Below, in pieces: positions 1 through 37,530 of a stretch of DNA of 37,530 nt (its first letter is position 1; each line of letters begins with the position of its first letter). The stretch spans positions 1-37,530 of the forward strand of contig JAHEJP010000008.1 in NCBI GenBank assembly GCA_024638855.1, read 5' to 3'. The notes under the pieces are model-generated. The model was given only the letters and a program-made list of their open reading frames with translations. It was not told the DNA's origin and did not search any database. This stretch comes from Chloroflexota bacterium (GTDB lineage Bacteria > Chloroflexota > Anaerolineae > Promineifilales > Promineifilaceae). The position numbers were made by a program, and so were the translations under genes.

Positions 1-315
1 ACCAATATATTGTTGGCACGTTATCCTGAATCGACTGCTGAATTGGCTCCGCTATTCAAATTGGCATCAGATTTAAGTACTGCCTTAACACTAGTTGAAG
101 TGCCGGCTTTTCGGTCCCAATTGCGTCAGGAGCTGGAGGCTTACCAACCGGCCGATATCGTCATTGGTCCCTCCATTACCCGTCGAAAGCAAAAATGGTA
201 CTTCGTGGCGACGGCCGGCTCAGCCCTATCGGTAGCCAGCATTATCGTTGTCCTTCTCCGGCGGTTGAGAATTTCTCGGGGGGATGCGGGACAACCCGTC
301 CAAAATATCGCCTAG
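1..315 (+). CDS. C-terminal part of a small single-pass membrane protein (partial at window edge)
   Basis: The frame is open to the first base of the window, so the gene starts outside it; about 104 residues are visible. The visible start carries an L-A-R-Y-P-E...EL.PL...A pattern. I associate this with Chloroflexota proteins that sit near sigma factors and have an ARYP...EL.PLL repeat-like N-terminus, followed by a basic stretch and one hydrophobic segment (about residues 67-85 of the visible part, YFVATAGSALSVASIIVVLL region). A short basic cytoplasmic-type tail follows. No enzymatic motif is seen. An anti-sigma or regulatory membrane role is only a guess. The next gene, coxB, begins 223 bases downstream, so the two are probably not in one operon. 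Confidence 0.5.
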   Translation, partial: TNILLARYPESTAELAPLFKLASDLSTALTLVEVPAFRSQLRQELEAYQPADIVIGPSITRRKQKWYFVATAGSALSVASIIVVLLRRLRISRGDAGQPVQNIA

Positions 316-538
316 CCGAACGCCTTATCTTCGGTAAGCCTCGACCCAACATTAGCCATATTACCCATGTAATTTATAAGAATTACCTATACTAATCGAC
401 AGCTTTTCCTTTGCCCAGACAATATGATTGTGATAAAGTTTACAACCGCAGCGTGCTAACATAACCAAGAGTCGGCACGAAGGCACAGACGAAGCCGAAT
501 TTGGTCCCCAATCGCATCGTACAATCGGGAACAGAATT

Positions 539-1600
539 ATGAAGAATAATGGAAGACATCTGGCAATTGTTGCTGTAATAGTCGTTATAGGGACGGTGGC
601 GACCTATTATCTACTGACAGCTATTTACCAGTTGCCAACAGCCGCGAGCCAACAAGCAGGACCCATCGACACTTTATTCAACTTTCACTTCATGGCCATC
701 TCTTTCTTGTTCGCGTTGATCCTCGGATTTATTCTCTATAGCGTCTTTGCCTTCCGGCGAAAACCTGGCGATGAAGAGGAAGGCGCCCATTTTCATAGCA
801 ATACAGCCCTAGAGATCGTTTGGACAATCATTCCCCTGGTCACGGTGATCGCCCTCGGTATTTGGGCAACGTTTATCCTGGGAGAGGTCACGGCCAATGA
901 GCCAGATGAATTAGTGGTCGAGGTCACAGGTCGCCAATGGTCTTGGGTCTTTAATTATCCTGATTATCCAGATATTGGAAATTCACTGGAGTTAGCATTG
1001 CCCGTCGATAGACCCGTCCGGTTAGAGATGAAGAGCGATGATGTCCTTCATTCCTTTTGGGTGCCAGAATTCCGCGTCAAGCAGGATCTACTTCCTGGGA
1101 CGGTACAAGTGTTGCGGATCACGCCCACCTTGATTGGCGACTACAAAGTTCGCTGCGCTGAAATTTGTGGTTTAGAGCATACCAATATGAGGGCGGAGAT
1201 CTCTGTGCTCAGCCAAAGTGATTTTGATAGTTGGGTTGCCGATCGGATGGTCTCCATAGTTAACTTGAGCCCCGAAGAGCGTGGTCAGAAATGGGCGGCT
1301 GATTTCGGCTGTACCGCCTGCCACAGCATTGACGGCAGTGAGATGCCCGGGCCGACATGGCAAGGCATCGGTGGTAGTGAAGAGCCTTTGGAAAGTGGGT
1401 CTCAGGTTACAGTCGACGAAGAGTACATTCGTAACTCAATCCTCAATCCGGGTGACGAAATTGTATCTGGCTTTCAGAATATCATGCCGGCTACGTTTGA
1501 GGAACAGTTTGCCGCGAAACAAGCTGAGTTAGCTAATACTGGCGTCGAAGTCGATATTCTCGCGGAGTTGGTCGCATACATACAGTCAGTTGGACAATAA
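539..1600 (+). CDS. coxB: Cytochrome c oxidase subunit II with fused cytochrome c domain (caa3-type)
   Basis: Electron-entry subunit of the aerobic terminal oxidase, anchored in the membrane with an outward-facing copper domain. It has an N-terminal hydrophobic segment (about 8-28), then the two COX2 helices (about 50-71 and 92-114). The CuA domain has the R-Q-W-S-W-V-F aromatic stretch (131-137) and the complete CuA ligand set H171, C206, E208, C210, H214 and M217. After residue 245 comes a class I cytochrome c domain with C258-x-x-C261-H262 for covalent heme and M316 as probable axial ligand. The fusion identifies the caa3 subtype, in which the fused heme domain receives electrons from a soluble or membrane donor. 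First gene of the oxidase operon; coxA follows after 27 bases. The ATG has only a weak purine-rich ribosome site. Confidence 0.96.
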   Translation: MKNNGRHLAIVAVIVVIGTVATYYLLTAIYQLPTAASQQAGPIDTLFNFHFMAISFLFALILGFILYSVFAFRRKPGDEEEGAHFHSNTALEIVWTIIPLVTVIALGIWATFILGEVTANEPDELVVEVTGRQWSWVFNYPDYPDIGNSLELALPVDRPVRLEMKSDDVLHSFWVPEFRVKQDLLPGTVQVLRITPTLIGDYKVRCAEICGLEHTNMRAEISVLSQSDFDSWVADRMVSIVNLSPEERGQKWAADFGCTACHSIDGSEMPGPTWQGIGGSEEPLESGSQVTVDEEYIRNSILNPGDEIVSGFQNIMPATFEEQFAAKQAELANTGVEVDILAELVAYIQSVGQ

Positions 1601-1627
1601 CGAAGCAGTCATTCAGGAAAAGATCTT

Positions 1628-3523
1628 ATGAAAACTGAAACGCTCTGGTCCCGCATATTGAGATTCTTGTACCTGCTATTCACGCTGGGCTTGATCAAAG
1701 GCTTGATCGGCATGGCCGTTGGCATGGGCATTGGATTTGGCCTGGTAGCGGCCGTCAGGGCCAGCCAAGGAAATCCGCCAAATCCTGACCAGGCTGTGTT
1801 GATTGGTGGCATACTGGGTACGATTCTCTTCCTGCTTTTCGCCGGTGTCTTTAGCGATTGGCTTCGGATGGCTGGTGGTAAGGAGACCCGACTGCGCCAT
1901 GGCCCACCTGAGTACAAGCCGGTTTGGACCCGCTATTTTAGCGTCGATTATAATCATAAGGTTATCGGCATCCAGTACACCGTTACCGCAATCATAGTGC
2001 TCCTTTTCGGCGGTTTGTTGGCCATGATTTTTCGCCTGGAACTGGTCTACCCAGGCATGCAGTTTCTAACTAATCAACAATACAATACCCTGTTTAGCGC
2101 TCACGGCATCATCATGATCGTCAGCATCTTGCTCGGCGTCGGCGGCATGATCAATTACTTAGTGCCATTGATGATCGGCGCGGCCGACATGGCTTACCCT
2201 CGACTTAACGCCTTCAGTTACTGGATCGCCGTACCGGCGGCCCTCTTATTATTTACAGGCATCGTCGTCGGTGGATGGGATACGGGTTGGGTCGGTTATC
2301 CCACGTTGAGCACCACCTCGAAACTAATCGGGGTTCAATTTTTCCTTTTAGGATTCTATATCGTAGGCTTTTCTTCCATCGCCGGGTCTGTCAATATGGT
2401 GGTGACAACATTCACCATGCGAGCGCCGGGAATGGGATTGTTTCGTATGCCAATTTTCGTGTGGGGCGCTTTGGCTGCGGCGCTCATCCAGATGACTGCC
2501 ACCCAGACAGTTGGGGTAGCCCTCATGTTGGTATTGACGGAAAGGGCCTTTGGATTAGGCTTTTTCAATCCGGCTGCAGGCGGTGATCCGCTCTTATACC
2601 AACATCTATTCTGGTTTTACTCCCATCCGGTGGTTTATGTTTTCGTCTTGCCGGGACTGGGGGTCATCAGTGAACTGTTGCCGGTTTTCGCCCGAAAACC
2701 GTTGTTTGGTTACAAGTGGATCGCACTTTCTAGCATCGCCATCGCCCTGGTTGGTTTCCTGGTGTGGGCACATCATATGTTTGTCTCAGGTATGTCCAGT
2801 TCTTTGTTGGTGCCGTTCATGATGGCTACTTTGCTGGTGGCGATTCCAACCGGCGTAAAATTCTTTAGTTGGACTGCGACGATCTGGGGAGGAAAGTTGA
2901 CTTTTCCGACACCAATGCTATTTGTCCTTGGGGCGATATCAGTCTTTTTAATCGGCGGTTTGACAGGTCCGATCTTAGCCACGGTACCAACGGACATGCA
3001 CCTGCACGATAGTTATTGGATAGTCGGCCATTTCCACGCGACGATGTTCGGTGGTTTCGTATTTCCCTTCTTCGCCGCCCTGTATTATTGGTTCCCCAAG
3101 GCAACCGGTCGCATGTATAACGAAAGATTGGGCAAGTTGCACTTTTGGCTGATGACGCCGGCTTTCTGGATCATGAGCTTGGGCCAGATGCGGGTTGGAT
3201 TGGTCGGTATGCGTCGGCGTATTGCCGATTATGATCCCTCACTAGGTATCCAAGAAACACAAATGCTCGTCACCATTGCCGGCCTTGTTATTGGCTGGTC
3301 GGTTTTGATCATGGTCTACAACCTGGTTAGTAGCGCTCGCTCGGCCGAGGTTGCCGATCCTAATCCTTGGCGATCCCGATCGCCGGAATGGCAGATCCCT
3401 TCGCCAGTGCCCGAGATGAACTATGAGCAACAACCAGTTGTCGTTGGAGATCCATACGATTATGGTTTGCAGGATTCAACCTATGTCCGCATGTCGCCGG
3501 TGCCATCGCCGGCGGGCGATTAA
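1628..3523 (+). CDS. coxA: Cytochrome c oxidase subunit I, A2-type, with N-terminal extension
   Basis: Catalytic subunit that reduces O2 to water and pumps protons. Heme/copper ligands are visible: H159 (SAHGIIM) for low-spin heme, H333 and Y337 of the cross-linked His-Tyr pair, H382-H383 for CuB, and H468 and H470 (VGHFHAT) for the two hemes. K410 (TGVKFF) marks the K channel. Helix VI reads Y-S-H-P-V-V-Y (331-337): the D-channel Glu of A1 enzymes is absent and the Tyr-Ser pair typical of A2 oxidases (as in Thermus caa3) is present. The first about 100 residues add two hydrophobic segments (about 12-42 and 56-77) before the usual subunit I start near WTRYFSVDYNHK. The C-terminal 60 residues are soluble and Pro-rich. 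Length 631 aa is longer than the usual 530-560. Subunit III is a separate gene here. Confidence 0.97.
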   Translation: MKTETLWSRILRFLYLLFTLGLIKGLIGMAVGMGIGFGLVAAVRASQGNPPNPDQAVLIGGILGTILFLLFAGVFSDWLRMAGGKETRLRHGPPEYKPVWTRYFSVDYNHKVIGIQYTVTAIIVLLFGGLLAMIFRLELVYPGMQFLTNQQYNTLFSAHGIIMIVSILLGVGGMINYLVPLMIGAADMAYPRLNAFSYWIAVPAALLLFTGIVVGGWDTGWVGYPTLSTTSKLIGVQFFLLGFYIVGFSSIAGSVNMVVTTFTMRAPGMGLFRMPIFVWGALAAALIQMTATQTVGVALMLVLTERAFGLGFFNPAAGGDPLLYQHLFWFYSHPVVYVFVLPGLGVISELLPVFARKPLFGYKWIALSSIAIALVGFLVWAHHMFVSGMSSSLLVPFMMATLLVAIPTGVKFFSWTATIWGGKLTFPTPMLFVLGAISVFLIGGLTGPILATVPTDMHLHDSYWIVGHFHATMFGGFVFPFFAALYYWFPKATGRMYNERLGKLHFWLMTPAFWIMSLGQMRVGLVGMRRRIADYDPSLGIQETQMLVTIAGLVIGWSVLIMVYNLVSSARSAEVADPNPWRSRSPEWQIPSPVPEMNYEQQPVVVGDPYDYGLQDSTYVRMSPVPSPAGD

Positions 3524-3602
3524 ATCGCCGATTGGAATGAACAGATTCAGCGGCCTGGTTCGTCATTGAGCGAGTAAAGGCTTCAGTAGGAGATATTGAT
3601 TC

Positions 3603-3809
3603 GTGGAACAGAAAAAGAAGGCCGAATATAGACGGAATTTTTACGTCGTCATCCCCCTAGCATTATTGACGCTGCTTGAATTCTTCATCGCCATCAACGT
3701 AGAGGATGCGGCCGTGCCCTTAATGCTAATCGCCCTCGTTAAAGCGGGCCTTATCATTAATTATTTTATGCACATATATCGCCTGTGGCGTGAGGAGGAG
3801 CACGAATGA
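3603..3809 (+). CDS. Cytochrome c oxidase small subunit IV (prokaryotic COX4 type)
   Basis: Small accessory subunit, 68 aa, with two membrane helices (about 12-32 and 38-58) ending in N-Y-F-M-H-I-Y-R-L-W, the K.G...YFMH pattern typical of prokaryotic subunit IV proteins (coxF/ctaF families). It is thought to stabilise the oxidase complex. The start is a GTG preceded by AGGAGAT with 8 bases of spacing, which decides the start. The 3' end overlaps coxC by 4 bases (ATGA), so the two are translationally coupled. Its place between coxA and coxC supports the assignment. Confidence 0.85.
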   Translation: MEQKKKAEYRRNFYVVIPLALLTLLEFFIAINVEDAAVPLMLIALVKAGLIINYFMHIYRLWREEEHE

Positions 3810-4402
3810 GCGCCGTTGCCGAACCTGTCCACGAACATGACACCCATGAAGAATCATACGAAGAGACCACCAAGCGAAACCGCTTAGGACTATGGCTGTT
3901 CTTCTTTTCTGAAATATTTCTCTTTGGCGCGTTACTTGCCGCTCGGTTTTACCTTTGGGGTAACACGAGACCGGCCCTCAATCAGACCCTGGGCTTGATC
4001 ACAACCAGCGTTTTGCTAGCCAGTAGTTTCTTCATGGCCTGGTCAGAAAGCGCTATTAAATATAATGATCGCAAGACGTTTTTGCGCAATATGATAATTA
4101 CGGCCGCTTTAGGCACGCTGTTCCTAATCGGCGTCGTCGGCTTTGAGTGGGGCGGGGAATTGAAGCCCACAGACGGCGTTTATGGGGCCATCTTCTATAT
4201 CATGACCGGCATCCATGCCTTGCATGTGTTAAGCGGCGTCATTTTGATCTTGATAAATTGGAATTTAGGGCGTATGGGTCATTACTCCGCCGACGAGCAT
4301 TGGGGAATTGAAGCCGCTGCTGTGTACTGGCACTATGTCGATGTGATTTGGCTCTTCTTCTATCCAGCGCTTTACCTGATTGGCCAACCAGTTCAATTGT
4401 GA
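3806..4402 (+). CDS. coxC: Cytochrome c oxidase subunit III
   Basis: Membrane subunit of the oxidase core, 198 aa, with five predicted helices, the short bacterial form lacking the first two helices of the mitochondrial protein. Visible family motifs are F-F-x-S-E-I-F-L-F-G near residues 32-41, G-I-H-A-L-H-V-L-S-G near 134-143, and Y-W-H-Y-V-D-V-I-W-L-F-F near 174-185. The acidic/histidine-rich N-terminus is soluble. The start codon overlaps the stop of the subunit IV gene (ATGA), so it is translated from the same operon. A gap of 112 bases follows before ctaG. Confidence 0.95.
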   Translation: MSAVAEPVHEHDTHEESYEETTKRNRLGLWLFFFSEIFLFGALLAARFYLWGNTRPALNQTLGLITTSVLLASSFFMAWSESAIKYNDRKTFLRNMIITAALGTLFLIGVVGFEWGGELKPTDGVYGAIFYIMTGIHALHVLSGVILILINWNLGRMGHYSADEHWGIEAAAVYWHYVDVIWLFFYPALYLIGQPVQL

Positions 4403-4514
4403 TCGATGTGAGTTACACAATTGAAAGAGACTAAATTGAAAAACTGCAATTCACTCAACGTTTGCCGGACAGCAAAGTCGAAGAGTCAATAACTCATCTG
4501 CTATTAGCTAAAAA

Positions 4515-5429
4515 ATGAATCCTGAACTCCGCGCAACTCTTTTTTCATGGGATTTGCGCTTGGAAGTTATCATCGTCCTGGCCTTGGTCGGGATTCTTTA
4601 CAGCCTGGGCTGGTGGCGGCTCCGGAATCGGAGTCGTGCGCATCAAAATCGTAACCCATGGCGCGCAAGTGCAGCCTGGCGACCGGCGTCGTACCTCGGC
4701 GCATTACTTCTAATGGCCATTGCCCTGTTGTCTCCAATCGACGTCCTGGGCGGCCAACTCCTGACCATGCACATGGTCCAACATTTATTGTTGGTCATGA
4801 TCATACCGCCTCTTCTTCTGCTAGCTAACCCTTTGCCCTTTCTTTTGTGGGGTTCGCCTCCTAAAGTCCGGCTAGGCGTTAGTCGCTTGCTCAGTCCGAA
4901 AGCGAAATTTCGGTATTATTTGAGACGGACAACCGGACCGGGTCTCGTCTGGTTAATGTTCGTTATCGTCTACTGGGGTTGGCATGATCCCAATGCTTAT
5001 AACCTGGCTCTGCGGAGTCCTTTGGCTCACGATCTGGAACATTTGACATTTTTTTTGGTCTCGATGCTTTTTTGGTGGCATGTCATCGGGGCCGGTCCCC
5101 GCATACACCGCCCATTGTCACCGGTCGGGCGCTTTGCTTACGTGCTCACAGCAATTCCGCCAAATATGTTGGCCGGGTTAGCAATCGTTTTCGCTACGGG
5201 ACCGATCTACAGTTATTATGAGGCAATGCCCAGGATATGGGGTCTATCAGTAATGGAAGATCAACAAATTGGCGGCGTCATCATGTGGGTGCCAGGGAGC
5301 ATGATGTATATTATCGCCGCGCTGATTCTAGCCTCCCGTTGGCTGCAACAGGAGGAGAGAAAACCGGCTTTGCCTGAGTCTGAATGGGCTAGTGACGAAG
5401 CCTTGGCGGCGCCTGGACTGAAACGTTGA
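4515..5429 (+). CDS. ctaG: CtaG-type (caa3) cytochrome c oxidase assembly factor
   Basis: Polytopic membrane protein, 304 aa, of the Bacillus-type Caa3_CtaG family, unrelated to the Cox11-type ctaG. It is needed for active caa3 oxidase and is implicated in copper delivery. The sequence shows about seven hydrophobic segments and the family signature H86-M-V-Q-H90-LLL in an early helix, followed by PPLLLLANPLP. A second motif, W-G-W-H-D-P near residues 155-160, and H-D-L-E-H in the next loop supply further conserved histidines. The C-terminal 25 residues are soluble and acidic. The stop codon overlaps the TTG start of the next gene, so the two are coupled. Context directly downstream of coxBA-IV-C supports the call. 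Confidence 0.9.
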   Translation: MNPELRATLFSWDLRLEVIIVLALVGILYSLGWWRLRNRSRAHQNRNPWRASAAWRPASYLGALLLMAIALLSPIDVLGGQLLTMHMVQHLLLVMIIPPLLLLANPLPFLLWGSPPKVRLGVSRLLSPKAKFRYYLRRTTGPGLVWLMFVIVYWGWHDPNAYNLALRSPLAHDLEHLTFFLVSMLFWWHVIGAGPRIHRPLSPVGRFAYVLTAIPPNMLAGLAIVFATGPIYSYYEAMPRIWGLSVMEDQQIGGVIMWVPGSMMYIIAALILASRWLQQEERKPALPESEWASDEALAAPGLKR

Positions 5430-5983
5430 CTATCGACTTCCTTATCTTCCGAGCAAGGAGCCAGCGGCCAATCATTTTGGTAGTTATCGCCTTGTTATTT
5501 CTTTTGGTTGGCAGGCCAAATTCTGTAGAGGCGCACACAGCCGGAAAGATGCAACTAGCAGCCGAACCGGCCGGCCCGTATATGATGACGGTATGGACCT
5601 CGCCCGATCCAGCGAGGATCGGTGAAGTACATGTCGCCCTGGCCTTGGTCCTGGCCGCTGATGCCTCCCCGATTCTTGATGCAGACGTCATTATCCGGCT
5701 AAACAGTCTGGAAGCGGATAAAGAACTGGTTGAACCAGCAACAACCGATAATTCAGAGAATAAATTTCTATATGAGGCGATATTTGACCTGGACGAACCT
5801 GGCATTTACCAGATTGACATTGTTGCCTCTGGGCTTGATGGGGCGTCCGGTGCCACATCATTTGAATTGGAAATCGAGAGCGCTGCAGGATTCAATTGGT
5901 TATACTTGATCCCGATCGTCTTGGGCTTGGCAGCGATAGCCTTTCTAGTTTTTGCCCTGCGACATCAGCCAAATAAAGGTTAA
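5426..5983 (+). CDS. Secreted, membrane-anchored YtkA/FixH-like beta-sandwich protein
   Basis: 185 aa protein with an N-terminal signal segment (about 14-34, ending near V-E-A-H), an extracytoplasmic domain of about 115 residues and a C-terminal membrane helix (about 155-177). The domain has short beta-strand patterns (Y-M-M-T-V-W-T-S-P-D-P-A-R-I-G-E, then A-D-V-I-I-R-L, then P-G-I-Y-Q-I-D-I-V) typical of YtkA-like/FixH proteins near copper and oxidase assembly genes. The mature N-terminus would begin with Ala-His, a feature seen in some copper chaperones; copper binding is inference. The TTG start overlaps the ctaG stop by 4 bases; no later Met would keep the signal peptide, so TTG is favoured. 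SURF1 follows after 36 bases. Confidence 0.65.
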   Translation: MTIDFLIFRARSQRPIILVVIALLFLLVGRPNSVEAHTAGKMQLAAEPAGPYMMTVWTSPDPARIGEVHVALALVLAADASPILDADVIIRLNSLEADKELVEPATTDNSENKFLYEAIFDLDEPGIYQIDIVASGLDGASGATSFELEIESAAGFNWLYLIPIVLGLAAIAFLVFALRHQPNKG

Positions 5984-6019
5984 GAACTACTGTCACCCTC
6001 GTTAATCCATTGAAACATC

Positions 6020-6802
6020 ATGACAGCTACAAATACCAAGGCCACCAAGGATAAGAAATCGTCCAGCCTCCCTCTTTCCCTGCTTCCTCGTACTCTTTTT
6101 AGCCGCCGTTGGTGGTGGGCGACCTTGATCGTCATCGTCGGGGTGATCGTCATGGCCCGGCTCGGCATCTGGCAGCTCGATCGTCTGCAGCAGCGAAAAG
6201 ATCGGAATGCAACTTACCTAGCGCAAATATCGGTTTCCCCGCTGGAACTAACAACCGAGGATATTGGTACTGCCCCGGTGCTTCTTAATGATCGACTAGC
6301 TGTAGCCGAGGGACGTTATGACTTTTCCGAGCAAATAGTGATAGTCCAGCAAAATTGGCAGGGTCGTCCCGGAGCCCACCTGGTAGCGCCTTTAGTGTTG
6401 GCGGACGGTCAAACGGCCATCTTGGTCAACAGAGGTTGGATTCCCTCATCGGACATCTCTCCAGATTTGGCTCAATTCAATGAGTCTGATGATCTACCTG
6501 TCGAGGGATCGATCCAATTATCACAAGAGCTATCGGGGGGGCGGGAAACAATCGTCAGCGGCCCGCAAAGGGAATGGTACCGGATCGATATTGGAGCGAT
6601 CCAGGAACAGATGCCTTACGAGCTTTTTCCTTTCTACCTTTTAGCGACGCCGCCCGAAGGTTACCAGGAACAGTTGCCTTACCGAATAGCCCCTGAAATC
6701 GATCTCTCTGATGGACCTCATTTGGGTTACGCCATCCAGTGGTTTCTCTTCGCCTCCATTCTCGGTTTAGGCTACGTGCTGTTTGTAAGAACCCATTCCT
6801 AA
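6020..6802 (+). CDS. SURF1 family oxidase assembly protein
   Basis: 260 aa protein with the SURF1 architecture: a helix near the N-terminus (about 31-49), a large extracytoplasmic domain and a C-terminal helix (about 235-255). Diagnostic pieces are L-G-I-W-Q-L-D-R-L right after the first helix, G-R-Y-D-F with V-V/I-Q-N-W-Q-G-R-P-G in the middle, I-L-V-N-R-G-W-I-P as the family core motif, and H-L-G-Y-A-I-Q-W-F leading into the last helix. SURF1 helps insert or retain heme a in subunit I. It is the last recognised gene of the cox operon; no ctaA, ctaB or SCO gene lies in the window. Confidence 0.93.
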   Translation: MTATNTKATKDKKSSSLPLSLLPRTLFSRRWWWATLIVIVGVIVMARLGIWQLDRLQQRKDRNATYLAQISVSPLELTTEDIGTAPVLLNDRLAVAEGRYDFSEQIVIVQQNWQGRPGAHLVAPLVLADGQTAILVNRGWIPSSDISPDLAQFNESDDLPVEGSIQLSQELSGGRETIVSGPQREWYRIDIGAIQEQMPYELFPFYLLATPPEGYQEQLPYRIAPEIDLSDGPHLGYAIQWFLFASILGLGYVLFVRTHS

Positions 6803-6854
6803 GCGTCGACCAAACCAAGCACCTAATTTGACTTGTCACCATAAAGTCACCGTA

Positions 6855-6883
6855 TTGTCACCTTGTCTGCTTTTGACTATAAT
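6855..6883 (+). promoter_or_regulatory. Strong sigma70-like promoter
   Basis: TTGTCA at 6855-6860 and a perfect TATAAT at 6878-6883 are separated by exactly 17 bases. It lies in the 321-base gap (6803-7123) after SURF1 and points at the transglutaminase gene, which would then have an unusually long leader of about 230 bases. Apart from this promoter I see no ORF and no convincing terminator in the gap. Confidence 0.65.
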
Positions 6884-7123
6884 GTAGTTGATTCCAGATT
6901 AGCGCTGGATGGGAGTGGGATAGATCTGGCTGGTCGAGGAGGGAGAAGTCTTCTTAGAGGCAAATATGTGGTTACACACAAAGCGTTTTGTTGACAAGCG
7001 ATCAATAGGCTGCCAGAACGCGAATCGTGAGTCAGCTTACTGTTTGCTTAAAAGTTAGAGGTTATTACTTGTCAGTAGCTAACCTTAGCTATAGGCTCAA
7101 GCGGGACAGGGAAAATATCAAAA

Positions 7124-9421
7124 ATGTTACGTCGCTTTAGAATTGAGGAAGGTTGGTTCACGCTTCTCCTGACATGGGCTTTGGTTATTGTTGCCAGCGC
7201 CGCGATAGTCAGTGCGGAGTTGATCGCCGGCCTGGAGATCATTCCTGTCGTCAGTACCCTGGCCGTCTTAACTGGACTGCTTTTGGCTAAGAGCCGGTTC
7301 TCCGGACGGACAGCACTTCTGATGGCCGTCTTTTACGGCTTGTTCTTGGTGACATTTCTCATAGGTAGAAGCCTGCCGGATGAACTCATTTGGCGTGAAC
7401 GCATTTTTGACTTGTTTACTCGGCAATTCATTTGGCTGGGCAAAGCGGTTACCCAGGGTTCCAGCCGCGATGGCCTGATTTTTGTCATCCATACCAGCGC
7501 TGTCTTTTGGCTTCTGGGCTTTTCCGCCGCCTGGTACACTTTCCGCAACCCAAAACTCTGGCGAGTCGTTCTGCCCAGTGGCCTAGTGCTTCTCAGCGTA
7601 ATCTATTACTACTATGGTCCAAAACCCTTGGTTACCTACCTGGCCCTCTATACACTGATTGCCTTGGTCTACATCGCCCGGACGCACCTAGTTGACAAGG
7701 AAAAGGTATGGCGATCGTCCTCCGTCCGTTACGAAAAAAGCATTCGCTTCACATTTCTTCAAGCTAGCTTATTGGCGGCTATTATAGCCCTGGGTATTGC
7801 CTGGGGTTTGCCGGCGGCTAATGCCAACGCAGCCGTGAGTGATGTCATAGGTGATACCGGCGTCAACGATACTTGGCGTGGCTTTCAAGATAATTGGACC
7901 CGTCTATTTGCATCTTTACGATCTTACGGTACGACCACGAGCGATCCATTCCGTAGCAGCCTCTCCTTGGGTGGGCCACGCACGGTTACCAATTCATTGG
8001 TAATGGATGTATATCTTGAAGAACGATTGCCTTTCGTCTATTGGCAGGCCGTGGCTTATGATACCTACCAGGATGGCGGCTGGTTGATCACTTCAGATAC
8101 GGACCAAGTTCTCCGACTGCCTGATGAAGATCAATTGCCTGTGCCAGATTACGCCTTGCGTAAAAAGGTCATCCAGGCCATGGTCAATTTTGTTCCAAAT
8201 GCCGGTACTATCTACGGTGCGCCTGAACCGATTAGTTCCGACCGGCAAATAGTTATCAATCGTAGCCTCGACGATGAGGGCAAAGCCATTATACACACGG
8301 TGCAATCGCGCTATGTCATGCGCCAGGGGGAGAAGTACGAGGTATCATCGAACTATAGCATCGCCGATGCGAACAGTTTGCGTCAGGCGTCGCAGAGCTA
8401 TCCAAATTGGATCAATGAACGCTATTTGCAAGTACCTGAGCTTATCACCCCAGAAACCCGGGCCCTGGCGGCCGAGCTTACAGCAGGTCAAGATAATCCT
8501 TTTGATAAGGCTATCGCCATCCGCAACTATTTGCGGTCAAATATCAGGTATAATGACCAGATCGAGGCACCCCCAGACAATGTTGAACCAGTTCATTACA
8601 TCTTGTTTGACCGCCAGGAGGCATACTGCAATTATTACGCTTCAGCAATGATCATGATGCTGCGCTCACAGGGTGTCCCTGCTCGATTTGTGGCGGGCTA
8701 TACCCAGGGTGAATGGGATGATGAAAGTAGCTCTTACCGGGTTCGGGCTAGCAACGCCCATGCCTGGACCGAGGTGTTTTTCCCAGGTTATGGTTGGGTG
8801 CCGTTCGAGGCAACGGCTTCAATTCCTACCGGTGACCGTCCGGAGACATTCGGTAATCCTGGCGATGCTTTTGGTAACGAGGCTCCCTTGGCCGATGTCG
8901 ATCGTTTGCCTGAAGAAATCGAGGTGAATCCCGATCTGGCCGACGCCGAAAGCTTGGCCGATTTGCTTGAGGAGCGTGGGGACCAAAATCCCAACGTGAA
9001 TATTGGCCTTGATCTAGTCTGGCGAGCAGGCTTGGGGGTAGTCATCATGGGCATAGCCATCGCTGGCGTTTATCTGGCAAATCGGGCTAACCGGCGAGTC
9101 GAATCCAGCGTTAGTAGAAGTTATCAGCGGTTAGGTAATTGGGCTTTCTGGTTAGGCATTTTGGTCCAACCGGCACATACACCTTATGAACAAGCCAAGT
9201 TGATAGGCGAGGCTGTCCCTGAGGGTAGGGAACCCCTGCGAAATCTGACATACCAATATGTTAAGCAGCTATTCAGCCCAGCCAGGTCGGCCGATGCAGA
9301 CTTTGATCCGCGACAAGAGTGGAAACGGTTACGACCCCACATGATCCGCCACACCTTCGGCTTTCAGCTCCAACGCCTGCGTTCTTACCGGCCGCGAAAA
9401 TCGGACGACGAGACCAAATAA
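7124..9421 (+). CDS. Membrane transglutaminase-like protein (TgpA type)
   Basis: 765 aa. The N-terminal 230 residues hold about seven hydrophobic segments (TgpA/DUF3488-like). A large extracytoplasmic region follows, with a transglutaminase-like cysteine-protease fold at about 455-567. The catalytic triad is visible: C502 in E-A-Y-C-N-Y-Y-A-S-A, H546 in N-A-H-A-W-T-E-V, and an acidic residue at E562 in G-W-V-P-F-E-A-T-A (often Asp in relatives). One further helix lies at about 633-652, then a DUF4129-like cytoplasmic tail rich in Arg. Such proteins act on peptides or peptide-linked polymers at the cell surface, but substrates are mostly unknown. In relatives the gene sits beside a MoxR ATPase and a DUF58 protein; neither is next to it here. 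Confidence 0.88.
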   Translation: MLRRFRIEEGWFTLLLTWALVIVASAAIVSAELIAGLEIIPVVSTLAVLTGLLLAKSRFSGRTALLMAVFYGLFLVTFLIGRSLPDELIWRERIFDLFTRQFIWLGKAVTQGSSRDGLIFVIHTSAVFWLLGFSAAWYTFRNPKLWRVVLPSGLVLLSVIYYYYGPKPLVTYLALYTLIALVYIARTHLVDKEKVWRSSSVRYEKSIRFTFLQASLLAAIIALGIAWGLPAANANAAVSDVIGDTGVNDTWRGFQDNWTRLFASLRSYGTTTSDPFRSSLSLGGPRTVTNSLVMDVYLEERLPFVYWQAVAYDTYQDGGWLITSDTDQVLRLPDEDQLPVPDYALRKKVIQAMVNFVPNAGTIYGAPEPISSDRQIVINRSLDDEGKAIIHTVQSRYVMRQGEKYEVSSNYSIADANSLRQASQSYPNWINERYLQVPELITPETRALAAELTAGQDNPFDKAIAIRNYLRSNIRYNDQIEAPPDNVEPVHYILFDRQEAYCNYYASAMIMMLRSQGVPARFVAGYTQGEWDDESSSYRVRASNAHAWTEVFFPGYGWVPFEATASIPTGDRPETFGNPGDAFGNEAPLADVDRLPEEIEVNPDLADAESLADLLEERGDQNPNVNIGLDLVWRAGLGVVIMGIAIAGVYLANRANRRVESSVSRSYQRLGNWAFWLGILVQPAHTPYEQAKLIGEAVPEGREPLRNLTYQYVKQLFSPARSADADFDPRQEWKRLRPHMIRHTFGFQLQRLRSYRPRKSDDETK

Positions 9422-9515
9422 ACCTCGCCCACTCGTTGCCGTTTCACCCAGTCTGTGCCATACTCCCCTAGAATGGTTGTTCTGTTTTTCCTGCGAGAAT
9501 AGGGAGGCTTTTCCT

Positions 9516-11258
9516 TTGAGCGAATCAACCGGCCCACGGTCCCATCAAGAACTGGAAAAATTACGCCAGACGATGAATGCCTTGGGTGAAGCGGTGGAGA
9601 GACAACACCTGGTTATGATCAGTGCCAATCAAGGGGCCATGGCGCAGTCCTACAATTCCCTCTTGAGGCTCCTTACCCAAGCTGATTTGACAATGGATGC
9701 GTTGTCTCGCGGTCTGGCATCACAAGATAAAGAGCAGCGCCAATTGCGGGCGCTGCAAGATGTTGGCGCGGTTATCAATTCTTCATTAGAGCAAATGGAT
9801 GTCCTAAATATGGTGATGGACACCATCATCCAGTTGACCGGCGCTGAGCGTTCTTTCTTGATGTTGCATGATGAAGATAGTGGGGAGTTGTCCGTGGAAG
9901 CAGCGCGCAACATCAATCGCGAGACGCTTGAAGGTTCGTCGTTCGAGATCAGTCGCAGCATCGTCAGCAGTGTCGCCGAATCCGGCGAACCGGTGGTGAC
10001 GACCAATGCCCAGGCCGATCCCCGCTTTGCCGGTCAAGAAAGCATCATCAGCTATAATTTACGTTCGATTCTATGCGTGCCCCTGCAGATCAAGGAAAAC
10101 TCGATTGGGGTGATCTATGCCGATAATCGTATCGTTTCTGGCATCTTCGTCGATGCTGATCGGGATATCCTGGCTGCCTTCGCTAACCAGGCGGCCGTTG
10201 CCATCGAGAATGCCCGCTTATTCCGCCAAATCCGCGAACAGTTAGAGGATATCACGGAGATGAAGAATCTTCAGGATGATGTCTTTGAGTCAATAGCCAG
10301 TGGCGTCATAACCATTGACCTGGCAGATCGGATTTCACTGTACAATCGCGCGGCCGAACGGATCCTGGGCGTGCCGGTCCATCAAGTGCTCAACCGAGAT
10401 TACCGATTTCTCTTAAACGATCCCATGGGAAACGTTGTGGAATCAGTCATCGAAAACATACAGGACAAAGGTGGGCAACATCAAATGGAGCTAGATGTTC
10501 GGGCTCGCGGCCGATCTGAGGCGACGACGCTCGATCTCAGTTTTTCACCCTTGCGGGATATGCAACAACAGACTCAGGGTGTCGCGCTTGTCCTTGATGA
10601 TGTTTCTGAGAAAAAGAGGTTGGAAAGCGTGCGTCGGTACCTACCCCCTGCCTTGGTAGATCGTGTGCGGGATGTGGATGCCTTTCAAAAAGCGCAACGA
10701 CGGGAAATATCGGTGGTTTTTGCTGATATTCGTGGTTTCACAACCGTGAGCGAAAAGTGGGAGCCGGAATTCCTCATCGAGGTCCTCAACGAACATCTCA
10801 CTGTGGCTGCCGCTGCCATCAACTTACAAGAAGGACTTATCGACAAGTACGATGGCGATACTGTCATGGTGTTATTCAATACGCCTCTAAATCCACAGGA
10901 GAACCATGCAGAGCGAGCGGTGCGCACGGCTTTGGCGATGCGTCAGGATCTGGCTGCCTACCACGAAGGCATTCCCGAATATCAGCGATTGTATTTTGGC
11001 GTTGGCGTGCATACTGGTGATGCTGTTGTGGGCAATGTGGGCAGCCCCTTGCGAAAAGATTATTCGGCCGTGGGCGATGCCGTCAACCTCTCTGAAAGGC
11101 TTCAGGAGTTGGCCGAAGGTGGCCAAATTATCATCAGCGATAATACGTACCAGCTTGTCAAAAAATGGGTTTCCGTCACCCGGATGGAGCCTGTTCAGGT
11201 TAAGGGACGGCAGGCCATGGAGCAACTCTATCGGCTCGAAGGAATCCCGCGGGATTAG
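9516..11258 (+). CDS. GAF-PAS sensor adenylate/guanylate cyclase (class III)
   Basis: 580 aa from a TTG start preceded by GGGAGG with 8 bases of spacing; an upstream in-frame TTG at 9477 would add 13 residues but has no ribosome site. Order of parts: coiled-coil N-terminus (about 5-75), GAF domain (about 90-235), PAS domain (about 250-365), then a class III cyclase domain (about 395-577). Metal-binding aspartates are D404 (F-A-D-I-R-G-F) and D448 (Y-D-G-D-T-V-M). K444 and D515 (K-D-Y-S-A-V-G-D) are the adenine-selecting pair, and N524 and R528 (N-L-S-E-R-L) complete the site. All are present, so cAMP synthesis is likely. It is soluble, with no membrane segment. The signal sensed by GAF or PAS is unknown. 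Confidence 0.9.
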   Translation: MSESTGPRSHQELEKLRQTMNALGEAVERQHLVMISANQGAMAQSYNSLLRLLTQADLTMDALSRGLASQDKEQRQLRALQDVGAVINSSLEQMDVLNMVMDTIIQLTGAERSFLMLHDEDSGELSVEAARNINRETLEGSSFEISRSIVSSVAESGEPVVTTNAQADPRFAGQESIISYNLRSILCVPLQIKENSIGVIYADNRIVSGIFVDADRDILAAFANQAAVAIENARLFRQIREQLEDITEMKNLQDDVFESIASGVITIDLADRISLYNRAAERILGVPVHQVLNRDYRFLLNDPMGNVVESVIENIQDKGGQHQMELDVRARGRSEATTLDLSFSPLRDMQQQTQGVALVLDDVSEKKRLESVRRYLPPALVDRVRDVDAFQKAQRREISVVFADIRGFTTVSEKWEPEFLIEVLNEHLTVAAAAINLQEGLIDKYDGDTVMVLFNTPLNPQENHAERAVRTALAMRQDLAAYHEGIPEYQRLYFGVGVHTGDAVVGNVGSPLRKDYSAVGDAVNLSERLQELAEGGQIIISDNTYQLVKKWVSVTRMEPVQVKGRQAMEQLYRLEGIPRD

Positions 11259-11556
11259 ACCAACCAACATCTCTCTTTTGTATCTCAAAATCTTTACTGA
11301 GGCAGCGACATCTTCTGTAATGCCATCTGGTGCCCCCAGTTTATTTCCTCGTTTTCTCGTCCTATTTTCCTTTGTGGATAATTTGTGGACGTTCTTCTGA
11401 TAGCCTGTTCACAGTTTTCGGTCGGATCTTGACTTGTAGAACAGGATCTATCGCATTTCGTTCATTCGCTAATTTACAGAAATTCATCAGGGACAATTCT
11501 GAGTTGTTCAATCATGAATTTGGCGAGTTGGACCAGTCCACAACAGGAGGACAAAA
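11259..11556 (+). other. Intergenic region without a recognised gene
   Basis: About 300 AT-rich bases between the cyclase and the next gene. It holds one perfect DnaA-box-like TGTGGATAA (11373-11381) followed by a related TTTGTGGAC, and no hairpin with a T-run that I would call a terminator. No clear promoter pair was found; TTGACT near 11430 lacks a good -10. Confidence 0.4.
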
Positions 11557-12080
11557 ATGTTGTCCAAAGATTTTATTCCTTTTCTTGGACTGATGAAGAA
11601 GCAGGGCCTTATTTATGCGCTACTATTAGTGCTGCTGTTTTTCCTGGTGGCGATGCCGGCTACGGCATCGCCACCAAACCGGAGGACATCAAGTTCGATA
11701 TAAATATGGTCTATGACGTATCAAAAAGGGACTTTGTCGGTATCGGTACCTGGACGTCGGAAGGCGTGGTTGAAGGTGCCAGCGGTGGTCAGGAACAAAG
11801 TAACCATGTCGGACACAATGAAGTTGATGGGATTAGAAACGTCCACTCGACCGGCGCGTTGTGGGATGATAACGACACCATTGAGTACGAGGCTCATGCT
11901 ATAAACAACAACGGATTCAACCCCTTCACTGCAGGTGGAAACTGGTCTATCATCGCTGATACAGGCGCTTATGAAGATCTTAAAGGGCAGGGCATAGTAA
12001 CATCTTCTGGCGAATTGAACTATCCATGTTTTTACGTCACCTATGAATTTGTAGGTGACGGTCACTTTGAACCCCAATAA
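11557..12080 (+). pseudogene. Secreted AOC/dirigent-like barrel protein, split by a frameshift
   Basis: An ATG at 11557 has an excellent AGGAGG ribosome site. It opens a frame encoding a textbook signal peptide (K-K-Q-G-L, a hydrophobic LLLVLLFFLVA core, then M-P-A-T-A-S) but stops at 11701-11703. The mature domain continues in another frame, from about 11670 to the TAA at 12078, with G-I-G-T-W-T-S-E-G, G-N-W-S-I-I-A-D-T-G-A-Y-E-D-L-K-G-Q-G and L-N-Y-P-C-F-Y-V-T-Y-E-F. This resembles allene-oxide-cyclase-like or dirigent-like small beta barrels. Joining the frames near GCCACCAAACC (11670-11680) would give a normal secreted protein of about 170 aa. A single-base indel, a sequencing error or programmed shifting are all possible. 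The longer ORF opening at 11514 has no ribosome site and starts with implausible residues. Confidence 0.6.
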
Positions 12081-12346
12081 TGAATCTAGCGTGCCTGGCT
12101 GCCCGATGGAGCGACGGGAGGTCCGGGCGCGCAATTCAGGTAACCTTAAAATGTTTAGGAAAATCGCCGGATGTAAAATAGTTAATAGAACTATCTTGCC
12201 ACATTACCTAAGATTGCAACTACGCTCGCGCTCAGATCCATTCAATTGAAGCGTTCACAAACCCTTGCACAGAACCTTCCGGGTGGACATTGGCGTTGTG
12301 CCGGCCTCAACTCGCGAGCGATACCAAATAATTACAGGAGAGAATT

Positions 12347-12721
12347 GTGAACCCATTTGAGGAATTCGTTGAGGGCAGTGATCCCATCCAGGACGGCTTG
12401 TCGGCCATTAAGGCCAAGGAAAACAAGCGAACAGAGAATGCCAGCAGTTACGTAGCCAGCATGGACAATCTCCGTGAGCAGATGAAAGCCATGGAAGAGG
12501 CGTTTAAGGATGTCATCTATGGTTACTCTGCAATTTTGCCTTCAGGGTGGCGGGCCATAGGCGATTTTGAAGAGTGGGTGGCAGGCAAAGCCTGCGCCGG
12601 CTTTGTGCGCGGTGGATTGAATCCTACGGACAAACTCATGCTCGGCGGCAGCTGTGAAACAGTTAAAGAACTCGAAGTAGAACTCGAGCGGTTGTACACC
12701 TACCTAGTTAACTTATCATGA
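12347..12721 (+). CDS. Uncharacterised small protein, 124 aa
   Basis: GTG start with AGGAGA placed 5 to 6 bases upstream, so it is probably translated. The protein is soluble, with an N-terminal charged, likely helical half (E-F-V-E-G-S-D-P then a Lys/Glu-rich coiled-coil-like stretch at about 22-55). A central G-Y-S-A-I-L-P-S-G-W segment follows, and the C-terminus is helical and acidic (V-K-E-L-E-V-E-L-E-R-L). No family is recognised and no signal peptide or membrane segment is seen. Its last 6 bases overlap the end of the convergent DUF2723 gene. The 266 bases before it contain nothing I can name. Confidence 0.55.
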   Translation: MNPFEEFVEGSDPIQDGLSAIKAKENKRTENASSYVASMDNLREQMKAMEEAFKDVIYGYSAILPSGWRAIGDFEEWVAGKACAGFVRGGLNPTDKLMLGGSCETVKELEVELERLYTYLVNLS

Positions 12722-15229
12722 CTCGACGATGATCCGGCCGAGTATGTAACGGTCACCGGCCACATTGCCGTCCGAGTCAGAATATTGCAGCCTGCGTTTC
12801 CCGGTCATTTCGTACAGGCCGGCTTCAATCAAGTACTCACCTGGCGGCAAATCGGCCGGCACCTCTAGCCGGTATGGATCGAGCATCCTTTGGCCGGGCA
12901 ACCACTTGGGGATCCACAAGTGCGTGGGGGTGGAGCCACCTAAAGGTGTGTAATCCAAGGTGACTAATGGCCGGTTGGCCGGATCAATCAGGTGGAGGAA
13001 TATAGTATAACTTTCTCCGGCTGGGGCCAGGCTTTCCCATTCCAGGGTCAGGTGAATCACATCACCGGGCCGAGCCATAATCGGATCGTCCCAAGGGGCT
13101 TGGCGATTCAACTCTAATCCGTTACGGGCCTTGGCAGAGACAAGTCCGACTACTTGGCGGAAGTTAGCTAGCAGGTGGTCAGTGCCAACCGGCCGATTCC
13201 GCCCTGTGACTTCAAGTTCAGCCAGCGGCAAAACCAAATCAGTGTCTTCACCTGTGCCGAGATTTCGAAATCCCAGGGTAGCTGGGTAGGAGCCACCCGG
13301 CAAGTCGTGCGGCAAAGCAAAATCAAATCGCTCGACTATCACTTCCCCAGGTTCCCAGGTTGGCGTCGTCTGATGGCTATCAGTGGTAAATTCGAAGGTT
13401 ATTACTTCATCGCCACGGTCAACTCGTAGGACGGGAACATAATAATCGGCCGTGCCGTTGGGCGTGCTCATCGCCAGGGTGAAAGGCACATATTCTCCCG
13501 CCGTTGCCTCGCTGGGTAGCTGGTAGGCCAGGATATCGATCTCGCCGGCCGATGCTGGTTCGATCAGTGCCAATTCCGGAGGTATGCTCTGATCGCCCGG
13601 CTGGACCACCTGGTAAAAGGAACCCCGGGGGCGCAAACGGAAACCAGCGCTGGTTATTTCCGGCCGGTAGCCGCTCAAATAGACCGGTCCACCGGGTAAG
13701 TATTGGAAGACACTTTCCAGCCACGGCAGGTCGGTCGATACCAAGTGGGCTTGGACGTCAGTAGGGTCAGGTTGGCGTCCCTCAACGAATTGGGCGAACC
13801 AAAGGGGCGTCATGTGTTCCCAATCATTTAGTAAGATGGCTTCTTCGCCCTGGCTATCGAACCAATCAAAGACAGCTTCAGTGTATAAGGTCGCTTCGAC
13901 ATAAGCCCCAAGTGAGATCCGCGATCCATTCCGCACGATTTGTAGAACTGGACCGAGAAGAAAGATGGCTCCTAGCAGTAGAGCGATTGCTTTCCGGTCC
14001 AGTGAGATCCGTTCTTGAAGTAAATCCAGCAGGCCCCACAGACCGATCCCGGACAGGACGCCGATCAATAAGAAGATGCCTAGCAAGTAGGCCATGATAT
14101 CCTGTTGTCGCAAATTGATGACGAAGAGATAGTTGCTAATAAGGCCCAGGCCGAAGAGCAAAGCCAGGGGCCGCAAAGAGTTAGTAGACCGGCGCCGAGG
14201 TGATATGGTTAGCCAGGCAAGGCCTAGCGCCGCGAGGAAGATTATAGGCAAGGAATATTGTAGGCGCAGCAAGGTCCAAAAAACGGTAAGCCTGTCCATT
14301 TGGTCAGCCAGGCCAAAAAAGGGCAAACTTTCGGTGATGCCTCGGCCCAAGGTGTGGTCCAAGAATCCGTCGAGGGTATTCATCGTGGAAGGGCCAAAAG
14401 CCGGTTGCATGGCGCTGCGGATGGGGAAGTATAGCCAAATGGCCAAACCCAGGAAAAAAAATGCGGCCATCTTTAGCAGGATCCGCCACTGACGCCAGAT
14501 GCCCGGCCGAACCCATAGTATGAAGGCCCCGTAAGCAAGGAAACTGAAGACCGTCAGTGGGTGGTGGGTTACGCCAAATCCAGCCGTGAGGCAAAAGACA
14601 TAAAGCCATTTACCGGAATTGGATCGAGTGGTATTGGATAAACCATCTTGATTACCGGTGCCGTTATCAGCCGACATCTGCTCCCTAGTTAAGGTCACCC
14701 ACCATTTTGTCAAGAAGAATAGATTCGCCGCAAGAAATGTAGCCGTGATGATGTGGGGGTTGGCGTGAATGGCATGTTGCCACCAATTGGCGGCAGTGGC
14801 TATGGTTAAGGCGGCAAAGAGGGCCACCATCTTATCCAGGTGGGGCGTAGAAAGAGAAGAATTCCGCGTCCTGGCAATGATAACTTGTACCGTGCTATAA
14901 CCGAAGATTACGGCTACTGTCGCCGTCACAGCCGACAGTAAATGCATGCGCCAGGCAATTTTTCCAAACGGAACCAGCAGTTGGAATGATTTACCAAGCA
15001 AGGTGTAAAAAGCGTAGCCTGGCGGGTGGGCGATGCCTAATATGTTGGCTACGAACGTGTATTCAGTTGGATCGCCATAAACCAAATCGCGAGCCAGGGT
15101 AGATACATAGAGGATGGGTGCAATGAGCAAAAATGCCCCAATGATCCACGGCAAAAACTGTCGAGTTGGGGGGCTGGGTTTGTCGGAGTGGCTCATATCT
15201 GAGAAAGGCTGTTTCTTATCGCCGGACAT
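12716..15229 (-). CDS. DUF2723 membrane protein, protein O-mannosyltransferase-like
   Basis: 837 aa. The N-terminal half is a polytopic GT-C-like membrane domain with the DUF2723 signature: Y-G-D53-P-T-E56-Y in the first outer loop, then G-I-A-H68-P-P-G-Y and A-W-R-M-H-L-L-S-A. The family includes TMEM260-type O-mannosyltransferases that use a lipid-linked sugar donor, so transfer of a sugar to an extracytoplasmic protein or glycan is likely. About nine to eleven hydrophobic segments end near residue 425. The remaining about 400 residues are an outer region with beta-sandwich features (repeated L-P-x-G-x-Y pieces such as D-L-P-G-G-S-Y and D-L-P-P-G-E-Y). Its ATG overlaps the TAA of the upstream GT4 gene by one base. 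Confidence 0.85.
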   Translation of the reverse strand: MSGDKKQPFSDMSHSDKPSPPTRQFLPWIIGAFLLIAPILYVSTLARDLVYGDPTEYTFVANILGIAHPPGYAFYTLLGKSFQLLVPFGKIAWRMHLLSAVTATVAVIFGYSTVQVIIARTRNSSLSTPHLDKMVALFAALTIATAANWWQHAIHANPHIITATFLAANLFFLTKWWVTLTREQMSADNGTGNQDGLSNTTRSNSGKWLYVFCLTAGFGVTHHPLTVFSFLAYGAFILWVRPGIWRQWRILLKMAAFFFLGLAIWLYFPIRSAMQPAFGPSTMNTLDGFLDHTLGRGITESLPFFGLADQMDRLTVFWTLLRLQYSLPIIFLAALGLAWLTISPRRRSTNSLRPLALLFGLGLISNYLFVINLRQQDIMAYLLGIFLLIGVLSGIGLWGLLDLLQERISLDRKAIALLLGAIFLLGPVLQIVRNGSRISLGAYVEATLYTEAVFDWFDSQGEEAILLNDWEHMTPLWFAQFVEGRQPDPTDVQAHLVSTDLPWLESVFQYLPGGPVYLSGYRPEITSAGFRLRPRGSFYQVVQPGDQSIPPELALIEPASAGEIDILAYQLPSEATAGEYVPFTLAMSTPNGTADYYVPVLRVDRGDEVITFEFTTDSHQTTPTWEPGEVIVERFDFALPHDLPGGSYPATLGFRNLGTGEDTDLVLPLAELEVTGRNRPVGTDHLLANFRQVVGLVSAKARNGLELNRQAPWDDPIMARPGDVIHLTLEWESLAPAGESYTIFLHLIDPANRPLVTLDYTPLGGSTPTHLWIPKWLPGQRMLDPYRLEVPADLPPGEYLIEAGLYEMTGKRRLQYSDSDGNVAGDRYILGRIIVES

Positions 15230-16350
15230 TAATGCCTTAGAAATTGATCGTATACAGCGATGGTCTCATCGGCCGCTCGCTGCCAACTGAATTTCCTGGC
15301 CTGATCCAGGCCCAGCTGACGACGGAATACGTATTCATCTTTGTCGTTCAGAAGACGGCCGATGACGGAGGCCATCTCGGTCGTATCGGTCGCTTCAAAG
15401 TAAGCGGCTGCTTCGCCGCCGACTTCCGGATGACTGCCGCTAATACTGGCGGCGACCACCTGCCCACAAGCCATGTGTTCCAAGATTGGCAAGCCAAATC
15501 CTTCATATAGACTCGGCTGAACAGCCAGGCTGGCGGCGGCGATAACGGCCGGTAAGTCTTCATCGGGCACCCAGCCCAAAGGCCGAACGATGCGGTTCAG
15601 TCCTTCGCTGTCGATGCGGTGGAAAAAATCATTATAGAGCCAGCCCTTTGCGCCGGCCAAAATCAAGGACAAATCCTTCTCTTCTTGCCGCAAAAACTGT
15701 AATGCATCTACTAGGCGGTTAAGATTTTTTCGAGGCTCAATTGTGCTGATATGCAACAGGAAACGGTCAGGCAAATCATACTGGCGGCGTACACGGTCGA
15801 TGTCGGTCTGTGCCGGCGGCTTAAAATGTTCCTCCGCTGCTTCATAAACTACGTGAATCTTAGCCGGATCAATACTGTAATATTGCACGATATCCCGCTT
15901 GGTGGCCTCCGACACGGCGATGATGGCGCTGGCTCGACGGCAAAAAAGGGGCATGGCCAAATTGAGATACCAATAATTGAGCCTCTTATGATAATCTGGG
16001 AACAGTTTGTAGATGAGATCGTGAACTGTAAGCACGGTTGGCGCTTTCTTCAAGGGCATCAGCAGGTGTTCGGTGCTGTGAAATAACTCGGCGTCAGGTA
16101 TGAGCCCTTGGAATGAAATACCGCTAAGCTGGGCCAACAAGACCGCCATACGCCACGGTTTATAACCCCACTGTACACTTTTATGATAGTTCCCTTGCAG
16201 AGATGCGGGCAACCGGCCGTCCTTGCCCTGGTTATAGAATAATCCGTACCGGTCGGGATTCGTGGCTAACAAAGCCCTGGCCAAGGCTTCACTATAACGG
16301 CCGAGACCTGCGCGTGAATGAACCGCAGCCGAAACATCGATGTAAATCAT
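15229..16350 (-). CDS. GT4 family glycosyltransferase
   Basis: 373 aa from the ATG at 16350, which begins M-I-Y-I-D-V-S-A-A-V-H-S-R-A-G-L-G-R-Y, the usual GT4 N-terminus. A longer frame upstream merely reads back into the wecG-type gene. The GT-B fold is shown by the glycine-rich N-terminal loop, S-T-I-E-P-R-K-N-L-N-R-L in the donor domain and the E-x7-E motif in Y-E-G-F-G-L-P-I-L-E-H-M-A-C-G. It probably transfers a nucleotide sugar onto a membrane-linked oligosaccharide in the cytoplasm. The start overlaps the upstream stop by one base (TGATG) and the stop overlaps the downstream start by one base (TAATG), so the three genes form a tight operon. Confidence 0.92.
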   Translation of the reverse strand: MIYIDVSAAVHSRAGLGRYSEALARALLATNPDRYGLFYNQGKDGRLPASLQGNYHKSVQWGYKPWRMAVLLAQLSGISFQGLIPDAELFHSTEHLLMPLKKAPTVLTVHDLIYKLFPDYHKRLNYWYLNLAMPLFCRRASAIIAVSEATKRDIVQYYSIDPAKIHVVYEAAEEHFKPPAQTDIDRVRRQYDLPDRFLLHISTIEPRKNLNRLVDALQFLRQEEKDLSLILAGAKGWLYNDFFHRIDSEGLNRIVRPLGWVPDEDLPAVIAAASLAVQPSLYEGFGLPILEHMACGQVVAASISGSHPEVGGEAAAYFEATDTTEMASVIGRLLNDKDEYVFRRQLGLDQARKFSWQRAADETIAVYDQFLRH

Positions 16351-17117
16351 CAGCGCCTCGCCGGTCCCGAATCCCGAAAAACACGATAGGCAAATTTGGG
16401 CAATGAGGTCATCCTGCGCCAGCGCCATGGCTCTTTATAAAGGCGGTGCAGCCATTCTAAACCGGCGCGCTGCATCCATCTGGGTGCGCGGATCGATCGC
16501 CCGGTAATGAAATCCAGCGAACCGCCGATACCCATCGCCAAGCGCACAGATGTCAGATTATGTCGGTTCCGGGCAATCCACTTATCTTGTCTAGGCGCCC
16601 CGTAGGCAACATAGAGAATATCAGCCTGGCTATCGTTAATTCGTTTCACAATAGACTCGTTCTCGGATGGATCCGGAGAACCTTCATAAACGCCGGCGAT
16701 GGTCAATCCTGGGTACCTCTTAGCCAAGATCTGGCCTGCTTCCTCGGCCACACCTGGTCCTGCGCCGAGCAAGTAGAGTGACCAGTCATGTCGTGCAGCC
16801 AATTCGGCCAGCTGATAGACCAGATCTGAGCCGGCGACGCGTTCTGGCAATGGTTGGCCCAGCCAGCGACCTGCCATGAGCAACCCAATGCCATCGGCTA
16901 TGCACAAATCAGTCTCATTCAGGATCTGGCGGAATTCGGCATCGTTTTGGGCAGTCATGATGAACTCCGGATTGACTGTGGCAATTTGGTGTAACCGCCG
17001 TTGGATCATATAACCTTCGACCAGATGAAGGACATCGGCTGTGGTGACAGAATGGACCGGTACGCCCAAAATTTGGACACAGTTTACATTATCTGAGGCA
17101 ATTAGATTTTCGCTCAT
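16350..17117 (-). CDS. WecG/TagA/CpsF family glycosyltransferase (GT26)
   Basis: 255 aa from the ATG at 17117 (a TTG at 17120 lies directly before it). Family features: I-L-G-V-P-V-H-S-V-T near the start, A-T-V-N-P-E-F-I-M-T-A with D-L-C-I-A-D-G-I-G-L, then L-Y-L-L-G-A-G-P-G-V-A-E-E-A, V-A-Y-G-A-P-R-Q-D-K-W-I, and the C-terminal R-A-P-R-W-M-Q-R-A-G-L-E-W-L-H-R-L. These enzymes add N-acetylmannosamine or a related sugar to an undecaprenyl-diphosphate-linked GlcNAc, the second step of teichoic-acid or exopolysaccharide unit synthesis. First gene of the minus-strand operon; the 176-base gap to the divergent GT1 gene should hold promoters for both directions. I use no specific gene symbol because the sugar is unknown. 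Confidence 0.93.
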   Translation of the reverse strand: MSENLIASDNVNCVQILGVPVHSVTTADVLHLVEGYMIQRRLHQIATVNPEFIMTAQNDAEFRQILNETDLCIADGIGLLMAGRWLGQPLPERVAGSDLVYQLAELAARHDWSLYLLGAGPGVAEEAGQILAKRYPGLTIAGVYEGSPDPSENESIVKRINDSQADILYVAYGAPRQDKWIARNRHNLTSVRLAMGIGGSLDFITGRSIRAPRWMQRAGLEWLHRLYKEPWRWRRMTSLPKFAYRVFRDSGPARR

Positions 17118-17295
17118 CAAGGATAAAGAACACTATACTTTACATAATGTGAATATTGTTAACTGAATTGGACAAGCATCACCAAAACGATCATACCTTT
17201 CCAGGTTTCAAAATCCACAATGGAATTATGACTGGATTTGGCTCAGACTACAATTCCACGTTGACAGCTAACTCTTTCCACCTAACAATTAGGTT

Positions 17296-18537
17296 ATGCA
17301 CATCACCTTTATAACCCTGGGCTCGTTGGGCGACATCTTACCCTATCTGGCCTTAGGCGGCTCGCTTAGACATTCGGGTCACGAGGTGCGATTCATTACC
17401 TTCGAGAATTTCTATTCACTGGTAGGAGAGCAGGCCCTGGATTTTTATCCCATTCGAGGAGATGCTCGATCCCTGGTCAATCAGGCAGGCGCTAATACGC
17501 TGGCCCTGGCCCGCAACTTTGCCTCCTTGGGAAATAGCTATGCCCAAGATCTTTCAGACCCACGATTACTTGAAACAGATCTGTTCATCAACCAACTGCC
17601 GGCCGGGCTATTTGGTTTTGATTTAGCCGAAAAGGCCGGGGTAACCATGTTCCAGGCAGCGGTTATGCCACTCACGCGTACGCGGCATTTCCCATTGGCT
17701 GGTTCTCCACAGATACCGCTACCAGGTTACAACATAATGACTTATCTTGCGGCCGAGCAAATGGCCTGGCAAATGATGCGCCGGGCTGTCAATCGCTGGC
17801 GACGTGAAACCTTAGACTTGCCGGTTCATCCGATGTTTGGCTATTTCGATCGACTGGCAAGGGCCGAGCGACCGGTATTGAATGCCTTTAGCCCATCGGT
17901 GGTGCCTGTGCCGCCGGATTGGGGCAAATATGTCCATGTAACCGGCTATTGGTTTCCACAGGATGAATCCTGGCAGCCGCCGAGCGACTTGGTAGAGTTC
18001 ATCGACAGGGGAACACCACCCGTATTTTTCAGTTTCGGCAGCATGCCCCTGAAGGAACCGCAACGTTTATTGGAGAATATCCTTAAAGCGCTTGAGGGGT
18101 GCGGACGACGAGGCGTCATCCATAGCGGCTGGGCGGGGTTAGGCCGGGCTGAATTGCCGGATAAATTTTATTTGCTGGATTACGCGCCGTATGAATGGTT
18201 GTTTCCTCAGATGGCAGCTATCGTTCATCATGGCGGTTCGGGAACGACAGCCCAGGGGTTGCGCTCGTGTAGACCGTCGTTGATTTTACCCTCCGTTTTC
18301 GATCAGTTTTATTGGGCTAAACGAATCGCTTCTCTTGGTGTAGGACCTGAGCCAATCCCTATCGGCCGTTTGATGAGTCGACGATCAGGGTCAGCCCAAT
18401 TGCAATCGGCCATCGAGCAGGCGACCCAAGATGAGGAAATGCAGCAAAGGGCGGCCGATCTAGGTCGTAAAATCAAGGCTGAAGACGGTATTGGAAAGGC
18501 CATTGAAATCATTGACGGGCGGGTTACAATACGGTGA
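17296..18537 (+). CDS. GT1 family glycosyltransferase (UGT/MGT-like)
   Basis: 413 aa GT-B enzyme. The N-terminus M-H-I-T-F-I-T-L-G-S-L-G-D-I-L-P-Y-L-A-L is typical of sterol/macrolide glucosyltransferases of GT1. The donor domain has P-P-V-F-F-S-F-G-S-M-P and the signature A-A-I-V-H-H-G-G-S-G-T-T-A-Q-G-L followed by P-S-V-F-D-Q-F-Y-W-A. These residues hold the UDP-sugar, so glycosylation of a small lipophilic acceptor (lipid, carotenoid, polyketide) is likely. No membrane segment is seen. It is divergent from the wecG-type gene and followed after 24 bases by the ASCH gene. Confidence 0.88.
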   Translation: MHITFITLGSLGDILPYLALGGSLRHSGHEVRFITFENFYSLVGEQALDFYPIRGDARSLVNQAGANTLALARNFASLGNSYAQDLSDPRLLETDLFINQLPAGLFGFDLAEKAGVTMFQAAVMPLTRTRHFPLAGSPQIPLPGYNIMTYLAAEQMAWQMMRRAVNRWRRETLDLPVHPMFGYFDRLARAERPVLNAFSPSVVPVPPDWGKYVHVTGYWFPQDESWQPPSDLVEFIDRGTPPVFFSFGSMPLKEPQRLLENILKALEGCGRRGVIHSGWAGLGRAELPDKFYLLDYAPYEWLFPQMAAIVHHGGSGTTAQGLRSCRPSLILPSVFDQFYWAKRIASLGVGPEPIPIGRLMSRRSGSAQLQSAIEQATQDEEMQQRAADLGRKIKAEDGIGKAIEIIDGRVTIR

Positions 18538-18561
18538 ATAAGTCATCGGCTCACTATTTTT

Positions 18562-19029
18562 ATGTCAACTGATTCGAAGGCAATCAAGATATTTTGGCTT
18601 TCATACCTGCGCAGCCAGGGTGATAGCCTGGATCTGCCCGCTCCCGAGGCTAGCGATTTTGGCGATAATCCAACCTTGGTCGATGAATTGGGTCAACTGA
18701 TCAAATCCGGCGTAAAGACCGCAACTTGCTCTCTATTATGGGAATATGAAGCAAACGATGAAAAGATTCCCCAGGTAGGTGAACTATTCATCCTCACCGA
18801 TGGCCGCGATCTACCCCTGTGCATCATCGAAACGACCGAGGTTAAAATCCGGGAGTTTGACCAGATCGATGAACGTTTTGCCTATGATGAAGGCGAAGGA
18901 GATAGGACTTTGGCCTATTGGCGGGAGGCTCATTGGCGATTTTTTTCCAGAGTGTGTGAACGAATAGGAAAGAAAACTAATCCAAATATGCCCTTGGTTT
19001 GCGAACGTTTCAGGCTCGTATACCCGTAG
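18562..19029 (+). CDS. ASCH domain protein
   Basis: 155 aa. It carries the long-form ASCH pattern: F-W-x-x-Y-L near the start, S-G-V-K-T-A-T-C-S-L-L-W-E-Y-E in the first strand-helix, P-Q-V-G-E-L-F-I-L-T-D-G, P-L-C-I-I-E-T-T-E-V, and F-A-Y-D-E-G-E-G-D-R-T-L-A-Y-W-R-E-A-H-W-R-F-F. The fold is PUA-like and expected to bind RNA or a modified nucleoside; some relatives are amidohydrolases of N4-acetylcytidine. The exact role here is unknown. Placed 24 bases after the GT1 gene, possibly co-transcribed. Confidence 0.85.
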   Translation: MSTDSKAIKIFWLSYLRSQGDSLDLPAPEASDFGDNPTLVDELGQLIKSGVKTATCSLLWEYEANDEKIPQVGELFILTDGRDLPLCIIETTEVKIREFDQIDERFAYDEGEGDRTLAYWREAHWRFFSRVCERIGKKTNPNMPLVCERFRLVYP

Positions 19030-19040
19030 ACGCCATAATC

Positions 19041-19062
19041 GGCGCTTGGTAAACCAGGTGCC
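19041..19062 (+). terminator. Possible terminator between the ASCH and aminotransferase genes
   Basis: GGCGCTTGG - TAAA - CCAGGTGCC forms a 9-pair stem with two G-T pairs and a four-base loop, followed 8 bases later by TTTTT. The spacing to the T-run is longer than ideal, so this may be a weak terminator or an attenuator ahead of the aminotransferase operon. Confidence 0.35.
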
Positions 19063-19100
19063 GCTAAATCTTTTTGAGCTTAGCAGTTTAGGAGGCCAGA

Positions 19101-20225
19101 ATGAGTGAATTTCAACCCTTTGCCATGGAACGATGGATGTCGAAATTCGAACAAGGAGTCGAGTACAACTTGTCCGAAAGTGGCGTCCATCCTATCCAAC
19201 TTGGCGAATTACTTCAGGATGTTCCCGGCGCGCTGGAGCGCCTGGCAACCACAGAGCTGAATTACCCGCATGTCAACGGCAATCCGCAATTGCGCCAAAA
19301 CATCGCCAATCTTTATGATGGCGCGAACATAGAAAATATATTGGTAACCGTGGGCGCGGCCGAGGCCAATTACATCGCCACGCGAACGCTATTATCACCG
19401 GGCGATGAGATCATCGTCATGTTGCCCAACTACATGCAAATCTGGGGCATTGCCAAGAACCATGGCTACCGGACCAAAAGTTTTCATCTGTTGGCGGAGG
19501 AAGGATGGGCGGCAGACCTTGCCGAACTGGAAGGGAAAATAACGCCCCAGAGCAAGATGATAGCCGTTTGCAATCCCAATAATCCAACCGGTCGAATCTT
19601 GAGCGAGCTGGAAATGGATAGCATCGTGGCTCAAGCGGAAAAGGTCGGCGCCTGGATTCTAGCCGACGAAGTATATTCCGGGGCAGAACGGCTGACGGAC
19701 GAACAAACGCCTAGTTTCTTCGGCCGTTACGATAAGGTTATAACCACGGGCAGTATGAGCAAGGCTTATGGTATGCCGGGTTTACGCATCGGCTGGGTGG
19801 TGGGCCCGCCGGCAGTCGTCGACGATATCTGGGCTCGCCATGAGTATACAACCATCAGCGCCACTATGCTGTCAAATGAATTGGCCGCTATCGCCCTTTC
19901 GCCCGAAGTCCGCCCACGAATCTTAAGCAGGACCCGCCAGTATATTCGTCAAGGGTATCCTATCCTGAAAAGCTGGCTTGATGACCATCCCGACATGTTT
20001 AGATTGACGCCACCCGAAGCGGCGGCCGTAGCCTTTGTCGGCTACGATCTTGATGTCAATTCCAGCGAATTCACGGATCGTCTAAGACTGGAAAAAAGCA
20101 CCCTGATTGTACCCGGCGATCATTTTGGTTTGGACCATTTTCTGCGCATAAGTTTCGGTTTACCTCGGGATTACCTTCTTCCAGCATTGGATCGGATTCA
20201 CCAGCTTATCATCGAGTTGTCCTAA
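19101..20225 (+). CDS. PLP-dependent aminotransferase, class I/II (fold type I)
   Basis: 374 aa. The internal aldimine lysine is K221 in T-T-G-S-M-S-K-A-Y-G-M-P-G-L-R-I-G-W. Also visible are N161 in C-N-P-N-N-P-T-G, D189 and Y192 in I-L-A-D-E-V-Y-S-G, and R229, which binds the substrate carboxylate in this family. The N-terminus F-A-M-E-R-W-M-S-K-F-E...Y-N-L-S-E-S-G-V-H-P matches a subgroup related to capreomycidine-synthase-like aminotransferases rather than classical aspartate aminotransferase. TTTAGGAGG sits 6 to 7 bases before the ATG. First gene of a run (dehydratase, OCD-like, MerB-like, ADH) with short spacings or ATGA overlaps, which suggests one amino-compound pathway. Confidence 0.9.
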   Translation: MSEFQPFAMERWMSKFEQGVEYNLSESGVHPIQLGELLQDVPGALERLATTELNYPHVNGNPQLRQNIANLYDGANIENILVTVGAAEANYIATRTLLSPGDEIIVMLPNYMQIWGIAKNHGYRTKSFHLLAEEGWAADLAELEGKITPQSKMIAVCNPNNPTGRILSELEMDSIVAQAEKVGAWILADEVYSGAERLTDEQTPSFFGRYDKVITTGSMSKAYGMPGLRIGWVVGPPAVVDDIWARHEYTTISATMLSNELAAIALSPEVRPRILSRTRQYIRQGYPILKSWLDDHPDMFRLTPPEAAAVAFVGYDLDVNSSEFTDRLRLEKSTLIVPGDHFGLDHFLRISFGLPRDYLLPALDRIHQLIIELS

Positions 20226-20253
20226 GCAAGATCGTTCGAAAGAAGAGCATAAC

Positions 20254-21216
20254 ATGGACGTTGTCCAGGAAGTACTGCTTGCCGAGGAACGAATCAGGCC
20301 CCATATCCGCCTGACGTATCTGGAACCATCGCCTTTCTTCAGTGCAATTAGCGGCGCCAATGTCTATCTCAAATGTGAGAACTTGCAGCATACAGGTTCA
20401 TTCAAAGCCCGTGGCGCATTGAGTAAGTTGCTCTCACTGAGCGAGGCGGAGCGAGATCGCGGAGTTGTCACAGCTTCAACGGGTAATCATGGCGCTGCGG
20501 TAGCATTTGCCCTTAGTCGCCTAAAGGCCAACGGTACGGTCTATGTGCCCCACCAATCCGCTTCATCCAAGGTAGAGGCGATTAGGCGGCTGGGAGCGCG
20601 AGTAAAGTTCTTTGGACAAGATTCTGTAGAAGCGGAAGCTCATGCCCGGCAGGTTGCCACCGATCGAGGATTGACATATATCTCACCTTACAATGACCCT
20701 CAGATTATCGGCGGACAGGGCACAATTGGCCTGGAGCTCTCTGAACAACTGGATCCTGTTGACGCGGTATTTGTGGCCGTTGGCGGAGGCGGCTTGATTG
20801 CCGGTGTAGCCGGTTATTTGAAGTCCCTTGATCCAGGCGTACAGATCATTGGCTGCTCGCCAGAGAACTCGAAAGTGATGATGCAGTCAGTCCGAGCTGG
20901 AAAAATCTTGGACCTGCCATCACAGCCCACGTTATCGGATGGCACGGCCGGAGGGGTGGAGGCCGGATCGATAACCTTTGAATTATGCCGGGATTTGGTG
21001 GATGATTTTGTGGCCGTGAGCGAAGAAGAGATTCGGCAGGCGTTTCGCCAATTTTTGCCTGCTCAACATATGCTCATAGAAGGTTCGGCGGCTGTGCCTC
21101 TGGCTGCATTACTTAAACTTCCTGAACCGTATCAAGGTCGAAATGTGGTCGTTGTATTATGCGGGGCCAACATCGATTCAGGCACATTGGCGGCGATTGT
21201 CGGGAGTAATTCATGA
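20254..21216 (+). CDS. Threonine-dehydratase-like PLP enzyme (fold type II; EutB-like)
   Basis: 320 aa. PLP lysine K51 lies in L-K-C-E-N-L-Q-H-T-G-S-F-K-A-R-G-A, the serine/threonine dehydratase signature, and the phosphate loop V-A-V-G-G-G-G-L-I-A-G is present. It lacks the C-terminal ACT domain of biosynthetic IlvA, so it is a catabolic-type ammonia-lyase or one acting on a related hydroxy-amino acid. Followed with a 4-base overlap by an ornithine-cyclodeaminase-like gene. The same pairing occurs as EutB/EutC in hydroxyectoine use, but no ectoine hydrolase is seen here, so I do not assign that pathway. Confidence 0.9.
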   Translation: MDVVQEVLLAEERIRPHIRLTYLEPSPFFSAISGANVYLKCENLQHTGSFKARGALSKLLSLSEAERDRGVVTASTGNHGAAVAFALSRLKANGTVYVPHQSASSKVEAIRRLGARVKFFGQDSVEAEAHARQVATDRGLTYISPYNDPQIIGGQGTIGLELSEQLDPVDAVFVAVGGGGLIAGVAGYLKSLDPGVQIIGCSPENSKVMMQSVRAGKILDLPSQPTLSDGTAGGVEAGSITFELCRDLVDDFVAVSEEEIRQAFRQFLPAQHMLIEGSAAVPLAALLKLPEPYQGRNVVVVLCGANIDSGTLAAIVGSNS

Positions 21217-22172
21217 AAATTATCACCCTAGATGAAATTAAAGAAATATTGCCGGACCTTGATTTAATCCCGGCTATTGAAGCGGGCTTTGTGGCCTATT
21301 CGGCCGGCCAGGCGGTGGTACCCCCTGTGGGCGAACTGCTGCTGGAGGAAGGGGAAGTCCATATCAAATATGGCTATATAAGGCAAGATGACTATTATGT
21401 GATCAAGATCGCTTCAGGTTTTTACGATAACCCGAATTTTGGCTTGCCATCCAGCAATGGCCTCATGTTGTTGTTTAGCCAGAAAACAGGTCAATTGGTC
21501 AGTATCTTGCTGGATGAAGGATATCTGACCGATCTGCGTACGGCCGTCGCGGGTGCGATCGCCGCTAAATACCTGGCCCCTCAATCGGTGAAGTGTATCG
21601 GCATTGTGGGCAGCGGAATCCAAGCCCGCCAGCAGCTCATGATGCTGCGCCAGGTAGTAGACTGCCGGAAAGTTCTCGCTTGGAGCCTGGATAAGGATCA
21701 TCTTGAGCTATACCGAGATGACATGATCGCGCAGGGTTTCCAGGTCCAGATCGCTCCTGATACCGGCAGCATGATGGCTCGCTGTGATTTAATTGTAACT
21801 TGCACGCCGGCGGCAACACCACTTCTGGCAGCGGCCGACTTGCGCCCAGGTATTCATATCACGGCTGTTGGTTCTGACACGCCCCACAAACAGGAAGTGG
21901 AAGCGGCTATCCTGGGAGATGCAGACCTAATCGTGGCCGACAGCATTGCCCAATGCCTGGTGCGGGGAGAGATCTTTCAGGCTCTGCGGGCAAATCAAAT
22001 CGATCTGGAAGATATATCCGAACTGGGTCAAATCATCGCTGGCAATGTTCCAGGTCGCACTAGCGATCAACAAATCACGATCGCCGATTTAACCGGCGTG
22101 GCCGTTCAGGACATTGGCATCACCGTCGCCGTTTATGAGGCAGCAATGAAAAAGAGGCAATCAAAAATATGA
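21213..22172 (+). CDS. Ornithine cyclodeaminase / mu-crystallin family protein
   Basis: 319 aa NAD(P)-dependent enzyme. Family features are V-H-I-K-Y-G-Y and Y-V-I-K-I-A-S-G-F-Y-D-N in the substrate domain, L-L-D-E-G-Y-L-T-D-L-R-T-A-V-A-G-A, and the dinucleotide loop G-I-V-G-S-G-I-Q-A-R-Q-Q, then T-C-T-P-A-A-T-P-L-L and A-V-G-S-D-T-P-H-K-Q-E-V. Members deaminate ornithine, reduce cyclic imines or make N-substituted amino acids, so the substrate cannot be told from sequence alone. Start and stop both overlap neighbours by ATGA, so dehydratase, this enzyme and the MerB-like protein are translationally coupled. Confidence 0.9.
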   Translation: MKIITLDEIKEILPDLDLIPAIEAGFVAYSAGQAVVPPVGELLLEEGEVHIKYGYIRQDDYYVIKIASGFYDNPNFGLPSSNGLMLLFSQKTGQLVSILLDEGYLTDLRTAVAGAIAAKYLAPQSVKCIGIVGSGIQARQQLMMLRQVVDCRKVLAWSLDKDHLELYRDDMIAQGFQVQIAPDTGSMMARCDLIVTCTPAATPLLAAADLRPGIHITAVGSDTPHKQEVEAAILGDADLIVADSIAQCLVRGEIFQALRANQIDLEDISELGQIIAGNVPGRTSDQQITIADLTGVAVQDIGITVAVYEAAMKKRQSKI

Positions 22173-22921
22173 CTGATTCCATTTTATTGGGAAGAGGGAA
22201 AGAAATACATTCTATTCCAGAAACAGTGTGGCGGGGGCATCTGGAGCAGGCGCCAGAGCACAGCCGCAAGCGGTTAAATTTTATGACTGAAGATCATCAC
22301 CGGGTACGATATTTTGTTGTCAGGGAGTTGCCGCGTTATGGTCGGCCGATTGCCCCAGATCTGATCAGCCAGGAATTAGCCCTTGCCGAGAACATAGTTG
22401 CTGGCATCCTTGATGAGCTGGAGGAAAATCTTGTCTTCCTGGTGCGGAATAAGGAGGGTGAAGTCGCCTGGGCATTCCCGGTCACGACCGATGCCACAGC
22501 CCATGAAATAAGCTTTAGCAGCGGTGAACGGCTCTACGGCGCTTGAGCAGAGGACGCTATCGCGACGCCCTTCGTGCAAGGGCACCTACGCCCTGAAGAA
22601 CTGACTTTCGAGATAAGGTCTGTTTGTGGCCATTGCGGTGAATCGCTGCGTATCCGAATGGATAGTGACCTAAATTATGAGATCATGGAGCCAGAGGTAC
22701 TGCCCTTGATATTTTCGCCTGATGTTGATTGGGCTCAATTCACCGAACGCAACATCATCGATGCCTACTGACAAAACTCGCTTTTCTTCTGGTCAGAAGA
22801 ACATGCGCGAGAATACCGTGACTCCCGTGATCAAGTGGATGGTATTTACTTGACCCTGGAGCAAATAGTGTATATGACACCAATCTTGCAGGGCGCATTA
22901 TTTGGATTCCTCGGCAAATAA
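22169..22921 (+). CDS. MerB-like alkylmercury lyase homologue with two in-frame TGA codons (predicted double-selenocysteine protein)
   Basis: Read through TGA at 22544 and 22769, one frame from ATG 22169 to TAA 22919 gives 250 aa. Residues about 40-100 form a MerB-type winged helix (F-V-V-R-E-L-P-R-Y-G-R-P-I-A-P); then come W-A-F-P-V-T and S-S-G-E-R-L-Y-G-A. TGA codon 126 reads R-L-Y-G-A-U-A-E-D, aligned with E. coli MerB R-L-Y-A-W-C96-A-L-D99; D129 matches catalytic Asp99. TGA codon 201 reads Y-U-Q-N-S-L-F-F-W-S, aligned with F-C159-C-H-V-H-F-F-A-S. C153-x-x-C156 lies between. MerB protonolyses carbon-mercury bonds using these two Cys and Asp. Each TGA has a hairpin at SECIS distance. Homology continues unbroken across both TGAs, the downstream fragment has no ribosome site, and TGA is a normal stop in other genes here. 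The ATG overlaps the preceding stop (ATGA). The substrate could be organomercury or another organometal(loid). No merA, merR or merT and no sel genes lie in the window. Confidence 0.88.
22562..22591 (+). promoter_or_regulatory. Candidate bacterial SECIS element for Sec126
   Basis: GCCCTT (22567-22572) pairs perfectly with AAGGGC (22578-22583) around a CGTGC loop with G at its second position. GCG (22562-22564) can pair with CGC (22589-22591) across an internal loop. The loop begins 26 bases after the TGA at 22544-22546, within the range known for bacterial SECIS elements. An alternative hairpin (AGGGC with GCCCT at 22590-22594) competes, so this is the weaker of the two. Confidence 0.65.
22777..22811 (+). 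promoter_or_regulatory. Candidate bacterial SECIS element for Sec201
   Basis: TTCTTCT (22784-22790) and AGAAGAA (22795-22801) form a perfect 7-bp stem capped by GGTC (22791-22794). CTCGC (22777-22781) pairs with GCGAG (22807-22811) below an asymmetric internal loop. The apical loop starts 19 bases after the TGA at 22769-22771. Loop sequence and distance closely match the GGUC-capped SECIS of E. coli fdhF, which SelB recognises. It lies inside coding sequence, as expected in bacteria. Confidence 0.82.
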
Positions 22922-22984
22922 TGCTTAGGCTACCTTTATTAAGGGAATGACGTTATAGAATACAAAGTTGAAGGAAAAACAGTA

Positions 22985-24010
22985 ATGAAAGCCATGGTAT
23001 TACAGAAGTTAAGACCGGTCGTCGATGGTGAGAAGCCGCTTAAATTCCTGGAAATGCCAACGCCAGAACCTGCAGAAGGTGAAATACTGGTAAGGGTGAC
23101 TACATGCGGGGTGTGCCATACAGAGTTAGATGAAATCGAAGGCCGTATGGCGCCACCGACGCTACCCATTATTCCCGGGCACCAGGTTGTCGGCCGGGTT
23201 GAATCGGCGGGTCCTGGCGCAAGGCGTTTTCAGATAGGGGAGCGGGTTGGGATAGCCTGGATTTTTTCGGCTTGCGGTAAGTGCAGCTATTGTCTGGATG
23301 GCGACGAGAATTTGTGCCCTGACTTTGAGGCTACCGGACGCGACGTCCATGGCGGGTATGCGGAATATATCACCGTAGCAGAGAAGTTCGCCTTCAGCAT
23401 TCCAGATGTATTCAGGAATGTCGAAGCAGCTCCGCTTCTTTGCGCAGGGGCGATTGGTTATCGTTCCTTACGTCTCAGCGGCCTTCAGAATGGTCGTACC
23501 TTGGGTATGACTGGATTTGGCGCTTCCGGTCACCTTGTTTTGAAAATGGCTAGGCATCAATACCCGGAAAGTGATGTATTTGTATTCGCTCGAAGCCCTG
23601 AAGAGAGGGAATTTGCACGAGAGTTGGGCGCTGTTTGGGCCGGTGACACGACGGATAAAACGCCCGTCAAACTCGACGCTGTCATCGACACTACCCCAGT
23701 ATGGAAACCAGTGATAGAAGCTTTGGAAAATTTAGCTCCGGGTGGCCGCCTTGTCATCAATGCCATACGCAAAGAAGAGGTTGACAAGGAGTACCTGTTA
23801 CGTTTGGATTATCCTGCCCATTTGTGGATGGAAAAAGAGATCAAGAGCGTGGCCAACGTCACCAGGCGAGATGTCAGCGAATTATTAACCTTGGCGGCCG
23901 AAATGAATATTAAACCTGAATACCAGGAGTATGGATTAGAGATGGCCAACCAGGCCTTGATAGAATTAAAAAGGCGCAAGATACGAGGGGCGAAAGTATT
24001 GGTTGTTTGA
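22985..24010 (+). CDS. Zinc-dependent alcohol dehydrogenase family protein
   Basis: 341 aa MDR-superfamily oxidoreductase. The catalytic zinc site is indicated by C41 in T-T-C-G-V-C-H-T-E, H66 in I-P-G-H-Q-V-V-G-R-V and a Cys near 152 in P-L-L-C-A-G-A. The structural zinc site is C97, C100, C103 and C111 (A-C-G-K-C-S-Y-C...N-L-C). A Rossmann segment follows (M-T-G-F-G-A-S-G-H-L-V-L-K). It should interconvert an alcohol and an aldehyde with NAD(P)H. It begins 63 bases after the MerB-like gene on the same strand and may be co-transcribed with it. The physiological substrate is unknown. Confidence 0.9.
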   Translation: MKAMVLQKLRPVVDGEKPLKFLEMPTPEPAEGEILVRVTTCGVCHTELDEIEGRMAPPTLPIIPGHQVVGRVESAGPGARRFQIGERVGIAWIFSACGKCSYCLDGDENLCPDFEATGRDVHGGYAEYITVAEKFAFSIPDVFRNVEAAPLLCAGAIGYRSLRLSGLQNGRTLGMTGFGASGHLVLKMARHQYPESDVFVFARSPEEREFARELGAVWAGDTTDKTPVKLDAVIDTTPVWKPVIEALENLAPGGRLVINAIRKEEVDKEYLLRLDYPAHLWMEKEIKSVANVTRRDVSELLTLAAEMNIKPEYQEYGLEMANQALIELKRRKIRGAKVLVV

Positions 24011-24055
24011 TTCAATTGGTTTGCCCGAAGCAAGCTTCATTTAATAGAGATTCCT

Positions 24056-24265
24056 ATGAAAACTGACCCCCTTCATCCACAGCATGAAATGATAACCAAA
24101 ATTGTTATGGATTGGTTCCCCCAGCCGTATGAAGGTAGTGGGTATCGCGCGATACGACGCCCTTGGGGAATCTACTGGGATAATTGCCCCGATTATCCCA
24201 GCCAACTTCAGGCTGACGGCGTCGAAGAATTCCTGGCCGATCTAGAAGCGTACTATGAAGATTAA
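24056..24265 (+). CDS. Small uncharacterised protein, 69 aa
   Basis: ATG with AGAGATT at 4 to 5 bases upstream, a modest ribosome site. The protein is acidic and aromatic-rich (D-W-F-P-Q-P-Y-E-G-S-G-Y-R, then P-W-G-I-Y-W-D-N-C-P-D-Y-P) with a helical acidic end (V-E-E-F-L-A-D-L-E-A-Y-Y-E-D). No family recognised, no signal peptide, no membrane segment. It sits 45 bases after the ADH and 12 bases before the GNAT gene, so it is probably co-transcribed. Coding is likely but function is unknown. Confidence 0.5.
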   Translation: MKTDPLHPQHEMITKIVMDWFPQPYEGSGYRAIRRPWGIYWDNCPDYPSQLQADGVEEFLADLEAYYED

Positions 24266-24277
24266 GAGCCTGTTATC

Positions 24278-24856
24278 ATGGTTGATGATCACGAAGGAGA
24301 TAGTCAACTTGGGCCGGCTCTCGAAGAGGCAGGTTTCACCAAAGAGAAGGTCGATGTTTTCCTGGCCCACAGCGGCCCGCTGCCCCCTAGCGTGAGGCTG
24401 GATCGATTGGTTATTGAACGATCGACTAGGGAAAATGTGGCTGAGATCGCCGAGACGAAGATGTGGGCTTTTTCTCGTTCTGATAATTCGCCGTCGGCCA
24501 AGGAACTTGAGAGCCAGACGAAACGACACTTAACCGAGCTAGATGGCATTGGCCGTGGAATGTTGGCCAGGCTATCGGGTGATCCCGCCGGTATGATCTG
24601 GTGGTATGATGACCCGGTTGATATCTGGATCAATTTGTTAGGTGTCCGTATGACATACAGAGGATTAGGGATCGGCCGGGCTTTATTGCACCAGTTGCTG
24701 AAAGACAGTTATGAACGGGGTTGCCGCTCAATGCTAATCAATGTGATGGAAGAAAATTGTGGCGCAATCCAGCTATAAAGGCGCCTAGGTTTCGGTGACC
24801 AGGTTTATTGGCGCCAGCACTATATCCCTCACTGGATATCGTCTCGAGTCGATTAA
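24278..24856 (+). pseudogene. GNAT acetyltransferase with an in-frame TAA
   Basis: The ORF from ATG 24278 encodes the GNAT core: V-R-M-T-Y-R-G-L-G-I-G-R-A-L-L is the acetyl-CoA-binding motif A, preceded by I-W-I-N-L-L-G. It then runs N-V-M-E-E-N-C-G-A-I-Q-L and hits TAA at 24776-24778. The same frame continues R-R-L-G-F-G-D-Q-V-Y-W-R to TAA 24854. In GNATs this place normally reads A-x-x-L-Y-x-x-L-G-F, so the TAA replaces the conserved Tyr. Read through, the protein would be 192 aa. A nonsense mutation (TAT or TAC to TAA) or sequencing error is likely; the truncated product would lack the last strands of the fold. TAA is not a Sec codon, so recoding is not the explanation. Confidence 0.65.
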
Positions 24857-24893
24857 ACGACTTAAAAATCATGCCTTAGCAGGAGATTCGATA

Positions 24894-25619
24894 ATGGAAT
24901 CTATGATTGATGTAATTGGATTTGACGCCGACGATACGCTCTGGCATAACGAATCGCTCTATTCCTTGACCCAAGAGCGATTCGCTGAATTATTGTCACC
25001 ATATGAACATAGCGAATCCGTCTACCGGAAACTGTTTGAAACAGAGACGCGTAATCTCAAATTGTTTGGCTATGGGATCAAGGGTTTCACCTTGTCAATG
25101 ATCGAAACGGCGATTGAACTGACCCGGGGGGAAATATGTGGTCCAGATATTCAATTCATTATCAACTATGGAAAGGAAATGCTAGCTTCGCCGGTGCGCC
25201 CTTTGGACCAGGTACAAACGGTGTTGGAAGAACTTTCTACCATTTACCGCCTAATGCTGATTACAAAGGGCGATCTGTTTGATCAGGAGACGAAGCTGGC
25301 CCGATCTGGTTTGGCGAGTTATTTTGAAATCGTCGAAATTGTTAGCGAGAAAACTGAGATGATGTATCGGGACCTGCTGGGGAAGCATGGAATCGAAGCC
25401 GAACGTTTCTTGATGGCCGGCAATTCGCTCCGGTCAGATATCTTGCCTGTCGTCGCCATTGGCGGGCATGCGGTTTACATCCCTTACCATATAACCTGGC
25501 AACATGAGACTGTCGGTGAAAATAAGGCAGTTGCGGCCGATTACCATCAAATCGGACACATTGGCGATCTTCCAGATTTAATGGCGAAATTGGATCGAAG
25601 GAAAAGGCCAAATATATAG
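24894..25619 (+). CDS. HAD family hydrolase (YjjG-like phosphatase)
   Basis: 241 aa from the ATG at 24894, chosen because AGGAG lies 8 bases upstream and the protein then begins just before motif I. Motif I is G-F-D11-A-D13-D-T-L-W-H-N-E with the nucleophile and acid/base Asp; motif II is L-I-T-K-G-D; the last motif is M-A-G-N-S-L-R-S-D-I. A helical cap lies between motifs I and II. Such enzymes dephosphorylate small metabolites or nucleotides. Last gene of the plus-strand run; it converges on the GT4 gene. Confidence 0.88.
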   Translation: MESMIDVIGFDADDTLWHNESLYSLTQERFAELLSPYEHSESVYRKLFETETRNLKLFGYGIKGFTLSMIETAIELTRGEICGPDIQFIINYGKEMLASPVRPLDQVQTVLEELSTIYRLMLITKGDLFDQETKLARSGLASYFEIVEIVSEKTEMMYRDLLGKHGIEAERFLMAGNSLRSDILPVVAIGGHAVYIPYHITWQHETVGENKAVAADYHQIGHIGDLPDLMAKLDRRKRPNI

Positions 25620-25656
25620 AACCTGAGCTGGCACCTGCACACAAAAGAAAAGTTAT

Positions 25657-26790
25657 CTATTCAAGGGCTTTATCTAGGGTTTGAAGGATTTGATCAGCCG
25701 CCCGATCCCAGTTAAAGCGCTTGCTGTTACGGTATCCCTCGCCAATGAGCGTTTGACGATAAGTCTCGTCAGTCATTATCCGCTCGATTCCCCTGGCTAT
25801 GTCTGCGCTGTCCAGCGGATCGACTAGGAGTGCTGCGTCACCAGCGATTTCAGGAAGAGAGCTAGTATTCGAACAAAGCACCGGCGTGCCGCAAGCGTTA
25901 CTTTCGACGACCGGAAAGCCAAATCCTTCATAGAGCGAGGGGTAAAGCAACGCTTCAGCTCCTGAGATAAGAGCCGCCTTGTCCTCATCTGCCACAAAGC
26001 CTGGTAGCAATATTGGTTTTTGCCCTTGATCTGGGTCATTAATCAATGCCAATGCTGCGAGAGATTCAATATGCTCCAGCAGCTCTTGAGCCTGCCAACC
26101 GATTTTGCCAGCCAATACCAATTGGGCCTTAACGCCACTGTTGATGAACGCTTCGGCTAGCCGGTCCAGGTTCTTTCGAGGTTGAATGGTCCCTATATAC
26201 AGTAAATAAGGTGAGGAGATATCGTATTTAGCTTGGACAGCGGCTAGTTGATCCAGTTCCGTAACCGGCCGCAGTTCGGTATCATAACCCGGATAAATGA
26301 CGTCGATATTGCCCTCTTCGACTTCATACAGCCTAATAAGATCATCTCTAGTGGCTAACGAATCGACCACTATCCGCCGGCTACGCCGGCTATTGTGCCC
26401 AGTGCTCCAGCGCAAATAAAGGCGTTGCCGGTCAGTATGCGCCGCTGGGAAATAATCGAAGCCTAGATCATGGATTGTGGCAACGCTCGGACCTCGGTAG
26501 CTATAGGGGATGACATGAGCCGGCGTGAAAAAAACGTCTGGAGGACGGCCGATCAACTGCCTTGCTAAACGAATATGGCTCCAAATCCTTGGGAATGGGA
26601 TGATTACTCGTTCAACATGTTTGGCTTCAGTGAATAGCGATTCATCCGGTGGCTGGTTGAAGTAAAGGCGCAAACAATGTTCTGTGTGGGCCGTTTTGGA
26701 TATAAGGGCCCGGATGAGGAATAAAGCGTAAGCTTCCGTGCCGGTTCGCTGCTTGGCAACCGCTCTGCTAGCGTCAATGCCGATGAGCAT
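25657..26790 (-). CDS. GT4 family glycosyltransferase
   Basis: 377 aa. The N-terminus M-L-I-G-I-D-A-S-R-A...R-T-G-T-E-A-Y and the donor-site pieces G-T-I-Q-P-R-K-N-L-D-R-L and Y-E-G-F-G-F-P-V-V-E-S-N-A-C-G-T-P-V-L define a GT4 enzyme with its E-x7-E motif. It is related in layout to the GT4 encoded at 15229-16350 but clearly diverged. Probably acts on a lipid-linked glycan in the cytoplasm. Separated by 113 bases from the SH3 gene upstream, so it may have its own promoter there. Confidence 0.9.
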   Translation of the reverse strand: MLIGIDASRAVAKQRTGTEAYALFLIRALISKTAHTEHCLRLYFNQPPDESLFTEAKHVERVIIPFPRIWSHIRLARQLIGRPPDVFFTPAHVIPYSYRGPSVATIHDLGFDYFPAAHTDRQRLYLRWSTGHNSRRSRRIVVDSLATRDDLIRLYEVEEGNIDVIYPGYDTELRPVTELDQLAAVQAKYDISSPYLLYIGTIQPRKNLDRLAEAFINSGVKAQLVLAGKIGWQAQELLEHIESLAALALINDPDQGQKPILLPGFVADEDKAALISGAEALLYPSLYEGFGFPVVESNACGTPVLCSNTSSLPEIAGDAALLVDPLDSADIARGIERIMTDETYRQTLIGEGYRNSKRFNWDRAADQILQTLDKALE

Positions 26791-26903
26791 GGTTTTTAAA
26801 TCTCATTATTCCGACACAGCTCCTACCGGCTCAAAAAACCCAACTAGCTACTCTAGCTTGAGATCCCACTATTTTTGAAATCGGGCTTAGATATTGATCG
26901 AAT

Positions 26904-27482
26904 TTAGCCACATTCACCGATCTTGAGAAATTCTTCGACGACCCATCCCTCCTGTTGGGCAACCGTTCGAACCTTCCGCCATATGAAGCCGTTTACTTCT
27001 TCCGGTCCATCTTCGAGCAAGGTTAGGATAGAACCGTCGGGCAATATGGTAACATCAGCTCCAGCGGGGGCATCCCTTAAGGTTAGACCACTACCGGCCG
27101 TGCCCTCGACGATGGCCCGGCATATGATGGCTGTCGGCGTCACCGTGGGGACATTGGGATCTACAGTTGCAGTAGGCGAAGGCGTTGGCGGTTGGGATTG
27201 CAGCACGGGTTCTGTGGTGGCGGTTACGATGATTTCGCCGCCGTCTTCCGCTTCGAAAACACCGCCAACATCGGTGACTTGCTGATAGTTGTATATCAGC
27301 AACCCTACGGCCGCCAAGAACAATATGACGCTACCGATCAAGGTAAAACTCGCACGGCGCAGCATCGTTTCTCGCTCTAAAGTATAAAAACGAGCCCCAC
27401 CTCGACGTATACCACGATAGGCTGAAAATGCCCCGATCAAGGCTATAACGGTCAATATTACCGGAATCGTGATCCCGCTCAT
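26904..27482 (-). CDS. Membrane protein with extracytoplasmic SH3b domain
   Basis: 192 aa. Two hydrophobic segments (about 4-22 and 46-67) are followed by a Thr/Pro-rich linker (P-P-T-P-S-P-T-A-T-V-D-P) and a C-terminal bacterial SH3 domain (about 120-190) with G-L-T-L-R-D-A-P-A-G-A, the L-N-V-R-x-x-P-like start, and E-E-V-N-G-F-I-W-R-K-V and E-G-W-V-V-E-E-F-L. Such domains bind cell-wall or surface ligands. The ATG overlaps the tsaC stop by 4 bases, so it is coupled to a housekeeping gene. Confidence 0.8.
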   Translation of the reverse strand: MSGITIPVILTVIALIGAFSAYRGIRRGGARFYTLERETMLRRASFTLIGSVILFLAAVGLLIYNYQQVTDVGGVFEAEDGGEIIVTATTEPVLQSQPPTPSPTATVDPNVPTVTPTAIICRAIVEGTAGSGLTLRDAPAGADVTILPDGSILTLLEDGPEEVNGFIWRKVRTVAQQEGWVVEEFLKIGECG

Positions 27483-28144
27483 GTTGCCGCTGCCGTTGGC
27501 GCTGCTGTTGGCGTTGCTGTTGGCGCTGCTGTTGGCAGGCCGAGTTCTTCTGGACGCAAAGGTCCCTGGCGTATTATTTGAGGTGGGGAAAGAGTACAGT
27601 CCACTATTGTTGATGCCTTGGCATAGCGCACGGTACCACCGTCGATGACCGCGGCGACAGCATGGCCCAACGCCTCCAGAGCTTCAAGTGCATTTAGGGC
27701 AGGCGCTTGACCCGAAAGATTGGCGCTGCTTGTGGCTACGGCCCCGCCGGCATGGTGAATAAAGCGCCGGGCGATCTCATTATCAGGTACGCGGACAGCA
27801 ATATTATTCCCAGGTGTTAATTCGGCCGGAAGTCGTGGATTACGGGGCAAAATCAAAGTCAGCGGCCCAGGCCAAAAACTGTCCGCTAAATCTTGGGCTA
27901 CTTGAGGAATTCCGACCGCAACCTGTAATATTTGCTCGGCATCGGACAATAATACTGGAATACCTTTATTTATGGGCCGGTTCTTCGCGTCATAGAGCCG
28001 GCGGATGGCAGTTGGATCTTGGATCTGGACGCCCACGCCGTAAAGCGTGTCCGTTGGGAAAGCAATCAACTTACCTTGTTTCAAAAGCGCAGCTGCCTTC
28101 TCGATGGCACCTGGTTGGTTAGCTGACAGTAGCTTAGCTTGCAT
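27479..28144 (-). CDS. tsaC: L-threonylcarbamoyladenylate synthase (TsaC/Sua5/YrdC)
   Basis: 221 aa. It makes the activated threonylcarbamoyl group used for t6A37 in ANN-decoding tRNAs. The YrdC signature is L-I-A-F-P-T-D-T-L-Y-G-V-G and K-N-R-P-I-N-K-G-I-P-V-L-L, with the later V-A-T-S-S-A-N-L-S-G-Q. It lacks the Sua5 C-terminal domain and instead ends in an odd P-T-A-A/P-T-A-T repeat tail (about residues 205-221) encoded by four 12-bp repeats. It overlaps prmC by 11 bases and the SH3 gene by 4; pairing of prmC with tsaC is a common neighbourhood. Confidence 0.93.
   Translation of the reverse strand: MQAKLLSANQPGAIEKAAALLKQGKLIAFPTDTLYGVGVQIQDPTAIRRLYDAKNRPINKGIPVLLSDAEQILQVAVGIPQVAQDLADSFWPGPLTLILPRNPRLPAELTPGNNIAVRVPDNEIARRFIHHAGGAVATSSANLSGQAPALNALEALEALGHAVAAVIDGGTVRYAKASTIVDCTLSPPQIIRQGPLRPEELGLPTAAPTATPTAAPTAAAT
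27489..27536 (-). repeat. Four tandem 12-bp repeats in the tsaC 3' end
   Basis: On the plus strand the units are GCTGCCGTTGGC, GCTGCTGTTGGC, GTTGCTGTTGGC and GCTGCTGTTGGC. Each encodes P-T-A-A or P-T-A-T in the tsaC frame, so copy-number change would lengthen or shorten the protein by four residues without a frameshift. Confidence 0.9.
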
Positions 28145-28991
28145 CTGTTATTTCCACTAGACGGTCCAAACCAGAAAGATCTGGGGACACTTTGACCTGG
28201 GCAGCTGGGAAAATGGAACGGGCCAGATCTAGTACGGCCGATCCCTGCTGCCAGCCGATTTCAAGAAATATGGCCCCGCCTGACGCCAGCCGTATCTTCG
28301 CCGTGTTAAGCAATTGCCTGATTAAATCTAAACCATCAGAGCCGCCCTGTAAGGCTATGTCCGGCTCAAACCATTTTACCCCATCGTCAAGGAGGGTCCA
28401 CTCGTCGTCAGCTACGTATGGTAGGTTGGCAATGATGAGATCGATCTCTCCGCTTACTGCTTCGAGCAATGGACCTTGTCGGAAGCTTATTTGCTGTTCG
28501 ACACCATGGACTTTCGCGTTATGGTGGGCGATCTCCAAAGCAGCTATTGAAATATCGGTAGCCTCAATGCGCCCTGACGGGAAATGGTGGGCCAGACTAA
28601 TCGCGATACAGCCGCTACCGGTACCTACATCCACGACAAGCAAATGCTCTTTTTGAATTGCCCTTTGATCCAGCCAGGCCAGTGCTGCTTGGACTAACAA
28701 TTCGGTTTCTGGTCTGGGAATAAGGACAGCAGGGCTGACCTTGAAATCACGCCCATAGAATGGCGCGATCCCGGTAAGGTAGGGGATAGGCATACTTTCT
28801 GCCGCCTCTTCCAGCAAGGCAAAGTAATCCTTTTTTTGACTGCTTGAAAGTTGATCATCAGCATGGGCAACAAGGTAAGCATGATTCTGCTGGAGAACGT
28901 ATTGTAATAACAGGCGTGCGTCCAAGCCAGGACTAGGCGATGTGGCCAACATTTCGTGGCCGGCTACCAAGGCATCTTGAATTGTCATCAT
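28134..28991 (-). CDS. prmC: Peptide chain release factor N5-glutamine methyltransferase
   Basis: 285 aa from the ATG at 28991; a TTG at 29048 would add 19 residues, but PrmC proteins normally start near M-T-I-Q-D-A-L, so the shorter form is preferred. It methylates the GGQ glutamine of release factors. Visible: the N-terminal helical domain with S-P-S-P-G-L-D-A-R-L-L-L, the SAM site V-V-D-V-G-T-G-S-G-C-I-A-I-S-L, and the catalytic I-I-A-N-L-P-Y-V. The usual N-P-P-Y is N-L-P-Y here. The 139 bases upstream, to the cysC gene, hold no other gene. Confidence 0.92.
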   Translation of the reverse strand: MMTIQDALVAGHEMLATSPSPGLDARLLLQYVLQQNHAYLVAHADDQLSSSQKKDYFALLEEAAESMPIPYLTGIAPFYGRDFKVSPAVLIPRPETELLVQAALAWLDQRAIQKEHLLVVDVGTGSGCIAISLAHHFPSGRIEATDISIAALEIAHHNAKVHGVEQQISFRQGPLLEAVSGEIDLIIANLPYVADDEWTLLDDGVKWFEPDIALQGGSDGLDLIRQLLNTAKIRLASGGAIFLEIGWQQGSAVLDLARSIFPAAQVKVSPDLSGLDRLVEITDAS

Positions 28992-29130
28992 TTTGGGAGT
29001 TCGATTGAGGACTTTTTCGATGATTGGAATTGGTCTACTTGGGCGCAATTTGGGCTAAGTTTCCTGGCTTCGCCAAAAAGATATGGGCCAAGATACCATT
29101 TTCTCACTTTAGTACTCAATTCAGCAATAC

Positions 29131-29691
29131 TTAATATATATTCTGGTAAGGAATCAACGAGCGATCTTCCAAGTATTCCAAAATCTCATTGGCACTTTCT
29201 AAAGGCGTTTGATGATCTGTTTTAATATGAATGTCAGGATCGACTGGGGATTCGTAAGGATCTGATATTCCTGTGAAATTCTCAATCTCGCCTGCGATAG
29301 CTTTTTTGTACAAACCTTTCACGTCGCGTTCGATCACATCCTCGAGTGATGCATCGACGAACACTTCGATAAAAGTAGTCGTTTCCAGACGGACTTTGTC
29401 ACGAACAGCCTGGTAGGGGGATATGAATGAGCAGATGCAGGCGACGCCGTTGCGGGAAAGCAACTTGGCTACAAATGTCACCCTTTCGATGTTCTTATCG
29501 CGATCTTCCTTGCTGAAACCAAGATCGCTGGTCAAGCCCTGGCGAACGGTGTCACCGTCAAGCCGTTCGACTTTCAAGCTTCGGCTCCTAAGGTCGCCCT
29601 CAATGATCTCGGCGATGGTGGTCTTACCGGATCCGGAAAGGCCTGTAAGCCACAGAACGAATCCTTTTTGTTCTAGTGATTTCTGGATCAT
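29131..29691 (-). CDS. cysC: Adenylylsulfate kinase
   Basis: 186 aa. It phosphorylates APS to PAPS, the activated sulfate donor. The P-loop is G-L-S-G-S-G-K-T-T (17-25), followed by R-L-D-G-D-T-V-R-Q-G-L, L-G-F-S-K-E-D-R-D-K-N-I, and F-I-S-P-Y-Q-A-V-R-D, all typical of CysC. It overlaps the preceding alkaline-phosphatase-superfamily gene by 4 bases (ATGA), with ATP sulfurylase upstream of that. Length is close to the usual 180-200 aa. Confidence 0.95.
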   Translation of the reverse strand: MIQKSLEQKGFVLWLTGLSGSGKTTIAEIIEGDLRSRSLKVERLDGDTVRQGLTSDLGFSKEDRDKNIERVTFVAKLLSRNGVACICSFISPYQAVRDKVRLETTTFIEVFVDASLEDVIERDVKGLYKKAIAGEIENFTGISDPYESPVDPDIHIKTDHQTPLESANEILEYLEDRSLIPYQNIY

Positions 29692-31121
29692 AATTCTATT
29701 CGTTTCCCTTGCATATCGGCCGGTATCGGCAAACCGAAGATATCCAAAACAGTGGGAGCGAAATCCATCAATTGTGTGTCCCGGAGTTCTTTACCCCCCA
29801 TATTTCGTTCAGGTGGCGTGTGAATATAAATGCCGTTGACTGCATGATTGGCATCGTCTGGCCCGGTGTCATTTTCAAATGTATAGATACTGCCATGGCC
29901 AAACGTGCCCACGGATCGCCAGCCCAAATTATCAAAATAGACGATCAGGTCAGGCGGAACGTTACGTACTTCCTGATAGATATCTTGCGGCTTGTATACT
30001 TTGGTATCAAGTACATTTCCATCTGGGCCAGGAATTGACTTGATATGGCTAGCTAACTTATCTCGGAAATTTTCGTACTCATCCGCTTTAATCACACCGT
30101 TTGGTTCTCGGCCGGCAACGTTGAGGAAAATCCGCCCATAATATCCCCCATCACCCCAGGCAGTGGTTTTTTCCCAATCCACTTCCACTTTTTCAAAGGA
30201 GGAAAGATGGCCGACGGGTGGATCCTCAAACAGAACCAGGTAGCCTTCTCGCCTCAACCATTCATTGATGCAGAGACCGCCGTCCATTTTTTTGACGCCA
30301 TGGTCGGAGATGACCATGATGTGGGTTTCCGGTGGTAATCTTTCCAGAAGTGTACCGATTTCCTGGTCTAAATAATTGTAATACTCCTTAATCGAGTTGA
30401 CATAAGGACTATCAGGATCATGTTTGGGATGGTTCGGATCGTGATGAGCCCAAAGACCATGGTGAATCCGGTCGACGCCCATTTCCACAAACATGAAAAA
30501 ATCCCATTCCTTCTCGTCCAGCAGATAACGCAAGACCTGAAAGCGTTTTCGAGTCATGTCATTGATTTGCTGCAAGAGAAATGATTTGTCATCGGTTCGG
30601 AATTGAGGCACGTCGACATCATACACTTCAGGTGCTAACAGTTGGTTGATTTCATCCTGAAGTGTTGGTGGGTGAGCCCACTGGATCTTGGGGTTGGTAG
30701 TGCTGGGTGTTAGAAAACTGGAAACGAGCAGGCCATTGATTGGTTTTACTGGATAAGTCTGGGGCACTCCGACGACGATAGATTGCTTACCTGCTTCGCC
30801 AAGGATATCCCAGATCCGTTTTTCTTTGACGGATAAACCGGTGGCGATATATCGATTATCATAACTATAATCCGACCGGTTTCGAAAGCCATAAAAGCCG
30901 AGCTTTCCAGGATCTTTGCTGCTGGTCATGCTGCTCCAAGCTGGGACCGTAATGGCCGGGGTTGAGCTATACATGACGCTATAGGCGCCGCCGTCTAATA
31001 ACGCCTTAAGATTTGGCAATTCATTTCGCCAGGCATCAAAGATGAGTTCTGGCGGTGCACAATCTAAGCCGATCACAAAGACCTTGGGATCTTTCTTCCG
31101 GCCGAAAATTTTCTTGAACAT
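29688..31121 (-). CDS. Alkaline-phosphatase-superfamily phosphodiesterase/phosphatase-like protein
   Basis: 477 aa. The type I phosphodiesterase/nucleotide pyrophosphatase pattern is clear: metal Asp in V-I-G-L-D-C-A-P-P, probable nucleophile T58 in T-P-A-I-T-V-P-A-W-S-S-M, D-R-I-H-H-G-L-W for a metal site, I-S-D-H-G-V-K, and a C-terminal H within V-G-T-F-G-H-G-S or D-D-A-N-H-A-V-N-G-I-Y. No signal peptide or membrane segment, so it acts in the cytoplasm, unlike many relatives. Its place between ATP sulfurylase and APS kinase, coupled to the latter, suggests work on a nucleotide or sulfonucleotide such as PAP, PAPS or APS, but this is inference. Confidence 0.85.
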   Translation of the reverse strand: MFKKIFGRKKDPKVFVIGLDCAPPELIFDAWRNELPNLKALLDGGAYSVMYSSTPAITVPAWSSMTSSKDPGKLGFYGFRNRSDYSYDNRYIATGLSVKEKRIWDILGEAGKQSIVVGVPQTYPVKPINGLLVSSFLTPSTTNPKIQWAHPPTLQDEINQLLAPEVYDVDVPQFRTDDKSFLLQQINDMTRKRFQVLRYLLDEKEWDFFMFVEMGVDRIHHGLWAHHDPNHPKHDPDSPYVNSIKEYYNYLDQEIGTLLERLPPETHIMVISDHGVKKMDGGLCINEWLRREGYLVLFEDPPVGHLSSFEKVEVDWEKTTAWGDGGYYGRIFLNVAGREPNGVIKADEYENFRDKLASHIKSIPGPDGNVLDTKVYKPQDIYQEVRNVPPDLIVYFDNLGWRSVGTFGHGSIYTFENDTGPDDANHAVNGIYIHTPPERNMGGKELRDTQLMDFAPTVLDIFGLPIPADMQGKRIEL

Positions 31122-31140
31122 GGTTCGTTACTCTTGTTTT

Positions 31141-32361
31141 CTAGCCGTCGCTTTTGTCAACCTCATTATTGTTCTTTATACCATCTAACAAAACCTTAGA
31201 CACTTCTGGCCGGGTGAATTCCGGCGGCAACATCTCACCTCGCTCGAGCATCTCGCGAACCTGGGTACCACTGAGATATATCCAATCTTCTCTACCGTGT
31301 GGACAGGTCTTTGAACTGACCACCATGCCGCATTTCCGGCAGAAGAAAGTGTAATCGAAGGGTAAGATTTCGATGCCTACTTCCTCACGGGTAAAGTCAT
31401 TGAAGATTTGTTGTGCATCATAAGTGCCGTAGTAATTGCCCACACCGGCGTGATCGCGGCCAACGATGAAATGGGTACAGCCATAATTTTTTCGCAGCAA
31501 GGCGTGAAAAATGGCTTCACGAGGGCCAGCATAGCGCATCGCCGCCGGGAAGACACCTAATAGTACGCTTTCGGCCGGATAGTAATCGCGCAGAATCGCT
31601 TCATAACTGGCGATGCGCACATCGGCCGGGATATCGTCCGCCTTGGTTTCTCCCACTAATGGGTGCAAAAAAAGGCCGTCGACGATCTCTAGCGCAGCTT
31701 TCTGAATATATTCGTGGGCCCGGTGAATCGGATTGCGGGTTTGGAAGCCGACTATTCGGCGCCAGCCGCGCCGGGCAAACATTCGCCTGGTTTGGGCCGG
31801 AGAGTGGCGAAGCTCGGGAAATTCGCTCTTGGCTGCGGCCGGCAGGTCGACGACCCATATGTCGCCACCTAGTAGAACGTCGCCTTGTTTATTCAGGCGG
31901 GCAACTCCTGGGTGGGCTTCGTCTTTTGTGCCGTAGACCAGTTCGGCTTCCTGCTCTTTATCATAAACGTATTTTTCGGCGATTTCCATGATTGCCAAGA
32001 CATGCCCATTTTCGCAAAGGGCCACTTCCTGGTCAGTTTCGATCCCGACCGCATCTTCACTGCTTATCGCAAGGGTAACCGGTATCGACCACAGCAGGTT
32101 GTTGCTCAGGCGCATCTCTTTGACGACCCGCTCGTAGTCAGTCTGTCCCATAAATCCGGAAAGCGGGCTCATAGCCCCCGTGGCGATTAGCTCCAAATCG
32201 GACAGATTCATCGGGCTTAGATTGATTTTTTTTAAGGTTTCGGCTCGCTCCTGGACCGCCTGGCGCATCTGGCCGCGCAGCATACGATTGACCAGCTGAC
32301 CGCCATGAGGTGGGCTAATATCCAGGAGAGCGATGGTGTTCGTTGTGGTTTCATTCTCCAT
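31141..32361 (-). CDS. sat: Sulfate adenylyltransferase (ATP sulfurylase)
   Basis: 406 aa homo-oligomeric form that joins ATP and sulfate to APS. Signature pieces: V-G-F-Q-T-R-N-P-I-H-R-A-H-E-Y (nucleotide-binding), L-H-P-L-V-G-E-T-K, M-R-Y-A-G-P-R-E-A-I-F-H, and I-V-G-R-D-H-A-G-V-G. A C-x-x-C...C-P-H cluster (F-F-C-R-K-C-G-M-V then T-C-P-H-G) may bind zinc as in some thermophile enzymes. First gene of the sat - phosphodiesterase - cysC group. On the minus strand a TATAAT-like box lies about 30 bases upstream of the ATG. Confidence 0.96.
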   Translation of the reverse strand: MENETTTNTIALLDISPPHGGQLVNRMLRGQMRQAVQERAETLKKINLSPMNLSDLELIATGAMSPLSGFMGQTDYERVVKEMRLSNNLLWSIPVTLAISSEDAVGIETDQEVALCENGHVLAIMEIAEKYVYDKEQEAELVYGTKDEAHPGVARLNKQGDVLLGGDIWVVDLPAAAKSEFPELRHSPAQTRRMFARRGWRRIVGFQTRNPIHRAHEYIQKAALEIVDGLFLHPLVGETKADDIPADVRIASYEAILRDYYPAESVLLGVFPAAMRYAGPREAIFHALLRKNYGCTHFIVGRDHAGVGNYYGTYDAQQIFNDFTREEVGIEILPFDYTFFCRKCGMVVSSKTCPHGREDWIYLSGTQVREMLERGEMLPPEFTRPEVSKVLLDGIKNNNEVDKSDG

Positions 32362-32582
32362 CTGACATTTCTCTCTTATATAATTGATATTATACGTTTC
32401 GTTCCGGGCAATCCGGATTGACTCTGCTATGACTGCGAATAAACATCAAAAACGCATCGTCGACGACGATGCGGCTACATTTGAATTGTACGACCCTTCA
32501 CAAGTATGGGCAAAAGCGACTCCTGCTGATCCAAAATGAAGGATAATTGCTCGTGAGATAATTGACCTCAAGACATTATCGG

Positions 32583-33152
32583 TCAGGGACTCACAACTAC
32601 TTGGTCGAGTACAAAACCGATCATTGGCATATCCGTACCGGGCGCATCCTCAAATTGGGGGCGAAGACCGTCGTCGGCTAACAACAAGCCGAGAACTTCT
32701 TGTTGTTCCACAGGCCGGGATAGAGCAATCTCAAAGAATCCTTCCTGATCGATCGTGGCAAAACCAAGTTCCTCTCCTGCATAGTTGATGCTGACCACTT
32801 TTATCGGAGTTCCGGCAGGACCGGAGCCATTCAATGTTTGCTGGCCCACTTTGATAGGTTGTTTGAGAGAGGTGCGTTTACTTTCATCCACAAATGGGGA
32901 TGGAGGAGGGTAAGGTTCGTTACCAGGTTCTGAAATATTCGGAGCAGGATAAGGCTGTGACTGGTCAGGGGCGGGATAACCGGCTTCTGATGGTGGCGGG
33001 TAACCGCTTATCTTCGTCGCTGGCGCTTCACTGGTGCCAGAGAATGGCTCATCGACGGGAGAGCTGTTTTCATTTGTGTTCTCGTCTGCTTGTCCACAGG
33101 CAACCAGTAGGACGAGCAAAACGAACCAGATTAGCCACCTTAACTTAAACAT
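32583..33152 (-). CDS. Lipoprotein with Tyr-Pro repeats
   Basis: 189 aa from the ATG at 33152, chosen because AGGAG ends 11 bases before it; a GTG at 33164 sits right on the ribosome site and is less likely. Signal peptide and lipobox L-V-A-C put it on the outer face of the membrane. After the Cys comes a low-complexity region with G-Y-P-P-P, G-Y-P-A-P, P-Y-P-A-P and P-Y-P-P-P units, then a beta-rich domain (about 95-180) that resembles a carboxypeptidase-regulatory or Big-like sandwich (G-T-P-I-K-V-V-S-I). Function unknown. Separated by the terminator at 33193 from the gene upstream. Confidence 0.7.
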   Translation of the reverse strand: MFKLRWLIWFVLLVLLVACGQADENTNENSSPVDEPFSGTSEAPATKISGYPPPSEAGYPAPDQSQPYPAPNISEPGNEPYPPPSPFVDESKRTSLKQPIKVGQQTLNGSGPAGTPIKVVSINYAGEELGFATIDQEGFFEIALSRPVEQQEVLGLLLADDGLRPQFEDAPGTDMPMIGFVLDQVVVSP

Positions 33153-33192
33153 ATTAGGTTTCACTCCTCGATTTTAAGGGTGTTTCAACAAA

Positions 33193-33222
33193 AAGAGAAG
33201 CCATCTATCGACGGCTTCTCTT
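33193..33222 (-). terminator. Rho-independent terminator after the repeat-protein gene
   Basis: AAGAGAAGCC and GGCTTCTCTT form a perfect 10-bp stem around a 10-base loop. On the minus strand the stem runs into TTTTTGTTG, a good T-tract, placed 37 bases after the stop of the secreted repeat protein. Confidence 0.85.
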
Positions 33223-33258
33223 CTAATTATTGTTCGGAACTATCAGTTGGTATAAGGT

Positions 33259-34824
33259 TTACTGATTGAAGCCCTCCACATTGTAAACATCCAGTGCGGT
33301 GCCTGAAACGGTCGCTTCTTGGGCAAGACCCACAAGAACTGCATTTGCGTTCACGGGGCTTACGGTCACAGCATATTTATTGTTAGCCTTTGGCAAGCCA
33401 CCAGATACGGCAGTCCATTTCGAGTTTGATTTATAGGCCTCGCGAACGGAAACGGCTTCACCGGGATCAAGTGCTGAAGTAGTTTCCAAAACATGGGTTC
33501 CAGTGCTGCCCGAATAGGTCAGATTGACTTTCGTCGTTTCGGTAGCATCTACATTGACAATGGCCAAGCCCGTAGTTTGATTAAAGAAGGCTTCCTTTAC
33601 AAGTGGGAAGAAGACCAAATCTGTCGCTTGGCCAGAGTTAAAGGCACTATAAACAGCTTTGAATGTGTCGCTACCTGAAGTTCGAGATTCATTTACCGTA
33701 GCGGCAATGTCTTCTCCGCCATGCGCCACTGTACTGGCTGTCATGGCAAAGAATGTGCAAGCTGGAAGACTTCCAATGTTGTTTTGGAACTTGCTAACAA
33801 CGACCGAGGAAAGCGGCGGTATTGTGACTTGATCTGTCTTAACGTCACCAATACTTACCGAACAACCAGGAGTTGTGTTGGTTACCGTAAATTTCAGGTC
33901 AACGGTAGCTGGGCTGCTCGTGTCTGCATTGTAGATCGAGGCGCCCGTTGTCCCACCAAAGAAATTATTTTTCATGGTAGGTGCTACTATTACTGGACCT
34001 GTATCACTGGGTACAAGGCCTCGCGTCGACAATACATATTCAGCTACTGAAACACCTTCCCTGAACTCAACGACGGTTCCAGCGATGGGGGCGCCGGTCG
34101 AGGTTACTGTTGCGCCACCGATACAGGTGTTTTGATTCCCACCATTACACGAAGGAACTCCGGCGGCCGATGGCATAAAGACGTACGTCTTATTCGCATC
34201 TATCGTTGTAGACTGGTTCTTCGTAGATCCGTCATTCAAGCGGTACTCAATGTTCACAGGTGCAGACCCACCTGCAGCCTGAACATAAAGCGCCGTAGTC
34301 TGACCGGCAAAGTTGTTCTTCACTGTCGGGAAAATCAATGTTGTGTCGGCTATCTCAGCACCAGTACCTTGATAACCCGCGCGAGCTGAGCCACCACTGA
34401 CGCCAACGCTGCCCGATGGATTGTTGTTTACCTGGACAATGGCTACGGCCGGTCCATCTGAAGATACTACAACCGAGCCTTCAAAATCTGATGGTAAATC
34501 AGGCGAAAAAGCAATCCGGCAACCAGCAGAAGCAACTGCTCCACAAGTACCTGAAAATCCAGGATTAAATGTTACTGCAACATCCTCAGGCAGTTTGACA
34601 ACAGATTTGGGTTTAGTAGCGGGATCAGTTTGACCCTGCTTCAGGTAGGCTTCTGCGATGACATTAATGGCTGGATCAGCATCACTATCGATATTCTGAA
34701 GCGTGAAGCCGGTCCACCAACCTGATCCTGACGGTCCCTGGGCTGTTACGACAACAACCCCCATAACCAGAATCAATATCAACGCGCCGAAAAGAAATAG
34801 TTTCTTGTTTAGTAAATTTTTCAT
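33259..34824 (-). CDS. Secreted surface protein with three internal repeats
   Basis: 521 aa. The signal peptide (core about 8-27, cleavage near V-T-A-Q) is followed by an all-beta, Ser/Thr/Asn-rich protein without a membrane anchor. Three units of about 120 residues start near 165, 281 and 405 with P-T-V-K-N-N-F-A-G-Q-T-T, P-T-M-K-N-N-F-F-G-G-T-T and P-L-V-K-E-A-F-F-N-Q-T-T; the N-terminal W-T-G-F-T-L-Q-N may begin a related fourth unit. Two cysteine pairs (for example C226/C234) lie in loops. GGGAGAT sits 5 bases before the ATG, and there is a strong terminator, so high expression is plausible. An S-layer or sheath component is possible but unproved; neighbouring sulfotransferase and flippase genes suggest glycan decoration. 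Confidence 0.72.
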   Translation of the reverse strand: MKNLLNKKLFLFGALILILVMGVVVVTAQGPSGSGWWTGFTLQNIDSDADPAINVIAEAYLKQGQTDPATKPKSVVKLPEDVAVTFNPGFSGTCGAVASAGCRIAFSPDLPSDFEGSVVVSSDGPAVAIVQVNNNPSGSVGVSGGSARAGYQGTGAEIADTTLIFPTVKNNFAGQTTALYVQAAGGSAPVNIEYRLNDGSTKNQSTTIDANKTYVFMPSAAGVPSCNGGNQNTCIGGATVTSTGAPIAGTVVEFREGVSVAEYVLSTRGLVPSDTGPVIVAPTMKNNFFGGTTGASIYNADTSSPATVDLKFTVTNTTPGCSVSIGDVKTDQVTIPPLSSVVVSKFQNNIGSLPACTFFAMTASTVAHGGEDIAATVNESRTSGSDTFKAVYSAFNSGQATDLVFFPLVKEAFFNQTTGLAIVNVDATETTKVNLTYSGSTGTHVLETTSALDPGEAVSVREAYKSNSKWTAVSGGLPKANNKYAVTVSPVNANAVLVGLAQEATVSGTALDVYNVEGFNQ

Positions 34825-34944
34825 CTTTATCTCCCTACTTGTTAAAAAGGCGTTTCTCGACGTTATCAGTTTATCATTTAACTGAATATATCTCTATACT
34901 CCATTTGGGTTACTCCTTAATGCCATATGGACTATTCTCGGGGT

Positions 34945-35850
34945 TTATTGGAGCCATTGTGAGAGATCACGGTTGATCAAGCTTTCCAATTGTAATATTT
35001 CACCGCTAAATTCTTTAGTGAGCTGTGTTCGTATCGTTGGAGGTATCATTGCCCTTTCTAAGTTCATGTTTCTTAAGGCGGTTGAAGCTCTAAATCGCAA
35101 GTTTGCGGAAAGGATCCTCCTCGCGCTGGCTCTGATTGGGTTAGGCTTAAGGAACAACGAGTTCATCATACTTTGGGCCATCTGGCTCTTTGGAATACCG
35201 GACACGTTTGGTCTAAATGAAGTATCTGGCTGGAATTCTGTGTCTACCCCAAGAAATTGAAAGATGTCGCGGAAACATGTAGATGGATCTTTATTGAAGT
35301 CCTCAAACAGATACACTCGGATTTGCTCCCGCTTAAATCTCGCATAATATCTGCTGAGTTGAGAAAAATAGAATCCGGATCGCTTGTAGTGCCAAATTGG
35401 CCCCCAATTATGTTGGATGCGCCACTCCTCAACATCCAGTGCCTTGGCAAAGTCGCTGATTGTTTCTAAACCATCTCTCCTTAAATGCATGAATGCTGAA
35501 AACGCTCTCTCAGCGGGCTGTCGAAGCATGGCGATCATTTTTGCATTTGGTATGTGCTGCTCGATCCGTTCACAAGCTTTCTGAACGTATAAATACGTTG
35601 GCGAGGCTTCTCCAATTGCAGGCTCGCCTGAGAAGCCATTGAAGAGAGCCCTGTACTCTTCTATGTTGATGATAGCTTTGTTGATGTAGTCATTTGGCCC
35701 TTGGGAATTTGGAAAACTTCCCTCATACGAGAAGAAGTGGGGTTCTTTTCTTGGGCTCATGTAGATTTGTGGATGTTGCTTAATGTAGTGATAAAGGGCA
35801 CTTGTCCCAGACTTAGCTGCCCCAATAATTAGGAAGTTGGGCATTGTCAT
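34945..35850 (-). CDS. PAPS-dependent sulfotransferase
   Basis: 301 aa of the Sulfotransfer_1 (heparan-sulfate-type) family. The 5'-phosphosulfate loop is I-I-G-A-A-K-S-G-T-S-A-L-Y; the 3'-phosphate site is M-I-A-M-L-R-Q-P-A-E-R-A-F-S-A-F. K-E-P-H-F-F and G-E-A-S-P-T-Y-L also match. It would sulfate a sugar hydroxyl or amine. GAGGTG lies 9 bases before the ATG. Located 106 bases after the flippase and on the same strand as the PAPS-forming genes about 5 kb away, it is the likely consumer of the PAPS they make. Confidence 0.92.
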   Translation of the reverse strand: MTMPNFLIIGAAKSGTSALYHYIKQHPQIYMSPRKEPHFFSYEGSFPNSQGPNDYINKAIINIEEYRALFNGFSGEPAIGEASPTYLYVQKACERIEQHIPNAKMIAMLRQPAERAFSAFMHLRRDGLETISDFAKALDVEEWRIQHNWGPIWHYKRSGFYFSQLSRYYARFKREQIRVYLFEDFNKDPSTCFRDIFQFLGVDTEFQPDTSFRPNVSGIPKSQMAQSMMNSLFLKPNPIRASARRILSANLRFRASTALRNMNLERAMIPPTIRTQLTKEFSGEILQLESLINRDLSQWLQ

Positions 35851-35956
35851 TTAAGTTTTCACCTCGGTAACTGATCGTTTTTAAGAATACCATTGTGAAA
35901 CTGCAATGCAAGATGACCGGCGAGGTAGGATCGCAGCATTCCTGGGAAAAAACCTT

Positions 35957-37399
35957 TCAAGTCCCTGATTCGGGCCTTTGCAACCATTGTCGAAAAATGT
36001 TGATTTCTTCACGGGACAGTCCGCCAGTTAGGAGTAATAGTACAACATAGATTAGCATGCCCGCGAAGACTTGAACCCATATCCCCCATGGGGACAATAG
36101 CCAGACAGCTACACCCATAATTGCGGTACTCAAGAGAAGCCGCCAAAAATACTTGCTACGGCCTACGTCGGAAATAAATTGGTTGGCCGCCCAACTCGTC
36201 AATATGAACAAGGCAAACATGGAACTAATGCGGCTGATCGCTGCACCGATCGCACCAAACGTTGGCATCAAAATTAAGTTGGCGAGTACGTTCACTAAAA
36301 AAGCTACAAGTAAAAAGCGAGCGATTAAATTCTGACGGTTGTGCACGATTAGAAGCCGGTTATTTAAAATATTTATATATATAAAGGTCACAGCGATAGC
36401 CAGTATACGCAATGCCATTGCCGTTTCCGGTAAAGCGTCTTTATAGAGAAGCGCCACAATTTCATCGGCCATGACGATCGTCGCGATAGTCAATGGGAGA
36501 GCCATTGTTAGCAAAAATTTGTAGGAACGACTGTAAAGGACTTGAAGAGGTTGATCCCCTTCCTCGCGGTATCTAGCCATTACGGGCAGGATGGCGATTC
36601 GATATCCTTCGGGGATCAGGCTCAAGGCGACGATGATGGCCACGGCCGAGCCATAAATGCCAATTTCTGCTTCTGTACTAAAAAATGACAACAGAATATT
36701 ATCCAGTCGATTGTCCAATATGAAAAAGACGCTAACGAAGATGAAAGGAAGGCCAATGATAAGCTGCTCCTTAATAAATGTTGGTTCCGGTCGCCGCCAA
36801 CCGTTTGGCAGATAACGTTTTCTGACCAGCACTAAATTTATGAACATTGCCATAGAGTGACCGAGTAACAAAGCCAGTGCTACCTCCGCCAAATCCGCAC
36901 CCAAGAATAAGAGTAAGAAACCGAGACCTAACTTGATAGCAACGTTGGCTATCATGCCAATATTGGCTAGATGATACTCCTCGAAAGCAGCATAACTGCT
37001 CCAACATAGATTATTGATGTTCTCTGGAAAGACGCTTAATAGCATCAAAATGATGACCAACTCTGTCGATGGGTCATAGTTGACGATCTTTACAAGAATA
37101 ATAAACAGAATAACAATTAGGAGAGCTAATACGCCTCGAGCAAAGAGAAAGTTGGTTAGATATAGCCCTGCCTTGGAGCGATCCTTAGCAACCTCACGTG
37201 TCAATAAGTGGTCCAATCCCCAAAACGCGAACCGACTGGCGATGAAGAAATAGGCTAATCCTAAATTATAAGTTCCACCACCTGTAAGACCCAAAGTATT
37301 AATGACAAGGATGAATAAAATCGTATTGCCAACACGGCTAAGTATGCTGGAAAGAATGCCAAAAAAAGTATTGCGTGTGAGACTGGTAAGGGCATCCAT
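35957..37399 (-). CDS. Oligosaccharide flippase, MOP/Wzx-like
   Basis: 480 aa with about 12-14 hydrophobic segments spread through the whole length and few soluble loops, the pattern of polysaccharide-export flippases. Early residues (T-R-N-T-F-F-G-I-L-S-S-I-L-S-R-V-G-N), then F-W-G-L-D-H-L-L-T-R-E-V-A, and the mid segment G-L-P-F-I-F-V-S-V-F-F-I-L-D-N-R-L-D-N-I-L-L fit the family. It moves lipid-linked sugar units across the membrane. It lies just 8 bases after the partial gene at the right edge and ahead of the sulfotransferase. Confidence 0.9.
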   Translation of the reverse strand: MDALTSLTRNTFFGILSSILSRVGNTILFILVINTLGLTGGGTYNLGLAYFFIASRFAFWGLDHLLTREVAKDRSKAGLYLTNFLFARGVLALLIVILFIILVKIVNYDPSTELVIILMLLSVFPENINNLCWSSYAAFEEYHLANIGMIANVAIKLGLGFLLLFLGADLAEVALALLLGHSMAMFINLVLVRKRYLPNGWRRPEPTFIKEQLIIGLPFIFVSVFFILDNRLDNILLSFFSTEAEIGIYGSAVAIIVALSLIPEGYRIAILPVMARYREEGDQPLQVLYSRSYKFLLTMALPLTIATIVMADEIVALLYKDALPETAMALRILAIAVTFIYINILNNRLLIVHNRQNLIARFLLVAFLVNVLANLILMPTFGAIGAAISRISSMFALFILTSWAANQFISDVGRSKYFWRLLLSTAIMGVAVWLLSPWGIWVQVFAGMLIYVVLLLLTGGLSREEINIFRQWLQRPESGT

Positions 37400-37407
37400 A
37401 TATTACT

Positions 37408-37530
37408 TCAGCCCAAGGGGTAAAAGAGGCCAGCCGTGAGACCACGGAAAGCATCCTTCAATGGCCCGCGATTTCCTCTTCCAGGCTTTGGAAAGGCAGC
37501 CCGATAAAAAGCATAAAGATAAGCATAGGC
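37408..37530 (-). CDS. C-terminal end of a gene cut by the window edge
   Basis: Only 40 codons before a TGA are visible. They read as a basic, aromatic tail (A-Y-A-Y-L-Y-A-F-Y-R, then P-K-P-G-R-G-N-R-G-P-L-K-D-A). This resembles the end of a family 2 glycosyltransferase of glycan clusters, but the piece is too short to be sure. It ends 8 bases before the flippase start, so the two are probably in one operon. Confidence 0.5.
   Translation of the reverse strand, partial: AYAYLYAFYRAAFPKPGRGNRGPLKDAFRGLTAGLFYPLG

Follow-up and report, generated by a model that had tools for sequence, protein, structure and literature searches.

We report here that a gene in the window (the whole stretch of 37,530 nucleotides that was analyzed) encodes a relative of the organomercurial lyase MerB in which both catalytic cysteines are almost certainly replaced by selenocysteine (Sec), with UGA specifying Sec at codon 126 and again at codon 201. 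The explanation that we favor as a whole, with a probability of about 0.7, is that the product is a double-Sec selenoprotein of the MerB fold that would cleave an organometal, most likely an organomercurial. Sec at both catalytic residues of one enzyme is very unusual. The gene, its codons of interest, its hairpins, and its overlapping neighbor are located as follows.

21213-22172, forward strand: ornithine cyclodeaminase/mu-crystallin-like gene, overlapping the start of the selenoprotein gene by 4 bases (ATGA)
22169-22921, forward strand: gene for the double-Sec MerB-like protein, 250 amino acids, UGA as predicted Sec at codons 126 and 201, stop TAA
22544-22546, forward strand: first predicted Sec codon (U126), at the MerB C96 position by alignment to MerB structures; TGA in 82/84 homologues and TGC in 2/84
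22553-22555, forward strand: D129 codon, aligned with the proton-relay residue D99 of MerB; Asp in 84/84 homologues
22567-22583, forward strand: bSECIS 1, GCCCUU-CGUGC-AAGGGC, its apical loop spanning +29 to +33 as counted from the U of the UGA
22769-22771, forward strand: second predicted Sec codon (U201), at the MerB C159 position by alignment; TGA in 84/84 homologues
22784-22801, forward strand: bSECIS 2, UUCUUCU-GGUC-AGAAGAA, apical GGUC at +22 as counted from the U of the UGA

The frame (frame 1) starts with ATG and continues for 250 codons to its TAA, and on translation we found it broken only by the TGAs at 22544 and 22769, just as an earlier note on this DNA had read it. The note had also claimed that the C-terminus is lost in annotation, and the standard-code ORF listing indeed reports codons 1-125 of the gene only. 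A family profile aligned with the MerB sequences in the PDB places codon 126 at C96 (LYAWCALDT against LYAACAVDA), D129 at D99, and codon 201 at C159 (SFCCHVHFF against AFCRKSVFF), in agreement with the assignments made in the note, and it pairs C117 of MerB with C153. The MerB catalytic set C96/D99/C159 is therefore not literally present, in that D99 is kept while both cysteines are Sec, a residue with an equivalent but not identical chemical role.

When 84,980 species genomes were scanned, 94 relatives were confirmed, and 80 loci were kept, in metagenome-assembled genomes labeled Chloroflexota, Acidobacteriota, Desulfobacterota/Deltaproteobacteria, KSB1, Nitrospirae, Rokubacteria, Binatia, and Bacteroidota, among others. 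Within the class of the source organism (396 genomes), there were 15 further holders of the gene at 46-59% identity, and nearly all matches had exactly two in-frame TGAs. Conservation was then scored in a non-redundant set of 84 homologues from several phyla at 40-60% identity. Besides D129, the residues R93, W101, P104, H112, F135, V136, and F206-F207-W208-S209-E210-E211 are invariant in this set. At both TGA columns, the homologues hold Sec or Cys exclusively, and thus the non-Cys residues that the note had named as evidence against its reading were not encountered.

The relationship to MerB is seen both in family models and in predicted structure. The Pfam MerB model (PF03243) spans both TGAs, matching residues 106-234 with 48.4 bits against a cut-off of 27 (E=1.1e-12). 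With Sec modeled as Cys and the family alignment as input, AlphaFold2 returned a mean pLDDT of 93.8 and a pTM of 0.90, and a Foldseek search with the model gave MerB or MerB2 as the top 11 PDB chains, which are all of those with E<=0.001, with TM-scores normalized by target of up to 0.81 and an identity of 16-18%. The note had proposed predicting the fold as a check, and the predicted structure is a MerB fold whose significant PDB matches are to MerB/MerB2 only. The more specific NCBIfam models (June 2026) gave sub-threshold matches throughout, with SaoL at 28-46 bits vs 140 and MerB at no more than 57 bits vs 193. The window protein itself scored 31.8 bits against NF009710 (equivalog cut-off 193) and 30.1 against NF033555 (cut-off 200), the two MerB equivalog models, and 40.4 bits against the SaoL model NF040728 (equivalog cut-off 140).

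Compared with MerB (PF03243; PDB 3F0O/1S6L; MerB2 5C17), the double-Sec protein shares the fold, the triad order C96, D99, C159 as U126, D129, U201, the C117 equivalent, and the FF that follows the second nucleophile. It differs from MerB in that both nucleophiles are Sec, in an identity of about 17%, in an N-terminal extension, in having FFWSEEHA where MerB has FFAS, and in mostly having no merA partner. In MerB, Hg is bound by either C96 or C159, the carbon that departs receives its proton by way of D99, and Hg(II) is taken off by a pair of external thiols (PMC4525700). Hg-C cleavage by selones is faster than by sulfur analogues (PMC11639659). Because all three MerB positions hold residues that are either Hg-competent or identical, protonolysis of an organometal is the best-fitting activity. 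The substrate would be an organometal R-M, with methylmercury or a different organomercurial as the most likely candidate. One selenolate would attack its metal and the other would complete the coordination, Asp129 would protonate the leaving carbon, and the metal would be passed on by exchange to low-molecular-weight thiols or selenols. Granted the two Sec residues, a carbon-metal lyase is highly probable by analogy with MerB, and, granted such a lyase, mercury is probably its main metal, so that cleavage of C-Hg bonds is likely. It is from this comparison that we infer the cleavage of the carbon-metal bond, the identity of the metal as mercury, and the route of metal release. The note had gone further in proposing a diselenide and, toward Hg or a different soft metal(loid), a much higher affinity; both may hold for a site with two selenolates.

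The arrangement of a MerB operon is not found in this genome, where the gene has no mer neighbors and MerA does not rise above the curated cut-off (best match 346 bits vs 454). MerA exceeded its cut-off in 1 of the 16 double-Sec genomes examined, and no clear association with hgcA was seen (over cut-off in 3/16 double-Sec genomes vs 1/24 in the background). Since there is no bona fide MerA, an Hg(II) product would fall outside the canonical handling route. Regulators lie directly upstream in a minority of the 80 loci (MerR-type in 6, MarR-type in 5), and a conserved Hg-binding cysteine set is absent from both types. The low identity to solved MerB structures also counts against our favored explanation.

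We weighed whether the protein might be a MerB-fold double-Sec carbon-metal(loid) or metal-handling selenoenzyme whose substrate is another soft metal, a metalloid, or a selenium species instead of mercury, much as for the function predicted for SaoL. The missing link to MerA or HgcA and the lack of a mer-type regulator point in this direction, as does the fact that the gene stands alone in many anaerobic lineages, and, in a 2026 review, the MerB-like organometallic lyase SaoL is entered with one Sec (PMC13188914). We nevertheless consider a non-mercury substrate unlikely, as the three MerB catalytic positions are all Hg-competent and the fold matches MerB only.

Selenium binds mercury very tightly. 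A protein with two selenolates could instead hold Hg(II) or organomercury almost irreversibly, acting as a noncatalytic metal buffer or sensor, in effect a sponge from whose bis-selenolate site Hg would leave slowly, and most of the genomes having no MerA partner would fit this. We think such a role improbable, given that a pure sponge has no need of the proton-relay Asp that is invariant in 84/84 homologues and that two Sec per molecule would make it a costly one.

The organometal-cleaving selenoprotein that we favor requires that UGA be read as Sec at both positions, which we infer to be the case in the cell. The protein would be made by the standard bacterial SelB/tRNA-Sec/bSECIS system, with one UGA and one SECIS for each Sec. 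The note had described a SECIS-like hairpin after each TGA, and this is borne out by folding minima, frozen synonymous codons, and conservation of base pairs. Averaged over the family, the deepest local folding z-scores lie directly after the TGAs (about -0.9 at codons 126-130 and -1.4 to -1.7 at 200-202), and elsewhere along the ORF nearly all values fall between -0.5 and +0.35, with one position at -0.67. In bSECIS 1, five of the six pairs are kept in at least 83 of the 84 homologues and the outermost pair in 74, while all seven pairs of bSECIS 2 are kept in 84/84. Codon choice is correspondingly frozen after U126, where P134 is CCC in 80/80 (31% gene-wide), F135 is TTC in 84/84 (66%), V136 is GTG in 81/84, Q137 is CAA in 75/81, and G138 is GGG in 79/83 (28%). 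After U201, F206 and F207 are each TTC in 84/84, S209 is TCA in 80/84, and E210 is GAA in 83/84.

The second hairpin can be followed beyond the double-Sec family. An apical GGUC lies exactly +22 nt from the second-position Sec codon, on a stem of 5 or more pairs, in all 113 MerB-like sequences that have Sec at this position, regardless of clade, and it was found at +22 in none of 13 Cys relatives. The pair that closes its loop varies among UA, CG, UG, and AU, which is compensatory covariation. GGUC is also found in the apical loop of the SECIS of E. coli fdhF. Rfam contains no model that matches.

The note had asked for selA, selB, selC, and selD in the same genome, and all four are present: selA at E=9e-137, selB at 355 bits (cut-off 242), tRNA-Sec at 72 bits (cut-off 47), and selD at 357 bits (cut-off 125; L018, G000:C560:12201-13136). 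An in-frame TGA inside selD suggests that the selenophosphate synthetase of this genome is probably itself a selenoprotein. SelA was found in 46 of the 49 other genomes that carry the double-TGA gene. Within the class, SelA is present in 15/16 double-Sec genomes vs 332/396 genomes overall, and because it is so common in the class, we take it as necessary support that does not discriminate.

These data also bear on whether UGA could encode Trp or some other residue under an alternative code, since the frame stays open under any reassignment of UGA. This reading is rejected as very improbable: homologous columns carry Cys and never Trp, a SECIS hairpin accompanies each UGA in a genome with complete Sec machinery, and the 84 homologues have no further in-frame TGA within core residues 9-245. 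That the gene is instead a pseudogene or sequencing artifact, with two chance nonsense changes in a MerB-like gene, has next to no probability, even though an ORF of 125 codons is all that standard gene calling recognizes, as both columns are TGA in 82 of the 84 homologues (the note had likewise called two random mutations at the catalytic Cys codons very unlikely), the remaining protein is conserved, synonymous sites within the hairpins are frozen, and sequencing error is untenable because the same TGAs are conserved in about 80 independent assemblies. From the conservation of this arrangement across many bacterial groups, we conclude that the double-Sec active site is real and that the gene is not broken.

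The relatives form a graded series with regard to the two catalytic positions. Among the MerB-like proteins of Anaerolineae, there are 12 Cys/Cys forms and a further all-Cys form in which C takes the place of D99, 26 Cys/Sec forms plus two reversions, with Cys/Sec being widespread in Anaerolineae, 83 Sec/Sec forms with Asp, and two Sec/Sec forms with Glu replacing Asp (L155 and L156). Of the homologues that the note had suggested looking for, Cys/Cys, Cys/Sec, and Sec/Sec were thus found, but Sec/Cys was not: no homologue has Sec at the C96 position unless it also has Sec at the C159 position. A FastTree phylogeny, which is approximate, was built with the two Sec columns left out; it unites all Sec forms in a single clade (support 0.992) and resolves the Asp-containing Sec/Sec family as one branch (0.961). 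L067 and L117, the two reversions from Sec to Cys, are nested, each with a Sec/Sec protein as its sister (0.99), and of the two hairpins L067 retains only the second. The topology therefore favors a stepwise gain, in which Sec would have arisen first at position 159 and later at position 96.

The sister group of the double-Sec family in the tree is the Anaerolineae Cys/Sec clade (L038, L040, L042, and most of L132-L165), which shares the second-position Sec (C159) and its GGUC SECIS at +22 and differs in keeping Cys where C96 of MerB stands (NCAWD motif). This clade is large, with the motif NCAWD...TUxxxLFRSEE and the GGUC SECIS at +22 in each member, and the two members that were scanned score below the NCBIfam cut-offs. 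An all-Cys relative nested in the clade (L129, G272:C3:371731-372099) has Cys at the D99 position as well. Its genome is absent among the SelA matches listed, which fits a Sec-to-Cys reversion following loss of the Sec machinery. The Glu-containing L155 and L156 (G253 and G175) form a second double-Sec type on its own long branch, with Glu for the proton-relay Asp (UGLE/UGME). A more divergent Sec/Sec MerB-like reading, L157 (G294:C71), has a GGUC hairpin after its first TGA too (CUGCUGGUCAGCAG), and its genome, which is incomplete, has no SelA among the matches listed. In one further genome in which SelA was not found, the double-Sec gene is split over two frames (L029/L062, G337:C353), either as a decaying gene or through an assembly error.

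Sec-containing relatives of MerB are already known in principle. According to PMC13188914, SaoL (NCBIfam NF040728) is the MerB-like organometallic lyase of the Sec-assisted organometallic (SAO) system of Haft and Gwadz 2023. SaoL is, like the protein described here, a MerB-related selenoprotein, and its profile matches weakly over the N-terminal two thirds; it differs in having, as listed, one Sec in a CU motif, whereas here two Sec occupy two catalytic positions. The same review covers 119 prokaryotic selenoprotein families, the vast majority of which have one Sec, as does SaoL, the MerB-like family that it lists (PMC13188914). A 2020 table includes an "organic mercuric lyase MerB2" among predicted selenoproteins (PMC7435645), where this Sec-containing MerB relative appears by name only, with no sequence and no number or position of Sec. 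A 2021 survey of MerB diversity stressed strict conservation of the catalytic cysteines and left selenium unmentioned (PMC8261052). A broad family with both catalytic cysteines replaced and two SECIS elements appears to be undescribed in the literature surveyed, with a mention possible in Haft and Gwadz 2023 or Haft and Tolstoy 2025.

More tentatively, and with slightly less than even confidence, we suggest that this is a widespread, anaerobe-associated family in which the two Sec act as a bis-selenolate metal trap that cuts carbon-metal bonds, reached stepwise from Cys/Cys through Cys/Sec to Sec/Sec, in holders mostly without MerA, and that its substrate and release route represent a branch of organometal metabolism that is new. 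Should methylmercury be cleaved by the protein, anaerobes of sediment and groundwater would have a capacity for demethylation that went unnoticed because the two UGAs reduce the gene to a fragment. The natural Cys/Cys, Cys/Sec, and Sec/Sec members of a single fold make the value of selenium in metal chemistry directly measurable, and an mRNA with two SECIS elements offers a system for studies of processive Sec insertion.

Comparison of gene neighborhoods across the 80 loci revealed no functional partner and no conserved neighbor, and no SAO operon neighbors were recognized in this comparison. No relatives were found in viral contigs, and a viral origin was rejected on these grounds; the only relatives on plasmids are distant ones (about 26% identity), most of which are annotated as merBA. 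In the window, the neighbors are amino-acid enzymes and an alcohol dehydrogenase. The ornithine-cyclodeaminase-like gene and the selenoprotein gene are probably co-translated here because of their 4-base overlap, but the overlap is seen in this genome only. The gene is not a conserved partner, and the context is not informative. The stretch upstream of the selenoprotein gene, at 19101-22172, holds closely spaced or overlapping PLP aminotransferase-like, Ser/Thr-dehydratase-like, and ornithine-cyclodeaminase-like genes, a run that resembles amino-acid or hydroxyectoine-type catabolic sets. Farther along the window, at 29131-32361 on the reverse strand, lie APS-kinase-like and ATP-sulfurylase-like ORFs (sulfate activation) with a phosphodiesterase-like ORF between them, as judged from their translations.
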